Assembly: GCF_937859865.1 (NCBI RefSeq)
Contig: NZ_CALMAT010000174.1
Location: 1-56,909 of the forward strand
Source: an uncultured Mucilaginibacter sp.
GTDB taxonomy: Bacteria; Bacteroidota; Bacteroidia; Sphingobacteriales; Sphingobacteriaceae
Direction: 5' to 3'
DNA: 56,909 nt
Shown here: positions 1-56,909 of the stretch, in pieces
How positions within the stretch are numbered: position 1 is the stretch's first letter
Layout: every line of letters begins with the position of its first letter
Translations under genes and position numbers: made by a program
Notes under the pieces: generated by a model
What the model was told of the DNA's origin: nothing
Seen by the model: the letters and a program-made list of their open reading frames with translations, nothing else
Databases searched by the model: none

Positions 1-54
1 GGCCACCGATCATAATGATATATTTTTCATTAGGATAATTACCCGTGTATATAT

Positions 55-989
55 TGAGGTTGTTTAAACTTATTTAGGGTTTAAAAAGGAGGTTCCCAGA
101 AAGAATTAGAGTTTTGTGGTGCTAAATCATAAAACAGGAACAATCTCAGGGAACCGTGGATAAAGATACGATAGAGAAATTAATTGTGCCCTATTTAAGC
201 AAGGGAAAACGGGGTTTTAGGTCTAAAGTGCCTATATTTCAAGTAGTAAAGGCCATATTTTACAGGTTAAAAACGGGCTGCCAGTGGCGTGAACTTCCCT
301 TAAAGCACTTTATAAACGATGTTTCGGTAAGCTGGCAAAACGTTTATTATTATTTTAACAAATGGTGCAGGGACGGTTCATGGCGGGCAGTATGGATAGG
401 CCTTTTACGTTCCTACCGAAATTATTTAGACCTTTCGTCGGTTCAATTGGACGGCAGCCATACGCCTGCAAAGCGTGGCGGACAAGCGGTAGGTTATCAA
501 GGCAGGAAGGCCTCAAAGACGAGCAATGCCTTGTTTCTGGCAGACAACACCGGGCAAATGCTTGCCTTGTCGGAACCACAGCAGGGCCAGCACCATGACC
601 TGCATGAAATAAAGAAGCTCTTTACAGAACTTTGTGGGGTATTAAAAGAAGCGGCAATAGACAGCAGGGGCATCTTTTTGAACGCCGATAGCGGTTTTGA
701 CAGTAAAGAACTCAGGGCTGTCTGTGCAAAAGAAGAAATTCAGGCCAACATCAAATCTAACCCGCGCAACAACAATAAAGAAAATGGCCTGGATGAGCAG
801 TATTTTGATGAAGAATTATATAAAAAAAGGACGGTAATAGAACAGGCCAATGCCTGGATGGACAGTTACAAAGCTTTGTTTATTCGTTATGAAACCCTAG
901 CCAGGAACTGGATGGCAATGCACTGGATGGCATTTTCTGTCTTCTTCCTCAATAGAATTAACAAAAAATCAAAAGTTTAAACAACCTCA
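55..989 (+). mobile_element. IS5-family insertion sequence, apparently complete
   Basis: A 17-bp perfect inverted repeat, TGAGGTTGTTTAAACTT at 55-71 and its complement at 973-989, brackets one transposase gene, so the element is about 935 bp. This is normal for a small one-ORF IS5-family element. The transposase stop codon lies inside the right repeat. I could not define a convincing target duplication: the flanking bases are A/T-rich but not identical. The ends contain the palindrome GTTTAAAC and resemble the outer ends of the MITE-like elements further right. Confidence 0.85.
156..980 (+). CDS. IS5-family DDE transposase
   Basis: This 274-residue protein cuts and joins the ends of the surrounding insertion sequence. 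The N-terminal part (about 1-95) has the helical DUF4096-like character of IS5 transposases (KRGFRSKVPIFQVV, GCQWRELP). The catalytic DDE residues are visible: Asp in VQLDGSHTP near residue 99, Asp in NADSGFDSKELR near residue 178, and Glu in RTVIEQANAWMDSYK near residue 229. The start is a GTG shortly inside the left inverted repeat; no upstream ATG extends the frame. No frameshift or internal stop is seen, so the element may still be active. Length and motifs fit the ISL2/IS427-like groups; the subgroup is not certain. Confidence 0.9.
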   Translation: MDKDTIEKLIVPYLSKGKRGFRSKVPIFQVVKAIFYRLKTGCQWRELPLKHFINDVSVSWQNVYYYFNKWCRDGSWRAVWIGLLRSYRNYLDLSSVQLDGSHTPAKRGGQAVGYQGRKASKTSNALFLADNTGQMLALSEPQQGQHHDLHEIKKLFTELCGVLKEAAIDSRGIFLNADSGFDSKELRAVCAKEEIQANIKSNPRNNNKENGLDEQYFDEELYKKRTVIEQANAWMDSYKALFIRYETLARNWMAMHWMAFSVFFLNRINKKSKV

Positions 990-1057
990 TAAATAATATT
1001 TCTAAATAATTAATATTGTTAATATATTTACTGCTCAAAAATAAATATCGGGACAAT

Positions 1058-1382
1058 ATGGGCAATATAAAGTTAAAGAAAAGGCTTAAAATGCTTCGCC
1101 ATAACAATGGCTGGAGCTAGGAACAAGTCTCGGCCGCCCTCGACATTTCGATACCGGCCTACTCCAAAATAGAAACAGGGGTTACCGATATTAACCTTTC
1201 CCGGTTAGAGCAGATCGCCGGGCTTTACAACCTGAACGTCGTGCAGTTACTGGCCGAAGAAGGCCCGCAAGACTTCAAGGAGGTTGGACAAACTCAAAAA
1301 CCAGCTTCACCAGCGGGACGAAGAGATTATCAGGTTACAGCGCGAACTGATCCGCTTTTATCAGTTAGAGAAGGAACTATAG
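1058..1382 (+). pseudogene. Broken XRE-family helix-turn-helix regulator
   Basis: Translation from ATG 1058 gives LKKRLKMLRHNNGWS, then an in-frame TAG at about 1115-1117, then EQVSAALDISIPAYSKIETG and TDINLSRLEQIAGLYNL. This is a clear match to the intact XRE protein at 49322-49663. Comparison with WSQED there indicates CAG to TAG at the stop. Near 1275-1290 the homologous frame shifts; the C-terminal coiled coil continues in another frame (DKLKNQLHQRDEEIIRLQRE) and ends at TAG 1380-1382. With two independent lesions it is almost certainly dead. It sits directly after the insertion sequence, but the IS did not interrupt it. Confidence 0.85.
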
Positions 1383-1483
1383 CCAAAGGTGCCTTACAAT
1401 AAAGACATTATCCGGTTGTGTGGAAGGGTAAAAACCTTTAATTCAACATAACCCTAATTATTAGGCAAGAAAAGAGTAAGTTA

Positions 1484-2647
1484 TTAATCTGAAATATTTT
1501 TCCAGCTTATTACGTGGTAGTTAGTCCTTTTTTCATTTTCATCACCACCATAAATTAGGGTTTTAATTACCTCCGCGGGAGCTGTAATTTCTTCAAAACG
1601 GTCCATTTCTTTAAACAGACCTTCACTAATGGTTTGGGTGGCCTTCACTTCAAAAACGGCAAAGCCCTGGTTTTTTTTCATGAGCAGGTCAACTTCGTGG
1701 CCATTGCTATCCTGCCAGAAATAATAATCCTGATGAAGATATAGGTGGTGGTTTTTTTTCTGGTATTCTGCCAGGACCATGTTTTCAAATACATGGCCTT
1801 TCAGCCTGTTTTCTACCAGGTCATCAACCGTCCTTATCCCTAACAAATAGGTAAGCAGGCCGGTATCATAGAAATAAAGTTTGGGACTTTTAACCAGACG
1901 CTTGTTAAAATTCTGGTGATAAGGCTGTAAAAGAAAAATGATATAACTGCTTTCCAATATGGAAAGCCAGGATTTTGCAGTATTGTGCGTAATATCACAT
2001 TTATTAGCCAGGGAACTAAAATTAACCAATTGCCCTGCCCTGCCAGCACACAGACTTAAAAAAGTGCGGAACAACTTGATGTCCCGGATATTCAGTAATT
2101 CTGTTACGTCTTTTTCCAGATAGGTTTGTACATAGTTTGCATAAAATATGGCCGGGTCTATATCCCTGTCAAAAATGGCAGGATAAAAGCCTTTGATACC
2201 AGCCCCAGCATAGGAGTTTTCCAGTAAGCCATTTGCTTTTAGTTCCGTAAAATCAAAAGGAAGCAGCTTAAACAGGGCAACCCTGCCAGCCAGGGTTTGG
2301 GTAATACTGTTTAACAAGTGAAAGTTTTGAGAACCCGATAGGATAAATTGCCCCATCTGCCCGGATTCGTCTACCCTGCTTTGAATATAAGAGAACAATG
2401 CAGGCACGCGCTGTACTTCATCAAAAATAACTTTCCCGTCATACTGGTTTAGAAACCCGACCGGATCTTCCAGGGCAAAAGCGCGGGTGTTTGGGTTTTC
2501 TAAAGAAACATAACGGTAATCGCTAAACAGCTCTTTTAACAATGTTGTCTTACCGGATTGTCTGGGGCCAGTAATGGCCAAAACAGGAAATTTTGATTGC
2601 TGCGCTTGAATAATTGGTGCAATCTGCCTGTTTATAAAGGTGTTCAT
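1484..2647 (-). CDS. AAA-family ATPase with DUF4143 domain
   Basis: A 387-residue P-loop protein of the AAA_14/DUF4143 type. Walker A is GPRQSGKTT near residues 27-35, Walker B is KVIFDEVQ near residues 92-99, and a sensor-like FILSGSQNF follows. The C-terminal half carries the DUF4143 fold with the restriction-endonuclease-like signature HEVDLLMKK and AVFEVKA near residues 315-335. The family is widespread, often patchily distributed and of unknown role; a DNA-related or toxin-like function has been suggested. It stands alone between an XRE pseudogene and a dead IS3 element, which fits an accessory, horizontally moving gene. No partner is visible. Confidence 0.85.
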   Translation of the reverse strand: MNTFINRQIAPIIQAQQSKFPVLAITGPRQSGKTTLLKELFSDYRYVSLENPNTRAFALEDPVGFLNQYDGKVIFDEVQRVPALFSYIQSRVDESGQMGQFILSGSQNFHLLNSITQTLAGRVALFKLLPFDFTELKANGLLENSYAGAGIKGFYPAIFDRDIDPAIFYANYVQTYLEKDVTELLNIRDIKLFRTFLSLCAGRAGQLVNFSSLANKCDITHNTAKSWLSILESSYIIFLLQPYHQNFNKRLVKSPKLYFYDTGLLTYLLGIRTVDDLVENRLKGHVFENMVLAEYQKKNHHLYLHQDYYFWQDSNGHEVDLLMKKNQGFAVFEVKATQTISEGLFKEMDRFEEITAPAEVIKTLIYGGDENEKRTNYHVISWKNISD

Positions 2648-2844
2648 TTACTAAAAAGTGTAAGCAAATTTAATTAAATTCTCAATATACATAACCTGTA
2701 CTCTCAAAATACATAGTTTATGTTTACAAAATACATAGAAACTATTTATAATTTACATAAAATGTAAAAATAAAAGACATAAAAACCAGGATTCAATAAG
2801 CCAAAAAGCGTGATTAACCAGCTCTAAAAAGAGCGTTTTTCATA

Positions 2845-2870
2845 TATACAGCTATACGTATAGCTGTATA
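2845..2870. repeat. 26-bp perfect palindrome
   Basis: The half-site TATACAGCTATAC is followed at once by its exact complement, with no spacer. It lies about 200 bp upstream of the ATPase start and beside the IS3 remnant. It could be an operator, a cruciform or an IS target or attachment point. A perfect 26-bp dyad is unlikely by chance even in AT-rich DNA. Confidence 0.8.
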
Positions 2871-2914
2871 CAGACATATGTATCGTCCTGAAATTAGTTG
2901 ACAGTTGAGTGGGG

Positions 2915-2968
2915 TTAATACTAAATAAGGTTGACAGGTTCAGCTTAGTACTAAAATAGGTTGTCAGG
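2915..2968. repeat. Pair of 24-bp direct repeats at the IS3 remnant end
   Basis: TTAATACTAAATAAGGTTGA (followed by CAGG) at 2915-2938 is repeated as TTAGTACTAAAATAGGTTGT (followed by CAGG) at 2945-2968. A third, shorter TTAGTTGACAG lies at 2894. Multiple short direct repeats of this kind are common at IS termini as transposase-binding sites. The outer IS boundary cannot be fixed by eye. Confidence 0.55.
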
Positions 2969-3066
2969 CCTTATTTTGATAGACAATATTAACAAAACGT
3001 TTTTTATTTTTCTGCTTGCTTAGCCCTTTCTTTCCAGTAGTTTTTCCATTTTTTAGGGATTATACC

Positions 3067-3908
3067 CTAGCAATAATGAGCAGCTTCTGGAGTCATCATG
3101 TTAATACTAAGGTGTGGTCTTCTATTGTTATAAGCATCAATAATAGCTGGTATCCCGGAAGCTGTTTCCCATTTGGTATCAGGTGTTTTTCTATAAAGCC
3201 ATTCCATTTTTAAGATGCCGTTTACCCTTTCAGCTATCGCATTTTCTAAGGGATCTCCATTTTCTGTCATGCTAATACTAATTCTGAAAGTATTGAGCTT
3301 GGAAACCTATTTCTCACAGCAGTACTGGATACACCTCTGTCTGATTGATGGATTAACTCAATGCGTTCTTTAGGTAACTGCGTAATAGCCATTGATAGTG
3401 CGCTTACCGCCCCTTCTGCTTCGAGCTTTGGTGAAATATTCCAGCCGATTATTTTTCGGGAGTAAGCATCAGTGATCAAAGACAGGTACAAATACCCTTA
3501 ACTGGTTTCAACATAGGTGATATCGCTAACCCAAAGCTGATGAGGGTGAACTGGAACAAGATCACGGATCAGGTTGGGATACTTATGGAACCTATGCCTG
3601 GAATCTGTTGTTTTTTTCTTAGCCCGGTAGCGCCGGACCAGTAAACGATTGTCGCGTAGCAGATCAAAAAAAGCATCCCTACCAACTAGTAGTTGTTCAT
3701 TTTTCGCTGCATTACTGATCACGTCCAGCAATTTACGGCCACCAATACCTGGCATAGATTTACGCTCTTTTTGTACCATTTCTAACAGAAGATGGGCTTG
3801 TGCGTGGCATTTATACTCGTAGCTCTGAGATTTATAATAAGCTTGCCTGCTGTGGCCAAACAACCCGCAAAGCTGGGCCATTGCCAGCTCTGGGAAATGG
3901 TTTTTCAT
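3067..3908 (-). pseudogene. IS3-family transposase OrfB (rve/DDE integrase), broken
   Basis: Three fragments together reconstruct one IS3 OrfB of about 280 residues: an HTH_21-like region and the first catalytic Asp (WVSDITYVE), the middle part (LSLITDAYSRKIIGW, then HQSDRG with the second Asp), and the C-terminus (NAIAERVNGILKMEW with the Glu, then YNNRRPHLSINMMTPE). Lesions seen: an in-frame TAA at 3498-3500 right after VETS, an apparent 2-bp insertion near 3329 just after the second Asp, and a TAG at 3307-3309 in the corrected frame. Each would inactivate the protein, so it is an old dead copy. Confidence 0.85.
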
Positions 3909-4105
3909 TTCTTTGACTGTTTGGCCCCAAAATTTTTTCTGATAGAGATTTTAAGCTCTCGCCCGGTAATATCAATCATTTTACTTAGGGCAAGGTTCTC
4001 CAGCTTTTTGTTCTCCAGAGCTTCTTCCAAGAGTTTGATCCGAAGTTGCATAGCTTCAGGTGTTATAAAAGCAAATAGCAACGGTTTGATATACTTCCCT
4101 CCCAC
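3905..4105 (-). pseudogene. IS3 OrfA C-terminal remnant
   Basis: The 66-codon frame contains the OrfA leucine-zipper-like region (LRIKLLEEALENKKLENLAL) and the tail MIDITGRELKISIRK typical of Bacteroidota IS3 elements. The N-terminal helix-turn-helix is absent: a stop codon lies directly upstream of the GTG used to open the frame. It overlaps OrfB by four bases, as expected for frameshift-coupled IS3 genes. Confidence 0.65.
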
Positions 4106-4193
4106 TTTTTACAAATATCTGTTCTAAGCAATTAAACGCACTAAAATTCCAAGATCTTCGAGAAAATAGTTTGATAATTGTACCTTCGGGAGT

Positions 4194-4225
4194 ACAAAGC
4201 CTGATACCAAAGTATTGGGCTTTGT
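4194..4225 (+). terminator. Putative intrinsic terminator hairpin
   Basis: ACAAAGCC and GGGCTTTGT pair around a smaller internal ATAC/GTAT dyad, followed by TATTT. The run of T is weak, so strength is uncertain. It would insulate the SusC operon from the IS region. Confidence 0.4.
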
Positions 4226-4302
4226 TATTTCATCTCTATGTTTTACACTTACATTTTACAATTTGAAAATAGCGGCCGTTATTACATTGGCCATACTTCA
4301 AA

Positions 4303-4463
4303 CTTGGAAGTTCTTTAAACTTTTTTTCCGGCCGATGCTTCTTTTACCCTATAAAAATTGGCTTTTACCAGACTAACCAAATCAAAACATATTGCCACCA
4401 ATTTTTATAGGGTAAAAGAAGCATTGGCATTTTTCCTTGTATAAATTTAAACAGCTTTTGAAA
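4303..4463. repeat. MITE-like element 1 with a perfect 27-bp inner inverted repeat
   Basis: ATGCTTCTTTTACCCTATAA plus AAATTGG at 4335-4361 is repeated exactly in inverted orientation at 4398-4424, with a 36-bp loop. Outside this, TTCTTTAAA on the left and TTTAAACAGCTTTTGAA on the right form a degenerate outer repeat, as in the complete elements at 10645, 31081 and 36692. It lies upstream of the SusC operon. Confidence 0.8.
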
Positions 4464-4652
4464 CAGAAATGTGTTTGTTTTAAGCCAGGCTTGTCGTGGA
4501 ATGTTTTATCCTGTTCCTACCGTTTTTAACTTGGAATTAAAACCAGCTCATGGTGAAAGCTTAAATTTTTATCGGAATAAAAAATAATCTTATTATATTT
4601 CTTACTTTGACCTCCTGTTAATTCAGTGCTGATTAATTGTTAAGGAATTAAT

Positions 4653-4889
4653 ATGGAGCCGAAACTTGTACTTTATCCAGCATTTAATTTTGTTTTTGAT
4701 AAATACAAAAAGCGTATTTGCGCTGATGTGCCTGCTATTGCCGAATCCGGGCTTACCGCAGAAAAAACTACTTTAAGCAACAACAGCTTAAAAAACTACT
4801 GGGTTTCATCCGTCTTCAGCACAAAACCCTGCCGCAAATACTTGCCGTCAATACAAGTTGACCGGTTCAAATTATGTTTTGCACGATGA
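4653..4889 (+). CDS. Possible small hypothetical protein
   Basis: A 78-codon frame preceded by AAGGAATTAAT and by a near-consensus -7 element at 4602-4609. I do not recognise the translation: basic, with no signal peptide or membrane segment. The sequence after it (4890-5110) continues purine-rich without a long frame, so this may be the 5' end of a decayed gene, or an untranslated leader of the transporter operon. Its existence as a gene is doubtful. Confidence 0.25.
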   Translation: MEPKLVLYPAFNFVFDKYKKRICADVPAIAESGLTAEKTTLSNNSLKNYWVSSVFSTKPCRKYLPSIQVDRFKLCFAR

Positions 4890-5110
4890 CAAAGCAGTAA
4901 ATTTTGATGAAGGCTGCAGCGGCAAACCCAATTACCCAAACTAAACATTAAAAAAATATGCCTATGGTAAAAAAAACAGAAGCTTAAAAAAGGGTCAGGC
5001 AATGCCAGCACATTTAACCCAAAAACCGGATTTGCCAAAAGCAGGAACGGCAACCAATTCATCCCCAACAGGGAAAAACCAACCAATGTACTTAAACAAT
5101 ATTTAAATAT

Positions 5111-8100
5111 ATGATAAAACTTTTACAGCCTTTTTGCCAGAAGCAACGTGCCATTGGCAAATACCGGATGCTTATTTTATTACTGCTTATAGGCATAAAC
5201 ACGGCCGAAGCAAAATTAAAAACCGACCAAATTTTAAACACACGCATTACGCTAAAGCTTAAAAATGCAATGGGTTATTCGATAGCCCATAATAGCATTT
5301 TGATTGGTAAAAAACAGCTTTCCGAAGACGCGGCGCAGCAACAGGACCATACGGTGAGAGGGCAGGTAACCGACAGCAAAGGCGCACCGCTAACAGGGGT
5401 AAGCGTACTGATAAAAAGCACAAAAATTGGCGCAACCACCAATGAAAACGGGATGTACAGCCTCATTTTGCCTAATGGAAACGCAACTTTGGTATTCACT
5501 TACATCGGTTTTGTTACCCGGGAAGTAGCGGTGAACAACCAAGCGGTCATCAATATAAAGATGGCAGAATCATCCAACGCGCTCAACGAAGTGGTGGTAA
5601 CTGCATTAGGCATCAACCGGCAAAAGCGTTCTATCGGTTATGCCGTAACAGAACTGAAAGGCGAAGAATTTACACAGGCGCGCGAAAACAACGTAGCCAA
5701 CGCACTAAGCGGTAAAGTTGCCGGTGTAAATGCTATCGGTACATCAACCGGACCTGGCGGTTCCAGCCGTGTGGTTATTCGTGGCAATGGTTCGTTGACC
5801 GGCGAAAACCAGCCTTTGTATGTAGTCAACGGGATGCCGATTGACAACTCTACACCCGGAGGCCCGCCTACCATCAATGGCATTACCAACAACGTTGACC
5901 GGGGAGACGGCATCAGCGGCATTAACCCGGACGATATTGAAACGATGACGGTACTGAAAGGCGGCACGGCAGCAGCGCTGTACGGATCGAGGGCTGCAAA
6001 TGGCGTTATCTTAATTACCACCAAAAAAGGCAGGGCGCAAAAAGGGGTCGGTATCGAATACAATTCAACAGCAACCGTAGAAAATATTGCCGTTTTTCCA
6101 AATTATCAATACCAATACGGCCAAGGAGACAACGGGATTATGCCAACAAACCTAAGCTCGGCACAAACAACCGGAAGGCGTTCGTGGGGTGCAAAAATCA
6201 ATGGTTCAACTGATTATGTTGCTGCCGATGGTTTGAGACATCCTTATACCGTCCAAAAAGACAACTTGAAAAATTTTTATCAAACCGGCTCCACCTTTAC
6301 CAATACCCTGGCTTTTACCGGTGGGTCTGATGCGCTGACTTACCGTTTTTCTGCTTCTGATTTAAACAGTAAAGGCATATTGCCCGGCACAACTTACGAC
6401 CGTAAAACAGGCAACCTGGCCTTGAACGGAAAATTAGGCAGTAAAATAAGCATTGAGGCTTTGGCACAATACAACCTGGAAACCGCCCACAACCGCACTG
6501 GTGCCGGAGATGCCTTGGGCAACCCAAACTGGTTGCCTTACATGATTGCCAATACGGCCGATGTGCGGTGGCTGAAACCAGGTTACGATGTCAATGGCAA
6601 TGAAATTGTTTGGAACGATGCATCAGTTGCATCAAACGGTTATTTCGTCATCAACAAATACAAAGAAGACGATACCAAAAACAGGTTTATCGGCCAGGGA
6701 ACTGTTGCTTATGAGCCGGTAAAAGACTTGGTGTTTAAAGGTACCATCAGCAGGGATTTTTATAATTACAATTACGCCAACATATTGCCAACTGGTACTT
6801 TGTATGTTCCAAACGGATCATACACTGCTATAAAATCTGATGTTTCAGAAACAAACAGTTTGGCTACAGTTACTTATAAAACAAAGGTGGTTAGTAATTT
6901 TAATGTATCTGTTTTGGGAGGTGTAAACAGCCGCAGTTTTATCAACGAACAATTAAATTTGAACGGCTCTACTTTTACCATTCCCTATTTTTACAGCTAC
7001 ACAAATCTGGCTACGGCATCTACAGTGCCTTATAATGCACATTTAAAAACCAATTCAATTTTTGGCTCGGTAGATTTTGATTACAAAAGCTTGTTCTTTT
7101 TAACCGTTACCGGGCGTAAAGATTGGTTCTCAACTTTAAGCCCGGCACACAACAGTATTTTTTATCCAAGTGTGGGCGGAAGTTTTATTTTATCTGATGC
7201 GGTAAAATTGCCTGCTGTTTTTAACCTGGTAAAATTGCGGGCAGATTATGCACAAGTTGGCGGTTCTACCCCGGATCCATATGTTGTCAATTTAACTTAT
7301 AGCAACGTGCCGAGTTCTGGCCCTACCTTGCAAAATGTTACCAGCGGCCAAATCACCAATACAAATTTGCGGCCTTTAACTTCTACCACAAAAGAAGGCG
7401 GTATTGAATTGCAAATGCTTAAAAACCGTTTAAGCTTTGATGTAACCTATTACGACCGTAAAACCACAAACGACATTGTAAATTCTACCATATCCTCCAC
7501 TTCCGGTTATAACAGTGTTGTTTTAAATGTGGGTGAAGTTGACAACAAAGGAATAGAGTTGTTAATTAACGGTACGCCAATAAAAAGCAACAATTTTAGC
7601 TGGAATGCCAGTTATAATTTCTCTTACAATAAAAACCGTGTCTTAAAATTAACGGATAACATTAACTCTATGCAATTGGCCAACACCGTGAATAGCTGGG
7701 CTTACATCAATAACATTGTGGGTTATGCAGCAGACCAAATTGTTGGAACGCGCATACAAAAAGACGCAGGCGGAAATGTGGTTTTTAATAAAACTACAGG
7801 CTTGCCGGTTGCAACAGGTTTACAAGTGTTAGGAAATGGTGTTGCGCCATATACCATGGGTTTTACCAATAATTTCAGGTACAAACGCTTTACATTAAGC
7901 GTATTGCTGGATGGAAAATTTGGCAATAAAGTATTTTCTTTAATGGAAGTTTATGCAACCCGTTTAGGTTTGCTAAAAACAACTTTGCCCGGCCGCGATG
8001 GTGGTTTGCTTTTAAACGGAGTAGACCAAACTGGTGCAGCATACAGCAGAACGGTCCCGGTTACGGGTTTGAGAAATTATTATGACAATTATAAATCGTA

Positions 8101-8365
8101 TTCAGAGTTGTTTTTGCACGATGGAAGCTTTGTGAAATTAAGGCAACTGATTTTTGCTTACAATATTCCGGTAGCTAATTTAAAGATGGTTAAACTCCAA
8201 TCGGCAAGCATCTCCCTTGTTGCCCGAAACCTGGCCATACTTTATAAAAAGACAGACAATTTTGATCCGGAATCAAGTTTTACAAACAGTAATATCCAAG
8301 GCATTGAATCTATCGGTTTGCCGCACACCCGGTCTTTTGGTTTAAACCTTTCTGTTAAATTTTAA
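5111..8365 (+). CDS. SusC/RagA-family TonB-linked outer membrane transporter
   Basis: A 1084-residue outer-membrane barrel that imports oligosaccharides or other large nutrients with its SusD partner, energised by TonB. After a hydrophobic export segment (MLILLLLIGINTAEA, residues 20-34) there is a carboxypeptidase-regulatory-like domain at about 80-150 (VRGQVTDSKGAPLTGVSVLIK), a TonB-box-like NEVVVTALG near 158-166, and a plug domain to about 320 with the hallmark MTVLKGGTAAALYGSRAANGV and VILITTKKG. The rest is beta barrel ending in a C-terminal aromatic residue (LNLSVKF). No full STN domain is seen, so it is probably not an anti-sigma-coupled type. Its TAA overlaps the SusD ATG (TAATG), implying translational coupling. 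Substrate cannot be told from sequence; the GH3 enzyme downstream suggests a glycoside. Confidence 0.95.
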   Translation: MIKLLQPFCQKQRAIGKYRMLILLLLIGINTAEAKLKTDQILNTRITLKLKNAMGYSIAHNSILIGKKQLSEDAAQQQDHTVRGQVTDSKGAPLTGVSVLIKSTKIGATTNENGMYSLILPNGNATLVFTYIGFVTREVAVNNQAVINIKMAESSNALNEVVVTALGINRQKRSIGYAVTELKGEEFTQARENNVANALSGKVAGVNAIGTSTGPGGSSRVVIRGNGSLTGENQPLYVVNGMPIDNSTPGGPPTINGITNNVDRGDGISGINPDDIETMTVLKGGTAAALYGSRAANGVILITTKKGRAQKGVGIEYNSTATVENIAVFPNYQYQYGQGDNGIMPTNLSSAQTTGRRSWGAKINGSTDYVAADGLRHPYTVQKDNLKNFYQTGSTFTNTLAFTGGSDALTYRFSASDLNSKGILPGTTYDRKTGNLALNGKLGSKISIEALAQYNLETAHNRTGAGDALGNPNWLPYMIANTADVRWLKPGYDVNGNEIVWNDASVASNGYFVINKYKEDDTKNRFIGQGTVAYEPVKDLVFKGTISRDFYNYNYANILPTGTLYVPNGSYTAIKSDVSETNSLATVTYKTKVVSNFNVSVLGGVNSRSFINEQLNLNGSTFTIPYFYSYTNLATASTVPYNAHLKTNSIFGSVDFDYKSLFFLTVTGRKDWFSTLSPAHNSIFYPSVGGSFILSDAVKLPAVFNLVKLRADYAQVGGSTPDPYVVNLTYSNVPSSGPTLQNVTSGQITNTNLRPLTSTTKEGGIELQMLKNRLSFDVTYYDRKTTNDIVNSTISSTSGYNSVVLNVGEVDNKGIELLINGTPIKSNNFSWNASYNFSYNKNRVLKLTDNINSMQLANTVNSWAYINNIVGYAADQIVGTRIQKDAGGNVVFNKTTGLPVATGLQVLGNGVAPYTMGFTNNFRYKRFTLSVLLDGKFGNKVFSLMEVYATRLGLLKTTLPGRDGGLLLNGVDQTGAAYSRTVPVTGLRNYYDNYKSYSELFLHDGSFVKLRQLIFAYNIPVANLKMVKLQSASISLVARNLAILYKKTDNFDPESSFTNSNIQGIESIGLPHTRSFGLNLSVKF

Positions 8366-9912
8366 TGAAAAAACTAATGAAGAACCCCATAAAAAATTAT
8401 CTGCTAAAAACAGCATTGCTGTTGGCCGCAGTGTTTATACAAGCTTGTACCAAAAACTTTGTAGAACTAAACACCAACCCCGATGCTGTTTCTACCAGCA
8501 CGCCGCAGTTTATTTTCACCAAAGCGCAGTACGATGGCACCGCAAATATGCTAAACCTGTTGCTGGGCACCATGCAATATACAACCAGTTATAATGATGT
8601 TGCCGGTTTCGGTTCAAAATATATTCAAAGCCAAAGCAATTCATCATCAGCAACTTTCAGCAGTGCTTATCCAAACGAGATCAACGAAATTGGAGAAGTT
8701 ATTAAAGGCGTAACCGGCGATCCGTCAAAAGTAAATATGCTCGCCCAGGCCAGGATATGGCGCGTTTACTGTTTTAGCAGGTTGACCGATCTTTACGGTG
8801 ATATTCCTTATTCCCAGGCGGGGCAAGGTTATAACAGCGCAAATTATACGCCTGCTTATGATCCCCAAAAAGATATTTATGCCAATATGTTGGCTGAACT
8901 TGATGCTGCCGCTACCAGTATGGACCCTACCAAAACCGCTACTTTTGGTTCTTCGGATCTAATTTATGGCGGCAATACTGCCCAGTGGAAAAAGTTTGCT
9001 TATTCTTTAATGCTTCGTTTAAGCATGCGGATGACTAAGGTTGACCCTGCTTCGGCACAAACCTGGGTTACCAAAGCTATCGCCGGCGGTGTGATTACTG
9101 CGGATGCCGACATTGCAAAAGTTGCTTACGTAGGTTCTGGCCAGGACATCAACAAAAACCCTTTGGCCTTAACCCTGCTTAATACTGATTACATCAAAGC
9201 CAACGGAAGCAGCAATACCGAAGGCGGCAAGTACCAGGATGTGTTTATTAATTATTTAAAGGCAAATAAAGACCCGCGCCTGCCGGTTATTTCGGTGGTT
9301 TATACTACCGGGACTGCAGATACAACTTCGGCCAATCAAAAAGGTATGCCGGCAACACTCAGTGCAAAACCTGCCGATTTTGTAACTTATTCTGAGCCAC
9401 GCCAAAATACAGTACTTCTTTTATCTGCCCCAAGATTGGTTTTTACGGCAGCCGAATCTTATTTTCTCTTATCAGAAGCTGCTTTGCGCGGCTGGTATTC
9501 CGGTGCAACGGCCAGTTTCTTATATCAAAACGGGATCAGTTCGGCGATGCGGCAATGGGCGGTAATTGCAGGGGCGCCCGGAACGATCACCACCAACCAG
9601 ATCAACACTTACATCAGCTATCATCAACTTAATACTTCCGGAACTTTTGCCCAGCAAATGCAGCAGATTTACACCGAATTTTGGGTAAGTTTATTTCCGG
9701 ATGCGCAGGAAGTTTTTGCAAGTTACCGTCGTACAGGTTATCCGGCCTTAACGCCAAACAACTACGCCGGCAATGCTACCGGTGGTTTAATTTTCAGGCG
9801 GATGCTATACCCGGTTTCGGAACAAAACTTAAATGCCGCGGCTTACAAGGCTGCCATAGCACGCCAGGGCGCAGATGATTTTTTGACCAGGGTTTGGTGG
9901 GATAAACCGTAA
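8365..9912 (+). CDS. SusD/RagB-family surface lipoprotein
   Basis: A 515-residue lipoprotein that captures the ligand and sits as a lid on the SusC barrel. The N-terminus has a lipoprotein signal with lipobox IQAC (Cys at about residue 28). The helical TPR-like core is visible as IWRVYCFSRLTDLYGDIPYS near 130-150, a SusD hallmark, and WKKFAYSLMLRLSMRM near 210-225. The C-terminal region FWVSLFPDAQEVFASYRRTG is typical of the SusD-like_2 subgroup. It starts one base inside the SusC stop codon. The pair is followed by a strong hairpin terminator at 9989-10023, so these two genes form the whole operon. Confidence 0.95.
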   Translation: MKKLMKNPIKNYLLKTALLLAAVFIQACTKNFVELNTNPDAVSTSTPQFIFTKAQYDGTANMLNLLLGTMQYTTSYNDVAGFGSKYIQSQSNSSSATFSSAYPNEINEIGEVIKGVTGDPSKVNMLAQARIWRVYCFSRLTDLYGDIPYSQAGQGYNSANYTPAYDPQKDIYANMLAELDAAATSMDPTKTATFGSSDLIYGGNTAQWKKFAYSLMLRLSMRMTKVDPASAQTWVTKAIAGGVITADADIAKVAYVGSGQDINKNPLALTLLNTDYIKANGSSNTEGGKYQDVFINYLKANKDPRLPVISVVYTTGTADTTSANQKGMPATLSAKPADFVTYSEPRQNTVLLLSAPRLVFTAAESYFLLSEAALRGWYSGATASFLYQNGISSAMRQWAVIAGAPGTITTNQINTYISYHQLNTSGTFAQQMQQIYTEFWVSLFPDAQEVFASYRRTGYPALTPNNYAGNATGGLIFRRMLYPVSEQNLNAAAYKAAIARQGADDFLTRVWWDKP

Positions 9913-9988
9913 CGCTGTTTAAACCATGTTTCGGTTGGTTTAATTTTGACGTTTTACCTTTTTAAAGCAGTAGAAGCGTATAAATAAT

Positions 9989-10023
9989 AAAGCCCGGCAC
10001 TCAATTCTTGAGTGCCAGGCTTT
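9989..10023 (+). terminator. Strong hairpin terminator after SusD
   Basis: AAAGCC(C)GGCACTCAA pairs with TTGAGTGCC(A)GGCTTT around a TTC loop: a 15-16 bp stem flanked by A and T runs. The symmetry lets it end both the plus-strand SusCD operon and the minus-strand DUF892 gene. Confidence 0.85.
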
Positions 10024-10046
10024 AACAATAATTACGTTGCTGATTT

Positions 10047-10529
10047 TTATGCCCCTAAAATGCTTTTTGCAATTTGAGTGTACTTTTCATCAGCTTGCTT
10101 GGCCTCATCCAAACATGCCTGCATTGCCTGCTGTGCCTGGGCAAGGCCGACTGCAGCAGCATAGCTTGCCTGCGTGCCAAACGCTGCTATCCAGTAGTGC
10201 AATGACATTTGGCCGCTGGCGATGATGCCCAAATCACGGGTATTATCATCCGCTGCCTGCTGCCTAATTTTTTTGCTTACCTGATAATGGGCTTTCAATA
10301 TTTCGTTGTCCTGGTCTGCATTGCCGCCTGCTTCCTCAAGGCCCTGGTCTATGCGTTGGGCCCAAACTTTTGACTGTTCGTTGCCTTGCTGAAGTGCGTT
10401 TTTTAGCTCCTCGTTTTTTACATCGTTTTGTATCTCGCTTGTGGCTTCTTCCGCTACTTTACTGCCTGCTTTCATTGCCGCAAAACCTTGTTTGATCAGC
10501 TCTTTCAAATTCTGCTTTTCCATGTTCAA
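10047..10529 (-). CDS. DUF892 (YciF-like) ferritin-like protein
   Basis: A 160-residue all-helical protein of the DUF892/YciE-YciF family, ferritin-like four-helix-bundle proteins usually induced in stress or stationary phase. Matching features are LKELIKQGF at the start, EELKNALQQGNEQSKVWAQRI in helix 2, and DLGIIASGQMSLHYWIAAFGT near 97-117 with the His-Tyr pair. The length is usual for the family. No signal peptide. It is monocistronic, convergent with SusD, and shares the 9989-10023 hairpin. The exact role in metal or redox stress is unproven for the whole family. Confidence 0.85.
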   Translation of the reverse strand: MNMEKQNLKELIKQGFAAMKAGSKVAEEATSEIQNDVKNEELKNALQQGNEQSKVWAQRIDQGLEEAGGNADQDNEILKAHYQVSKKIRQQAADDNTRDLGIIASGQMSLHYWIAAFGTQASYAAAVGLAQAQQAMQACLDEAKQADEKYTQIAKSILGA

Positions 10530-10644
10530 ATTTTTTTGATGTCTTAATTTGGTTTGTTGTTAATACTTTGTTTGGTATAAACTGTAAATATTCAACATCC
10601 TACTTTTAGTTAAGTTTTATATCTTATGAATTAAAAATGTCCAT

Positions 10645-10801
10645 TTTAGGGCTTGTTTAAATTGTTATCGCAAAAACCAATAATGCTTCTTTTATGCCTA
10701 TAAATTCTGTCTTCAATGGAAAAAATACAATTAGGCCAATGATTTTTATATGGTAAAAGAAGCATAAAAAATAGCTGAGCAAATTTTAAACAAGCCCTAA
10801 A
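10645..10801. repeat. Complete MITE-like element 2 (about 157 bp)
   Basis: Outer ends TTTAGGGCTTGTTTAAA (10645-10661) and its complement ending at 10801 match over 17 bp. Nested within are the dispersed cores ATGCTTCTTTTA at 10683 and its complement ending at 10765, each extending with variations of the TATAAAAATT tail. No coding capacity. It separates the DUF892 and GH3 genes and would disrupt or supply promoter sequence there. Confidence 0.85.
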
Positions 10802-10897
10802 TTAAGCAGTCAAACTTGCTGAAGTTTCAATCGGTTTTTAAAAAGAGGTTGGAAACCTGTAACTTCGGAAGTGTTATAAAGATTTGAAAAATACAAC

Positions 10898-10927
10898 AAG
10901 GGCTGCCCAAAAAAGAGCAGCCTTTTT
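10898..10927 (+). terminator. Terminator-like hairpin in the GH3 leader
   Basis: GGCTGC and GCAGCC form a stem extended by A-T and G-T pairs, followed by TTTTT. No plus-strand gene lies upstream within 1 kb (the SusCD operon already ends at 9989-10023), so it looks like an attenuator in the GH3 leader or an end for antisense transcripts, not the terminator of a known gene. Confidence 0.6.
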
Positions 10928-10957
10928 CATTAACGGTTATCAACCTCAACCCAAACC

Positions 10958-13267
10958 ATGTTTAGTAAAAAAATCCTGTCTGCATTTTTAGCGTTACTGT
11001 TTGTTGCCACAGCCAATGCACAATTGTATAAAAACGCAAATGCACCGGTGCCAAAAAGGGTTGCAGATTTGCTGAAAAGGATGACCCTTGAAGAAAAAGT
11101 AGGCCAGATGACGATGTCTTCCTTAGCAGAATCTGTAAACAGCCCTATTGCTTACGGCGTTTTAGAAAGCCCTTTTGTAAGTGTTAAAGAAGTGGCCAAA
11201 CAAGCCATCAACGCAAAAAAATATGCCCGTGAAAAAACCAGGTTAGGCATTCCGCCAATCCAAATCGGCGAATGTTTGCACGGCCAATTAGCCGCCGGGG
11301 CAACAGTATTTCCGCAATCCATTGCCCAAGGCAGTACCTGGAACCCGGTTCTAATTGAACAAATGGGATCGGTTATTGCCTACGAAGCAACTTCTTCCGG
11401 CGTTGACCAGGCCTTGTCCCCATTGTTTGATTTAATACGAGACGCACGTTATGGCCGCGTGGAAGAATGTTTTGCCGAAGACCCCTACCTCGTTGGCCAA
11501 ATGGGCTTGGCTTTTGTAAGAGGGATGCAAGGCAATCCTGCACAAAGCCGCACTGGTATCGCCGCTGGTAAAGTGATGTGTACCGCTAAACATTTTGCCG
11601 CTTACAGCAAACCTTTGGCCGGCATCAACCTGGCCCCTGCCGAAATTGGCGAAAGAGAGCTGCGTTCGATGTTTTTGGCGCCGTTTAAAGAAGCCGTTCA
11701 AAAGGCAAATATTTACGCTGTCATGCCTTCTTATAATGAAATTGACGGGATTCCCGCCCACGGAAACCAATTTTTGCTCAACCAGGTATTGCGAAAAGAA
11801 TGGGGTTTTAAAGGCTACGTTTTTTCTGATTACGGCGGCTTGAGCCAATTGTACAATTTTCATAAAGTGGCAAAAACGGCAACTGATGCTGCTTTTATCG
11901 GCATAAATTCGGGTGTTGATTTGGAAGCATCACGCCCGGATGTGTACGCGCATTTGATTGAACTGGTAAAGTCCGGCAAAGTAAAAGAAGCGCAAATAGA
12001 CAGTTCGGTAGCCCGGATTTTGACTGCTAAATTTAAAGCAGGTTTGTTTGAGAAGCCTCTTCCGGATACCACCCAGCTTCAAAAGCGCTTGCACACACCC
12101 GAACATGTTAAACTTTCGCAACAAATAGCAGAAGAGTCAATCATTTTATTAAAGAACGATAAAAACCTGTTGCCTTTAAATATCAATCAAGTTAAATCTT
12201 TAGCGGTGATTGGCCCGAACGCAGATCAGGTGCAATACGGCGATTACAGCTTTACGCGCGACAACCGTTCTGGTGTTACTGTTTTGGATGGCATCAGGCA
12301 GTTTGCGGGCAACCACATCAAAATCAATTATGCAAAAGGATGTGAACTGACCGGTTTAAACAAAAGCGGGTTTGAACAGGCCGTAAAAACTGCACAAGGC
12401 AGCGATGCGGTTGTGGTGGTGCTTGGAACCAGCAGCGTGGTATTTTCGGGCGTAGGTTGGAATGGCCATGCACCGGAAAACGAACCTAAAGACCCTTTTA
12501 CCTGCGGCGAGGGCTATGATGTTACCGATATTAGCCCGCAAGGTGTGCAGCGGGAATTGTTGCAAGCCATTTATAAAACCGGAAAACCTGTAATTTTAGT
12601 CTTGGTACATGGCCGTCCCTGGAGCATCAATTGGGAAAAAGAAAATATCCCTGCTATTTTGGAAGCCTGGTATCCCGGAGAAAAAGGCGGAACGGCAATC
12701 GCCAATATTTTATTCGGAAAGGTAAACCCATCCGGCCGGTTAAACATGTCGGTTCCGCAATCTACCGGCCATATCCCGGTTTTTTATAATTATGTAAATT
12801 CGGCAAAAGGCATCAACCGCCATCACGGAACGGTTGAAAAACCAGGTTTAGACTATGTTTTTTCATCTACCGATCCGTTATTTTCTTTTGGTTATGGCTT
12901 GAGTTATACAACTTTTGAATATGACGGACTGCAAGTTTCCAGAACTGAATTTGGAAAAAACGATCAAGTCAACATATCTGTCAACGTAAGAAATACCGGA
13001 CTTGTTGAAGGCAAAGAAGTGGTTCAACTATATTTGGGAAACAAAGTAAATTCGGTAAGCACGCCGGTGATGGCTTTAAAAGGGTTTAGCAAAATCACCT
13101 TAAAGCCCGGCGAAGTAAAAACCGTCAGTTTCAGCATCAATTCGGCTGATATTGCCATTTGGAATGCCAGTATGAAACTAGTAACCGAACCTGGGACATT
13201 TGACGTGATGATTGCCCGTGATGCCGATCATATCTTGTTGAAAAAGCACTTGGAATACAAGGATTAG
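10958..13267 (+). CDS. bglX: Exported glycoside hydrolase family 3 (beta-glucosidase type)
   Basis: A 769-residue GH3 enzyme that removes terminal beta-linked sugars (glucose or xylose) from oligosaccharides, probably in the periplasm. A signal peptide ends near FVATANA-QLYK (residues 16-22). The TIM-barrel domain begins at VADLLKRMTLEEKVGQM; substrate-binding features are FPQSIAQGSTWNP and KVMCTAKHFAAYS with the conserved Lys-His. The catalytic nucleophile is the Asp of GYVFSDYGG near residue 292. The alpha/beta sandwich follows (ESIILLKNDKNLLPL onward), then a fibronectin-III-like domain from about 650 (VNISVNVRNTGLVEGKEVVQLY). Domain order and length match BglX-like enzymes. The gene symbol is by architecture only; exact specificity is not resolved. 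Confidence 0.93.
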   Translation: MFSKKILSAFLALLFVATANAQLYKNANAPVPKRVADLLKRMTLEEKVGQMTMSSLAESVNSPIAYGVLESPFVSVKEVAKQAINAKKYAREKTRLGIPPIQIGECLHGQLAAGATVFPQSIAQGSTWNPVLIEQMGSVIAYEATSSGVDQALSPLFDLIRDARYGRVEECFAEDPYLVGQMGLAFVRGMQGNPAQSRTGIAAGKVMCTAKHFAAYSKPLAGINLAPAEIGERELRSMFLAPFKEAVQKANIYAVMPSYNEIDGIPAHGNQFLLNQVLRKEWGFKGYVFSDYGGLSQLYNFHKVAKTATDAAFIGINSGVDLEASRPDVYAHLIELVKSGKVKEAQIDSSVARILTAKFKAGLFEKPLPDTTQLQKRLHTPEHVKLSQQIAEESIILLKNDKNLLPLNINQVKSLAVIGPNADQVQYGDYSFTRDNRSGVTVLDGIRQFAGNHIKINYAKGCELTGLNKSGFEQAVKTAQGSDAVVVVLGTSSVVFSGVGWNGHAPENEPKDPFTCGEGYDVTDISPQGVQRELLQAIYKTGKPVILVLVHGRPWSINWEKENIPAILEAWYPGEKGGTAIANILFGKVNPSGRLNMSVPQSTGHIPVFYNYVNSAKGINRHHGTVEKPGLDYVFSSTDPLFSFGYGLSYTTFEYDGLQVSRTEFGKNDQVNISVNVRNTGLVEGKEVVQLYLGNKVNSVSTPVMALKGFSKITLKPGEVKTVSFSINSADIAIWNASMKLVTEPGTFDVMIARDADHILLKKHLEYKD

Positions 13268-13315
13268 TTGGTGCAATTGCGAGATTAGGGTTTATTCCGC
13301 AAGAAACACTTATAG

Positions 13316-13470
13316 GTCTGTTAACGCTTGTTTAGCTTTTGTTCCAGTTGTTTTACATGCTTCTTTTACCACTAAAAAACAGTGGGCGGCAAACACAAAT
13401 TTTTTAGTGGTAAAAGAAGCATGACGTTTTTTTTGGAGCTTATTAATTGTAATTTGCAAACGGGCCCTCG
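13316..13470. repeat. MITE-like element 3, perfect 23-bp inner repeat
   Basis: ATGCTTCTTTTACCACTAAA plus AAA at 13357-13379 is repeated exactly in inverted orientation at 13400-13422. A CGCTTGTTTAGC word at 13325 resembles the usual outer end; the right outer end is not clear, so this copy is degenerate or truncated outside. It lies in the 223-bp gap between GH3 and the MetX-like gene. Confidence 0.75.
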
Positions 13471-13490
13471 CCCACAATCAATTTCATTTC

Positions 13491-14591
13491 ATGAAAAAAC
13501 TATTTTTACTCCTGCTTATGTCCCAACAGATTTTTGCCCAGATACCGAAACGGGTTGACGGCGCAACCAAACATGAATACGTCATCAACAATTTTAAAAC
13601 CGAAAGCGGAGTTACCTTACCCCAAGCGCATATCATTTATGGTACTTACGGACATTTAAATGCCGCTCATGATAACGTGGTTCTGCTCCCTTCGCATTAT
13701 ATGGCTAATTACCACGGCTACGAATGGCTGATCGGGCCGGGAAAAGCTTTAGACACTACCAAACTTTTTCTGGTTGCGACAGAATTATTTGGCAACGGCC
13801 GCTCCTCCTCGCCCAGCAATACGCCCGAACCTTTTCACGGCCCGCGTTTCCCCATCATGACGATACGTGATAATGTAGCCGCTGTTCATCAGCTTTTAAC
13901 GCATGAATTAAAGATCACCCACCTGCGTGCCTTGATCGGTTTTTCGATGGGCGCACAACAAGCTTTTCAATGGGCGGTAAGTTATCCCACTTTTGCCGAC
14001 CGTATTGTGGCTACTTCAGGAACAGCAAAAACTTATCCGCATGGCGTGGTGAGGCTGGAAGGACAAATTGCTGCTTTAACTGCGGATGACGCCTTTCAAA
14101 ACGGTGATTATAAAACACCGCCAAAAAGGGGATTTGAAGCATTTGCTGTGGTTTGGGCCGGATGGCTGTATTCGCAGGAATGGTGGCGAAAAGAATTATG
14201 GCGGGCTAATGCACCTGCCGGAACTACTTTTGAGCAGGTTTTAGATAATTACCGCACCCATTTTATTCCCGGTGCCGATGCCAACGATTTGATTTTACAA
14301 ATGCGGACTTGGGAACACCACGATGTAGGCGCAACACCCGGATTTGGCGGCGATGTAGAAAAGGCACTCCGCTCTATTAAAGTCCCTTTTTTATATATGC
14401 CTTCCGAAACTGATCTTTATTTCCCGCTTGGCGATGCCCGTTATGAAGCTGCTTTTATGCCCAATGTTTTGTTCAAACCTATTCCTTCGCTTTGGGGCCA
14501 TACGGCAGGTGCCGCTAGTAACCCTGCCGATGCAAAGTTTTTGAACGAGAATATTGAGGAGTTTTTAGGGCTAAATCCTTCCAATAAATAG
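13491..14591 (+). CDS. Exported MetX-like alpha/beta hydrolase
   Basis: A 366-residue alpha/beta-hydrolase of the homoserine O-acetyltransferase (MetX) superfamily, but with a signal peptide (MKKLFLLLLMSQQIFAQ), so it is unlikely to be the cytosolic biosynthetic enzyme. The nucleophile elbow is GFSMGAQQA with Ser near residue 152; the acid is the Asp of PSETDLYFP near residue 309 and the catalytic His is in SLWGHTAGA near residue 339. The body is full length for the family. It may be an acyltransferase or esterase acting on exported substrates such as acylated sugars. It follows GH3 on the same strand behind a MITE-like repeat and ends at a shared bidirectional terminator. Confidence 0.85.
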   Translation: MKKLFLLLLMSQQIFAQIPKRVDGATKHEYVINNFKTESGVTLPQAHIIYGTYGHLNAAHDNVVLLPSHYMANYHGYEWLIGPGKALDTTKLFLVATELFGNGRSSSPSNTPEPFHGPRFPIMTIRDNVAAVHQLLTHELKITHLRALIGFSMGAQQAFQWAVSYPTFADRIVATSGTAKTYPHGVVRLEGQIAALTADDAFQNGDYKTPPKRGFEAFAVVWAGWLYSQEWWRKELWRANAPAGTTFEQVLDNYRTHFIPGADANDLILQMRTWEHHDVGATPGFGGDVEKALRSIKVPFLYMPSETDLYFPLGDARYEAAFMPNVLFKPIPSLWGHTAGAASNPADAKFLNENIEEFLGLNPSNK

Positions 14592-14646
14592 ATTAGGTAA
14601 TGAATTAGAATTACTTCAAAAATACTACGGTATACATTAAAACACA

Positions 14647-14678
14647 AAAAACGGAGCAAGCAACCTCACTCCGTTTTT
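14647..14678. terminator. Bidirectional terminator between convergent genes
   Basis: AAAAACGGAG and CTCCGTTTTT form a 10-bp stem with a 12-base loop; the A and T runs on either side let it act on both strands. It separates the MetX-like gene from the convergent SDR gene. Confidence 0.85.
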
Positions 14679-14729
14679 CAAAATCATTTATTAAAAACCT
14701 CTTTTGCTATAAAAGGAGTTGTAAATATC

Positions 14730-15737
14730 TTATGGTTGCCCTTTTCCGCCACCGGCACCATAAATGTTACCTGTGGTAAAGCTTGCACCACTATCAGCCA
14801 ATTGAACATAGATAGAAGCTAATTCTGCCGGTTGGCCTGGCCTTCCCAAAGCCGCATCGCTACCAAACTTTTTCAGTTTTTCCTGGGTTGCGCCTCCACT
14901 TACTTGCAAAGGTGTCCAGATTGGTCCTGGCGCTACACCGCATACGCGGATACCTTTTGGCCCCAATTGTTTGGCCAGTGATTTTACATAATTCATCGTT
15001 GCGGCTTTGGTTTGTGCATAATCATATAAGTCTGGCGATGGATCATAAGCCTGTTCAGAAGTTGTTCCGATAATAACCGATCCGGGCTGTAAATGCGGCA
15101 AAGCGGCTTTGATAATCCAAAATGGCGCGTAAATATTGGTTTTCATTGTCCAGTCAAACTGCTCGGTAGAAATATCCAGGATAGATTCGTGTGCTTGCTG
15201 GCGGCCTGCATTGCTCACCACAATATCCAACCCGCCCAACCCGCGTACAGCTTCATCTACCAAACGCTTGCAAAATGTCTCATCGCGCAAATCGCCGGGA
15301 ATGGCAACGGCTTTGCGGCCTGCCGCCTTGATCAAAGCAACCACTTCGCGGGCATCCGGCTCTTCGGTAGGAAAGTAATTAATGGCCACATCGGCACCTT
15401 CGCGGGCATACGCAATGGCTGCTGCACGCCCCATTCCCGAATCGCCGCCGGTAATCAAAGCTTTGCGGCCTGCCAAACGGCCAGAACCTTTATAACTGGT
15501 TTCGCCATGGTCTGGTTTCGGATCCATTTGCGAGGCCAAACCCGGCCAAGGCTGAGACTGGCTTTTAAAAGGCGGTTTTGGATATTTGGAAGTTGGGTCT
15601 TGCAGGTTTAACGGTGCGTATGATGCGTTTGCTTGTGGTTCTGTTGCCCCAAAAACCGGCCCAACAGCTACTGCCGCCAAACCCGCGCCCAAGCCGCCGA
15701 TTACTTTTCTCCGGCTAATCTTATTTTCTTCGTTCAT
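14730..15737 (-). CDS. Tat-exported SDR-family oxidoreductase (YghA-like)
   Basis: A 335-residue short-chain dehydrogenase with an N-terminal twin-arginine signal (SRRKVIGGLGAGLAAVAVG) and a linker rich in Pro and Ser up to about residue 85. The Rossmann core follows: NAD(P)-binding TGGDSGMGRA near 95-104, NAG in VSNAGRQQ near 177, catalytic Ser/Thr region (IGTTSEQAY), and the YxxxK pair YAQTKAA near 240. It ends ASFTTGNIYGAGGGKGQ, the usual C-terminal motif of the glucose-dehydrogenase/YghA-like subgroup. Substrate is unknown. It is monocistronic. The extra Tat leader compared with cytosolic YghA homologues suggests action in the periplasm or at the membrane. Confidence 0.88.
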   Translation of the reverse strand: MNEENKISRRKVIGGLGAGLAAVAVGPVFGATEPQANASYAPLNLQDPTSKYPKPPFKSQSQPWPGLASQMDPKPDHGETSYKGSGRLAGRKALITGGDSGMGRAAAIAYAREGADVAINYFPTEEPDAREVVALIKAAGRKAVAIPGDLRDETFCKRLVDEAVRGLGGLDIVVSNAGRQQAHESILDISTEQFDWTMKTNIYAPFWIIKAALPHLQPGSVIIGTTSEQAYDPSPDLYDYAQTKAATMNYVKSLAKQLGPKGIRVCGVAPGPIWTPLQVSGGATQEKLKKFGSDAALGRPGQPAELASIYVQLADSGASFTTGNIYGAGGGKGQP

Positions 15738-15863
15738 CGTATTTATATTTTACTAATTAATGTTCAAAAGGATAACCTGCTCTGGTGCCTTTAGGTTGTA
15801 ACTGCTTGTGTAAAAATGTTATAGGCAAACACGATGCCTTTGTTTAGCAATTAAGAAATAGCC

Positions 15864-15895
15864 GGACACCAAAAAATAGGTGATAAAAGAAGCAT
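15864..15895 (-). repeat. Dispersed core motif, type A, single copy
   Basis: TAAAAGAAGCAT at 15884-15895, preceded by ACACCAAAAAATAGGTGA, so the extended tail is present. It lies in the 248-bp divergent gap between the SDR gene and the small membrane protein gene. No inverted partner nearby. Confidence 0.75.
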
Positions 15896-15985
15896 TGCCG
15901 GTTCTGGAAAACTGCTGAAACAAGCACTTGCAATTAGAGAAAATAAAACTAAGTTTGGAAATTAATATTAGCCAAATAAAAAACG

Positions 15986-16168
15986 ATGAACAATTTTTTC
16001 AGAACTATAATTGCAGCCTGGGGCGCCAAAAAACTGGGCGGCGGCTGTTTCTCTACCATTATTATTTTTATTGTGATTTATACTTTGTTGGGGAAATGTA
16101 ATAACCAGCCGCAAACAGCACATGCAAAAGCATTGCCTGCAAAAGTGCAAATGGCCAGAAAGTTTTAG
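15986..16168 (+). CDS. Small single-pass membrane protein, hypothetical
   Basis: A 60-residue protein with one hydrophobic stretch (FSTIIIFIVIYTLLG, about residues 22-36) after a short amphipathic start (MNNFFRTIIAAWGAKKLGGG) and a short basic tail. I do not recognise a family, but small proteins starting this way are frequent in Sphingobacteriaceae. The start has plausible spacing after AAAACG. It precedes the DUF1810 gene by 63 bp on the same strand and could be co-transcribed. Confidence 0.55.
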   Translation: MNNFFRTIIAAWGAKKLGGGCFSTIIIFIVIYTLLGKCNNQPQTAHAKALPAKVQMARKF

Positions 16169-16231
16169 TTGCGATAATAGCTTTCCGGCTATAAAATCAA
16201 CTTAAAATTCTGTTTAAACCTCCTTAAAAAC

Positions 16232-16666
16232 TTGCTTAAAATGGAACTTGAAGATAAGTTGCAACGCTTTCTCGATGCCCAAAAAAGGGATTACCAAACG
16301 GCTTTGGCCGAAATTAAAAACGGCAGAAAACGCAGCCATTGGATGTGGTATATTTTTCCGCAAGTGCAGGGTTTAGGTTTTAGCGAAACTTCCAAGTTTT
16401 ATGCCATCCATGATTTAAAAGAAGCCGAAGCGTTTTTAAACCATCCAATTTTAGGTAGCAGGCTGATCCAAATTTGTGAAGCTTTGATAGAACAAAAAAG
16501 CAATAACGCCAACCAAATATTTGGCAGCCCGGACGATGTAAAGTTAAAATCATCCATGACTTTATTTGCCGCCGTGCCCAATGCAAATCCGGTATTTCAA
16601 GCTGTATTAGAAAAGTTTTTTGGCGGGACAAAAGACACGCAGACTTTGCGCATTATCCAAAAATAA
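16232..16666 (+). CDS. DUF1810 family protein
   Basis: A 144-residue cytosolic protein of the DUF1810 family, of unknown function. Diagnostic segments are LQRFLDAQKRDYQTALAEI at the start, SHWMWYIFPQVQGLGFSE near 36-53, and GSPDDVKLKSSMTLFA near 95-110. Length is normal. The start could also be MELEDK (16238), three residues downstream. The dispersed core at 16672 begins six bases after the stop codon, and its tail covers the stop. Confidence 0.88.
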   Translation: MLKMELEDKLQRFLDAQKRDYQTALAEIKNGRKRSHWMWYIFPQVQGLGFSETSKFYAIHDLKEAEAFLNHPILGSRLIQICEALIEQKSNNANQIFGSPDDVKLKSSMTLFAAVPNANPVFQAVLEKFFGGTKDTQTLRIIQK

Positions 16667-16683
16667 GGCGGTAAAAGAAGTAT
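16658..16683 (-). repeat. Dispersed core motif overlapping the DUF1810 stop region
   Basis: TAAAAGAAGTAT at 16672-16683 is the A/T variant of the core; the tail CCAAAAATAAGGCGG runs back across the stop codon 16664-16666. With the core at 16787 it forms an everted (outward-pointing) pair. Confidence 0.7.
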
Positions 16684-16786
16684 TGCGTTTTGGTTTTGAT
16701 TTCGATTTAAAGTAGTTTAACTATTGCAACAATATCTCAATATTCAATTTTTACTTGTATAGAAATTCCAATCTATACTATTGCTG

Positions 16787-16812
16787 ATGCTTCTTTTATC
16801 ACTTAAAAATTG
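16787..16812 (+). repeat. Dispersed core motif, type A
   Basis: ATGCTTCTTTTATCACTTAA followed by AAATTG: a close match to the extended consensus, downstream of the histidine kinase stop. It pairs in everted orientation with the core at 16672. Confidence 0.75.
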
Positions 16813-16891
16813 AAATGATTTAACTTTAAAAAAAACCAAACCTAAATTTAAAATTGTACAATTTACGTTTGAAAAAAACTTGAAACCCGGA

Positions 16892-18802
16892 TCAGTTCAT
16901 CGGCAAATTGAAAAAGAAAGTTGAACCTTTTTCAGGTTTGCTTTCTACCCAAATTTTGCCTTGGTGCCTTTCTATAATTTCGGCACTTAAATAAAGCCCG
17001 ATGCCAAAGCCTGAAATATGCTGCGTGTTTTTTGTTTTTACACGGTAATAGCGTTCAAACAATCTTTCTGCATCGCTGGCTTTGATACCGATGCCTTGGT
17101 CTTTTACGCCAACTTGTACACAATTATCTATCACCTCGCAAAACACTTCAATTTCTTTTTCGGGAGGCGAATACTTGGTTGCGTTGCTTAATAAATTGCT
17201 TATAACGGAATGAATCTTATCGCGGTCGGCCTGCACAAAAGTTGGGTTGCAGAGAACAAAATGAATAGAACGATCTGGATTGGAGATCAATGTTTCTTTT
17301 ATGGCTTCGGTAAGTAAATCTTGCAGATTGAACAACTGCTTTTCCAAGTGTATCTTGCCCGATTCCAGGCGCGAGATATTTAAAAAACCATTGATCATGG
17401 TACCCATCTTTTTTACCTGCCGCTCTGCCTTATCCAAAGCAGAAGCCGTAAAACTGTCCCCGCTTTTTCTGGCTTTTCCATGCAACATTTGCACATAAGC
17501 GCTAAGCGAAGTAAGTGGCGTTTTCAGCTCATGGCTTACCATGCCTATAAAATCGTTCTTTCGCTGTTCGTCTTCTTTTTGACTTGTGATTTCTAAAACC
17601 GACCCTATAAACCTTACCGGTTCGTCTTTTTCGTTAAAAAACACTTTGCCCTTGGCCCGTACCCAGCGTAGTTTTTTATCCTCTGTGCCAATGGTTCGGT
17701 ATTCTACATCATAATCGCCGATACTGGTTGCTTTGTTAAGCAGTTCCGAAATTATCTTGCTGATTCTTTCCCGGTCTTCTTCATGCAGGCCAGGCAAAAA
17801 GTCTTTTTCGTAGCTCACATTTTTGTTATGGGAAATGCCAAAAAGTTCGCGGCAGCGCTCGTCCCATTCCATCGTTCCATTAACTAAATCCATATCAAAT
17901 GTGCCTAAAGCCGCCGCCTGCTTTGATAAACGCACCTGTTCGTAAGCGCTTTGCAATTCATTTCGTGCAAGTACTTGGTTGGTAACATCAATTGCTACAA
18001 TCATGATGGCAAACACATGGCCGTCCGCATCTTTCATTGGCTCGTACACAAAATCTATGTGTACAATTTCTTCCCTGCCATTTCTGACCAGCACAATTTC
18101 ATGCTCTTTGGCATGGTAAGTTTTACCTGTTTTAAATACCTCGTTTGTAACCGGTTCGTAAATTGCGGCAGCTTCGGCAAGCACTTCCCAATAAGGCTTT
18201 GCCTTAAACTGGTCCCGGGTTTTGCCAACCAGCGTCAAAAAACAATCGTTTATTTCCTCTGCAAATGCCGGTTCGCCTTTCAAAATACACATCCCAAACG
18301 GTGCTTGCCTCACCATGTTTTGTATATTTTGCTCGCTGGCTTTCAACAGGTTTTGTGCGCGCTCCTTTTCGGCAGTTTCTAAAACTTGCGCGGTAATGTT
18401 ATTGGTGGTGTTGATGATAAATTGTACATTTCCCGCTTTATCCAAAATTGGCTCGTTAAGGTTTGACCAATACTGGGTTTCTAACTTGCCCGAACTTGGA
18501 ACAAAGATTTCATATTTAAAAACAGGCAGCTTATCCTCGGCCTTATGATTGATTACCCGGTTGAAGGAACTAAAAACGCTAAACTTTTCTGAAGAGTCTG
18601 CTCCGCTGCCCGGAAACACTTCGAACAAGCTTTTGCCCAATAATTCATTTCGCTGCTTGTGCACCAAATCAAGATATTTGTTGCCCACGGCCAGAATGGT
18701 AAAATGCGGAGGATCGGCTTTAATAATGAGAGAGTTCGCAGATTTTATAAAAAATAATTGAAAGGCTTCGCTTGTATAAAACTCGTCGTTTGGGTTGTTC
18801 AC
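16892..18802 (-). CDS. Cytosolic multi-PAS sensor histidine kinase
   Basis: A 636-residue kinase with no membrane segment. Three PAS-type regions are seen: about 15-135, 160-285 (with a PAC-like segment EIVHIDFVYEPMKDADGH), and 295-410 (RCRELFGISHN, then RWVRAKGKVFFNEKDEPVRFIGS). The HisKA dimerisation domain has the phospho-acceptor His in GMVSHELKTPLTSL near residue 427. The HATPase domain has the N box (HSVISNLLSNATKYS), the G1 box (VKDQGIGI) and the G2 region (SGFGIGLYLSAEII). It is complete and likely autophosphorylates in response to a cytosolic or diffusible signal. No response regulator is adjacent, so its partner is unknown. Confidence 0.93.
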   Translation of the reverse strand: MNNPNDEFYTSEAFQLFFIKSANSLIIKADPPHFTILAVGNKYLDLVHKQRNELLGKSLFEVFPGSGADSSEKFSVFSSFNRVINHKAEDKLPVFKYEIFVPSSGKLETQYWSNLNEPILDKAGNVQFIINTTNNITAQVLETAEKERAQNLLKASEQNIQNMVRQAPFGMCILKGEPAFAEEINDCFLTLVGKTRDQFKAKPYWEVLAEAAAIYEPVTNEVFKTGKTYHAKEHEIVLVRNGREEIVHIDFVYEPMKDADGHVFAIMIVAIDVTNQVLARNELQSAYEQVRLSKQAAALGTFDMDLVNGTMEWDERCRELFGISHNKNVSYEKDFLPGLHEEDRERISKIISELLNKATSIGDYDVEYRTIGTEDKKLRWVRAKGKVFFNEKDEPVRFIGSVLEITSQKEDEQRKNDFIGMVSHELKTPLTSLSAYVQMLHGKARKSGDSFTASALDKAERQVKKMGTMINGFLNISRLESGKIHLEKQLFNLQDLLTEAIKETLISNPDRSIHFVLCNPTFVQADRDKIHSVISNLLSNATKYSPPEKEIEVFCEVIDNCVQVGVKDQGIGIKASDAERLFERYYRVKTKNTQHISGFGIGLYLSAEIIERHQGKIWVESKPEKGSTFFFNLPMN

Positions 18803-18945
18803 TTATTTAAAGGTCAAATTTTAATAAAAAATCAGCTTGTAGCAAAGCTTCACATACCGGATTAAGCTTTACTCTGTAGGTAAAAACGAAACAGCAAAAA
18901 GCATATTTTTTTGTAAAAATACAATGTTTAAAGTTTTTTGCCGGA

Positions 18946-18957
18946 TACAAGAAGCAT
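18946..18957 (-). repeat. Degenerate dispersed core motif
   Basis: TACAAGAAGCAT differs from the type A core by one base. Its tail (GCCGGATA) still resembles other copies. It forms an everted pair with 19097. Confidence 0.6.
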
Positions 18958-19096
18958 TACGATTATTTTTTTGTTCGGTTTCCTTTTGTTTGATTTTAGT
19001 TGATCAAACTAAGCCAAAAGAAACAGTATTTTAAATGATGTTTTTTCTCAACATAAAAATGAAACGCATCCTGTTGATTTAATTGTATTTTCACCG

Positions 19097-19122
19097 ATGC
19101 TTCTTTTACCACCTAAAAATCA
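19097..19122 (+). repeat. Dispersed core motif upstream of YjbQ
   Basis: ATGCTTCTTTTACCACCTAA followed by AAATC, ending 13 bp before the YjbQ start codon, where it lies in or next to the ribosome-binding region. Confidence 0.75.
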
Positions 19123-19134
19123 ATAAAAGGCCAA

Positions 19135-19557
19135 ATGAAAATTTACCAGCAACCGTTGCAACTGAAAGCCAAGCCAAGAGGTTTCCATTTGATAACAACA
19201 GAAGTTACACAAGCGTTTCCGGAGATCAGGGAAATTAAAACGGGCATTTGCCAGGTTTTTATCCAGCATACTTCTGCATCTTTAACCATCAACGAAAACG
19301 CAGACCCAACGGTACGTAAAGATTTTGAAATGTATTTTAACAAAGCCGTGCCCGAAAATGACCCCAATTATTTGCATGATGAAGAAGGCGCAGACGATAT
19401 GCCGGCACACTTAAAAGCAGCCATGCTGGGCAGTTCAGTTATGATTCCGATTAGAAACGGCCGTTTTGCTTTGGGCACTTGGCAAGGAATTTACCTGTGC
19501 GAACACCGCAATTATGGCGGACAAAGAAATTTGTTATTAACCGCTTGGGGAGAATGA
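19135..19557 (+). CDS. YjbQ/UPF0047 family protein
   Basis: A 140-residue protein of the YjbQ family, annotated from genetics in other bacteria as a secondary thiamine-phosphate synthase; the physiological role is unclear. Family motifs are ICQVFIQHTSASLTINENAD near 38-57, a conserved DDMPAHLKAAMLGSSVMIPI near 86-105, and WQGIYLCEHR near 118-127. His and Glu residues in these motifs form the proposed active site. Full length, no signal peptide, monocistronic. Confidence 0.92.
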   Translation: MKIYQQPLQLKAKPRGFHLITTEVTQAFPEIREIKTGICQVFIQHTSASLTINENADPTVRKDFEMYFNKAVPENDPNYLHDEEGADDMPAHLKAAMLGSSVMIPIRNGRFALGTWQGIYLCEHRNYGGQRNLLLTAWGE

Positions 19558-19649
19558 GGATTTTGAGGTAAGAGGTATCAGGTTTGAGGTGCGAGGTCCA
19601 GCATGACGAACTTTGGCGATGGACTATGAACCATGATCCATTAACTTTT

Positions 19650-20033
19650 TCACAAAACCAACTGTTCGTGCAGCTTTAGCAACGTTTCTTTCGGATCGGT
19701 GCACAAGCCCGGATGCACTTTTGAAGACTGGATAATGGTGCTGCGTGTTGCCGTTAGCCAGCGGAAGCGTGAAGCGTGATCCAATTTACTAATCGTCCCA
19801 AAATCAAAATTGCCGTGGCAAATGTTTTCAAAGGCGAAAAGGTTTGCTTTCAGTTCGCCTAAATTTATACCGGTAAAAACAGCATTTAAACGGTTTTCAT
19901 TTACAGTAATTTTGGTTTGAAGGAATTTAAGTTTCGGACAATACAAAACCACGCCCACATTTAAAAACTCTTCCCGTTCTACCCTCGGCACAACACGAAT
20001 GACGGCATACTCAAATAAGTATCTCTCTGGCAT
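19650..20033 (-). CDS. DUF3037 family protein
   Basis: A 127-residue protein of the DUF3037 family, of unknown function. The signature is the start YEYAVIRVVPRVEREEF-like segment (here FEYAVIRVVPRVEREEFLNVGV), then FGTISKLDHASRFRWLTATRSTIIQ and HPGLCTDP. It overlaps the 3' end of the HipA-like kinase gene by 23 bp, so the two are translated together. DUF3037 and HipA-like proteins are neighbours in many genomes, implying a joint function, perhaps regulation of the kinase. Confidence 0.88.
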   Translation of the reverse strand: MPERYLFEYAVIRVVPRVEREEFLNVGVVLYCPKLKFLQTKITVNENRLNAVFTGINLGELKANLFAFENICHGNFDFGTISKLDHASRFRWLTATRSTIIQSSKVHPGLCTDPKETLLKLHEQLVL

Positions 20034-20802
20034 GTTGGGCTTCTTTTACAAAAATTTCGGATGCGGCCACTCTTGTGGTTAAAAATTGGGTGTAAACCTG
20101 TCGCATTTCTTCGGCTGATCCGGCTTCCTGCGTTAACCAGCTTTCTGGTATCAGCGATACGATGGCTTCGATTTTTTCTTTTGTTAAGATGGACCGAAAT
20201 TCCGCATCAACCTCTTCCAGTTCGGCAGCATAAGGCAGCAAAACATGGTCTTTAACCTGCACAAAAGGCCGCCGCGCCTGTTCCTCCCAGTTTTGCCAGG
20301 AATGATGAAAGTACAAAGCCGCACCATGGTCAATCAGCCATAACTCTTTGTGCCACAGTAACATGTTGGTATTTCGGGGCGTACGGTCAACATTGGTAAT
20401 CAGGCAATCCAGCCAAACAATCTGAGAAGCCAGTTTTGGGGCGATAACGGTTACGGCCGGATCAAAAGTAATGGCACCGGAGAGGTAATGCAAAGCCAGG
20501 TTCAGGCCAACACTTGCTTTAAGCAAATCCTGTATTTCTTCGTCCGGTTCTGCCCTTCCGAAGGCAACATCCAAATCGGCAAAAACAATCTCCGGGACTT
20601 TTAAACCCAATGTACGCGCAATTTCGCCGCCAATCAGTTCGGCAATCAAAGCTTTTACGCCTTGCCCTGCACCACAAAATTTAAGTACATATAAAAACCC
20701 GTCGTCCGCTTCGGCAATGGCCGGTAAAGAACCGCCTTCGCGCAATGGCATAACATAGCGGACAACATTTACAGTTCTTGGTTGCGGTTGGCTTTCGTTC
20801 AT
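20011..20802 (-). CDS. HipA-like family kinase
   Basis: A 263-residue protein with the HipA-like kinase fold but shorter than HipA toxin itself (about 440 residues), lacking the N-terminal HipA_N region. The catalytic loop appears as DCLITNVDRTPRNTNML near 131-147 with Asp and Asn, and the metal-binding DFG equivalent as LWLIDHGAAL near 154-163. GGSLPAIAEADDGFLYVLKFCG gives the nucleotide-binding strand with Lys in place (about 42). It may phosphorylate an unknown protein or small molecule. It overlaps the DUF3037 gene by 23 bp. No HipB-like repressor is adjacent, so a classical toxin-antitoxin pair is not shown. Confidence 0.85.
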   Translation of the reverse strand: MNESQPQPRTVNVVRYVMPLREGGSLPAIAEADDGFLYVLKFCGAGQGVKALIAELIGGEIARTLGLKVPEIVFADLDVAFGRAEPDEEIQDLLKASVGLNLALHYLSGAITFDPAVTVIAPKLASQIVWLDCLITNVDRTPRNTNMLLWHKELWLIDHGAALYFHHSWQNWEEQARRPFVQVKDHVLLPYAAELEEVDAEFRSILTKEKIEAIVSLIPESWLTQEAGSAEEMRQVYTQFLTTRVAASEIFVKEAQHAREILI

Positions 20803-20897
20803 TTAACCGGTATTTTATCAAATACTTTTACGCAAAGCAGCGATTGTATTTAGCCGGAAATTTAAACCAAATTTATGAGAAACGGTAAGCTGACCAG

Positions 20898-20941
20898 ATG
20901 CTGTTTTTACCACACTAAATTTATGTTGATAAAAGAAGCAT
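20898..20941. repeat. Overlapping inverted pair of mixed-type cores
   Basis: ATGCTGTTTTTACCACACTA at 20898 faces the complement of ATGCTTCTTTTA ending at 20941; the two share one AT-rich centre (TAAATTTA). The left half mixes the A-type ATGC start with the B-type TGTTTTTA. It ends four bases before the stop codon of the next gene. Confidence 0.75.
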
Positions 20942-20945
20942 CCGC

Positions 20946-21638
20946 TTATTCTGTTACCGCTTCCGTCCAGTTATGGTCGCCGCATTTGGGGCATTTTGTG
21001 TTTTGATCAAAAGGGTTTTTTTTAAGGGTCCCGCAGGTTTGGCAAACTTTCAATTCTTGTGATTTTTTTAAACTCGCATTAAATTCTTTATCCCAATGCG
21101 GCAAAATTGACAGTCCCGGTTTTGCGTTTTCTTCCTGTATCAACGTAAAAGAACCGCCCGCTTCCATATAAAACCGTTTTACACTGCCCAATTGTTTGAT
21201 ACTGTTGGCACGAAGCTGGGCAACAAGCCGCTCGCGCGAGATGCGGGCTTTTTTCATCGTGCCCAGGTCCAACACAGAATCTTTAACCAGCGTACTTATA
21301 TTTCCCTGAGAAAATTCTTCAAAATCCTGGTTTTTAAATGACCGTGCTGCAACCCACCGTGCTACAAACACTACAATAACGGCAATAATTACGGCAGGAA
21401 TTATCCCTCTGTCAGGAGATTGAAGCGGGACACCAATTGCGGCTGCAAGCGAAACCATAGCGGCCAAATCATTACGGCTTAGTTGCGATGACATCCGTTT
21501 GCCCATCATCCGAATTGCAACCAGCAATAATAAATAAAACACTGCCGCCCTGATGACCAGTTCTAAATAAAAACTTGCAGGCACTTCGCCTACCAATATC
21601 CTAAACCAATCCTGTAAATGTATTTCGTTCGGTTTCAT
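20946..21638 (-). CDS. YetF/DUF421 membrane protein with zinc ribbon (copy 1)
   Basis: A 230-residue protein of the YetF/DUF421 family. Three N-terminal membrane helices (about 20-110: VFYLLLLVAIRMMGKRMSSQLS, MVSLAAAIGVPLQ, VIIAVIVVFVARWVA) precede the cytosolic DUF421 domain (VKDSVLDLGTMKKARISRERLVAQLR, near 120-185). An added C-terminal zinc ribbon has CQTCG near 197-201 and CPKCG near 216-220. The ribbon is not usual in Bacillus YetF. The family is of unknown or stress-related role. The gene follows its paralogue by six bases, forming a tandem. Confidence 0.87.
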   Translation of the reverse strand: MKPNEIHLQDWFRILVGEVPASFYLELVIRAAVFYLLLLVAIRMMGKRMSSQLSRNDLAAMVSLAAAIGVPLQSPDRGIIPAVIIAVIVVFVARWVAARSFKNQDFEEFSQGNISTLVKDSVLDLGTMKKARISRERLVAQLRANSIKQLGSVKRFYMEAGGSFTLIQEENAKPGLSILPHWDKEFNASLKKSQELKVCQTCGTLKKNPFDQNTKCPKCGDHNWTEAVTE

Positions 21639-21644
21639 TTTTGC

Positions 21645-22349
21645 TTAGTTTATGGCATTTATCCACTCATCCTGCCCACAATTTTTACAAGGCGCGCCTG
21701 CGTTTTCAGGTTTTATAAAACCGCAATTAATGCAAGCTATTAATTCAATAGGTTGTGGCGGTTTTGTAAAAGCCTGTTCTTTGGTTTTTATAATTTCCTG
21801 GTCATCCGGAGGAAGGATAGACAATCCCGGCTTCGGTTCTTTGGATTGAAAGATGCTGAACTCGCCGCAAGCTTCCAGATAAACACGGTCTACTATGCCG
21901 AGGTTAAAAACGTTTTCCTGCCTTAGTTCTGCAAAAAGCTGTTGGTGCGAAATTCTTACTTTCTTCATTTCGTCCAGTTGCAAAATGCCGTCTTTTACCA
22001 GCATGCTTGCTTTTCCCTGCGTTAAATCTTCTATTTTGCCGTTCACAAAACCCAGCCAACTAATACCGCGCTGAAAAAAAGCGATACAAAGCAACAGTAA
22101 CGCACCTTGCAAAAGCCCGCGGTCTGGTACTTGCATCGGTACAGAAACAATAGCCCCGATGGTAAGCATAACGGCCATTTCCATAATGGTTAACTGTCCG
22201 CTCATGCGTTTCCCTAATGTGCGTACAATAAAAAGCAACGCAATGTAGATGATGAGGGTTCGGATAAAAACCTCTATCATAAACTCCGGGGGCGCCAAGC
22301 CGAACAAGATGCGTTTCAAATCCGCAAAGTGGATTTCTTCTTTTTTCAT
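21645..22349 (-). CDS. YetF/DUF421 membrane protein with zinc ribbon (copy 2)
   Basis: A 234-residue paralogue of the following gene, with the same plan: membrane helices at about 25-110 (IYIALLFIVRTLGKRMSGQL), the conserved DUF421 block (LTQGKASMLVKDGILQLDEM, then KKVRISHQQLFAELRQ), YLEACGEFSI, and a C-terminal zinc ribbon CINCG near 203-207 and CKNCG near 219-223. Six bases separate the two genes, consistent with one transcript and perhaps a heteromer. Upstream lies a small conserved gene (22388-22642) on the same strand, divided from it by a B-type core motif. Confidence 0.87.
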   Translation of the reverse strand: MKKEEIHFADLKRILFGLAPPEFMIEVFIRTLIIYIALLFIVRTLGKRMSGQLTIMEMAVMLTIGAIVSVPMQVPDRGLLQGALLLLCIAFFQRGISWLGFVNGKIEDLTQGKASMLVKDGILQLDEMKKVRISHQQLFAELRQENVFNLGIVDRVYLEACGEFSIFQSKEPKPGLSILPPDDQEIIKTKEQAFTKPPQPIELIACINCGFIKPENAGAPCKNCGQDEWINAIN

Positions 22350-22372
22350 AAATGTTGCTTAATTTATACCGG

Positions 22373-22384
22373 TAAAAACAGTAT
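22373..22384 (-). repeat. Dispersed core motif, type B, single copy
   Basis: TAAAAACAGTAT preceded by TTAATTTATACCGG, the extended tail. It fills most of the 38-bp gap between the DUF421 gene start and the stop of the small upstream gene. Confidence 0.75.
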
Positions 22385-22387
22385 CCG

Positions 22388-22642
22388 TTATTGCGTGGCT
22401 TTGCCTTTATTGTCCCAATGGTCTTTAACTACTTCGCCGTTTTCGCCAAATTTTAGCCTGCGTGCGTAGCGTTCGCCTTTTATTTTGCCATCTTCGTCTT
22501 TTTGCCCCATAAACAACAATATTGGCCTGCCGGCTTCGTCTGTTTTAAAAGCCAAGTCATAGCGTTTGAACTTTGTTTCGACCATGCTGTTCGGGTCGTA
22601 GGTTTTATTTAATATTTTAAGGATTTCTACGCCTAATTCCAT
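22388..22642 (-). CDS. Small conserved hypothetical protein
   Basis: An 84-residue, charged, soluble protein (MELGVEILKILNKTYDPNSM start, then KFKRYDLAFKTDEAGRPILLFMG and GERYARRLKFGENGEVVKDHW). I do not recognise a named family. The regular strand-forming sequence and good spacing support a real gene. It is first in a probable three-gene unit with the two DUF421 genes. Confidence 0.65.
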   Translation of the reverse strand: MELGVEILKILNKTYDPNSMVETKFKRYDLAFKTDEAGRPILLFMGQKDEDGKIKGERYARRLKFGENGEVVKDHWDNKGKATQ

Positions 22643-22806
22643 TTTTACCGATGATAAGTTTGATGACAGGGAAAGCAGCTTATGGCAAACAGGACCGGAA
22701 TTTTATTTTTAAACATTAACTTATTAAAGATCAAGCCGGACGAATGTTTTTAACTTCTTACAAAATTTATGTAACAGTTTAGTTTCGAAAAAAACCAACA
22801 TAAAAA

Positions 22807-22832
22807 AAACGCTGCTAAGTTTTAGCAGCGTT
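22807..22832. terminator. Hairpin terminator
   Basis: AAACGCTGCTAA and TTAGCAGCGTTT form a 12-bp stem around a short loop, with A residues before it; on the minus strand a T run follows, so it fits termination of the SSB-like gene. Confidence 0.8.
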
Positions 22833-22849
22833 TAGATCAAATTTGCCTG

Positions 22850-22876
22850 ATACTTCTTTTACAGGTATATTTTTGG
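22850..22876 (+). repeat. Dispersed core motif, mixed type
   Basis: ATACTTCTTTTACAGGTATA followed by TTTTTGG: ATAC as in type B but CTTCTTTTA as in type A. Single copy downstream of the SSB-like gene. Confidence 0.7.
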
Positions 22877-22967
22877 TGGTTTTTGATTTTTAATATTGAA
22901 CAAACTGTTTTCAATTAGCCCAACATCAAAATCGCATTCAACCTGATTACAAAATTTGTACGGATAT

Positions 22968-23324
22968 TTAAACTTCTTGCAATACAGGAACAGCATTTAA
23001 AACCTGAAACTTGACAACAATTATTTCGAGCTTGTATTTTTTGATTTGCTGTTCATCATAAAAACTGCGTGTTTGTATTTTGCCTTCAATGTACAATAAA
23101 TGCCCTTTTTGCAACAGTTCGGTTCCTGAAGCGGCAACTTCTTTCGGAATTTTAATATTGTGCCATTCAATCAGTTCTACATTATCGCCATTTTTTTTGA
23201 TGGTTTCGTTGGTTACCAACGGAAAACATAAAACTTCTTTTTGGTCTGTAAAGTTGTGCAAACGGGGTTCTTTGCCAATATGCCCTACAAGGAATACCTT
23301 GTTTATACCTGAATTTGTAAACAT
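22968..23324 (-). CDS. ssb: Single-stranded DNA-binding protein (short SSB)
   Basis: A 118-residue OB-fold protein of the SSB family. The family start is INKVFLVGHIGKEPRL, then VLCFPLVTNETIKK, EWHNIKIPKEVAAS and LLQKGHLLYIEGKIQTRSF with the usual aromatic contacts. It lacks the long disordered tail and the acidic C-terminal tip of housekeeping SSB, so it is likely an accessory SSB rather than the replicative one. It is monocistronic and terminated by the hairpin at 22807-22832. Confidence 0.88.
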   Translation of the reverse strand: MFTNSGINKVFLVGHIGKEPRLHNFTDQKEVLCFPLVTNETIKKNGDNVELIEWHNIKIPKEVAASGTELLQKGHLLYIEGKIQTRSFYDEQQIKKYKLEIIVVKFQVLNAVPVLQEV

Positions 23325-23413
23325 AGCGTGCTGGTTTATATTTGTAATTATCTGGAATGTGCTTTTATCTGAACTGTATTCAATTTTAAAGGCAATTATT
23401 AGTTTTACAATGA

Positions 23414-23423
23414 GTATTAATAC
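23414..23423. promoter_or_regulatory. GTATTAATAC palindrome (site 1)
   Basis: AGTATTAATACT at 23413-23424 overlaps the stop codon of the frameshifted response regulator and lies about 90 bp upstream of the SSB-like gene. The same 10-bp palindrome recurs at 24175, 24409 and 24439. Confidence 0.45.
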
Positions 23424-23817
23424 TAATTTATGCTTGCATTAATACCTAATTTTGGTTGCACGGTTACCAGTTCTGTTACTTTATCTATCAGTTCTGACAA
23501 ATCAAAAGGTTTGGAAATAAAAGCGTTACAACCATAAAAACCTAAAGACTGCAAGACTTTGGGGTAAGCCGAAAAGATGATGACCGGCAAATTTTTGGTG
23601 ATGGAACAGTTTTTAACATTGCTGCAAAGTTCGCCGCCGTTTACGTCATTAATATGTAATCTAAGATCAGCAAATTGGGTTTGCACTTTTTGATCAAATC
23701 TAAAATGTCATCTGTACTGTCGTAAGTGTTTATATCAAAAGCTTCGTAGTTTAGAGCTTCCTGCATTACGTCCAAAATCCGCTGATCGTTATCGAGTACC
23801 AGTACTTTTTTTAGCAT
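23423..23817 (-). pseudogene. Response regulator receiver domain with frameshift
   Basis: From ATG 23817 the frame reads MLKKVLVLDNDQRILDVMQE and KPNLLILDY, the receiver fold up to the phospho-acceptor Asp, then terminates. In another frame the homology resumes as INDVNGGELC and continues NLPVIIFSAYPKVL (Ser/Thr switch region) and CNAFISKPFDLSELIDKVTE with the conserved Lys. A single missing base right after the LDY motif explains it. Corrected, this is a 130-residue stand-alone receiver. It is either a decaying gene or a sequence error. Confidence 0.8.
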
Positions 23818-23821
23818 AAAA

Positions 23822-24124
23822 TTATTGTAAAGCGGTTGAAAGATTAGAAAGATTTTTGAAATTTTTTAAATCCCGCGCATTAAGTTCTACTAAAATTTTT
23901 GTGTTGGCCTTATCCGAAACCCTTTGAAAAGGCTGATAAAAAATGCTGCAATAGGCGCTAAAAGGCTTGGGCAGTTTTTGCAGCAAAGGGTGCTTTTTTA
24001 CAGGTTTTAAAGTGATGCCTACATAAGCATCGTCTTGGTCTATACAAGTAGTTTGAGATAAAAAGAACTTATAACCTTTCTTTATCAAATAACCAAGTAA
24101 ACGTGGGGTCAGTAACGTTTTCAT
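23822..24124 (-). CDS. Hypothetical protein, 100 residues
   Basis: A small basic protein (start MKTLLTPRLLGYLIKKGYKF, centre YVGITLKPVKKHPLLQKL, end RDLKNFKNLSNLSTALQ). No recognised family. It ends four bases upstream of the frameshifted receiver start, so the two are probably one operon, and the GTATTAATAC site at 24175 lies about 50 bp before it. Confidence 0.5.
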   Translation of the reverse strand: MKTLLTPRLLGYLIKKGYKFFLSQTTCIDQDDAYVGITLKPVKKHPLLQKLPKPFSAYCSIFYQPFQRVSDKANTKILVELNARDLKNFKNLSNLSTALQ

Positions 24125-24174
24125 AGTTTAATAATTAATGTTTCAAAGGTCTTTAAAAGATTTTTAACTATAAA

Positions 24175-24184
24175 GTATTAATAC
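24175..24184. promoter_or_regulatory. GTATTAATAC palindrome (site 2)
   Basis: Embedded in AGTATTAATACT at 24174-24185, about 50 bp upstream of the small gene that starts at 24124: a position suited to an operator. Confidence 0.45.
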
Positions 24185-24406
24185 TGTGAATTGGCTCGGA
24201 TAAGTACCCGTTTTAAAAATAAATGCAAGGCTGATGCGAAAAACAAAGGCCTGATTGGAAACTTTAGAAGAGAAAAACTTTAAATATTTATAAGGTTTAT
24301 TTCAACTTAAAAACAAAACCTGGCTTGTAACAGCAAAAACAGGTTTCTGCTTAATCTAAAATTGTATCTGAAAAGAACAAGATTGAAAATTGAAATATAT
24401 AATAAA

Positions 24407-24450
24407 TTGTATTAATACTTGTAAACAGGCGGATGCAAGTATTAATACAA
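24407..24450. promoter_or_regulatory. 15-bp inverted repeat made of two GTATTAATAC sites
   Basis: TTGTATTAATACTTG (24407-24421) and CAAGTATTAATACAA (24436-24450) are perfect inverted copies 14 bp apart; each arm contains the palindrome itself. It lies 20 bp downstream of the NarL-type regulator stop on the minus strand and could be a double operator or a terminator-like hairpin. Confidence 0.55.
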
Positions 24451-24470
24451 AAAACGTTTAGAAATGGTAT

Positions 24471-25163
24471 CTATGAAATTAAACCGCTTAAAATAGCATA
24501 ACGGATAAGTGCTGCCGTGTTTCTGCTTCCGGTTTTATCAATGAGGTTTTGGCGGTGGCCTTCAACGGTGCGTTTACTGGTAAAAAGTTTATCGGCAATT
24601 TCTAAGTTGGTATAACCTTCGGCAATTAAAGATAATATTTCAACTTCGCGTTTAGAAAGTTCTATTTCTGGTTTTTCGTTCGGAACAACCACTTCCGGTT
24701 TATGGATTAATTTGTCCAACATGCGCAAAGAAAGCTCGTTGCAAATATACCGGTCATCGCTTGTGCAAACATGTTTGATGCAGAATATCAATTCGTTTGA
24801 AGTAATATTTTTTAAGATATAACCGGAAGCACCATTTTTAAAAGCCTGAACAATGTATTTTTCGTGATCCAGCATAGTTAGGATAATCACTTTAACTTTT
24901 GGAAATTGCTGTTTAACCAACGTGGTCATTTCCATTCCGTTCATTTCCGGCATGTTTACATCCGCCAGTACAATATCCGCTTTAAAGCCTTTTGCCAGCA
25001 ATTCCAATGCTTGCTTTCCATTGGTGGCTTCCGCAACAATTTCTAAATCCTTATCCTTTTCCAGGATAGATTTTATACCATTACGAACTACGTTGTGATC
25101 TTCTGCAAGTAATACTTTAATCATGTTGTTGCCAGTTTTTAAAAACTGATGGTTAAAATACAA
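24471..25163 (-). CDS. NarL/FixJ-type response regulator
   Basis: A two-domain regulator. The receiver has the acidic pair AEDH, phospho-acceptor Asp in VLADVNMPEMNG, Thr in ILTMLDHE and Lys in GYILKNITSNE. The LuxR-type HTH is ELSKREVEILSLIAEGYTNL, then EIADKLFTSKRTVEGHRQNL. The listed frame starts 13 codons early; MIKVLLAEDH at 25124 is the likely true start, giving 217 residues. It is far from the multi-PAS kinase; its partner kinase is not in the window. It lies between the operator-like palindromes and the catabolic gene run. Confidence 0.9.
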   Translation of the reverse strand: MYFNHQFLKTGNNMIKVLLAEDHNVVRNGIKSILEKDKDLEIVAEATNGKQALELLAKGFKADIVLADVNMPEMNGMEMTTLVKQQFPKVKVIILTMLDHEKYIVQAFKNGASGYILKNITSNELIFCIKHVCTSDDRYICNELSLRMLDKLIHKPEVVVPNEKPEIELSKREVEILSLIAEGYTNLEIADKLFTSKRTVEGHRQNLIDKTGSRNTAALIRYAILSGLIS

Positions 25164-25243
25164 AAGTTTGACCTGCTTAACAACGAAAGTTGATAATTGT
25201 GATCGTTAAACCTATAAAAGATGCGCAGCTGTCCAAATCTGTA

Positions 25244-25270
25244 ATACTGTTTTTACCTACATAAATTAAT
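25244..25270 (+). repeat. Dispersed core motif, type B
   Basis: ATACTGTTTTTACCTACATA followed by AATTAATTG; the tail overlaps the stop codon of the PD40-repeat gene at 25266. Confidence 0.75.
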
Positions 25271-26786
25271 TGCCCATATCGCTGTTGCTCACAAAAGCAA
25301 TGTGTTTGCTATCCGGCGACCACGAAGGCGTGTTCATAGAACCTTGCCCGCCGTAAACATAGGCCAGTACTTTTGGCGTTCCTTTGCCATCAATAGGCAA
25401 CATACGGATGTAAACGTGTTTGTAAGGCGGGTGGCTGCCCGGCTCTACTTCTGTTTTCAGAAAAGTTAAAAACACCATCATTTTGCCATCCGGAGAAATG
25501 TGTGCAAACCAGTTGTTGTAATCATCGTTGGTCATTTGCTCCTGGTTGCTTCCGTCCGGCCTCATCCGCCAAATTTGCATCAGGCCGGAACGAACGGAGT
25601 TAAAATAGATGTATTTGCCATCGGGCGTGTATTCCGGCCCGTCGTCCAGCCCTTTTGTTGAAGTCAGGCGGATTTCTTTTCCGCCGGTTGCCGGTACTTT
25701 GTAAACGTCAAACTCGCCATCCCGGTCTCCGCAGAAAACCAAATATTTACCATCTGGAGACCAGCCGTGCATGTAAGACGGCCCTTTTGGTGTAATTTGC
25801 TTGGGTATTCCGCCGGTAACCGGAACGGTGTAAACAATAGAACCGCCCAGCTCTTTTACCCAACTGCTCAGCCCGATCATTTTGCCGTCGAAAGAAAGCA
25901 CATGGTCATTGTTGTTGCTTTTTACTTCGCCCGTATTTAACGGTTTAGGCTGACGGTTGGCGAGATCAAAATTATACATCAAACCTTTGCTATCGTTATA
26001 AATCAGGCTTTTGCCATCTTTCATCCAGTTTGGTGCCTGGATAGAATTAGGGACGGTGTAGATAATTTCCCGGTTTCCGGTTGCTATTTCCATCAGCTCT
26101 AAGTTGCTGCCCAAAGTCATTTGTGTAGATTGGCCTGCTGCCCCATTATAAGGAATGGTGATGCGCACATCCCGAAAAATACCTGTTTCTGTAACATCCG
26201 CATTGTGCGAGCCTACAAACAAACCTACATAAACGTCCTCGCCTAAATCTACATTGGTTATTGCTTCAGTTGCAAAAGGTTGGCCGTATTTAGCGGCACG
26301 CATGGTGTAAGTGTTGCCTTTTCTTTCCAATTGGATGATGTTGGCATGGTTAATTTTAAAACGCGTTTCTTCTGTCGTTGCGCCATCTGCTTTGCGGTAT
26401 TGCAAAGAAGTTAAACCGTCGCCATGAACAACTGCGTTTACTTGTGCTGAGTTGCCGTTTAAGTTTTTGCGCACCATCCAGCCCACTTTCCGATGTTCTT
26501 CCACGCCGTTCCAACCTACAAACTCGGCTTTAGTGTACAAAATAAAATCGCCTTTCATTTTCTTCCACACAAAATGAAATTCGTCCTGGTTTCCCCAAAT
26601 ATTGGTTCCGGCACCGGTAATTATGTATTGCTGGTTTTGCGGGATGAAAGTAGCCGAGCCAGGCTTTACGTTTTTTCCAACATCGGTTTGCCCATCAAAA
26701 ACCCCAATTTTTTGTGCCGAAACCGACAACGAAAAAAGCAAAGCCAAAACCGGTAAAGCTGTTTGAACAAGCTGTTTTGTTTTCAT
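25266..26786 (-). CDS. Exported TolB/PD40-repeat protein
   Basis: A 506-residue exported protein with a signal peptide (LALLFSLSVSA-QKIG). The N-terminal half (about 25-215) is a beta-sandwich, DUF1349/laminin-G-like, as in GQTDVGKNVKPGSATF and VYVGLFVGSHNADV. The C-terminal half has WD40-like PD40 repeats, each with a SPDGKYL/TPDGKYI-type motif (at least five, from about 285). Such proteins bind glycans or partner proteins in the periplasm. It is last in the minus-strand catabolic run. A type B core overlaps its start codon (26785) and another its stop (25244). Confidence 0.85.
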   Translation of the reverse strand: MKTKQLVQTALPVLALLFSLSVSAQKIGVFDGQTDVGKNVKPGSATFIPQNQQYIITGAGTNIWGNQDEFHFVWKKMKGDFILYTKAEFVGWNGVEEHRKVGWMVRKNLNGNSAQVNAVVHGDGLTSLQYRKADGATTEETRFKINHANIIQLERKGNTYTMRAAKYGQPFATEAITNVDLGEDVYVGLFVGSHNADVTETGIFRDVRITIPYNGAAGQSTQMTLGSNLELMEIATGNREIIYTVPNSIQAPNWMKDGKSLIYNDSKGLMYNFDLANRQPKPLNTGEVKSNNNDHVLSFDGKMIGLSSWVKELGGSIVYTVPVTGGIPKQITPKGPSYMHGWSPDGKYLVFCGDRDGEFDVYKVPATGGKEIRLTSTKGLDDGPEYTPDGKYIYFNSVRSGLMQIWRMRPDGSNQEQMTNDDYNNWFAHISPDGKMMVFLTFLKTEVEPGSHPPYKHVYIRMLPIDGKGTPKVLAYVYGGQGSMNTPSWSPDSKHIAFVSNSDMGN

Positions 26787-26812
26787 ACTGTTTTTATAGA
26801 TATAAAATAATG
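26785..26812 (+). repeat. Dispersed core motif, type B, overlapping a start codon
   Basis: ATACTGTTTTTATAGATATA followed by AAATAATG; the first two bases are part of the complement of the PD40 gene's ATG (26784-26786), so the motif forms its ribosome-binding region. Confidence 0.7.
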
Positions 26813-26840
26813 CCCTGCTAATTTATGTTGTAGCAGGGCA
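26811..26840 (-). terminator. Hairpin between catabolic genes
   Basis: TGCCCTGCTA and TAGCAGGGCA form a 10-bp GC-rich stem around a 10-base loop. On the minus strand it precedes the PD40 gene by 25 bp and may partially terminate or protect the transcript from the TIM-barrel gene upstream. Confidence 0.65.
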
Positions 26841-26871
26841 TCTTCATTCTGTTAAAAAAGCTTTTAAATGG

Positions 26872-26898
26872 ATGCTTCTTTTACACTAAGTTTTTCTT
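26872..26898 (+). repeat. Dispersed core motif, type A, containing a stop codon
   Basis: ATGCTTCTTTTA at 26872-26883: its last three bases are the complement of the TAA stop of the TIM-barrel gene at 26881, and the tail CACTAAGTTTTTCTTG lies in its last codons. Confidence 0.75.
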
Positions 26899-27765
26899 GA
26901 TGTAAGTGATACTTTGGGTGATACTGGCAAAAGGGTCGCCTGGTGTTTTGTCCTGTTCCACAAAGAAATACTGCAGGCCGGCTTTATCGGCCGATTTAAA
27001 TATTTGTTTAAAATCTATGGAGCCGTTGCCCACTTCTGAAAAATTCTTTTCGGGTGTTTTGTCCATGTCTTTTACATGCCAAAGCGGGAAACGGCCCGGA
27101 TGTTTGTTGATCAATGCAATCGGGTCTTGCCCGGCTTTGGTAACCCAATACATGTCCATTTCCATTTTTACGTTATTTTTATCCGTATTGGCCAGCAAAA
27201 CTTCGTACGGAAACTGCCCGTCCTGCTTTTCGAACTCAAAATTATGGTTGTGGTAACAAAACTGGATGCCTGCTTTTTTGCACATTTCGCCGGCTTTGTT
27301 AAAATCCTGGGCCAGTTTTTTGTAATGGTCTAAGCCGCCGCGCTCCTGTTCTGATAGATAAGCACAAACCATGTATTTAATTCCGACGGCCGACGCATCT
27401 TCGATCGCTTTGTCCCAACCGCTCATCATCGTGCCTTTTTGGCTTTCGCCATTGATTTTTTCTTCGCCCAAACGATAATGGCTGCTTGGCATAATCAATC
27501 CGTTCTGCTTCAGTAAGCGCGAAAAAGCGGCAGGTTCCATGCCGTAAAATTTTTGCGAACCGGTGTAAGTTGCACCTTCTACCGAATTGTAGCCTATTTT
27601 TGCTACGTGTGCCAAAGTTGCGGCCGGATCATTTTGCATTGCGTCTCTTACCGTATATAATTGCAGGCCAATGTACTTGTGGTTGTAATTCAGCAAATTT
27701 GGTGCTACCAGCAAACTGGCAGAATAAACCGCAGAAGATTTAAGAAATGAACGTCGTGTCGTCAT
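26881..27765 (-). CDS. Tat-exported TIM-barrel isomerase/hydratase-like protein (1)
   Basis: A 294-residue sugar phosphate isomerase/epimerase-fold protein (AP-endonuclease 2 superfamily) with a Tat signal (TTRRSFLKSSAVYSASLL). Metal-site motifs: QFCYHNHNFEFE near 169-180, VKMEMDMYWVTKAGQDP near 200-216, LWHVKDMD near 228-235 and YFFVEQD near 268. Family members in 3-keto-glycoside clusters are proposed or shown to handle keto-sugar or unsaturated intermediates. It is a close paralogue of 30152-31030. It is exported, so it works in the periplasm. Confidence 0.9.
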   Translation of the reverse strand: MTTRRSFLKSSAVYSASLLVAPNLLNYNHKYIGLQLYTVRDAMQNDPAATLAHVAKIGYNSVEGATYTGSQKFYGMEPAAFSRLLKQNGLIMPSSHYRLGEEKINGESQKGTMMSGWDKAIEDASAVGIKYMVCAYLSEQERGGLDHYKKLAQDFNKAGEMCKKAGIQFCYHNHNFEFEKQDGQFPYEVLLANTDKNNVKMEMDMYWVTKAGQDPIALINKHPGRFPLWHVKDMDKTPEKNFSEVGNGSIDFKQIFKSADKAGLQYFFVEQDKTPGDPFASITQSITYIKKNLV

Positions 27766-27858
27766 GATTTGAGTGTTAAAATTGGTTTTAATAATTGGGT
27801 TAGCCTTAGGAAAATGCTACTCAATAATAGCAATTTTTGCTGAGATAGGGAAACACAA

Positions 27859-27902
27859 ATACTGTTTTTACCAGCACAAATTTTGCCAGGTAAAAACAGT
27901 AT
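27859..27902. repeat. Short inverted pair of type B cores
   Basis: ATACTGTTTTTACC (27859-27872) is exactly inverted at 27889-27902 with only 16 bases between. Purely type B, no outer MITE ends. It lies six bases from the NIPSNAP stop and could also act as a hairpin in RNA. Confidence 0.85.
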
Positions 27903-27908
27903 GCCGGT

Positions 27909-28706
27909 TTAAATTTGAGAGAAAACGGTGGGAATTAAAAAGGTAGAAGTAATGCGCGAAACGTTCAATTTATCAGAATATTCGGGCATGGAGCTGATGC
28001 GTTTCCACTCAGCATCGCCGCCAAAACTTTTCCATTTGGCGTCGTGGTCGGCCATATCGTCAAACATAATCATGTAAGTTAAATTTGGCCGCATTTCCCC
28101 AATCAGGGTTTCTGCAAAAAACACGGGCCTAAAACCTAAACGTTTAAAAATAGCGCTTTCGCCGACTTCGTTAAACATTTCGATCTTTTTTTTGCCGGTC
28201 AGTTCGCTGGCACTTTCGTAACGGCGCAGTTCAAAAAGACGCTGCTTTTTCTCTGTTGGCAATAAGTTTGGCGTAGTTTTAAAAGCTTGCATCAACGAAC
28301 TTTCAATCCGGTCATAAGCTGGTGCCGAAGCAGGCGCATTCAGGTAAGCAGCACCAGCCTGCCGATAAGCAGTATCAGCCAGCAACTGGTTTTCCATTTT
28401 AAAAAAAGCATCGGCAGATTTAAACGGAATAATCGCATAAATTTTGGTTTGCCCTTCGGGTTTCATCTCCGTAAAAACACCAATATTCTTGCTGCCCAAT
28501 TTGTTTAAAGCCGGAATGGCCGCATTTTGAAAATAATCTTCTACCAGTTTTTGCTGCGTTTCATCTTTTAAAGTATAAATGCGCAGTTCGTAAAATTCGG
28601 TCTGCTGGTCTTTGTTGGCCGTTTTTTCTGCGGATGAAATGGCGGGCAAAACACTTCCGGCCAAACCGGCTGTTAATGTTGTTTTGATAAAAGCACTTCT
28701 TTTCAC
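27909..28706 (-). CDS. Exported NIPSNAP-family protein
   Basis: A 265-residue protein with an export signal (LTAGLAGSVLPAISSAE) and two NIPSNAP-type ferredoxin-like domains: YELRIYTLKDETQQKLVEDY near 38-57 and FELRRYESAS near 155-164, each with paired Trp/Phe-rich strands (WKSFGGDAEWKRISS). The function of the family is unknown; exported copies with a Tat-like or Sec signal are common in Bacteroidota and Planctomycetes catabolic clusters. It is in the middle of the minus-strand run. Confidence 0.87.
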   Translation of the reverse strand: MKRSAFIKTTLTAGLAGSVLPAISSAEKTANKDQQTEFYELRIYTLKDETQQKLVEDYFQNAAIPALNKLGSKNIGVFTEMKPEGQTKIYAIIPFKSADAFFKMENQLLADTAYRQAGAAYLNAPASAPAYDRIESSLMQAFKTTPNLLPTEKKQRLFELRRYESASELTGKKKIEMFNEVGESAIFKRLGFRPVFFAETLIGEMRPNLTYMIMFDDMADHDAKWKSFGGDAEWKRISSMPEYSDKLNVSRITSTFLIPTVFSQI

Positions 28707-28771
28707 TGGTTAGTTTTTTTATGATTGAATACGATTTGCTTACTCGTTTTTGTCTTGTTTAATTGTTACAG

Positions 28772-28798
28772 ATGCTTCTTTTATGCCCATAAAATCAT
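28772..28798 (+). repeat. Dispersed core motif, type A
   Basis: ATGCTTCTTTTATGCCCATA followed by AAATCAT, reaching the stop codon of the redoxin gene at 28798-28800. Confidence 0.75.
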
Positions 28799-29325
28799 TA
28801 AGGCTGATAAATGACACCCAAAACCTGATCAATGCTGACAGGCGTATCCCAGTATTTTAACAGCTTCCTTTCTTTGTTGTAAATATACAATGCTGGAAAC
28901 TGCGAAGGTGTAAAGCGTTCGATAAATTGCCGGTTTGCATCGGCCAAAAGGGTAACATTATTTTTATTTTCCAAAGCCTTGCCGTAAGTATGTACAAACT
29001 TTTGGATCTGAGGTTTCTTGTCCATTGATACCAGATAGAATGCTGTATTTTTAAATTCTTTGTAATGCGAACTAATCAACTGCGTTTCGTACTGGCAATG
29101 CGGGCAGGTAGCATCAAAAAACAAGAATAAAATTTTGCTATCCTTTTTCAGTTGCTTTTGGGTGAAAACCTGATCGTTCATTGTGTACAAAGTAAAATCA
29201 GGGATAATTGCTGCCGGTTTTAATTGTGCAAAAACTGGTTGAAAAATACTTGTAAACAGCAAAACGGCACTGTAAAAAATTAGTGCCGTTTTTTTGAAAT
29301 TTGTTGATGCTTCTTTTATCAGCAT
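28798..29325 (-). CDS. Periplasmic thioredoxin-fold (redoxin) protein
   Basis: A 175-residue exported thioredoxin-like protein. A hydrophobic signal (ALIFYSAVLLFTSIFQPVFA) precedes the redoxin domain; the active-site CPHC is in FFDATCPHCQYE near 93. The cis-Pro is in PSQFPALYIY near 142. It may keep Cys residues or the haem ligation apparatus of neighbouring exported proteins reduced. The first residues, MLIKEAS, are written by the dispersed core at 29307, so the true start could be further in; no alternative ATG is found before the hydrophobic core. Confidence 0.83.
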   Translation of the reverse strand: MLIKEASTNFKKTALIFYSAVLLFTSIFQPVFAQLKPAAIIPDFTLYTMNDQVFTQKQLKKDSKILFLFFDATCPHCQYETQLISSHYKEFKNTAFYLVSMDKKPQIQKFVHTYGKALENKNNVTLLADANRQFIERFTPSQFPALYIYNKERKLLKYWDTPVSIDQVLGVIYQP

Positions 29326-29333
29326 AAAATTAG
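29307..29333 (+). repeat. Dispersed core motif, type A, over a start codon
   Basis: ATGCTTCTTTTATCAGCATA followed by AAATTAG; the CAT of AGCATAAA is the complement of the redoxin start codon at 29323-29325, and the core encodes its first residues. It fills the 15-bp gap to the DUF1080 gene. Confidence 0.8.
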
Positions 29334-29340
29334 TGTGAGC

Positions 29341-30114
29341 TTACAAGTCTCGAACCCAAATATTACGGTAACTTATCGGTTCGCTTTTATCACCGTGCGC
29401 CTGCAGTTTGATAGGTGCGCCTCCGCTGTAAGCTTTGTATTTCGGCTGGCCAACGTAAAGCGTTTCGCCTTTTAAAACATAATGGTTTTGCACCACTACA
29501 CCGTTAAAAAATACGGTAACTGTAGCCGGGGTATTTACAGAACCATCTGTTTTAAAAGTTGGTGCTTGCCAGATGATATCATATGTTTGCCAATCGCCCG
29601 GCTTTTTGTTGGCATTTACTAGCGGGATAGATTGCTTGTAAATACTGCCTGCCTGCCCGTTCACATAAGTTTTGTTGTTGTACGAATCCAGAATTTGCAA
29701 TTCGTAGCCAGAATCGCCTTTTCCGGTAGAAGCCAGAAATACACCGCTATTTCCTCGAAGCTGGCCTTCGCCGGTAATATTTGTTGGAATTTTCCACTCC
29801 AGGTGCAACTGGTAATTGTTAAATTTTCTTTTGGTTTCGATGTTGCTTGTGCCTTTTTTAACCGTAAAAAAATCACCGCTCACCGGCCACTCTACGGGTT
29901 TGCTGCTATCGTCTGTATAAACCCATTGGTTTAAATTACCATTGGAGAACAAAATAACCGCATCAGAAGGCGGTTCGTTGTTTGTTTTTCCCGGAGTTAC
30001 CACTTTTGGCACCGGTTCGTAAAACTCAGTGTCTTCATGTTTTGCAGCTTGCTGGGCATTCGCCATAGAAAAACCTCCTGCCAATAAAACGGTTAATATT
30101 AGTTTGTTCATCAT
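29341..30114 (-). CDS. DUF1080 / 3-keto-disaccharide hydrolase-family protein
   Basis: A 257-residue exported beta-jelly-roll protein of the DUF1080 family (Pfam name 3-keto-disaccharide hydrolase). After a signal peptide (LAGGFSMANA-QQA) come ILFSNGNLNQWVY near 52-64, NYQLHLEWKIP near 102-112, GNSGVFLASTGKGDSGYELQILDS near 123-146 and PGDWQTYDIIWQAP near 172. These are family hallmarks. Members hydrolyse or eliminate the glycosidic bond once C3 of the sugar has been oxidised to a ketone. Its neighbours (GMC dehydrogenase, cytochrome, TIM-barrel proteins) supply the rest of such a route. Confidence 0.92.
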   Translation of the reverse strand: MMNKLILTVLLAGGFSMANAQQAAKHEDTEFYEPVPKVVTPGKTNNEPPSDAVILFSNGNLNQWVYTDDSSKPVEWPVSGDFFTVKKGTSNIETKRKFNNYQLHLEWKIPTNITGEGQLRGNSGVFLASTGKGDSGYELQILDSYNNKTYVNGQAGSIYKQSIPLVNANKKPGDWQTYDIIWQAPTFKTDGSVNTPATVTVFFNGVVVQNHYVLKGETLYVGQPKYKAYSGGAPIKLQAHGDKSEPISYRNIWVRDL

Positions 30115-30151
30115 TTTTAAAATTGGTTAAAGAAATGAATTAGATTATAGA

Positions 30152-31030
30152 TTATACCGGTAAACTATTTTTCATGTAATTAGCACTTTCTGCAATGCTA
30201 ACGTAAGGATCAATGTTGATAAAATTCTCTTGTTCCATAATATAATGTTTAACACCAGCAGCCTTGGCCACAGGCAGTATCTTTTTAAAATCAATACTGC
30301 CTTTGCCTATTTCGGTGTTGAGGTTGGTGTTGGTTTTATCCCTATCCTTTACATGGACCGCAAAATAACGGCCTTTGTGTTTGTTTAATATTTCGATGGG
30401 ATCCTGGCCGGCACGTACAACCCAGAAAATATCCATCTCCATATGCACTAAAGCCGGGTCGGTATATTTTAATATCGTATCATAAAACGTGGTGCCATCT
30501 ACCGGCTTCCATTCAAAGTTGTGGTTATGATAGCCCAGCTTCAGCCCTTCTGTTTTACAAATTGCTGCGGCTTTGTTCATTTTATCTGCAACTTGTTTAA
30601 AGTCTTCCGCGGTTTTGATAAATTGTTCTGCCAATGAAGGAACAGTAATGTAAGACTGGCCGGTATCGTGTGCTACTTCGATGTACGCTTTCAGGTCATC
30701 GGTTTTTCCGGTTCCAAAAAATTGATCCAAACCATAATGCCCGCTTGGTGTGGACAAACCATGTGATTTCAGCAGTTGGCTAAATTCTTTTGAAGTTAAG
30801 CCCCAATAGCCGGTTTTTTTATCAAAGCCAAAAGTTTCTACCTCTTTGTAGCCCGCTGTCGCCACTTTGGCAATTACGCCTTTTACATCTTTAGGCAGTT
30901 CATTACGCAGGGTATAAAGTTGCAGCCCAATTTGTTTACTGTTGATGGATGCGTTTAGAAAATCCGGCTTTATCAAAACACCTGCCGACACTAAACCGGC
31001 CTGTGCTAAAAATTTTCTTCTGTTGATCAT
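30152..31030 (-). CDS. Exported TIM-barrel isomerase/hydratase-like protein (2)
   Basis: A 292-residue paralogue of 26881-27765 with a Tat-like signal (NRRKFLAQAGLVSAGVLI). Same metal-site plan: KLGYHNHNFEWKPVDG near 168-183, VHMEMDIFWVVRAGQDP near 198-214, AVHVKDRD near 228-235, and YIMEQE near 266. The order with DUF1080 immediately downstream is conserved in spirit with other keto-sugar clusters. Its start is followed upstream by a B-type core and a complete MITE-like element. Confidence 0.9.
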   Translation of the reverse strand: MINRRKFLAQAGLVSAGVLIKPDFLNASINSKQIGLQLYTLRNELPKDVKGVIAKVATAGYKEVETFGFDKKTGYWGLTSKEFSQLLKSHGLSTPSGHYGLDQFFGTGKTDDLKAYIEVAHDTGQSYITVPSLAEQFIKTAEDFKQVADKMNKAAAICKTEGLKLGYHNHNFEWKPVDGTTFYDTILKYTDPALVHMEMDIFWVVRAGQDPIEILNKHKGRYFAVHVKDRDKTNTNLNTEIGKGSIDFKKILPVAKAAGVKHYIMEQENFINIDPYVSIAESANYMKNSLPV

Positions 31031-31057
31031 GGAAATGGTTTAGGTTATTTAAAAGGG

Positions 31058-31069
31058 ATACTGTTTTTA
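31058..31069 (+). repeat. Dispersed core motif, type B
   Basis: ATACTGTTTTTA followed by GCAGGGTAAATTAG; 11 bp before the outer end of MITE-like element 4. Confidence 0.7.
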
Positions 31070-31080
31070 GCAGGGTAAAT

Positions 31081-31238
31081 TAGGGCTTGTTTAACATTTA
31101 CTTATCTAAGTTATTATGCTTCTTTTATCACACAAAAATTGGTGTGCAATCGGTTGTTCAGGTTGATGCAAACACCAATTTTTATAGGGTAAAAGAAGCA
31201 TTTGCATATTTACTTGTATAAATTTAAACAGGCCCTTA
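31081..31238. repeat. Complete MITE-like element 4 (about 158 bp)
   Basis: Outer ends TAGGGCTTGTTTAA (31081) and TTTAAACAGGCCCTTA (to 31238). Inner inverted cores: ATGCTTCTTTTATCACACAA at 31116 and the complement ending at 31201, with AAAATTGGTGT/ACACCAATTTT beyond. TTA occurs on each side of the GGGC/GCCC ends. The right end includes the last bases of the TIM-barrel gene at 31236, so it supplies that gene's stop codon. Confidence 0.85.
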
Positions 31239-32117
31239 TACATCGCAAATTTCTATTGCGTTTTTCAGCGATGCAAGTTTGTCTTTTTTCAAAGGGATAA
31301 ATTCCTGTGCCACATATCCTTTAAACCCGGTTTTTAAAATTGCACGCATAATTGCCGGATAATACAGTTCCTGGGTATCGTCTATTTCATTTCTTCCGGG
31401 AACGCCGCCGGTATGGTAATGGTTGATGTATTGGTGATAATCTGTAATATTCCGGATGATATCGCCTTCATCAATTTGCATGTGGTAAATATCGTACAGC
31501 AATTTAAAGTTTTCAGAACCCAAACGCTTTGCCAGTTCTGCGCCCCAGGAAGTTCGGTCGCACTGGTAATCTTTGTGGTTGACCTTGCTGTTCAACAACT
31601 CCATCACCAGCACAACTTTGTGTTTTTCGGCCAGTCCGATTACTTTTTTTAAGCCTTCTACACAGTTGTTCCAGCCGGTTTCGTTGTCCATGCCTTCGCG
31701 GCTCCCGCTAAAACAAATTAGGTTGGTATAACCGGCTTTTGCTACCAGCGGGATCATTTCCGAATAATTTTTCACCAAAGTTTCGTGGTATTTTTTGTTG
31801 TTGAAACCTTGAGTGAGGCTGATCTCGGCACCGTTGCACATGGGCGAATCCAAACCGTATTTTTTCAGCGTTGGCCAGTCTTTTGGCCCAACCAGATCAA
31901 TGCCTTTGATGCCGATTTTTTTTGCCGCTGCACAAAGTTCTTCTACCGAACACTCATTATAACACCAGCGGCAAACCGAGTGGTTGATGTTTCCTTTTAG
32001 TGCAACTGACTCCATTTTTAATGTGGTAAAAGAAGTAAGGCTGCTGCCAGCGGCCAAGGTTACGGTGCCTGCAATCAAATCTTTAATAGCAGACCGGCGG
32101 TTTAGTTTTGATGCCAT
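31236..32117 (-). CDS. Exported hydroxypyruvate-isomerase-like TIM-barrel protein
   Basis: A 293-residue protein with an export signal (RRSAIKDLIAGTVTLAAGS) and the Hyi-type TIM barrel: HSVCRWCYNECSVEELCAAA near 46-65, LVMELLNSKVNHKDYQCDRT with the metal-binding Glu near 167, LLYDIYHMQIDEGD near 207, NHYHTGGVPGRNEI near 229 and YVAQEFIPL near 268. It could isomerise or hydrate keto-sugar products. A type A core variant lies in its signal-peptide codons (32027), and its stop codon is at the edge of MITE-like element 4. Confidence 0.88.
   Translation of the reverse strand: MASKLNRRSAIKDLIAGTVTLAAGSSLTSFTTLKMESVALKGNINHSVCRWCYNECSVEELCAAAKKIGIKGIDLVGPKDWPTLKKYGLDSPMCNGAEISLTQGFNNKKYHETLVKNYSEMIPLVAKAGYTNLICFSGSREGMDNETGWNNCVEGLKKVIGLAEKHKVVLVMELLNSKVNHKDYQCDRTSWGAELAKRLGSENFKLLYDIYHMQIDEGDIIRNITDYHQYINHYHTGGVPGRNEIDDTQELYYPAIMRAILKTGFKGYVAQEFIPLKKDKLASLKNAIEICDV
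32014..32038 (-). repeat. Core motif inside the isomerase gene
   Basis: TAAAAGAAGTAA at 32027-32038 with tail TTTTTAATGTGG: one base off the core but with the extended tail. It encodes L-T-S-F-T-T-L-K-M in the signal peptide region, the same frame as ASF copies in other genes. Confidence 0.6.
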
Positions 32118-32128
32118 TTTTTGATCAA

Positions 32129-33391
32129 TTAAACATCGAGGCGCATGTCCCGCTGTTCGTCCAAATTTAAAGCCGGGTTTGCTTCCATATGGTTTTTATC
32201 TTTAAACAACAGCAAAAACAACACTAAAACCACGGCCGCAATTCCGGCTGGTATCAACCAGATAGTTTGCCAGTTGTGTGCGGTATCAGAAGTTTTGTAG
32301 TTGTCCACAATCTGTCCGGCAATTAAAGATCCGATCAGCATCCCAACACCATAAGTGGCCAGCGTGATAAAGCCTTGCGCCGCACTTTTAAAGCGTTCGC
32401 CAGCCAGGTTGTCGGTATAAATCTGCCCGGTAACAAAAAAGAAATCGTAGCAAACGCCGTGCAAAACGATACCGGCAATCAGCATCCAGTAATTGCTGCC
32501 TGCATCGCCGTAGGCAAACAAAACATAACGCAATGCCCAGGCCAACATGCCCACGGCCAGCATTTTTTTTACGCCCAAACGGACGAAGAAAAACGGGATC
32601 ATCACCATAAATAAAATCTCGGAAACCTGCCCCAAAGATTGTGTTACCGTGGTGGCGTGCATGCCTGCTTCTTGGAAAAAAGGATTGGCAAAACCATAAT
32701 AAAATGCCAGCGGAACGCAAATGGCAATGGACGCAATAAAAAAGATGAGGTAAGATTTGTTTTTGAGCAAACCGATAGCATCTAAACCCAACATATCGCC
32801 AACAGAAACATTTTCGCCTCTTTTTACCGGTGGCGTTGCTGGTAAAGTAAAACTGAACAAACCTAAAATGATGGAAGCAATGGAAGCCATTTTAAAGGTA
32901 TTTACCAAAGCTGCTTCTCCGCCTTGCTTGTCCCAGTTTAGATAGCTGATTAAAACACCGGCCACAATCCAGCCAATCGTTCCCAAAACACGGATGGGCG
33001 GAAACTCTTTGCTTGGGTTTTGCATCTGCCGGAAGGAAACTGAATTGACCAAAGCCAATGTGGGCATATACAAAATCATATATACCAAAATCACCGGATA
33101 AAATGCAGAGAAATTGCTTGCAGTAGAAGCCCACCACAATAACGCACCACCCAATAAATGTAAAACACCCAGGATTTTTTGTGCCGAGAAAAACTTATCA
33201 GCTATTAAACCGATGATAAACGGTGCAACAATAGCTCCTATGGATTGCGTGGTTACCGCAGCCCCAACTTCTATACCGGAAGTTTTCAGGTCTTTTAACA
33301 AGTACGTTCCCAGGGTTACAAACCATGAACCCCAGATAAAAAATTCCAGGAACATCATGGCCGATAACTTGGTGCGGATGGCAGCAGTCAT
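32129..33391 (-). CDS. MFS transporter, nucleoside:H+ symporter (NupG/XapB) type
   Basis: A 420-residue inner-membrane transporter with about 12 membrane helices (for example FLEFFIWGSWFVTLGTYLL at 15-33, VTTQSIGAIVAPFIIGLIAD near 45-64, YLIFFIASIAICVPLAFYYG near 215-234, IWLIPAGIAAVVLVLFLLLF near 380-399). The start FLEFFIWGSWFVTLG and the loop RVLGTIGWIVAGVLI are typical of the nucleoside:H+ symporter family. In this cluster it more likely takes up the sugar product than a nucleoside. It is 11 bp from the isomerase gene downstream and 34 bp from the cytochrome gene upstream. Confidence 0.9.
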   Translation of the reverse strand: MTAAIRTKLSAMMFLEFFIWGSWFVTLGTYLLKDLKTSGIEVGAAVTTQSIGAIVAPFIIGLIADKFFSAQKILGVLHLLGGALLWWASTASNFSAFYPVILVYMILYMPTLALVNSVSFRQMQNPSKEFPPIRVLGTIGWIVAGVLISYLNWDKQGGEAALVNTFKMASIASIILGLFSFTLPATPPVKRGENVSVGDMLGLDAIGLLKNKSYLIFFIASIAICVPLAFYYGFANPFFQEAGMHATTVTQSLGQVSEILFMVMIPFFFVRLGVKKMLAVGMLAWALRYVLFAYGDAGSNYWMLIAGIVLHGVCYDFFFVTGQIYTDNLAGERFKSAAQGFITLATYGVGMLIGSLIAGQIVDNYKTSDTAHNWQTIWLIPAGIAAVVLVLFLLLFKDKNHMEANPALNLDEQRDMRLDV

Positions 33392-33410
33392 AATTTAGGT
33401 TTTAGGTAGG

Positions 33411-33422
33411 TAAAAAGAGTAT
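33411..33422 (-). repeat. Degenerate core motif between cytochrome and transporter genes
   Basis: TAAAAAGAGTAT with tail ATTTAGGTTTTAGGTAGG; two changes from either type, but fills the 34-bp gap as other copies do. Confidence 0.5.
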
Positions 33423-33425
33423 GGT

Positions 33426-33863
33426 TTATTTTAATGACAATATATATTTTACCATTTCTTTGGCATCTGCTAAAGGCAGGTTTGGATGTGGTGTCATCGC
33501 GATATCACCCCAAACGCCTTTTCCGCCGCTGATTACTTTATTGGCCAGATAGTCAATGTTCTTATCATTGTTTTCATATTTTTTGGCCACATCGGCATAA
33601 GCCGGGCCAATTAATTTTTCATGTTCTTTGTGGCAGCCCAAACAATCAGAGGCAGCAAGCAATTGTGCACCCTTAGATGATGAAGTTGCGCCGGTCCTTT
33701 CTGTACCAATGCTGTTCACGTTGGTATCGGCATCGCTATTTTGGCTTTTTGCAGTTACGTTAGCGGCAGTTACACTATCGTTGCTTACAGATTGATTAGA
33801 TTTATTATTGCTACAAGCAGCAATTACAGCACAAAGGCTTAAAATAATGGCAGTTTTTTTCAT
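33426..33863 (-). CDS. Periplasmic c-type cytochrome lipoprotein
   Basis: A 145-residue lipoprotein (signal LSLCAVIAAC, lipid Cys near residue 18), then a Ser/Asn/Thr-rich linker to about 65, then a class I cytochrome c domain of about 80 residues: haem-binding CLGCH in ASDCLGCHKEH near 74-78, GPAYADVAKKY, and the distal Met in GDIAMTPHP near 124. It closely resembles cytochrome c551/c552 types fused or adjacent to dehydrogenases. It is the likely electron acceptor of the GMC dehydrogenase in the same run. Confidence 0.92.
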   Translation of the reverse strand: MKKTAIILSLCAVIAACSNNKSNQSVSNDSVTAANVTAKSQNSDADTNVNSIGTERTGATSSSKGAQLLAASDCLGCHKEHEKLIGPAYADVAKKYENNDKNIDYLANKVISGGKGVWGDIAMTPHPNLPLADAKEMVKYILSLK

Positions 33864-33877
33864 GGTATTTGTATTAA

Positions 33878-34930
33878 TTATATTCCTAATAAAGTTTTGT
33901 TAAAAGAAGCATCGGCACCGGAAGCTGCAAAGTCATCAAAGGCTTTGTCGGTTACCCGGATGATGTGGTCCTGAATAAATTGTGCACCTTCCCGGGCACC
34001 GTCTTCCTGGTTTTTAATGGCACACTCCCATTCTAAAACCGCCCAGCCTTTGTAATCATAAGCGGCCAACTTACTAAAAATTGCTTTAAAATCCACCTGG
34101 CCATCGCCCAAAGAGCGGAAACGGCCAGCACGGTCAATCCAGTTTTGGTAACCGCCGTAAACACCTTGCCTGCCGGTTGGGTTAAACTCTGCATCTTTTA
34201 CATGGAACATTTTGATGCGTTCGTGGTAAATATCAATGTAATCCAGGTAATCCAAACATTGCAAAATAAAGTGGGAAGGATCATACAATAAACAAGCGCG
34301 CGGGTGGTTGTTCACTTTTTCGAGGAACATTTCGTAAGTTATACCATCGTGCAGGTCTTCTCCGGCGTGGATTTCGTAGCACAGATCAATACCGCATTCG
34401 TCAAATTCATTCAGGATCGGCAACCACCGTTTTGCTAATTCTGTAAAACCGGTTTCTACCAAACCCGCCGGGCGTTGCGGCCAGGGATAAACCATCGGCC
34501 ATAATAAAGCACCGCTAAAAGTAGCATGGGCATGCAATCCCAAATTTTGGGAAGCTTTTGCGGCATACTTTAATTGCTGTATGGCCCATTCTTTACGTGC
34601 GTTGGGGTTGTTTTTTACCTGATCCGGCGCGAAAGCATCAAACAAAGTATCATAAGCCGGATTGACTGCCACCAACTGGCCTTGCAAATGTGTAGAAAGT
34701 TCGGTGATTTGCAAGCCATAACCCATCACTTTCCCGTTCAAATCATCGGCATAAGTTTTACTTTCTGCGGCCAATTTTAGGTCTATAAAAGAAGCATTGT
34801 TGGTAGGCAGTTGGATACCCCGAAAACCAAGGTCAGCAGCCCATTTGCAAATGGCATCCAGACTGTTAAAAGGAGCTTCGTTAGAAATAAATTGGGCCAA
34901 AAATATGGCAGGTCCTAATAAAGTAGTCAT
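33878..34930 (-). CDS. TIM-barrel sugar isomerase/epimerase-like protein (cytosolic)
   Basis: A 350-residue member of the xylose-isomerase-like superfamily without a signal peptide. Metal ligands: Glu in CYEIHAGED near 186, Asp in LLYDPSHFIL near 218, His in KMFHVKDAEF near 244, Glu in AVLEWECA near 297. It would act on the imported sugar after uptake. It is three bases from the Gfo/Idh gene upstream. Two dispersed cores lie inside: NASFIDLK (34786) and the C-terminal DASFN (33901), the latter providing nearly the last residues. Confidence 0.9.
   Translation of the reverse strand: MTTLLGPAIFLAQFISNEAPFNSLDAICKWAADLGFRGIQLPTNNASFIDLKLAAESKTYADDLNGKVMGYGLQITELSTHLQGQLVAVNPAYDTLFDAFAPDQVKNNPNARKEWAIQQLKYAAKASQNLGLHAHATFSGALLWPMVYPWPQRPAGLVETGFTELAKRWLPILNEFDECGIDLCYEIHAGEDLHDGITYEMFLEKVNNHPRACLLYDPSHFILQCLDYLDYIDIYHERIKMFHVKDAEFNPTGRQGVYGGYQNWIDRAGRFRSLGDGQVDFKAIFSKLAAYDYKGWAVLEWECAIKNQEDGAREGAQFIQDHIIRVTDKAFDDFAASGADASFNKTLLGI
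33901..33912 (-). repeat. Core motif inside the 3' end of the isomerase gene
   Basis: TAAAAGAAGCAT encodes DASFN only seven codons from the stop. A full 12/12 match to type A. Confidence 0.7.
34771..34797 (-). repeat. Core motif inside the isomerase gene
   Basis: TAAAAGAAGCAT at 34786-34797 plus the tail CCAATTTTAGGTCTA, so the entire extended consensus is present within codons NNASFIDLKLA. Confidence 0.75.
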
Positions 34931-34933
34931 GAT

Positions 34934-36088
34934 TTATATTTTGAAGTCCGTCCATTTTTCGGAAGACTTTCCGGATGCAATTACGTTTTCGATAAAGGCC
35001 ATTCCGCGGATGCCTTCTTCAATTCCCGGAAAATCCAGCCACTCCGGTTCGGGTGTTTTTCCTGCCAAATGCGCCTGAATGGTAAAAGCGAAATTTTTAT
35101 AAAGATTGGCAAAAGCCTCAAGATAACCTTCGGGATGGCCAGCAGGTGTTCGGGTATTTTTTTGGGCGAAGGAACTGGTATAGCTGCCGCCGGTCCGGTA
35201 AACTTCTACCGGTTTGTCCAAAAGTTTTACCAGCAAAGAGTTTGCATCAAACTGTTGCCATTCAATCCCTCCGTTTTCGCCATAAACCCTGATTTTGACA
35301 TTGTTTTCTTCTCCGGCTGCAACTTGCGTGGCCATCAAAACGCCGCTCGCGCCATTGTTAAATTTTAGCAGAACTGCGCCGTCATCATCCAACTGCCGCC
35401 CTTCAACCACAATGTTAACATCGGCACAAAGCTTTGTAACGGATAGGTTGGAAACATATTCGCACAAATTGAAAACATGTGTCCCGATATCGCCCATTGC
35501 CCCTGCCATACCGCTTTTGGTCGGGTCGGTACGCCAGGAAGCTTGTTTGTTATTTCCGCCTTCTTCAAACTTGCTCAGCCAGCCTTGCGGGTACTCTACA
35601 TAAACTTTGCGGATTTTTCCCAACTTTCCTGAAAGTGCAAACTGCCGTGCTTCTTTTACCATCGGATATCCGGTGTAAGTATGCGTAAGGCAAAAGAAAT
35701 TTCCGGTCTGTTCGATCACTTTCTGCAAGTCTTTTGCTTCCTGCAAAGAAAATGTGGCCGGTTTATCCAAAATAACATGAAAGCCGTTTTCCAATGCTTC
35801 TTTTGCTGGTGCAAAATGAAGATGGTTTGGTGTTACGATGCTGATCACTTGTACACGCTCGTTTTCGGGCAACTGCTTTTCCTTTTCAATCAGTTCCTGA
35901 TACGAATTATAAACGCGGTTTTCGGGCAGGTTGAGCAATAAACCGCTGGCTTTGGATTTTGCAGGATCACTGCTAAAAGCGCCGCAAACCAATTCGTACT
36001 GATCGTCCATCCGTGCCGCAATGCGATGGACAGCACCGATAAATGCGCCTTGGCCGCCGCCAATCATTCCTAATTTTAACCTCATCAT
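34934..36088 (-). CDS. Gfo/Idh/MocA-family oxidoreductase (cytosolic)
   Basis: A 384-residue NAD(P)-dependent sugar oxidoreductase. Rossmann motif GMIGGGQGAFIGAVHR near 7-22; the catalytic-site Lys is in HVILDKPATFS near 112; the C-terminal alpha/beta domain begins about 130 (FCLTHTYTGYPMV). No signal peptide, so it acts on the sugar inside the cell, possibly reducing or oxidising C3. Six bases from the subunit-3-like gene upstream. Near-core words occur at 35647 (MVKEAR) and 35794 (AKEALE). Confidence 0.92.
   Translation of the reverse strand: MMRLKLGMIGGGQGAFIGAVHRIAARMDDQYELVCGAFSSDPAKSKASGLLLNLPENRVYNSYQELIEKEKQLPENERVQVISIVTPNHLHFAPAKEALENGFHVILDKPATFSLQEAKDLQKVIEQTGNFFCLTHTYTGYPMVKEARQFALSGKLGKIRKVYVEYPQGWLSKFEEGGNNKQASWRTDPTKSGMAGAMGDIGTHVFNLCEYVSNLSVTKLCADVNIVVEGRQLDDDGAVLLKFNNGASGVLMATQVAAGEENNVKIRVYGENGGIEWQQFDANSLLVKLLDKPVEVYRTGGSYTSSFAQKNTRTPAGHPEGYLEAFANLYKNFAFTIQAHLAGKTPEPEWLDFPGIEEGIRGMAFIENVIASGKSSEKWTDFKI
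35647..35658 (+). repeat. Near-core word inside the Gfo/Idh gene
   Basis: GTGCTTCTTTTA, one base from type A, followed by CCATCGGATA. It encodes VKEAR in the opposite reading sense; could be chance since VKEA is a common peptide. Confidence 0.4.
35794..35805 (+). repeat. Near-core word inside the Gfo/Idh gene
   Basis: ATGCTTCTTTTG followed by CTGGTGCAAAATG, one base from type A with a partial tail. It encodes AKEALE. Weak on its own. Confidence 0.4.
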
Positions 36089-36094
36089 TGTAGT

Positions 36095-36667
36095 TTAGGA
36101 AAGTGCCCAGGCTTTATCGCCTTTTTTATAGGGATAATTGCCATCGTATTTTCCGGGTATAGGCATATAGCGCAAAGCTTTGGTAGCGCCAACCTCGGAA
36201 GTAAAATAGCCCAGCATGGTTAGCTCTTTCATCATCCTGAAATAATGGTTCGGGTCTTCCTTTTTCTTTGTTTTTTGATACGCTTTTTGCTCGTTGTCCA
36301 GCTCAACCAACAAAGCGGTGCGTTGCTGCGGGCTGCTTTCCATAAATTTTTTGCCGTGCTTTTTCTGGCTGGCGTTATCTATTTGCGACAAACCTTTGGT
36401 AAACACTTTCTGGTCTTCCGGCAAGTAACAATCCTTTACCATCGTGGCCATAAAATGGCCAATGCCAGCCTCTTTTGCACCAGGCGTACTGGTTGCCGGG
36501 AAAATGGTATCGCCAACTTCATCCATAAAACCGATTTGGTCGGTGTTAAATAATTCGCTTACTTTTTCGGGTGTTGATTTACAACCACTTTGCAAAAAAA
36601 ACTCGGCCCCTAAAACTGTGCCGCCCAATAACCAGGCAACTTTTGTTATGGCTTCTCTTCTATCCAT
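36095..36667 (-). CDS. Gluconate 2-dehydrogenase subunit 3-like protein
   Basis: A 190-residue exported partner of FAD-dependent GMC dehydrogenases, needed in related systems for export or maturation of the large subunit. Twin-arginine-type start MDRREAITKVAWLLGGTVLG, then a hydrophobic stretch and Cys in FLQSGCKST. Family motifs: IGFMDEVGDTIFPATSTPGAKEA near 45-67 and DPNHYFRMMKELTMLGYFTSE near 138-158 with GATKALRYMPIPGKY. Its natural partner is the GMC protein at 38523-40205, one gene further upstream. Confidence 0.92.
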   Translation of the reverse strand: MDRREAITKVAWLLGGTVLGAEFFLQSGCKSTPEKVSELFNTDQIGFMDEVGDTIFPATSTPGAKEAGIGHFMATMVKDCYLPEDQKVFTKGLSQIDNASQKKHGKKFMESSPQQRTALLVELDNEQKAYQKTKKKEDPNHYFRMMKELTMLGYFTSEVGATKALRYMPIPGKYDGNYPYKKGDKAWALS

Positions 36668-36679
36668 ATTTTTATGTGC

Positions 36680-36691
36680 TAAAAACAGTAT
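36680..36691 (-). repeat. Dispersed core motif, type B
   Basis: TAAAAACAGTAT, preceded by CATATTTTTATGTGC. It touches the outer end of MITE-like element 5 and lies just before the subunit-3-like start codon. Confidence 0.75.
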
Positions 36692-36850
36692 TTAGGTCCT
36701 GTTTAAAATTTGTTCGATATATTTTCCCATGCTTCTTTTATCGCCTAAAAAACCGTAAATTTTGGTTTATTAAAATTGATGCGGACACCAATTTTTATAG
36801 GGTAAAAGAAGCATCGTCATTTTTATTCTTGTGCAAATTTAAACAGGCCC
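36692..36850. repeat. Complete MITE-like element 5 (about 159 bp)
   Basis: Outer ends TTAGGTCCTGTTTAAAATTT (36692) and AAATTTAAACAGGCCCA (to 36850). Inner cores ATGCTTCTTTTATCGCCTAA at 36729 and the complement ending at 36814, which again has the ACACCAATTTTTATAGGG tail seen in elements 1, 4 and 7. It separates two genes of the catabolic run. Confidence 0.85.
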
Positions 36851-36873
36851 ATAAAGTATTTAATAATTAAAAC

Positions 36874-38298
36874 TTATGCCCTCAAGCTCCAGCCCTGCCG
36901 GTATTCGCGTTTTACATATTGATTTACATCGTCAAAGTTGGTGATCTTCATGTTTTGATTGTCCCAAAGCATTTTGATGTGGCCGCCTTTCAAATCATTT
37001 CCCCTTACCGCTAAATTGGCCATCAATAAAGCTTCTGTTAATGGCCCGGCTAATTCAAACGGCGAACTTAATTCTTTTTTGCCGTAACCTGCCAAACAAC
37101 CTTCTACCCATTGGGCGTAATGTCCGTTTGCTTGTCCGGGCACACGCGCAATGGTTTGCTTTACATGAACTTCGTTGGTACGTGATGTTGGCAACAACAA
37201 AGGATTTTCTGAATACGTGCTGGCCATCATTTTCCCTTTGGTGCCGATGAACAAAATACCATTGCCGTCGTCTCCGAATTTCTCATTGGCCCCTAATTCT
37301 TCCGGCCTTTCCGGCTGAATGCCGCCATCCATCCAATGCAGGATAATATCGCCTTTTGTTTTTTTGGTTTTAGGGAAAGTAAGCGTAACGTGGCTGGAAG
37401 GCGGACAGCTATCCGGGAAAACGCCACGTTTAAATTCATCTACATAAACACTGCCTACGCTGGCCTGTACATCTTTTGCGTATTGCAAACCCAACACCCG
37501 GAAAGGCGCTTCTACCAAATGGCAGCCCATATCGCCCAAAGCACCGGTTCCGTAATCCCACCAGCCGCGCCAGTTAAAAGGGACTAATTTATCAACATAA
37601 TTTTTTTCAGGGGCCGTACCTAACCATAAATCCCAATCTAATTCCTTTGGAATATCTGCTTTGGTGGTTGGCCATGGAATGCCTTGCGGCCAAACCGGGC
37701 GGTCTGTCCAGCAATAAACGGTATGTACATCGCCGATTACACCGGCGTCATACCATTCGGCCAATTGCCTTGTGCCATCGTTTGATGAGCCCTGGTTGCC
37801 CATTTGCGTAACCACTTTGTATTTTTTGGCCGCTTCTGTCAGCATACGTGCCTCATAAATATCATGGGTCATGGGTTTTTGTACATAGACATGTTTGCCG
37901 TGCTGCATGGCGGCCAATGCAATAACGGCGTGGTTATGGTCAGGGGTTGATACGGATACGGCATCAATATTTTTTGCCTCCTTATCAAACAGCTTGCGCC
38001 AGTCTTTATAATATTTTGCTTTAGGGAAACTGGCCACAGATTTGGCTGCGCGCCTGTCGTCCACATCGCATAAAAAACCAATTTCTGCTTTGCCGCTTTT
38101 GTAAAAATTAGCAATATCGCTCTGGCCTTTTCCACCGGCGCCAACACCGGCAACAATCAGCTTATCACTTGGTGCGGTATACCCTTTTCCGCCTAAAACA
38201 AAGCGGGGAACAATGGTAAAAGCGGCGGCGGCAACGGCGGCATTTTTAATAAAAACACGCCGCGACTTGTCTTGCGGTTCTAAATGGTTTTCAGTCAT
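36874..38298 (-). CDS. Tat-exported Gfo/Idh/MocA-family oxidoreductase
   Basis: A 474-residue NAD(P)-fold oxidoreductase with a twin-arginine signal (SRRVFIKNAAVAAAAFTIV). Rossmann start IVAGVGAGGKGQSDIANFYK near 48-67, VSTPDHNHAVIALAAM near 115, catalytic VQKPMTHDIYEA near 138, then GNQGSSNDGTRQLAEWYDAG and PVWPQGIPWP, all typical of the exported Bacteroidota/Planctomycetes subfamily whose cofactor is tightly bound. It may redox-modify sugar in the periplasm together with the GMC and DUF1080 proteins. Confidence 0.93.
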   Translation of the reverse strand: MTENHLEPQDKSRRVFIKNAAVAAAAFTIVPRFVLGGKGYTAPSDKLIVAGVGAGGKGQSDIANFYKSGKAEIGFLCDVDDRRAAKSVASFPKAKYYKDWRKLFDKEAKNIDAVSVSTPDHNHAVIALAAMQHGKHVYVQKPMTHDIYEARMLTEAAKKYKVVTQMGNQGSSNDGTRQLAEWYDAGVIGDVHTVYCWTDRPVWPQGIPWPTTKADIPKELDWDLWLGTAPEKNYVDKLVPFNWRGWWDYGTGALGDMGCHLVEAPFRVLGLQYAKDVQASVGSVYVDEFKRGVFPDSCPPSSHVTLTFPKTKKTKGDIILHWMDGGIQPERPEELGANEKFGDDGNGILFIGTKGKMMASTYSENPLLLPTSRTNEVHVKQTIARVPGQANGHYAQWVEGCLAGYGKKELSSPFELAGPLTEALLMANLAVRGNDLKGGHIKMLWDNQNMKITNFDDVNQYVKREYRQGWSLRA

Positions 38299-38324
38299 GA
38301 TTTTTATTCTTAATGGTTTAGTTT

Positions 38325-38520
38325 TGTTCTAATTTCAAAAAGAAGTTTAAGATTTACTTCATTGAATTTTGATACTTCTTTTATCGCTATAAAAATGGCA
38401 AACCTTTAGTTTTTAGTTTATGCAATTGATGCAGCGGCCAAATTTTATAGGGTAAAAGAAGCATCGGCACCAATTTTTAAAATATCAAAAGACTTTCAAC
38501 AAAGCTTAAACAGGTTTTAG
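38325..38520. repeat. MITE-like element 6 (degenerate outside)
   Basis: Inner cores ATACTTCTTTTATCGCTATA at 38372 and the complement of ATGCTTCTTTTACCCTATAA ending at 38464, with the GGCC tails on each side. Outer sequence is degenerate: AGAAGTTTAAGATTTA on the left, GCTTAAACAGG on the right. The 224-bp gap between the Gfo/Idh and GMC genes contains little else. Confidence 0.7.
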
Positions 38521-38522
38521 GA

Positions 38523-40205
38523 TCAGGTAATATTCAGTTTTTTCATTTCGCTTACGGCATGGTCAACGGCACGGGCAGTTAGCGCCATGTAAGTAAGGGA
38601 AGGGTTTTGGCAGGCGGAAGAAACCATGGCTGCACCATCGGTTACAAATACATTTTTGGCATCCCAAACCTGGTTCCATTCGTTTAGCACGGAAGTTTTA
38701 GGATCACGTCCCATTCTGGCCGTCCCCATTTCATGGATACCTTTACCTAACACAGCTTCCTGCATATTTCCCTGCACGTTTTTAGCGCCTGCAGCTTCCA
38801 AAATTTCTTTGGCATCCTGCATCATATCTACCCGCATCTTCTTTTCATTGTCTCTAATCACCGCATCAATAGCTACCACCGGTAAGCCCCAGGCATCTTT
38901 TTTGCTTTTATCTATCGTGATTTTGTTGTCGTGATAAGGCAAAGTTTCGCCAAATCCACCCATGCCAATCTTCCAGCTACCTGGCTCTGATAGCGCATCT
39001 TTGAAATCACCTCCGATATTCATTTCGGCAATATCACGGCTCCAACCATCGCGGCTGGCACTTCCCTGATAACCGAAACCACGAATATAATCTCGTTTTT
39101 CGCCGTTGGTATTGCGAAAACGCGGAATGTAGAATCCGTTTGCCCTTCTGCCAAAATAATATTTATCCTCGTAACCTTCTACAGTCCCGGATGCACCTAC
39201 ATTTAAGTGATGGTCCATCAAGTTATGACCTAATTCTCCGCTGCTGCTACCTAAACCACCCGGCCAAATATCTGTAGCAGAATTCATTAATATCCAGGCA
39301 GAATTTATGGTTGAAGCATTTACAAAAACAATCTTAGCCTTGTATTCATAAGTCTGTTTTGTTTCTGCATCGAGCACTTCCACACCTGTAGCTTTCTTGC
39401 TGTCTTTATCATATAAAATTTTGGTAACTATAGAAAACGGACGTACCGTTAACTTGCCTGTTGCCATAGCAGCGGGCAAGGTTGCAGATTGCGTACTAAA
39501 ATAAGCACCAAACGGACAGCCTAACCAGCATTTGTTACGGTACTGGCAATTTGTACGATTGTGGTGCGGAAGCGTAATATTAGCGGTACGGCCAATAATC
39601 ATGGGGCGCATGCCTTTGTAATGTTGTTTTAAGCGGGCTGCAACATCTTTTTCAACCACATTTAGCTCCATCGGTGGCATAAAATCCCCGTCTGGCAAAA
39701 TAGCTAAACCATCACGATTACCGGAAATGCCTGCAAAACGCTCTGCATAACCATACCATTTTTCTAAGTCTTTATATCGTATTGGCCAATCTACGCCGAT
39801 ACCATCACGCATGTTAGCTTCAAAATCAGAGTTGGCCCACCGGTAGGATTGCCTTCCCCACATCAGCGAACGCCCGCCAACATGGTATCCACGAAACCAG
39901 TCGAACGGTTTAACTTCGGTGTAAGGGCTTTCTTTTTCGTTCACCCAATAATCCAAATTGCTTTCGTTCAAAGTATAGTCCCGCGCTAAAACCGGATAGT
40001 CCTTGATCATTTGCTGGGTTTTGCCACCGCGGTGCGGAAATTCCCAAGGCGCTTTATTGGCATTTACATAATCTTTAATGTGCTCGATGTTCTTACCGCG
40101 CTCTAACATAATTGTTTTTAGTCCCTTTTCGGTCAGTTCTTTGGCTGCCCAGCCACCAGAAATACCGGAACCAATTACAATTGCATCATACTCATTGCTG
40201 GCCAT
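38523..40205 (-). CDS. GMC-family FAD-dependent oxidoreductase (glycoside 3-dehydrogenase candidate)
   Basis: A 560-residue flavoprotein. FAD-binding YDAIVIGSGISGGWAAKEL near 5-23 and LERGKNIEH; GGRSLMWGRQSYRW near 112-125; a Cys cluster CQYRNKCWLGCPFGAYF near 218-234 as in gluconate 2-dehydrogenase-like enzymes that pass electrons onward; the catalytic His in GIHEMGTARMG near 489 and Asn in SACQNPSLTYMA near 534. With the subunit-3-like protein and cytochrome c it makes the classic three-part sugar dehydrogenase that oxidises C3 of glycosides. No signal is seen in the large subunit, consistent with hitch-hiking export on the subunit-3 partner. It is the first gene of the minus-strand run. 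Confidence 0.92.
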   Translation of the reverse strand: MASNEYDAIVIGSGISGGWAAKELTEKGLKTIMLERGKNIEHIKDYVNANKAPWEFPHRGGKTQQMIKDYPVLARDYTLNESNLDYWVNEKESPYTEVKPFDWFRGYHVGGRSLMWGRQSYRWANSDFEANMRDGIGVDWPIRYKDLEKWYGYAERFAGISGNRDGLAILPDGDFMPPMELNVVEKDVAARLKQHYKGMRPMIIGRTANITLPHHNRTNCQYRNKCWLGCPFGAYFSTQSATLPAAMATGKLTVRPFSIVTKILYDKDSKKATGVEVLDAETKQTYEYKAKIVFVNASTINSAWILMNSATDIWPGGLGSSSGELGHNLMDHHLNVGASGTVEGYEDKYYFGRRANGFYIPRFRNTNGEKRDYIRGFGYQGSASRDGWSRDIAEMNIGGDFKDALSEPGSWKIGMGGFGETLPYHDNKITIDKSKKDAWGLPVVAIDAVIRDNEKKMRVDMMQDAKEILEAAGAKNVQGNMQEAVLGKGIHEMGTARMGRDPKTSVLNEWNQVWDAKNVFVTDGAAMVSSACQNPSLTYMALTARAVDHAVSEMKKLNIT

Positions 40206-40364
40206 ATATTTGAAAAATTAAAATAGGATAATTGGTTGTGCTGGCTAAAGTATAAAAATGTTTTTCAAAAAATCAATTTTCTTTAAAACTTTACAAACAT
40301 TTCTTTTTGGGCAAAACCAAATACCAAAAGTTAAACGCCAAACACTATTTACTTATGCCTGACC

Positions 40365-40376
40365 ATGCTTTTTTTA
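40365..40376 (+). repeat. Degenerate core motif upstream of mnmA
   Basis: ATGCTTTTTTTATATCTACT, one base from the type A core; 18 bp before the -7 element of mnmA, roughly where a -33 element would lie. Confidence 0.55.
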
Positions 40377-40394
40377 TATCTACTTTTCTTAGCT

Positions 40395-40402
40395 TACCTT
40401 TG
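40395..40402 (+). promoter_or_regulatory. Bacteroidota -7 promoter element of mnmA
   Basis: TACCTTTG matches TAnnTTTG exactly; the start codon follows 11 bases later, so the mRNA leader would be only a few bases long. Confidence 0.6.
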
Positions 40403-40413
40403 CGTTAATTAAA

Positions 40414-41502
40414 ATGAGCAGACACGGAAGAATATTGGTAGCCATGAGTGGCGGTGTAGACAGTTCGGTAGCAGCGGTGATGCTGCATGAGCAAGGCTAT
40501 GAAGTGATTGGTTTGACCATGAAAACCTGGGACTATGCTTCTTCCGGCTCCAGTTCTAAAGAAACCGGCTGCTGCAGTTTGGATAGCATAAACGATGCAC
40601 GCGCATTGGCTGTTGGTTATGGCTTTCCGCATTATATTTTAGATATCCGCAACGAGTTTGGCGGTTCCGTCATCAATAATTTTGTGGACGAATATTTGGC
40701 TGGCCGTACGCCAAACCCTTGCGTTTTGTGCAACACACATATTAAATGGGAAGCTTTGTTAAAACGGGCCGATAAACTGGATTGCGAATTTATTGCAACT
40801 GGCCATTACGCCAATATTAGGCAACAAGATAATGGCCGCTACGTGATTTCCAAAGGGCGCGATGAGCATAAAGACCAATCGTACGTTTTGTGGGGCGTTT
40901 CGCAGAAGAATTTGGCCCGGACGCAGTTTCCGTTAGGTTCTTTTACCAAAGCCGAAATTAAAAATATGGCGGTGGAAATGGGACAATTGGAATTGGCTAA
41001 CAAAAGCGAAAGCTACGAAATTTGCTTTGTGCCGGATAACGATTATCGCGCTTTTTTAAAACATCAGGTAGAAGATTTGGAAGAACGCGTTGCAGGCGGA
41101 AACTTTGTTTTACAAGACGGAACCATTGTCGGTAAGCATCAGGGTTATCCGTTTTACACGATTGGCCAGCGTAAAGGCTTGGGAATAGCTTTGGGCAAAC
41201 CGATGTTTGTAACTAAAATCGAACCAAACACGAATACGGTTGTTTTGGGCGAACAGGAAGACTTGGAAAGCAGCGAAGCCTGGGTGCGCGATTTTAACCT
41301 GATCAAATACGAAAACCTGCAAAATTCAGTTGAAGCAATTACAAAAATACGTTACAAAGACCAGGGCGCTTTGAGTACGGTTACGCAAATGAACGATCAT
41401 TTAAAAATTGATTTTCATCACCGTGTTGCCGGTATTGCGCCAGGCCAATCGGCTGTATTTTATGAGGGGAACGATCTGCTGGGCGGAGGGTTTTTAATTT
41501 AA
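40414..41502 (+). CDS. mnmA: tRNA 2-thiouridine(34) synthase MnmA
   Basis: A 362-residue enzyme that thiolates U34 of Lys, Glu and Gln tRNAs. PP-loop SGGVDSSVAA near 11-20; the catalytic Cys in NPCVLCNTHIK near 105 and the second, persulfide-forming Cys in SYEICFVPDND near 205; GQRKGLGIA near 256 and the C-terminal beta barrel. Full family length. Sulfur is supplied by a cysteine desulfurase such as the IscS encoded at 54662. Short 5' leader. Confidence 0.96.
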   Translation: MSRHGRILVAMSGGVDSSVAAVMLHEQGYEVIGLTMKTWDYASSGSSSKETGCCSLDSINDARALAVGYGFPHYILDIRNEFGGSVINNFVDEYLAGRTPNPCVLCNTHIKWEALLKRADKLDCEFIATGHYANIRQQDNGRYVISKGRDEHKDQSYVLWGVSQKNLARTQFPLGSFTKAEIKNMAVEMGQLELANKSESYEICFVPDNDYRAFLKHQVEDLEERVAGGNFVLQDGTIVGKHQGYPFYTIGQRKGLGIALGKPMFVTKIEPNTNTVVLGEQEDLESSEAWVRDFNLIKYENLQNSVEAITKIRYKDQGALSTVTQMNDHLKIDFHHRVAGIAPGQSAVFYEGNDLLGGGFLI

Positions 41503-41518
41503 GTTTCACCGATAAGGG

Positions 41519-41545
41519 ATGCTTCTTTTACCGGTACTTTTTTAG
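41519..41545 (+). repeat. Dispersed core motif between mnmA and topA
   Basis: ATGCTTCTTTTACCGGTACT followed by TTTTTAG; type A, single copy, starting 17 bp after the mnmA stop. Confidence 0.75.
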
Positions 41546-41634
41546 TGTTTACAATTGGTTCTGTTTAATTTACAAAAATAAATATTGTAGTTAGCGCATT
41601 GTTGTGTTTCCTTTGCAAAAACTAAATTCCATTA

Positions 41635-43977
41635 ATGGCAAAAAATTTACTCATTGTAGAGTCTCCGGCAAAAGCCAAAACCATTGAAGGTTACCTTGGC
41701 AAAGATTTTACAGTAAAATCAAGTTACGGACATATCCGTGATTTGGTAAAATCTGAAGATGCCATTGATATTGCCCACGGTTTTGCCCAGAAGTATGAAG
41801 TTCCTGCGGATAAGAAGCAGGTAGTGAACGAGTTAAAGAAACTGGCCAAAGAAGCCGATGTGGTTTGGCTTGCTTCGGACGAGGACCGCGAAGGCGAGGC
41901 CATTTCCTGGCATTTGTTTGAAACTTTAGGCTTAAAAGATGCGACTACACGCCGAATCGTTTTCCATGAAATCACCAAACCTGCCATTCTAAAAGCGATA
42001 GAATCTCCCCGAAAAATAGATTACAACCTGGTTAATGCACAGCAGGCACGTCGCGTTTTAGACCGATTGGTAGGTTTTGAACTTTCGCCCGTGTTGTGGA
42101 AAAAGATTAAACCTTCCCTTTCTGCCGGTCGCGTGCAATCGGTTGCCGTTCGTTTGATTGTGGAACGGGAGCGCGAAATCAACAAATTTAAACCGGAAGC
42201 CGCTTACCGCGTCATTGCTGTTTTTACTACCGGAAAAAATAAAGAGGTTTTTAAAGCCGAACTGTCCAACCGATTTGTGCAGCAAAGCGATGCCGAAAAG
42301 TTTTTGAGCGATTGTGCCGAAGCCATTTTCAAAATCAGCAGTTTAGAAACCCGGCCATCAAAACGCGCCCCGGCTGCCCCTTTTACCACTTCAACTTTGC
42401 AGCAGGAAGCCAGCCGGAAATTAGGTTTTTCGGTTTCGCGTACCATGTCGGTTGCGCAACGTTTATACGAATCTGGGAAAATTACTTATATGAGGACGGA
42501 TTCCGTCAACCTATCGGATACGGCTTTGGAGGCGGCATCCAAAGAAATCAAATCGGCCTACGGCGATAAATATTACCAGTTCAGAAAATACAAAACCAAA
42601 TCGGCCGGCGCGCAGGAAGCGCACGAAGCCATCCGCCCAACTTATTTTAACCATCATACAACTGATGGGGAATCCGCAGAAGTCCGTTTATACGAATTGA
42701 TTTGGAAACGTGCTATTGCCTCGCAAATGAGCGAAGCTTTGTTTGAAAAAACGACCGCTAAAATCAGTATCTCCACCCGAAAAGAAGAACTGGTTGCCAA
42801 CGGCGAAGTGTTACGTTTTGATGGTTTTTTAAAAGTTTATTTAGAATCTTTGGACGAGGAAGAAGAAAACAAAGCCGATGACAACAGCGATAACGCCATT
42901 TTACCTCCGTTAGAAAAAGGCCAGCAATTAAACTTGCGCGATTTGAACGCGACAGAACGCTTTTCCCGCCCTCCCGCCCGCAATACAGAAGCCACGCTCG
43001 TAAAAAAACTGGAAGAACTGGGCATTGGCCGTCCTTCTACTTATGCGCCAACCATTTCGACTATCCAAAACCGCGGTTATGTGGTGAAGGAAGACCGTGA
43101 AGGAAAAACACGCAGTTTTAATGTGTTAACGCTGGCTAACAAAAAAGTAGTTAAAGAACAAAAAACAGAGATTACGGGTGCCGAAAAATCAAAATTGTTT
43201 CCAACGGATATTGGGATTGTGGTGAACGATTTTTTAGTGCAGCATTTTAACGGCATTGTTGATTATAATTTTACAGCGGTTGTAGAAAAAAAGTTCGACG
43301 AAATTGCACAAGGTTTGGAAGATTGGACCAAAATGCTGCATAAATTTTACGAGCCTTTTCATCAGGAAGTTGAAGACACAATCAAAACTGCCGACCGCAC
43401 ACGCGGCGAACGTGATTTAGGAATTGACCCAAAAAGCGGGAAAAAAGTTTCGGTACGCATTGGCCGATACGGCCCGTTTGTGCAAATTGGAGAAGCGGTG
43501 GAAGGTGAAGAAAAACCGGCTTATGCCAGCCTGCGTACCGGACAAATGATCGAAACGCTAACGCTGGAAGAAGCAATGGAATTGTTTAAACTTCCGAAAA
43601 AAATCGGTGTGTTTGAAGATAAAGACATGACGGTTGCCATCGGAAAATTTGGCCCGTACATCCGCCACAACAGCATGTTTTATTCGTTGCCAAAAGGTGT
43701 TGACCCGCTGGATGTGGACGAAAAAGCCGGTATCGAAATTATTGAAAACAAGCGCCAGGCTGATGCCGACAAATTGATCAAATCGTTTAAAGAAGACCCG
43801 GAAGCACGCATTGAAAACGGCCGCTGGGGACCGTATTTAAAATTTGGAAAACTCAACATCAAACTTCCAAAAGACAAAGAAGCAACAGAATTGACTTACG
43901 AAGACTGCAAAACTTTAGCCGCTGCGGCAGAAAAAGAACCCAAAAAGCCAGTCAAAAAATTTGCGAAGAAGAAGTAG
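41635..43977 (+). CDS. topA: DNA topoisomerase I
   Basis: A 780-residue type IA topoisomerase relaxing negative supercoils. Toprim domain at 1-120 (LLIVESPAKAKTIEGYLG, then WLASDEDREGEAISWHL with acidic triad); active-site Tyr in GKITYMRTDSVNLS near 287; HEAIRPT near 335; then GRPSTYAPTISTIQNRGYV near 460. The C-terminal part has three topoisomerase C-terminal repeats (IGRYGPFVQIG, IGKFGPYIRHN, GRWGPYLKFG) and no zinc finger, and ends in a Lys-rich tail (KKPVKKFAKKK). Complete. Confidence 0.97.
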   Translation: MAKNLLIVESPAKAKTIEGYLGKDFTVKSSYGHIRDLVKSEDAIDIAHGFAQKYEVPADKKQVVNELKKLAKEADVVWLASDEDREGEAISWHLFETLGLKDATTRRIVFHEITKPAILKAIESPRKIDYNLVNAQQARRVLDRLVGFELSPVLWKKIKPSLSAGRVQSVAVRLIVEREREINKFKPEAAYRVIAVFTTGKNKEVFKAELSNRFVQQSDAEKFLSDCAEAIFKISSLETRPSKRAPAAPFTTSTLQQEASRKLGFSVSRTMSVAQRLYESGKITYMRTDSVNLSDTALEAASKEIKSAYGDKYYQFRKYKTKSAGAQEAHEAIRPTYFNHHTTDGESAEVRLYELIWKRAIASQMSEALFEKTTAKISISTRKEELVANGEVLRFDGFLKVYLESLDEEEENKADDNSDNAILPPLEKGQQLNLRDLNATERFSRPPARNTEATLVKKLEELGIGRPSTYAPTISTIQNRGYVVKEDREGKTRSFNVLTLANKKVVKEQKTEITGAEKSKLFPTDIGIVVNDFLVQHFNGIVDYNFTAVVEKKFDEIAQGLEDWTKMLHKFYEPFHQEVEDTIKTADRTRGERDLGIDPKSGKKVSVRIGRYGPFVQIGEAVEGEEKPAYASLRTGQMIETLTLEEAMELFKLPKKIGVFEDKDMTVAIGKFGPYIRHNSMFYSLPKGVDPLDVDEKAGIEIIENKRQADADKLIKSFKEDPEARIENGRWGPYLKFGKLNIKLPKDKEATELTYEDCKTLAAAAEKEPKKPVKKFAKKK

Positions 43978-43983
43978 TTTGTA

Positions 43984-44010
43984 ATGCTTCTTTTATCGTG
44001 CAAAAATTAA
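43984..44010 (+). repeat. Dispersed core motif after topA
   Basis: ATGCTTCTTTTATCGTGCAA followed by AAATTAA, in the 45-bp gap between topA and the next gene, ending 13 bp before its ATG. Confidence 0.75.
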
Positions 44011-44022
44011 TATCCATTATTC

Positions 44023-44427
44023 ATGCTTAAAGACCTCCCACAAAATATCGTTGAAGATGTTGCCATTGCCGTTGCGCTGGAAGGCGAAGGCCCGGAAAGC
44101 AAGGTTTGGTATGTTTACCTTATCAACCTAAAAAATGAGGAACTAGAAAACGCGCTGGTTACTTCGCGCGGTTATGGGCATAAAGACGGCGAAGAAGTGA
44201 AAACTTCTGTTTTACGCCACGTTTTTCCGAAAGTTGGTTCCAAAAGTTTTGCTTTGATCGAGCCGATTGACGAGCAAACTTTCGGTTTAAACAATGAGTA
44301 TTGGTTGAGCTACTACATTAAGGACCAGATCTACGATAAAAAATTTATCTTTTTGCCCGAAAGCATTGTGGAATCCAATTTTATCCGTTTGCCGGTTTTA
44401 AACAAGCCGGGGGTGATGATTAGGTGA
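44023..44427 (+). CDS. Conserved hypothetical protein
   Basis: A 134-residue soluble protein (VEDVAIAVALEGEGPESKVW, VYLINLKNEELENALVTSRG, LRHVFPKVGSKSFALIEPI, YWLSYYIKDQIYDKKFIF). I do not know a characterised family; the composition and regular strands suggest a beta-rich fold. It is 45 bp downstream of topA on the same strand and possibly co-transcribed. Confidence 0.75.
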   Translation: MLKDLPQNIVEDVAIAVALEGEGPESKVWYVYLINLKNEELENALVTSRGYGHKDGEEVKTSVLRHVFPKVGSKSFALIEPIDEQTFGLNNEYWLSYYIKDQIYDKKFIFLPESIVESNFIRLPVLNKPGVMIR

Positions 44428-44474
44428 GGAAAAGCTGTCAGCAATCAGTTACTAAAAAGCGGGAAAACCTCAGC

Positions 44475-44501
44475 ATACTTCTTTTATCAGCCTAAATTTA
44501 A
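44475..44501 (+). repeat. Dispersed core motif, mixed type
   Basis: ATACTTCTTTTATCAGCCTA followed by AATTTAA. Together with the B core at 44524 it forms a direct pair 49 bp apart. Confidence 0.7.
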
Positions 44502-44523
44502 ACTGAAGTTGAAGGTATTTCGG

Positions 44524-44547
44524 ATACTGTTTTTATCGGATAACTTT
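44524..44547 (+). repeat. Dispersed core motif, type B
   Basis: ATACTGTTTTTATCGGATAA followed by CTTT; same orientation as the preceding copy. Confidence 0.7.
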
Positions 44548-44564
44548 AAGCATGTTTTCTGAAA

Positions 44565-44655
44565 GCCGAAAGCTGATAGCTTCAAGAAATTATGGCTTAT
44601 GTTTGACAGCTAAAAGCTGATTGCTGATTGCTAATCGCTAAAAACTGTCTGCCGA
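44565..44655. repeat. Short AGCTGAT/GCTAA-type iterated words
   Basis: AGCTGATAGC, AGCTAAAAGCTGATTGCTGA and TTGCTAATCGCTAA: iterated 7-mer-like junk typical of intergenic DNA in this group. Similar low-complexity runs occur at 19565 (GAGGT words) and 52040 (GTTGTGAG words). Confidence 0.5.
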
Positions 44656-44659
44656 TAGC

Positions 44660-44667
44660 TACCTTTG
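44660..44667 (+). promoter_or_regulatory. -7 promoter element of mqnC
   Basis: TACCTTTG matches TAnnTTTG; the ATG starts only four bases after it, so transcription would begin at or next to the start codon (a leaderless mRNA). Confidence 0.6.
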
Positions 44668-44671
44668 TTAC

Positions 44672-45796
44672 ATGAATACAGCAGAACTGTTAGACCGCGC
44701 CCTTCAGTTTGAGTTTTTAACAATTGAAGAAGGCCTTTTTCTTTACAACCATGCTTCTACCGCCGAACTGATGTTTACGGCAAACGAACTGCGGAAAATC
44801 CAGGTTCCTCATGGCAAAGTAACTTGGCAGATAGACCGTAATGTAAACACCACCAACGTTTGTATTGCCAATTGCAAGTTTTGTAACTTTTTTCGGCGGC
44901 CGGGACACGAAGACAGTTACATTACCGATATCGAAACCTACAAACAAAAAATCGAAGAAACTTTCCGTTACGGCGGCGACCAACTTTTGTTGCAAGGCGG
45001 CCATCACCCGGATTTGGGTTTGAAGTTTTATGTTGATTTATTTTCGGAACTAAAAAAATTGTATCCAAACTTAAAGCTGCATTCTTTAGGCCCGCCGGAA
45101 ATTGCACATATTGCCAAATTAGATAAGCTAAGCCACACTGAAGTTTTAGCGGCCTTAAAAGAAGCAGGTTTAGATTCGCTTCCTGGAGCAGGCGCAGAAA
45201 TTTTGAACGACCGTGTTCGCCGTTTGATTTCAAAAGGGAAATGCGGCGGAAAAGAATGGCTGGATGTGATGCGATCTGCCCATCAGCTTAACTTGCCTTC
45301 CTCTGCAACGATGATGTTTGGGCATGTAGAAACTTTGGAAGAACGCATTGAACATTTGGTTTGGATACGCGAAGTACAAGCCGAAAAACCGGCTGATGCT
45401 TATGGTTTCGTCGCTTTTATCCCCTGGCCTTTTCAGGACGACGGAACTTTGTTGCGGAAAGTGCGTGGCATCACCAATAATGTAAGCGGCAACGAATATA
45501 TCCGGATGATTGCTTTAAGCCGGATTATGCTGCCGAACATCAAAAACATCCAAGCTTCGTGGCTGACGGTTGGAAAGCAAGTTGCCCAATTGTGTTTACA
45601 AGCCGGTGCCAATGATTTTGGTTCGATTATGATTGAAGAAAACGTGGTTTCTGCCGCAGGCGCACCGCACCGTTTTACGGCAAAAGGAATTCAGGATGCG
45701 ATTATGGAAGCAGGGTTCGAACCGCAACTGCGCAACCAAAAATACCAGTGGCGCCAACTGCCGCAGGAACTGGAAGAACAGGTAATCAATTATTGA
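44672..45796 (+). CDS. mqnC: Cyclic dehypoxanthinyl futalosine synthase MqnC
   Basis: A 374-residue radical SAM enzyme of the futalosine menaquinone pathway. The cluster motif is CIANCKFCNFF (CxxxCxxC) near 68-75, with NTTNVC just before; LLQGGHHPDLGLKFYVDLF near 109-127; PGAGAEILNDRVR near 169; SATMMFGHVETLEERIEHL near 210-228; PWPFQDDGT near 257. Length and motifs separate it from MqnE. It implies that this organism makes menaquinone by the futalosine route. The stop overlaps a B-type core by one base. Confidence 0.95.
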   Translation: MNTAELLDRALQFEFLTIEEGLFLYNHASTAELMFTANELRKIQVPHGKVTWQIDRNVNTTNVCIANCKFCNFFRRPGHEDSYITDIETYKQKIEETFRYGGDQLLLQGGHHPDLGLKFYVDLFSELKKLYPNLKLHSLGPPEIAHIAKLDKLSHTEVLAALKEAGLDSLPGAGAEILNDRVRRLISKGKCGGKEWLDVMRSAHQLNLPSSATMMFGHVETLEERIEHLVWIREVQAEKPADAYGFVAFIPWPFQDDGTLLRKVRGITNNVSGNEYIRMIALSRIMLPNIKNIQASWLTVGKQVAQLCLQAGANDFGSIMIEENVVSAAGAPHRFTAKGIQDAIMEAGFEPQLRNQKYQWRQLPQELEEQVINY

Positions 45797-45815
45797 TACT
45801 GTTTTTATCGCATAA
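45796..45815 (+). repeat. Dispersed core motif, type B, at the mqnC stop codon
   Basis: ATACTGTTTTTATCGCATAA; the first A is the last base of the TGA stop. The hairpin terminator follows directly. Confidence 0.75.
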
Positions 45816-45845
45816 AAAAAGGAGCGAAATTTTCGCTCCTTTTTA
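45812..45845. terminator. Bidirectional terminator
   Basis: AAAAAAAGGAGCGAAA and TTTCGCTCCTTTTT form a long stem with almost no loop, between mqnC and the convergent ferritin-like gene; works on both strands. Confidence 0.88.
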
Positions 45846-45866
45846 CTTTTAATATTATTGACTTTC

Positions 45867-46751
45867 TTATTTAAAAAACGGTGTTACAATACCAACAACT
45901 GTTGGCATATCTAAAGGCTCATCAAAAGCTTGCTGAGCACTTGTTGTTGCGTTTGCACCGGCAATGGTGTTATAAGCCGATAATCCGGTAGCAACATTAA
46001 CGCCACCTTGAATTACGTTGTCTTCACCTGCGTAAGAAGCAGCAACTGCAGGAACGCCAGAATCATTTGCACCAGTAATCCATGGTCTGATAGAGTTAGC
46101 AGAAGTTGTTCCTAACACCAACTGTCTGTTGCGGCGTAATTGGCGTAAATGGGAAGCATGACGTGCCTCAACAGAGTGGATATCCAAGGCAGCCGTTAAA
46201 ACTGTTTTGTTGCGCAATAAATTTGGCGCCTGGCCTTTGTACGCTCTTACACCTGTGTCTTCAAAAGTGGAGGCAACTGCCAACCAAGTGTTGCTATTTA
46301 CATAAACATCGGCAAAAGTTCCTTGCGCAGTAAAATCAAAATTGGCAGCGGTAAAAGAAACTGGTGTTCCACCTAAAGAAGTGATTACGTTTTGCAAAAA
46401 CTTTACGTGGTTGTTTTCGTCCGTTTGGATCAAAGTTAAACCTGCTAATTCGCTTTGGCTTAAAGTACCTTTCATTACAGCGAATGCAGGGGAAGTTAAA
46501 CCGGCATTGTAAAAATTAGATTCTAAAAACTCTAATTGCAAAGCGTAGTTTAAAACACCAACGATACTGCTGGAAGACTGTTGTGCATAAGCTTTTTTAA
46601 ACAAAGAACCCAAGGCAAACGGCATGGCAGCAACAGCTACTTTTGAGCCAAAGCTGGTGATGTTTTTGATAGCTGCACGGCGCGGGCTGATCTTATCCTG
46701 AAACTCAGGGTCAACCTTTTCAATTTCTTCAATAATATTTAATAAATCCAT
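45867..46751 (-). CDS. Ferritin-like domain protein, exported (1)
   Basis: A 294-residue protein. The N-terminal segment carries a twin-Arg-type signal (SPRRAAIKNITSFGSKVAVA, about 22-41) and hydrophobic stretch to KKAYAQQ. The ferritin-like four-helix domain follows: VGVLNYALQLEFLESNFYNAG near 64-84 and QTDENNHVKFLQNVITSLGG near 107-126 with Glu/His metal ligands, then AALDIHSVEARHASHLRQLR near 187-206. The family (desiccation-related/ferritin_2) is of uncertain role, perhaps metal or oxidative stress. It is next to a second, diverged copy. Confidence 0.88.
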   Translation of the reverse strand: MDLLNIIEEIEKVDPEFQDKISPRRAAIKNITSFGSKVAVAAMPFALGSLFKKAYAQQSSSSIVGVLNYALQLEFLESNFYNAGLTSPAFAVMKGTLSQSELAGLTLIQTDENNHVKFLQNVITSLGGTPVSFTAANFDFTAQGTFADVYVNSNTWLAVASTFEDTGVRAYKGQAPNLLRNKTVLTAALDIHSVEARHASHLRQLRRNRQLVLGTTSANSIRPWITGANDSGVPAVAASYAGEDNVIQGGVNVATGLSAYNTIAGANATTSAQQAFDEPLDMPTVVGIVTPFFK

Positions 46752-46763
46752 GATTTTAATTTT

Positions 46764-47483
46764 TTAAGAGGTTGGTAGATCGTCTGCGTTGATAGGTGTG
46801 GTGATGTAGGCACTAGCCATTCCCAATACATATTGCGGTGTTTTTTCGTACTCCAAACCGTTTTGAGCAACATTAACAACATCCTGCCCAACAAAAGTAT
46901 TTGGAGAAACCAAATCCCTGAAATAAGCTGCATGACGGGCTTCAACAGAAACGATTTTACCGGCCAAAGTTAAGTAAGTTGGGTTTTGGATTAAATAACC
47001 TGCACCATTGTAAGCAGAAACACCTAAATCTTCAAAAGATTTTGCAGCAGCCAAAACACTTGCACGGGTTCCAAAATTGATGGCCGAGAAGTTAAAGGCA
47101 AGAGAGGCAATTGCATTTCCTGCTAAAGCAGCTTTAAAAAACTCGCGGTGTAAAACCTCGTGATTTCTAACTTCGGTAATCAAAATCTGCTCATCAGCAC
47201 TAAACTGCGTTGTAAAAGCACTGTTTGACACTACATTGATGTAAAAAGCAGCTTCTAATTGCTCTAAAGCATAAGCATAATTTAAAATACCAATGTCGCC
47301 GCTTCCCAAATAAACACCTGTAAAATTGTTTCTGTCTTTTTTACATGCTTCAGCTGCAAATAAACCTACTGCTGCAGTTCCTACACCAGCGTAACGCAGG
47401 ACTTGTCTCCTCTGCATTTTTTGTGATTGCTCAGCTTCCGGGGAAGTCAGGAGCTGATCACTTTTTTTTGTGAAAATTTCCAT
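46764..47483 (-). CDS. Ferritin-like domain protein, exported (2)
   Basis: A 239-residue relative of the downstream gene with the same domain: GILNYAYALEQLEAAFYINVV near 65-85, EVRNHEVLHREFFKAAL near 104-120, and VSVEARHAAYFRDLV near 174-188. It has a Tat-like signal QRRQVLRYAGVGTAAVGLFA and a lipobox-like EAC, so it may be a lipoprotein. The genes are 12 bp apart and are surely one operon; the tandem of a short and a long copy is recurrent in this phylum. Confidence 0.88.
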   Translation of the reverse strand: MEIFTKKSDQLLTSPEAEQSQKMQRRQVLRYAGVGTAAVGLFAAEACKKDRNNFTGVYLGSGDIGILNYAYALEQLEAAFYINVVSNSAFTTQFSADEQILITEVRNHEVLHREFFKAALAGNAIASLAFNFSAINFGTRASVLAAAKSFEDLGVSAYNGAGYLIQNPTYLTLAGKIVSVEARHAAYFRDLVSPNTFVGQDVVNVAQNGLEYEKTPQYVLGMASAYITTPINADDLPTS

Positions 47484-47750
47484 AGTAATAATTAGTTGAG
47501 TTTGATTTATTGAGCGATTTGATTGGATATACGTTTAGTGCTTTAATGCAGATTTCAAAATGCGATAGTTATTTTTGGTTAATTTTTTTGGCTCAATTTT
47601 TTTGGCGGAAACTACTTTAATTTAAAGCATCCAAACCTGTTTCTTTTAACGCAGCCCAATTGCTTTTGTTTGTGCCTTAAATACTTATTATTACAACACC
47701 AAAACCGGTCAATTATATATTTAATATTTGATTACTAATATTTTATACAA

Positions 47751-47762
47751 TAAAAGAAGTAT
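47751..47762 (-). repeat. Dispersed core motif, mixed type, within a dyad
   Basis: TAAAAGAAGTAT, with tail TAATATTTTATACAA; flanked by ATTACTAA and TTAGTAAT about 40 bp apart. Confidence 0.65.
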
Positions 47763-47885
47763 TTTTAGTAATAAGCAAAACCTTACTTATTTATTTCCTG
47801 ATGGCAACACTTGTTTATTTAAAATGAAACTGTATCAACAATTACTGTTTTGATAAAATCTTATAAAATTCCATTTAAAATAATT

Positions 47886-48035
47886 TATGAAGCTGTTTAA
47901 GTCTATACACCAAAAATGCCCATGCTTCTTTTACCCTATAAAAATTGGTGTAGGCATCAATCCAAACCAATTAAAAAAACAGGCACTTCCTATTTTTTTA
48001 GGTGATAAAAGAAGCATAAAAATAAATTTCTAAAT
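47886..48035. repeat. MITE-like element 7 (degenerate outside)
   Basis: Inner cores ATGCTTCTTTTACCCTATAA at 47921 (with AAATTGGTGTAGGC) and the complement of ATGCTTCTTTTATCACCTAA ending at 48017. A GCTGTTTAAGT word at 47891 resembles the left outer end; the right outer end is lost or degenerate. Confidence 0.75.
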
Positions 48036-48099
48036 AGCTTCTAAGTTTTCACCGATTGCTGCAACAATACAAAATCTGCAAAAGCAAAAACAGCAGGCA

Positions 48100-48111
48100 T
48101 AAAAACAGTAT
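48100..48111 (-). repeat. Dispersed core motif, type B
   Basis: TAAAAACAGTAT preceded by GCAAAAACAGCAGGCA; about 60 bp upstream of the GNAT-like start. Confidence 0.7.
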
Positions 48112-48145
48112 GTAATAAAATACGCCAAAAAGCACATGCTTTAAT

Positions 48146-48153
48146 TATCTTTG
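48146..48153 (+). promoter_or_regulatory. -7 promoter element of the GNAT-like gene
   Basis: TATCTTTG matches TAnnTTTG exactly, 18 bp before the start codon. Confidence 0.55.
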
Positions 48154-48171
48154 AGTTTTTAACAAACAGGA

Positions 48172-49293
48172 ATGGTTATCACAGAAGTACTGGACAAAAA
48201 GGGCCGTAAAGATTTTTTAGATGTTGCCAGGGACATTTACAAAAACGACCCAAACTGGGTTTGTCCGCTGGATGAAAACGTAGAAGCAGTTTTCGACCCA
48301 AAAAAGAACAATTTTTTTCAACACGGAAAATGCACCCGTTGGATTGTGAAAGATGACAGCGGAAAGTTAATTGGCCGTGTTGCTGCTTTCATCAATGAAA
48401 AAAAAGCTTACCAAAACGACCAGCCAACTGGCGGAATGGGTTTTTTTGAAAGCATCCAAGATGAAAAAGTTGCCTTTTTACTTTTTGACACCGCTAAAGA
48501 ATGGTTAAAAAGCCAGGGCATGGAGGCGATGGACGGCCCAATTAATTTCGGTGAGAACGACAGCTTTTGGGGCTTGCTGGTGGAAGGTTTTACACATCCT
48601 TCCTTCGGCATGAATTATCATCATCCTTATTATAAAGCCTTTTTTGACCATTACGGCTTTTACAAAATGTACGAGCAAATTACCAACCACTTAGAGGTTT
48701 ACAAACCTTTTCCTGACCGGTTTACGCAAATAGCCAATTGGGTGGCCAAAAAGCCGGGTTACGATTTCCAGAGTTTTGATGTTAAAAAAATAGACAGCTT
48801 TGCGGCTGACTTTATTGAAATTTACAACGATGCCTGGCATGATTTTGCCGGATTTACACCCATCAACAAGCAAACCATCCTCGAGAGTTTAGAAAAAATG
48901 AAAGCAATTATGGACCCAAAACTGATTTGGTTTGCCTACATAAACAACGAACCGGCCGCATTTATACTCATTTTACCGGATGCCAACCAGATGATAAAAG
49001 GCCTGAACGGCAAATTAAACCTGATTGGCAAACTGAAATTCCTTTACCGCAGGTACCGCGGCGTAAACAGGATGAGGGCCGTGGTAATGGGGACGAAGCA
49101 AAAATTTCAGAAACACGGTTTAGAATCGGCCATATTTATCAAACTGAAAGAATATGTGTACCCGCTAAACCAGTACCATGAGCTGGAATTATCGTGGGTT
49201 GGAGACTTTAACACAAAAATGCTCGCCCTGCATGAAGCTATGAATGCAAAATTTGGAAAAAGGCATGTTACGATGCGCTATTTGTTTAAATAA
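48172..49293 (+). CDS. GNAT-fold N-acetyltransferase-like protein
   Basis: A 373-residue cytosolic protein of a widely conserved Bacteroidota family with GNAT-like domains (YghO-like). An N-terminal segment FLDVARDIYKNDPNWVCPLD near 14-33 and DDSGKLIGRVAAFINEK near 62-78 precede GGMGFFESIQDEKVAFLLFDTAKEWL near 87-112 and the hallmark MDGPINFGENDSFWGLLVEGF near 119-139. No signal peptide. Its substrate is unknown; possibly lipid or amino-sugar acylation. Confidence 0.82.
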   Translation: MVITEVLDKKGRKDFLDVARDIYKNDPNWVCPLDENVEAVFDPKKNNFFQHGKCTRWIVKDDSGKLIGRVAAFINEKKAYQNDQPTGGMGFFESIQDEKVAFLLFDTAKEWLKSQGMEAMDGPINFGENDSFWGLLVEGFTHPSFGMNYHHPYYKAFFDHYGFYKMYEQITNHLEVYKPFPDRFTQIANWVAKKPGYDFQSFDVKKIDSFAADFIEIYNDAWHDFAGFTPINKQTILESLEKMKAIMDPKLIWFAYINNEPAAFILILPDANQMIKGLNGKLNLIGKLKFLYRRYRGVNRMRAVVMGTKQKFQKHGLESAIFIKLKEYVYPLNQYHELELSWVGDFNTKMLALHEAMNAKFGKRHVTMRYLFK

Positions 49294-49321
49294 ACGCAAC
49301 AAAAACCACCAAAAGTACAGC

Positions 49322-49663
49322 TTAGGCCATAGCCTTTGGATGTCTTAATTCCTCGTACAGTTCGATCACCTTTTTTTGCAGGTCAATCACTTCGGCTTCG
49401 CGCTCAACCAGTTTTTTCTGGATGGATTCAATTTCCGAAGCTGATTTTTGCTCTTGCTCCGCATCGTTAAAAGTCAACAATTGAACGATAGTCATTTCGT
49501 ACAATTTTGAAATCTGCTCCAAACGTGATAAGTTAATATCCGTAATACCGGTTTCGATTTTTGAAAACGCAGGGATAGATATGTCTAACTGTTTGGCAAC
49601 ATCTTCCTGGCTCCAACCTTTTTGATGGCGTAACAACCTAATTTTTTTTCCTAAAGATTTCAT
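49322..49663 (-). CDS. XRE-family helix-turn-helix regulator with coiled-coil tail
   Basis: A 113-residue DNA-binding protein. The HTH_3 domain spans 7-63 (KIRLLRHQKGWSQEDVAKQL, then DISIPAFSKIETG and LSRLEQISKLY). The tail 70-108 is a heptad coiled coil (IQKKLVEREAEVIDLQKKVI) for dimerisation. It is the intact paralogue of the pseudogene at 1058-1382. It lies between convergent GNAT-like and co-directional mpl-like genes; target unknown. The TATAATA-rich dyads at 49690-49740 upstream may be its own operator. Confidence 0.9.
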   Translation of the reverse strand: MKSLGKKIRLLRHQKGWSQEDVAKQLDISIPAFSKIETGITDINLSRLEQISKLYEMTIVQLLTFNDAEQEQKSASEIESIQKKLVEREAEVIDLQKKVIELYEELRHPKAMA

Positions 49664-49748
49664 ACTGCTTAATTTATAATTGAAAGCGATTTATAATACA
49701 ACATTTTATACGGCTATTCTGATAATTAGTTATTATAATATTTATTTT

Positions 49749-51113
49749 TTAATTGTTCTCTAATATATTTTCCGAAAATTTTGCCAGGTCTGTACCGGCG
49801 AAAGTCCCCGAACTCATCATTAATAAATTACTGTCCTTAAAATTTAATTGGTTTAGATGCCGGAACAATAATTTCGCATCGTCGAAAAATATTACATCTT
49901 GTTTCTTAAATGCTTCTTTTACCACCATATTTTCATAAGGTTCCATATTTTTTTGAACAAAAGTATGCCGATCTATAAACACAATCGCCTCGTCTGCTTC
50001 GTCCATCGTTCCGGCATATTCCTGCAAAAACTTTTTGTTCAAACTGCTGAACGTGTGCAGCTCGATGCAGGCTATTAATTTCCTTTCGGGAAACTGGTCT
50101 TTCACTGCTTTTATCGTGGCCAAAAGTTTGGATGGCGAGTGCGCAAAATCTTTATAAATATTTGTACGCTCATTTTGGCCAATCAGTTCCAAACGTTTTG
50201 CCGCGCCTTTAAAACTGCTGATGGCTTTGTAAAAAATTTCCTCATCAATTTGCAATGCCGTACATACTGCTTTTGCCGCTTGTAAATTCAACAGGTTATG
50301 ATCGCCAAAAACTTGCAACGGATATTCCTGATTGTTATTAATTAATATGGTGATGCCGTTTTTGATTTTATGCTGAGGCAAACAGTAAGCAACTTTTTTG
50401 ATTTCGGTTGAATGGTTTTCAACCAGATTTTTCAGCACCTTGTCTTCTTCGCAATAAATCAATTGGCCGCCTTTTTCAATCGTGTCAATAAAAATCGAAA
50501 ACTGTTCTGCGTAATTTTCAAAGGTTGGGAAAACATTGATATGGTCCCAGGCAATGCCGCTGATGACCGCAATGTTAGCTTTGTACAGATGAAATTTCGG
50601 CCTTCGGTCAATCGGCGAAGAAAGATATTCATCGCCTTCAATTACCATCAGCGGCGCTTCGTTTGTGATTTTGACCATTGTATCAAAACCTTCCAGTTGC
50701 GCGCCAACCAGATAATCAAAATCCAGCGATGCTTCTTTTAGCACATGTAAAACCATGGAAGTGATGGTGGTTTTGCCATGGCTCCCTCCTATTACTACGC
50801 GTGTTTTGTTTTTAGCTTGTTCGTAAACATATTCCGGGTACGAATATATTTTAATGCCCAGGTTTTGCGCTTTCAGCAATTCCGGGTTATCGGCTTTGGC
50901 GTGCATGCCTAAGATTACGGCATCCAAATCGGGGGTAATATTTTTTTCGTCCCAACCGGAATTTGCGGGAAGCAAACCATATTTATCCAGCCTAGATTTT
51001 GATGGTTCGGTAAAAACATCATCAGAACCGGTTACCGTAAAACCTTTTTTGTGCAAAGCAATGGCCAAGTTGTGCATAGCACTTCCACCCATAGCAATGA
51101 AATGTATCTTCAT
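49749..51113 (-). CDS. mpl: Mpl-like muropeptide ligase (Mur ligase family)
   Basis: A 454-residue Mur-ligase that recycles cell-wall tripeptide by joining it to UDP-MurNAc. N-terminal Rossmann domain HFIAMGGSAMHNLAIALHKK near 4-23; ATP P-loop VVIGGSHGKTTITSMVLHVL near 106-125; central EGDEYLSSPIDRRPKFHLY near 165-183; AWDHINVFPTFENY; C-terminal domain from about 310 (NIYKDFAHSPSKLLATIKAV). The SHGKTT and the lack of a typical MurC ending support Mpl. Two cores lie inside: MVVKEAFKK (49910) and LKEASLD (50729). Confidence 0.9.
   Translation of the reverse strand: MKIHFIAMGGSAMHNLAIALHKKGFTVTGSDDVFTEPSKSRLDKYGLLPANSGWDEKNITPDLDAVILGMHAKADNPELLKAQNLGIKIYSYPEYVYEQAKNKTRVVIGGSHGKTTITSMVLHVLKEASLDFDYLVGAQLEGFDTMVKITNEAPLMVIEGDEYLSSPIDRRPKFHLYKANIAVISGIAWDHINVFPTFENYAEQFSIFIDTIEKGGQLIYCEEDKVLKNLVENHSTEIKKVAYCLPQHKIKNGITILINNNQEYPLQVFGDHNLLNLQAAKAVCTALQIDEEIFYKAISSFKGAAKRLELIGQNERTNIYKDFAHSPSKLLATIKAVKDQFPERKLIACIELHTFSSLNKKFLQEYAGTMDEADEAIVFIDRHTFVQKNMEPYENMVVKEAFKKQDVIFFDDAKLLFRHLNQLNFKDSNLLMMSSGTFAGTDLAKFSENILENN
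49910..49934 (+). repeat. Core motif inside the mpl gene
   Basis: ATGCTTCTTTTACCACCATA followed by TTTTC, a 12/12 core with a good tail, in a region encoding MVVKEAFKK on the other strand. Confidence 0.7.
50729..50754 (+). repeat. Core motif inside the mpl gene
   Basis: ATGCTTCTTTTAGCACATGT followed by AAAACC: a 12/12 core and partial tail, encoding LHVLKEAS on the other strand. Confidence 0.65.
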
Positions 51114-51197
51114 GTAAAAACCAGTAGCGATTTAATTTATAATTACAAGAATAAATTTTATGCTATAAAAATAGCATATGTAGAAATTAACGATAGT

Positions 51198-52034
51198 TTA
51201 ACGAATAAATTTTGCAGAAACCCAGTCCTGCATTTTTTTCCGTTCCAAAAATTGCAGGCCGCACTTTTTAGCCCCGGTTTTTAAAATCTCCAAATCCGGG
51301 TTTTCGTAAAAACCACTTAGAAACAGTTGGCCGTTTGCTGACAGGCGTTGCGCATAAGTGTCCATTTGGTCGAGCAGAATATTACGGTTGATATTGGCTA
51401 AAATAACATCAAAAGTTTCGTTGGGGATAACTTCTTTTGACCCGCAAAAAACCGTAATGTTTTCAATGCCGTTTAAAACAGCATTTTCTTTCGTGCTTTC
51501 GCAACAAATCGGGTCGTTGTCTATCGCTGTAATTGCTGTTGCGCCTTTTTTGGAAGCCAAAATGGCGAGGATGCCAGTGCCGCAGCCCATGTCCAGCACT
51601 TTTTTGCCGGTAAAAACAGTATCAAGCATAAAATCCATCATCATAGAAGTGGTTTGATGATGGCCGGTGCCAAAAGCCATTTTCGGGTCAATCACAATTT
51701 CAAAAGGAAAATCCGGACGCGGTTCATGGAAAGTTGCCCGCACCCAAATCTGGTCTTTGATTTGGATGGGCTGAAAATTGCTTTCCCAAACGGCGTTCCA
51801 GTTTTTATGTGGAATGAGGTTTACTTCGTAAGAAAAAGTTAAAACTTGGTGCAAAGGTTCCAATTGATCGTCCAAATCTTCCTTGTCAAAATCAACTGCC
51901 GGAATGTAAGCTTTAAACCCAAAATCAACTTCTTCAAATGTATCAAAACCAGCTTCGGCCAAAGCGTTCATCAGCAAATCCTGCTGAAAATCTTCCTGGT
52001 AAAGCGTGGTGAAAAGAAGTTCGATGTAGTTCAT
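51198..52034 (-). CDS. prmA: Ribosomal protein L11 methyltransferase
   Basis: A 278-residue SAM-dependent methyltransferase modifying ribosomal protein L11. N-terminal substrate domain (1-100), then the methyltransferase core: MAFGTGHHQTTSMMM near 138-152, KVLDMGCGTGILAILASKKGA near 164-184, AIDNDPIC near 189, and VILANINRNILLDQM with the NPPY-equivalent ANI near 230. Complete. A type B core lies inside: LDTVFTGKKV (51611). Confidence 0.93.
   Translation of the reverse strand: MNYIELLFTTLYQEDFQQDLLMNALAEAGFDTFEEVDFGFKAYIPAVDFDKEDLDDQLEPLHQVLTFSYEVNLIPHKNWNAVWESNFQPIQIKDQIWVRATFHEPRPDFPFEIVIDPKMAFGTGHHQTTSMMMDFMLDTVFTGKKVLDMGCGTGILAILASKKGATAITAIDNDPICCESTKENAVLNGIENITVFCGSKEVIPNETFDVILANINRNILLDQMDTYAQRLSANGQLFLSGFYENPDLEILKTGAKKCGLQFLERKKMQDWVSAKFIR
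51600..51622 (-). repeat. Type B core inside prmA
   Basis: TAAAAACAGTAT at 51611-51622 with tail CTTTTTTGCCGG; encodes DTVFTGKKV next to the SAM-binding motif, the same reading frame as ASFTG type A copies. Confidence 0.7.
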
Positions 52035-52151
52035 TTTGGAGGAAGTTGTGAGTTGTAAGTTGTCCGTTGCGAGTTTTAAATTAAAACTGTCCTGCTAATT
52101 TTTGTATGAGATAAGAACTGACAATTCACAACCGGCAACCAGCAACTGAAC

Positions 52152-52916
52152 TCAATTAAAAGCCTTAACCACATCCACAAAATCCCTTGATTTTAAAGAC
52201 GCGCCGCCAATTAAGCCACCATCAATATCCGGTTCTGAGAAAAGCTCTTTTGCGTTTTTTGGGTTGCAGCTTCCGCCATATAAAACGGTGGTTTCATCTG
52301 CAACTGACTGTCCAAATTGGGTTGCAATTTCTTTGCGGATAAAAGCATGGATTTCCTGCGCTTGTGCTGCCGTTGCTGTTTTTCCGGTGCCTATCGCCCA
52401 AACCGGTTCGTAAGCCAACACAACCTGACCGAATTGCTGCGCATCCAAATGAAACAAACCTTCGCTGATTTGCGATTTAATCACGTCAAAAAATTGCCCG
52501 CTTTCACGTTCTTCCAAGGTTTCGCCCACACAAAAAATCGGTTTCAAACTGTTGCTTAATACGGCGTTTGTTTTTTGCGATAGAACCAAATTTGTTTCGC
52601 CAAAATGCTGGCGCCGTTCTGAATGGCCCAAAATTACGTATTCTGCACCAACAGATTTGATCATCCGTGCCGAAATTTCGCCCGTGTAAGCGCCTGCATC
52701 TTCCTGATGGCAATTTTGCGCACCAACCGAAACTTTAGGATGGGTTTTGGCCAAAGCCGATAAGCTGTGCAAATAAGTGTATGGGCAACAAACAATTACG
52801 CTTTGCTTGCCGGTAACTTCATCATTTACCATGTTGATAATTTCAGAAAAAATGGATAAGCCTTCGTTGTAATCCAAGTTCATTTTCCAGTTGCCGGCAA
52901 CAATTTTTTGTCTCAT
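52152..52916 (-). CDS. tpiA: Triosephosphate isomerase
   Basis: A 254-residue TIM-barrel enzyme interconverting glyceraldehyde-3-phosphate and dihydroxyacetone phosphate. Catalytic residues: Lys in GNWKMNLD near 11, His in ILGHSERRQHF near 99, Glu in AYEPVWAIGTGKTATAAQ near 169 with loop 6; phosphate-binding YGGSCNPKN and DGGLIGGASLKS near 235. Full length. It overlaps the upstream GlmU-like gene by four bases (ATGA). Confidence 0.97.
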   Translation of the reverse strand: MRQKIVAGNWKMNLDYNEGLSIFSEIINMVNDEVTGKQSVIVCCPYTYLHSLSALAKTHPKVSVGAQNCHQEDAGAYTGEISARMIKSVGAEYVILGHSERRQHFGETNLVLSQKTNAVLSNSLKPIFCVGETLEERESGQFFDVIKSQISEGLFHLDAQQFGQVVLAYEPVWAIGTGKTATAAQAQEIHAFIRKEIATQFGQSVADETTVLYGGSCNPKNAKELFSEPDIDGGLIGGASLKSRDFVDVVKAFN

Positions 52917-54100
52917 ATTAATTTTAATGGTGTAGGGTTTGTCAGTTCAAATATATGTTTTAAAATTTCAGCTTCTGCTTCGCTAAAATTTCTGTTCTTG
53001 CGTTCAAAAACCAATTTGGCGGTGGCCAATGCTTTTTTTATCGCATAAATTTCAGTGTCCTTGATTCCGCCCCAGGAAAAATCCGGGACAAATTTTGGCG
53101 GATAACCGGCGCCAAAAACATTGGAACTTACGCCAACCACAGTGCCGGTATTGAACATGGTATTGATGCCGCATTTGGCATGATCTGCCATGATCAATCC
53201 GCAAAACTGCAGGTTTGTATTCCGCAGTTTTTGCGTTGGATAATCCCACAATTTTACCTCGGCATACGTATTTTTTAAATTGGAATTGTTAGAATCCGCA
53301 CCAATATTACACCATTCGCCCAAAACCGAATTGCCCAAATAACCTTCATGTCCTTTGGATGAATAGCCCCAAATCACCGAATTTTTGATTTCGCCGCCAA
53401 CGGTACAATGCGGGCCGATAGTTGTTCCGCTGTAAATTTTGGCGCCCATTTTTACCTGCGAACACTCGCCCAAAAAGAAACTGCCGCGGATATTGGCACC
53501 TTCAAAAACTTCCGAATTTTTGCTGAGGTAAACCGGGCCTAAACGTGTGTTAAAAGTCGCACATTCGGCAGCGGCACCTTCTTCTGCAAAAAACATATCG
53601 CCTAAAATGGTATTGGTTTGGCTGATTTTTGCGCTGGTTTTCCCTTTGGTCAACGAAGCAAAATCTTTGCGCAATTCTTCATCGTTTTTGCTGAAAATAT
53701 CCTCGGGATAACTAATTTTTACAAAAGCAGACGCATAATTTATGCCGGTAAAAGAAGCATTTATCGTTTGGAAATTTTTAACGTCGCTGGCTTTAACTTT
53801 TGCTGCAATCAAAAAACCCTGTTGCTTTAAAACTTCGCCTTCCTGCAAATTCGTTATCGCTTCAAGCAAAGCTTCGTCCGGGCAAACAGAGCCATTGATC
53901 AGTAAATTTTGATCATCAATTTTTAAAGGAAACTTAGTTTGTAAGTATTCTTGCGTTAGATAAGAAACCGGCTGGTTTAAATAGCGCTGCCATTTTTGGG
54001 CGATGGTGAGCATCCCGACACGCAAATCGGCAACCGGACGGGTAAACGTAAGCGGCAATAAAGTTTGTCGCGTGCTTCCGTCAAAAGAAATAATTCCCAT
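52913..54100 (-). CDS. GlmU-like putative sugar nucleotidyltransferase
   Basis: A 395-residue protein of the GlmU-like family common in Bacteroidota. The N-terminal part (1-100, GTRQTLLPLTFTRPVADLRVGM) is a shortened nucleotidyltransferase-like domain lacking the canonical LAAGxGTRM motif; the C-terminal half (about 170-380) is a left-handed beta-helix of hexapeptide repeats (GPHCTVGGEIKNSVIWGYS, GNSVLGEWCNIGADSNNSNL). The enzyme role is unproven; a nucleotide-sugar or acyltransferase role is likely. It precedes tpiA with an ATGA overlap. Two cores lie inside (53029, 53749). Confidence 0.85.
   Translation of the reverse strand: MGIISFDGSTRQTLLPLTFTRPVADLRVGMLTIAQKWQRYLNQPVSYLTQEYLQTKFPLKIDDQNLLINGSVCPDEALLEAITNLQEGEVLKQQGFLIAAKVKASDVKNFQTINASFTGINYASAFVKISYPEDIFSKNDEELRKDFASLTKGKTSAKISQTNTILGDMFFAEEGAAAECATFNTRLGPVYLSKNSEVFEGANIRGSFFLGECSQVKMGAKIYSGTTIGPHCTVGGEIKNSVIWGYSSKGHEGYLGNSVLGEWCNIGADSNNSNLKNTYAEVKLWDYPTQKLRNTNLQFCGLIMADHAKCGINTMFNTGTVVGVSSNVFGAGYPPKFVPDFSWGGIKDTEIYAIKKALATAKLVFERKNRNFSEAEAEILKHIFELTNPTPLKLI
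53029..53053 (+). repeat. Degenerate core motif inside the GlmU-like gene
   Basis: ATGCTTTTTTTATCGCATAA followed by ATTTC: 11/12 core with a good tail, encoding EIYAIKKALATA on the other strand. Confidence 0.55.
53735..53760 (-). repeat. Core motif inside the GlmU-like gene
   Basis: TAAAAGAAGCAT at 53749-53760 with tail AATTTATGCCGG: a full extended consensus, coding for NASFTGINYA. Confidence 0.75.
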
Positions 54101-54117
54101 TTGGCAAAAATAAAAAA

Positions 54118-54141
54118 AGTCCCGGTTGCAAAACCGGGACT
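54118..54141 (-). terminator. Intrinsic terminator after rpmE2
   Basis: AGTCCCGGTT and AACCGGGACT form a 10-bp stem; on the minus strand the T run TTTTTTT follows. It ends the L31 gene just before the GlmU-like start. Confidence 0.88.
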
Positions 54142-54163
54142 ATAAAATATCTTAAAAAACGGG

Positions 54164-54412
54164 TTACTTTTTGTTGTAGCGGTTACGAAATTTGTCAATA
54201 CGGCCTGCGGTATCAACCAACTTCATTTTGCCGGTATAAAACGGGTGCGAAGTGTGCGAAATTTCTAATTTGATCAACGGATATTCTTGTCCGTCTTCCC
54301 ATTGAACGGTTTCTTTGGATTCGATGCAAGATTTAGTGATAAAAGAATAATCGTTAGACATATCTTTAAAAACCACTAATCTATAGTTGGAAGGGTGAAT
54401 TTCTTTTTTCAT
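54164..54412 (-). CDS. rpmE2: 50S ribosomal protein L31 type B
   Basis: An 82-residue type B L31. Diagnostic: [20 protein letters not shown] at the start, then [20 protein letters not shown] and [25 protein letters not shown]. The zinc-binding Cys pairs of type A L31 are absent, as expected for the zinc-independent type. Monocistronic with its own terminator. Confidence 0.97.
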
Positions 54413-54445
54413 TTCGGTAGGGTTGTTTCAAAAACAGGCGCAAAT

Positions 54446-54472
54446 ATACTTCTTTTACCACTAAAAAAAAGT
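54446..54472 (+). repeat. Dispersed core motif upstream of rpmE2
   Basis: ATACTTCTTTTACCACTAAA followed by AAAAAGT; mixed type. It lies about 35 bp upstream of the L31 start codon. Confidence 0.7.
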
Positions 54473-54621
54473 GCTGTTGTAAAATAACACTAATTGAAGT
54501 TTAAATTGTTTAAATTTCAACTCGAAAACCGCAACGGTTTCGGCGTTTTTAATATTGCAGCAACATGACTTTGAAAGCTGATTTTACTAAGGTTTTTGGA
54601 AATTTTAGCTAAAACATTTAA

Positions 54622-54629
54622 TATATTTG
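54622..54629 (+). promoter_or_regulatory. -7 promoter element of the isc operon
   Basis: TATATTTG matches TAnnTTTG exactly; a TTTTTGG word at 54593-54599 lies at the distance expected of the -33 element. The position rules out the in-frame ATG at 54596 and supports a start at 54662. Confidence 0.7.
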
Positions 54630-54661
54630 CATCAACATTTATACTTAATCTAATTAAGAAC

Positions 54662-55873
54662 ATGGATCTTCCTATCTATCTCGATAACAATGCCACTACG
54701 CCGATGGACCCACGGGTTTTGGATGCGATGGTTCCGTATTTTGTGCAAAAATTTGGCAATGCCTCCAGCCGTAACCACGCTTTTGGATGGGTTGCCGAAG
54801 AAGCTGTTGATTACGCCCGCGAGCAGGTTGCACAATTGATCGGCGCAAACGAAAAAGAAATTATTTTTACTTCCGGTGCTACAGAATCAGACAACTTGGC
54901 TTTGAAAGGTGTTTTTGAAATGTACAAGGAAAAAGGCAACCACATTATTACGATGGTTACCGAACATAAAGCCGTTTTGGATGCTTGCAAACATTTGGAA
55001 AAATTAGGCGCCCGGGTTACTTATCTTACCCCAAAACCTGATGGCTTAATTGATTTGGAACAATTGGTTGCCGCCATGAGCCAGGAAACGATTTTGGTTT
55101 CCATCATGTATGGCAATAACGAAATTGGTGTAATTCAGCCGGTAAAAGAAATTGCACGTATCGCACATTCTTTTGGCGCTTTGTTTATGACGGATGCCAC
55201 ACAAGCGGTTGGCAAAATCCCGGTAAATGTTATTGAAGACGGAATTGACCTTTTAGCTTTATCCGGACACAAAATGTATGGCCCGAAAGGTGTTGGCGCT
55301 TTATATGTTCGCCGTAAAAACCCACGGGTTAAAGTTACGGCGCAAATGGACGGTGGCGGCCACGAAAGAGGCATGCGTTCTGGCACATTGAACGTTCCGG
55401 GAATTGTAGGTTTAGGCAAAGCTTGTGAACTGGGTCGTTTAGAAATGCACGAAGATGCGGTTCGGCTTTCTGCTTTGCGCGATAAGTTGGAAGCTGCTTT
55501 AACGCAATTAGAAGAATCGTACGTTAACGGAAACCGCGAGCACCGTTTGCCGCACACCACTAATATTTCCTTTAAATATGTAGAAGGCGAAGGTTTAATG
55601 ATGGCTATGAAAGATTTGGCCGTTTCTTCCGGTTCTGCTTGTACTTCGGCATCTTTAGAACCTTCTTATGTTTTGAAAAGCTTAGGTTTATCGGATGATT
55701 TGGCGCACTCTTCCATCCGTTTTGGTTTGGGTCGGTTTACTACTGAAGAAGAAGTTGACCGTGCCATCGAAGTTACCCGGAATGCAGTAACACATCTTCG
55801 CGAACTTTCTCCACTTTGGGAAATGTTTAAAGAAGGTATCGACCTGGATTCGATCGAGTGGGCAGAACACTAA
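54662..55873 (+). CDS. iscS: Cysteine desulfurase IscS
   Basis: A 403-residue PLP enzyme that moves sulfur from cysteine to IscU and thiolation enzymes such as MnmA. The start [19 protein letters not shown] (54662) is chosen over the longer frame from 54596 because the promoter lies between them. Key sites: HKAV near 104, the PLP Lys in [14 protein letters not shown] near 204, and the active Cys in [18 protein letters not shown] near 327. Full IscS/NifS length. It is followed by iscU 95 bp downstream; a B-type core sits in that gap. No IscR regulator is nearby. Confidence 0.96.
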
Positions 55874-55896
55874 TTTTTATACGATAAAAACAGTAT
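55870..55896 (-). repeat. Type B core at the iscS stop codon
   Basis: TAAAAACAGTAT at 55885-55896 with tail CTAATTTTTATACGA; the tail contains the TAA stop (55871-55873). Confidence 0.75.
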
Positions 55897-55968
55897 TGCC
55901 AAACTGGCTGTAAAAAGCAGAGCGGCAGGATATTTGAACTAATTAAAAAACTATTAAAACATAAAGCT

Positions 55969-56382
55969 ATGGCTTATTCAGATAAAGTAATTGATCATTA
56001 TTCAAACCCACGCAACGTTGGGACTTTGGATAAAAGCAGCAACAAAGTTGGAACAGGTTTGGTTGGTGCACCGGAATGCGGCGACGTTATGCGTTTGCAA
56101 ATTGAAGTTGACGAAAACAACGTAATCAAAGACGCAAAATTTAAAACTTTTGGCTGTGGTTCGGCCATTGCTTCTTCTTCTTTGGCCACAGAATGGCTGA
56201 AAGGAAAAAGCATTGACGATGCCATGAAAATTGACAACATGGACATCGTGGAAGAATTGGCTTTGCCGCCGGTGAAAATCCATTGTTCTGTTTTGGCAGA
56301 AGATGCGATCAAAGCTGCCATCAATGATTTCCGTATCAAAAACGGCCTTGCTCCGATCGAATCTGAGAAAGTACACCATTAG
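55969..56382 (+). CDS. iscU: Iron-sulfur scaffold protein IscU
   Basis: A 137-residue scaffold on which Fe-S clusters are built. The three cluster Cys are in GAPECGDVM near 37, TFGCGSAIASSSLATEWL near 62 and KIHCSVLAEDAI near 105; the LPPVK motif, site of chaperone (HscA) binding, is at about 99-103. The start AYSDKVIDHYSNPRNVG is family-typical. Complete. Between iscS and iscA; no hscA or fdx in the window. Confidence 0.97.
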   Translation: MAYSDKVIDHYSNPRNVGTLDKSSNKVGTGLVGAPECGDVMRLQIEVDENNVIKDAKFKTFGCGSAIASSSLATEWLKGKSIDDAMKIDNMDIVEELALPPVKIHCSVLAEDAIKAAINDFRIKNGLAPIESEKVHH

Positions 56383-56405
56383 GAGAGTTGTAATTGGTAA
56401 GTTTT

Positions 56406-56433
56406 AGGTTGAAAGTTGTACAACTTTCAACCT
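56406..56433. repeat. 28-bp perfect palindrome between iscU and iscA
   Basis: AGGTTGAAAGTTGT followed immediately by its exact complement. It lies 24 bp after the iscU stop. It could form a hairpin in the operon mRNA; no T run follows directly, so a terminator is not supported. Confidence 0.75.
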
Positions 56434-56444
56434 TTGATTTTACC

Positions 56445-56468
56445 ATACTGTTTTTAGCATGTATTTTT
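56445..56468 (+). repeat. Dispersed core motif, type B
   Basis: ATACTGTTTTTAGCATGTAT followed by TTTT, just downstream of the 28-bp palindrome. Confidence 0.7.
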
Positions 56469-56519
56469 TACGCTTGCTATCCAACTTAAAACTACAACAT
56501 AGAACTAAAAATTGATACA

Positions 56520-56846
56520 ATGATAACTGTAACCGATAAAGCAAAAAGTAAAGTGGAAGAGCTGATCCGTTCATCAAACCTGAACGAATCTTATTTTCTG
56601 CGGGTTTCTGTTGCCGGAGGAGGTTGTTCGGGTTTATCATACAAGCTCGATTTCGACAATGAAATTAAGCCCGGCGACCAGTTTTTTGAAGATAAAGGCA
56701 TCCGGATTTCTTTAGACATGAAATCTTTTCTTTACCTGGCCGGCACCGAACTTGATTTTTCTGACGGCTTAAACGGAAAAGGTTTCAACTTCCATAACCC
56801 AAACGCCAGCCGTACTTGCGGTTGTGGCGAAAGTTTTTCTGTGTAA
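56520..56846 (+). CDS. iscA: Iron-sulfur carrier/assembly protein IscA (HesB family)
   Basis: A 108-residue A-type carrier that passes Fe-S clusters to target proteins. The three conserved Cys are in GGGCSGLSYKL near 36 and RTCGCGESF near 101 and 103. SFLYLAGTELDFSDGLNGKGF near 70-90 is family-typical. Last gene of the isc unit and followed by a terminator built around a dispersed core. Confidence 0.95.
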   Translation: MITVTDKAKSKVEELIRSSNLNESYFLRVSVAGGGCSGLSYKLDFDNEIKPGDQFFEDKGIRISLDMKSFLYLAGTELDFSDGLNGKGFNFHNPNASRTCGCGESFSV

Positions 56847-56867
56847 TAAAATTTTACAAACTTTTTT

Positions 56868-56900
56868 AAAAAGGGATGCTTCTTTTAGCATCCCTTTTTT
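56868..56900 (+). terminator. Intrinsic terminator containing a type A core
   Basis: AAAAAGGGATGC pairs with GCATCCCTTTTT; the eight-base loop is TTCTTTTA. The core ATGCTTCTTTTA (56876-56887) makes up one stem end and the loop. Clear terminator of the isc operon. Confidence 0.9.
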
Positions 56901-56909
56901 TGTTTTAAC

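Follow-up and report, generated by a model that had tools for sequence, protein, structure and literature searches.

Class II activator promoters are typified by CRP bound at -41.5. For the response regulator considered here, the closest solved structures are VraR, NarL and DevR/DosR. In Bacteroidetes, the accessible part of a published account describes non-canonical LexA repressors of the S24 (CI-like) type, with GGA-N5-TCC and CTAA-N5-TTAG as SOS dyads, sites predicted before ssb in several of these bacteria and a documented divergence of the motif (PMC8565304). As to promoters, the accessible part of another source places the -7 box at -12 to -5 in Flavobacterium psychrophilum (PMC9723704). 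A search of the open-access literature found nothing on the motif or the regulon described below.

The locus lies within a 56,909-bp stretch of DNA, hereafter the window, and its closest named relatives belong to Sphingobacteriaceae (Mucilaginibacter, Pedobacter and Sphingobacterium), which makes its genome a probable member of the same family. Four genes, all on the minus strand, follow one another: a narL-type regulator gene (narL), a 100-aa gene, a broken receiver gene and an ssb paralogue. They are listed here with the sites around them. Centres are counted from transcription starts predicted at about 24139 for the 100-aa gene and about 23376 for the ssb paralogue, and R2 is one of the two element models presented further on.

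24471..25124, minus strand: NarL/LuxR-type response regulator (Pfam Response_reg 3e-28, GerE 4e-16), putative activator
24407..24450, no strand: inverted repeat with two GTATTAATAC arms (24409, 24439), 30-bp spacing, just 3' of narL
24198..24207, minus strand: 100-aa promoter, distal palindrome GTACTTATCC (degenerate; R2 match 24207-24143, 26.2 bits)
24175..24184, minus strand: 100-aa promoter, proximal palindrome GTATTAATAC, predicted centre about -40.5
24144..24151, minus strand: 100-aa promoter, -7 box GACCTTTG (5/6 to TAnnTTTG), 23 nt downstream of the proximal palindrome
23822..24124, minus strand: 100-aa protein gene, proposed target, with homologues in 44/301 family genomes
23423..23817, minus strand: receiver-only response regulator gene, disrupted by a frame change near 23650
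23436..23445, minus strand: ssb promoter, distal palindrome GTATTAATGC, within the 3'-terminal part of the receiver gene
23414..23423, minus strand: ssb promoter, proximal palindrome GTATTAATAC, predicted centre about -42.5
23381..23388, minus strand: ssb promoter, -7 box TAAAATTG (5/6 to TAnnTTTG), 25 nt downstream of the proximal palindrome
22968..23324, minus strand: ssb paralogue of 118 aa, proposed target (Pfam SSB 3e-21), without the acidic C-terminal tip

The regulator combines a receiver and a GerE helix-turn-helix, both scoring over the curated Pfam cut-offs, and is thus of the NarL type. In the receiver gene, the N-terminal part ends after 58 aa and the C-terminal part goes on in another frame; relatives have intact copies (L053, L073), and the frame change may be a sequencing error. 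The 100-aa protein matched no Pfam or NCBIfam family, and its predicted fold (pLDDT 77.6) had no PDB match at E<=0.001. In many genomes it makes up the N-terminus of a ~230-aa fusion with PAS (e.g. L030 1501-2187); the 29 scored loci included 14 such long forms, all lacking the element upstream. Downstream of ssb, a terminator-like hairpin with a T-run was seen at 22807-22833 (minus strand).

A sequence-only reading of the window had reported four copies of GTATTAATAC within 1 kb. An exact string search found them at 23414, 24175, 24409 and 24439, with no fifth exact copy elsewhere in the window, against a mean of 0.03 copies in dinucleotide shuffles (largest 1). Near-copies follow at 23436-23445 (GTATTAATGC, minus strand), the fifth, and at 24198-24207 (GTACTTATCC, the sixth). 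The genome scan which that reading had proposed as a check revealed strong local clustering: the whole genome (G000, 3.98 Mb in 177 contigs) holds 11 exact sites, compared with 2 for a reversed-pattern control, and 4 of the 11 fall within one 1-kb stretch. At the density of the other seven, five of which fall in ORFs of 100 codons or more, finding four sites in 1,035 bp has a Poisson P of 5e-13. When up to one mismatch was allowed, there was no genome-wide enrichment, the sites being rarer than the control (123 vs 211). Because 4 of the 11 exact sites are found here and one-mismatch sites are not enriched, the signal is local and not dispersed. A view centred on the single palindrome was dropped, since this lack of enrichment goes with a conservation that concerns the pair.

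The conserved element of Sphingobacteriaceae consists of two GTATTWATAC-like palindromes 21-24 bp apart, followed by a Bacteroidota -7 box (TAnnTTTG). A matrix trained on the 250 bp that follow narL at 32 loci scored sites at 6 bits or more in 27 of these 32 regions vs 38% of shuffled ones, a score that is circular; the spacing of the palindromes, which is not, peaked at 21-24 bp. We then collected 38 tandem elements preceding a 100-aa, receiver or ssb gene, picked by palindrome score alone with a matrix that covers only the 10-bp site. A -7 box matching TAnnTTTG in at least 5/6 positions lay 23-25 nt past the second palindrome in 33 of the 38. This count averaged 1.7 over 500 shuffles and never exceeded 6, and it ranged from 0 to 5 in three-base windows offset so as not to reach 24 or 25 nt. 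Since the box is reported at -12 to -5 in the part of the Flavobacterium source at hand (PMC9723704), this distance would centre the proximal palindrome at about -40.5 to -42.5, near -41.5, and the distal one ~22 bp further up, near -64. Thus, 33/38 elements have the site distance of a class II promoter. A -33 TTG, 17-23 nt before the -7 box, was present in only 7/38, a count for which the background rate was not computed. Such a layout suggests an activator-dependent promoter. The window has two such promoters: that of the 100-aa gene has the palindrome at 24175 as its proximal half, that of ssb the one at 23414, and the two degenerate near-copies are the distal partners. The 22-bp spacing had also hinted at LytTR-type direct repeats, an idea dropped as the neighbouring regulator is of the GerE type.

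The element is conserved in relatives. In the syntenic genome G027, an exact pair with 22-bp spacing lies ~90 bp before ssb, at the same place as in the window, and in G094, which has 100-aa and ssb genes, a 23-bp-spaced pair lies ~50 bp before the 100-aa gene. Among 47 named narL loci scored, the 1.5 kb following narL held a tandem pair in 11/15 loci with the 100-aa/receiver/ssb cluster vs none of 32 without it (Fisher P 8e-8); these 32 had two further tandem pairs, located elsewhere. No strong pair was found in L151, L156, L161, L179 and G061, despite narL and the cluster. With a strict matrix cut, an element preceded the 100-aa gene in 4/10 narL-linked vs 2/19 unlinked cases, which is no significant difference (P 0.14), one of the 30 loci (L023) having been dropped as it had no ORF. 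A first model, R1, matched at E<=0.007 in 11/17 cluster genomes vs 0/20 comparison genomes (best 0.0075), 11 of the 17 having supplied training rows, and several of its matches outside the cluster lay directly before ssb genes. Both R1 and R2 were trained in part on the loci that they score, and the counts overstate independence because many of the sequences are related.

We also surveyed ssb genes unlinked to narL or the 100-aa gene. Of 90 ssb genes in 29 genomes, 16 linked ones were set aside and the DNA upstream of the other 74 was scored; one linked ssb (G094 C5:13279) stayed among the 74 and scored low. Strong pairs preceded 5/52 unlinked ssb genes in cluster genomes (G194, G227, G254, G173 and G275) and 1/22 in comparison genomes (G154), the latter adjoining a NarL that is 42% identical. 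These observations bear on the local operator set that the sequence-only reading had postulated. Conservation at the same promoters in relatives and the fixed distance to the -7 box speak for such a set, with two amendments: the functional unit is the tandem pair with its promoter and not the single palindrome, and the element is not restricted to the locus, since five relatives have it upstream of unlinked ssb genes as well and, in partial form, it precedes the second copy of the 100-aa gene in the genome of the window (contig C123).

The model R2 was built from 32 training rows, six of the 38 elements, the promoters of five unlinked ssb genes and of one receiver gene, being left out. In the genome of the window, it matched only the second 100-aa gene and, at the top with 26.2 and 25.3 bits, both promoters of the cluster, which were training rows. 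We then scanned 301 family genomes and, from the matches listed, took the 50 with the best scores; 26 of these came from non-training genomes. A NarL-type regulator was encoded in the fetched flank (1.5-2 kb) of 14 of these 26 vs 2 of 20 low-ranked matches (P 0.002), and a regulator or known target in that of 16 vs 3. The number beside narL rose to 18/26 on adding G035, G065 (twice) and G001, where narL had been missed or cut by an ORF caller that accepted only ATG. The gene after narL and the element was a second regulator in the three genomes of genus g15, a receiver gene in g18 (G112) and a kinase-like gene in g13 (G259). As downstream genes differ between genera (g15, g18), narL is the common partner of the element. 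Some elements have no narL beside them, namely those of the G194 100-aa gene and of the five unlinked ssb genes.

The scans gave additional observations. Two NarL-type regulators occur in tandem at L353, L357 and L360 of g15, with the element between them and no ssb nearby. A gene for a BLUF blue-light receptor is divergent from the element-bearing 100-aa gene of G194 (L345 3235-3699). In G027, a strong tandem pair (L086 629-660) is located ~190 bp upstream of a DUF892 gene, and outside the family a weak one was seen in Taibaiella helva (L145 5779-5812), upstream of a kinase gene that adjoins narL. A broad stress regulon, as hinted by DUF892 in G027, hybrid kinases and sugar genes, was considered and rejected, single matches beyond narL, ssb, 100-aa and receiver genes being mostly chance-like.

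Several other explanations were weighed. An accidental clustering of AT-rich palindromes would fit the absence of enrichment of one-mismatch sites in the genome, but the shuffle expectation, the Poisson value, the conservation in relatives and the fixed distance to the -7 box all contradict it, which leaves it a negligible probability. Another rival is control of ssb within the SOS response of Bacteroidota, the palindromes being operators of a non-canonical LexA-type repressor (S24, CI-like) with a diverged motif. Predicted ssb sites and motif divergence are on record for Bacteroidetes, in the part of the source available (PMC8565304), ssb genes are the recurrent target of the element, and in G094 a uvrB-like gene has a weak match (15.5 bits) 173 bp upstream. 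However, the described dyads differ from the element, CTAA-N5-TTAG, the one searched for, occurring 0 times in the window, and the sites at -41 and -64 lie upstream of the promoter instead of over it. Moreover, the common neighbour is narL and no S24 or XRE gene, and matches in the own genome are confined to the three promoters given above. We thus hold this explanation to be quite improbable. Slightly less so, yet still unlikely, is a global activator encoded elsewhere, for which NarL would be a target or a bystander. Elements before unlinked genes, some without narL beside them, would be accounted for, but not so easily the 14 to 18 regulators beside the 26 best listed non-training matches, the fact that narL-adjacent matches include genera with other downstream genes, and the paucity of matches in the own genome.

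The inverted repeat downstream of narL required separate consideration. As the sequence-only reading had it, the last two copies of GTATTAATAC belong to a perfect inverted repeat, whose 15-nt arms (24407-24421 and 24436-24450) are 14 nt apart. It lies in a gap between narL and the 100-aa gene of ~346 bp, vs ~110 bp in G027. The pair at 24409/24439 is a non-standard element, with its 30-bp spacing and no good -7 box (best match 4/6), and R2 gave it only 9.3 bits. The repeat, at first sight the most striking member of the operator set, is thus the least typical one. An alternative for this part only would make it a transcription terminator of narL or a hairpin at the 3' end of its mRNA, with a secondary likeness to an operator. 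The repeat begins ~20 bp past the narL stop, and on the narL strand its RNA would fold with -14.9 kcal/mol (z -5.4), which, together with the atypical spacing and box, favours a hairpin; few G-C pairs in the stem, no T-run on the narL strand and an exact operator palindrome in both arms do not. A scan for intrinsic terminators (G+C-rich stem and T-run) returned only 22807-22833 in the region. A narL 3' hairpin is conceivable, though we would not bet on it; other possible roles of the repeat are those of an additional binding pair or a weak promoter.

Collectively, the data favour, with a probability of about 0.7, the reading that the palindromes are binding sites of the adjacent NarL-type regulator, which would activate the 100-aa gene and the ssb paralogue. 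The tandem element is well supported as a conserved operator/promoter unit, and the NarL-type regulator is its likely binder; among the binders suggested by the sequence-only reading, it is the best candidate, whereas nothing was found that favours an XRE protein. Activation, as the direction of control, and the signal are inferred. Two dimers of the regulator would sit side by side, two helical turns apart, centred near -41.5 and -64, and would recruit RNA polymerase to promoters mostly devoid of a -33 TTG. In the window, two elements would drive the 100-aa gene and ssb, and a partial one would serve the second 100-aa copy. NarL might be switched on by phosphorylation from a HisKA_3 kinase of the PAS or GAF type: kinases of this kind, with PAS or GAF domains, are encoded directly upstream of narL in several relatives (L147, L150 and L156 among them), and no kinase gene is adjacent to narL in the window. 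The window regulator has the phospho-acceptor Asp (VLADVNMP), which an alignment showed to be lost in L069 (ITAINMA), so phosphorylation cannot be general in the NarL group. From the printed sequence, the element-adjacent regulators L358 and L365 also appear to be without this Asp. The output would presumably be more of a tail-less ssDNA-binding protein. Most likely, the palindromes serve a small set of genes, chiefly spare ssb copies, in one environmental family. A bolder and rather doubtful extension is a LexA-independent two-component response for ssDNA handling, in which a PAS/GAF kinase senses stress and several SSBs, unlinked copies included, go up.

If the main reading holds, a widespread regulator, with orthologues in 167/301 family genomes at E<=1e-60 and no description that we could find, would acquire a concrete operator, a promoter geometry and candidate targets. 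For the ssb paralogues of the family, this suggests induction by a phosphorelay and not only by DNA damage via LexA. The geometry of the element is precise enough for predicting new targets and transcription starts.

How does this putative system compare with known ones? It resembles the non-canonical LexA regulon in having ssb as a predicted target and in its palindromic operators, and differs from it, as far as the accessible part of that source goes, by the dyads and by the S24/CI-type repressor (PMC8565304). Like class II activator promoters, the elements have a proximal site predicted near -41.5 and would mostly lack a -33 TTG (7/38 have one); unlike them, they have a TAnnTTTG -7 box instead of TATAAT and a second site near -64, the studied elements having been picked for having one. 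With VraR, NarL and DevR/DosR, the regulator shares the receiver and GerE helix-turn-helix over its full length, proposed palindromic sites of dimer size and, in several relatives, a HisKA_3-type kinase beside narL. The core GTATTWATAC presumably differs from the NarL heptamer pair and from the DevR site. What would further set the present case apart from VraR, NarL and DevR is the pair of putative dimers on the same face of the DNA at a fixed 21-24 bp, and targets that are ssb paralogues.
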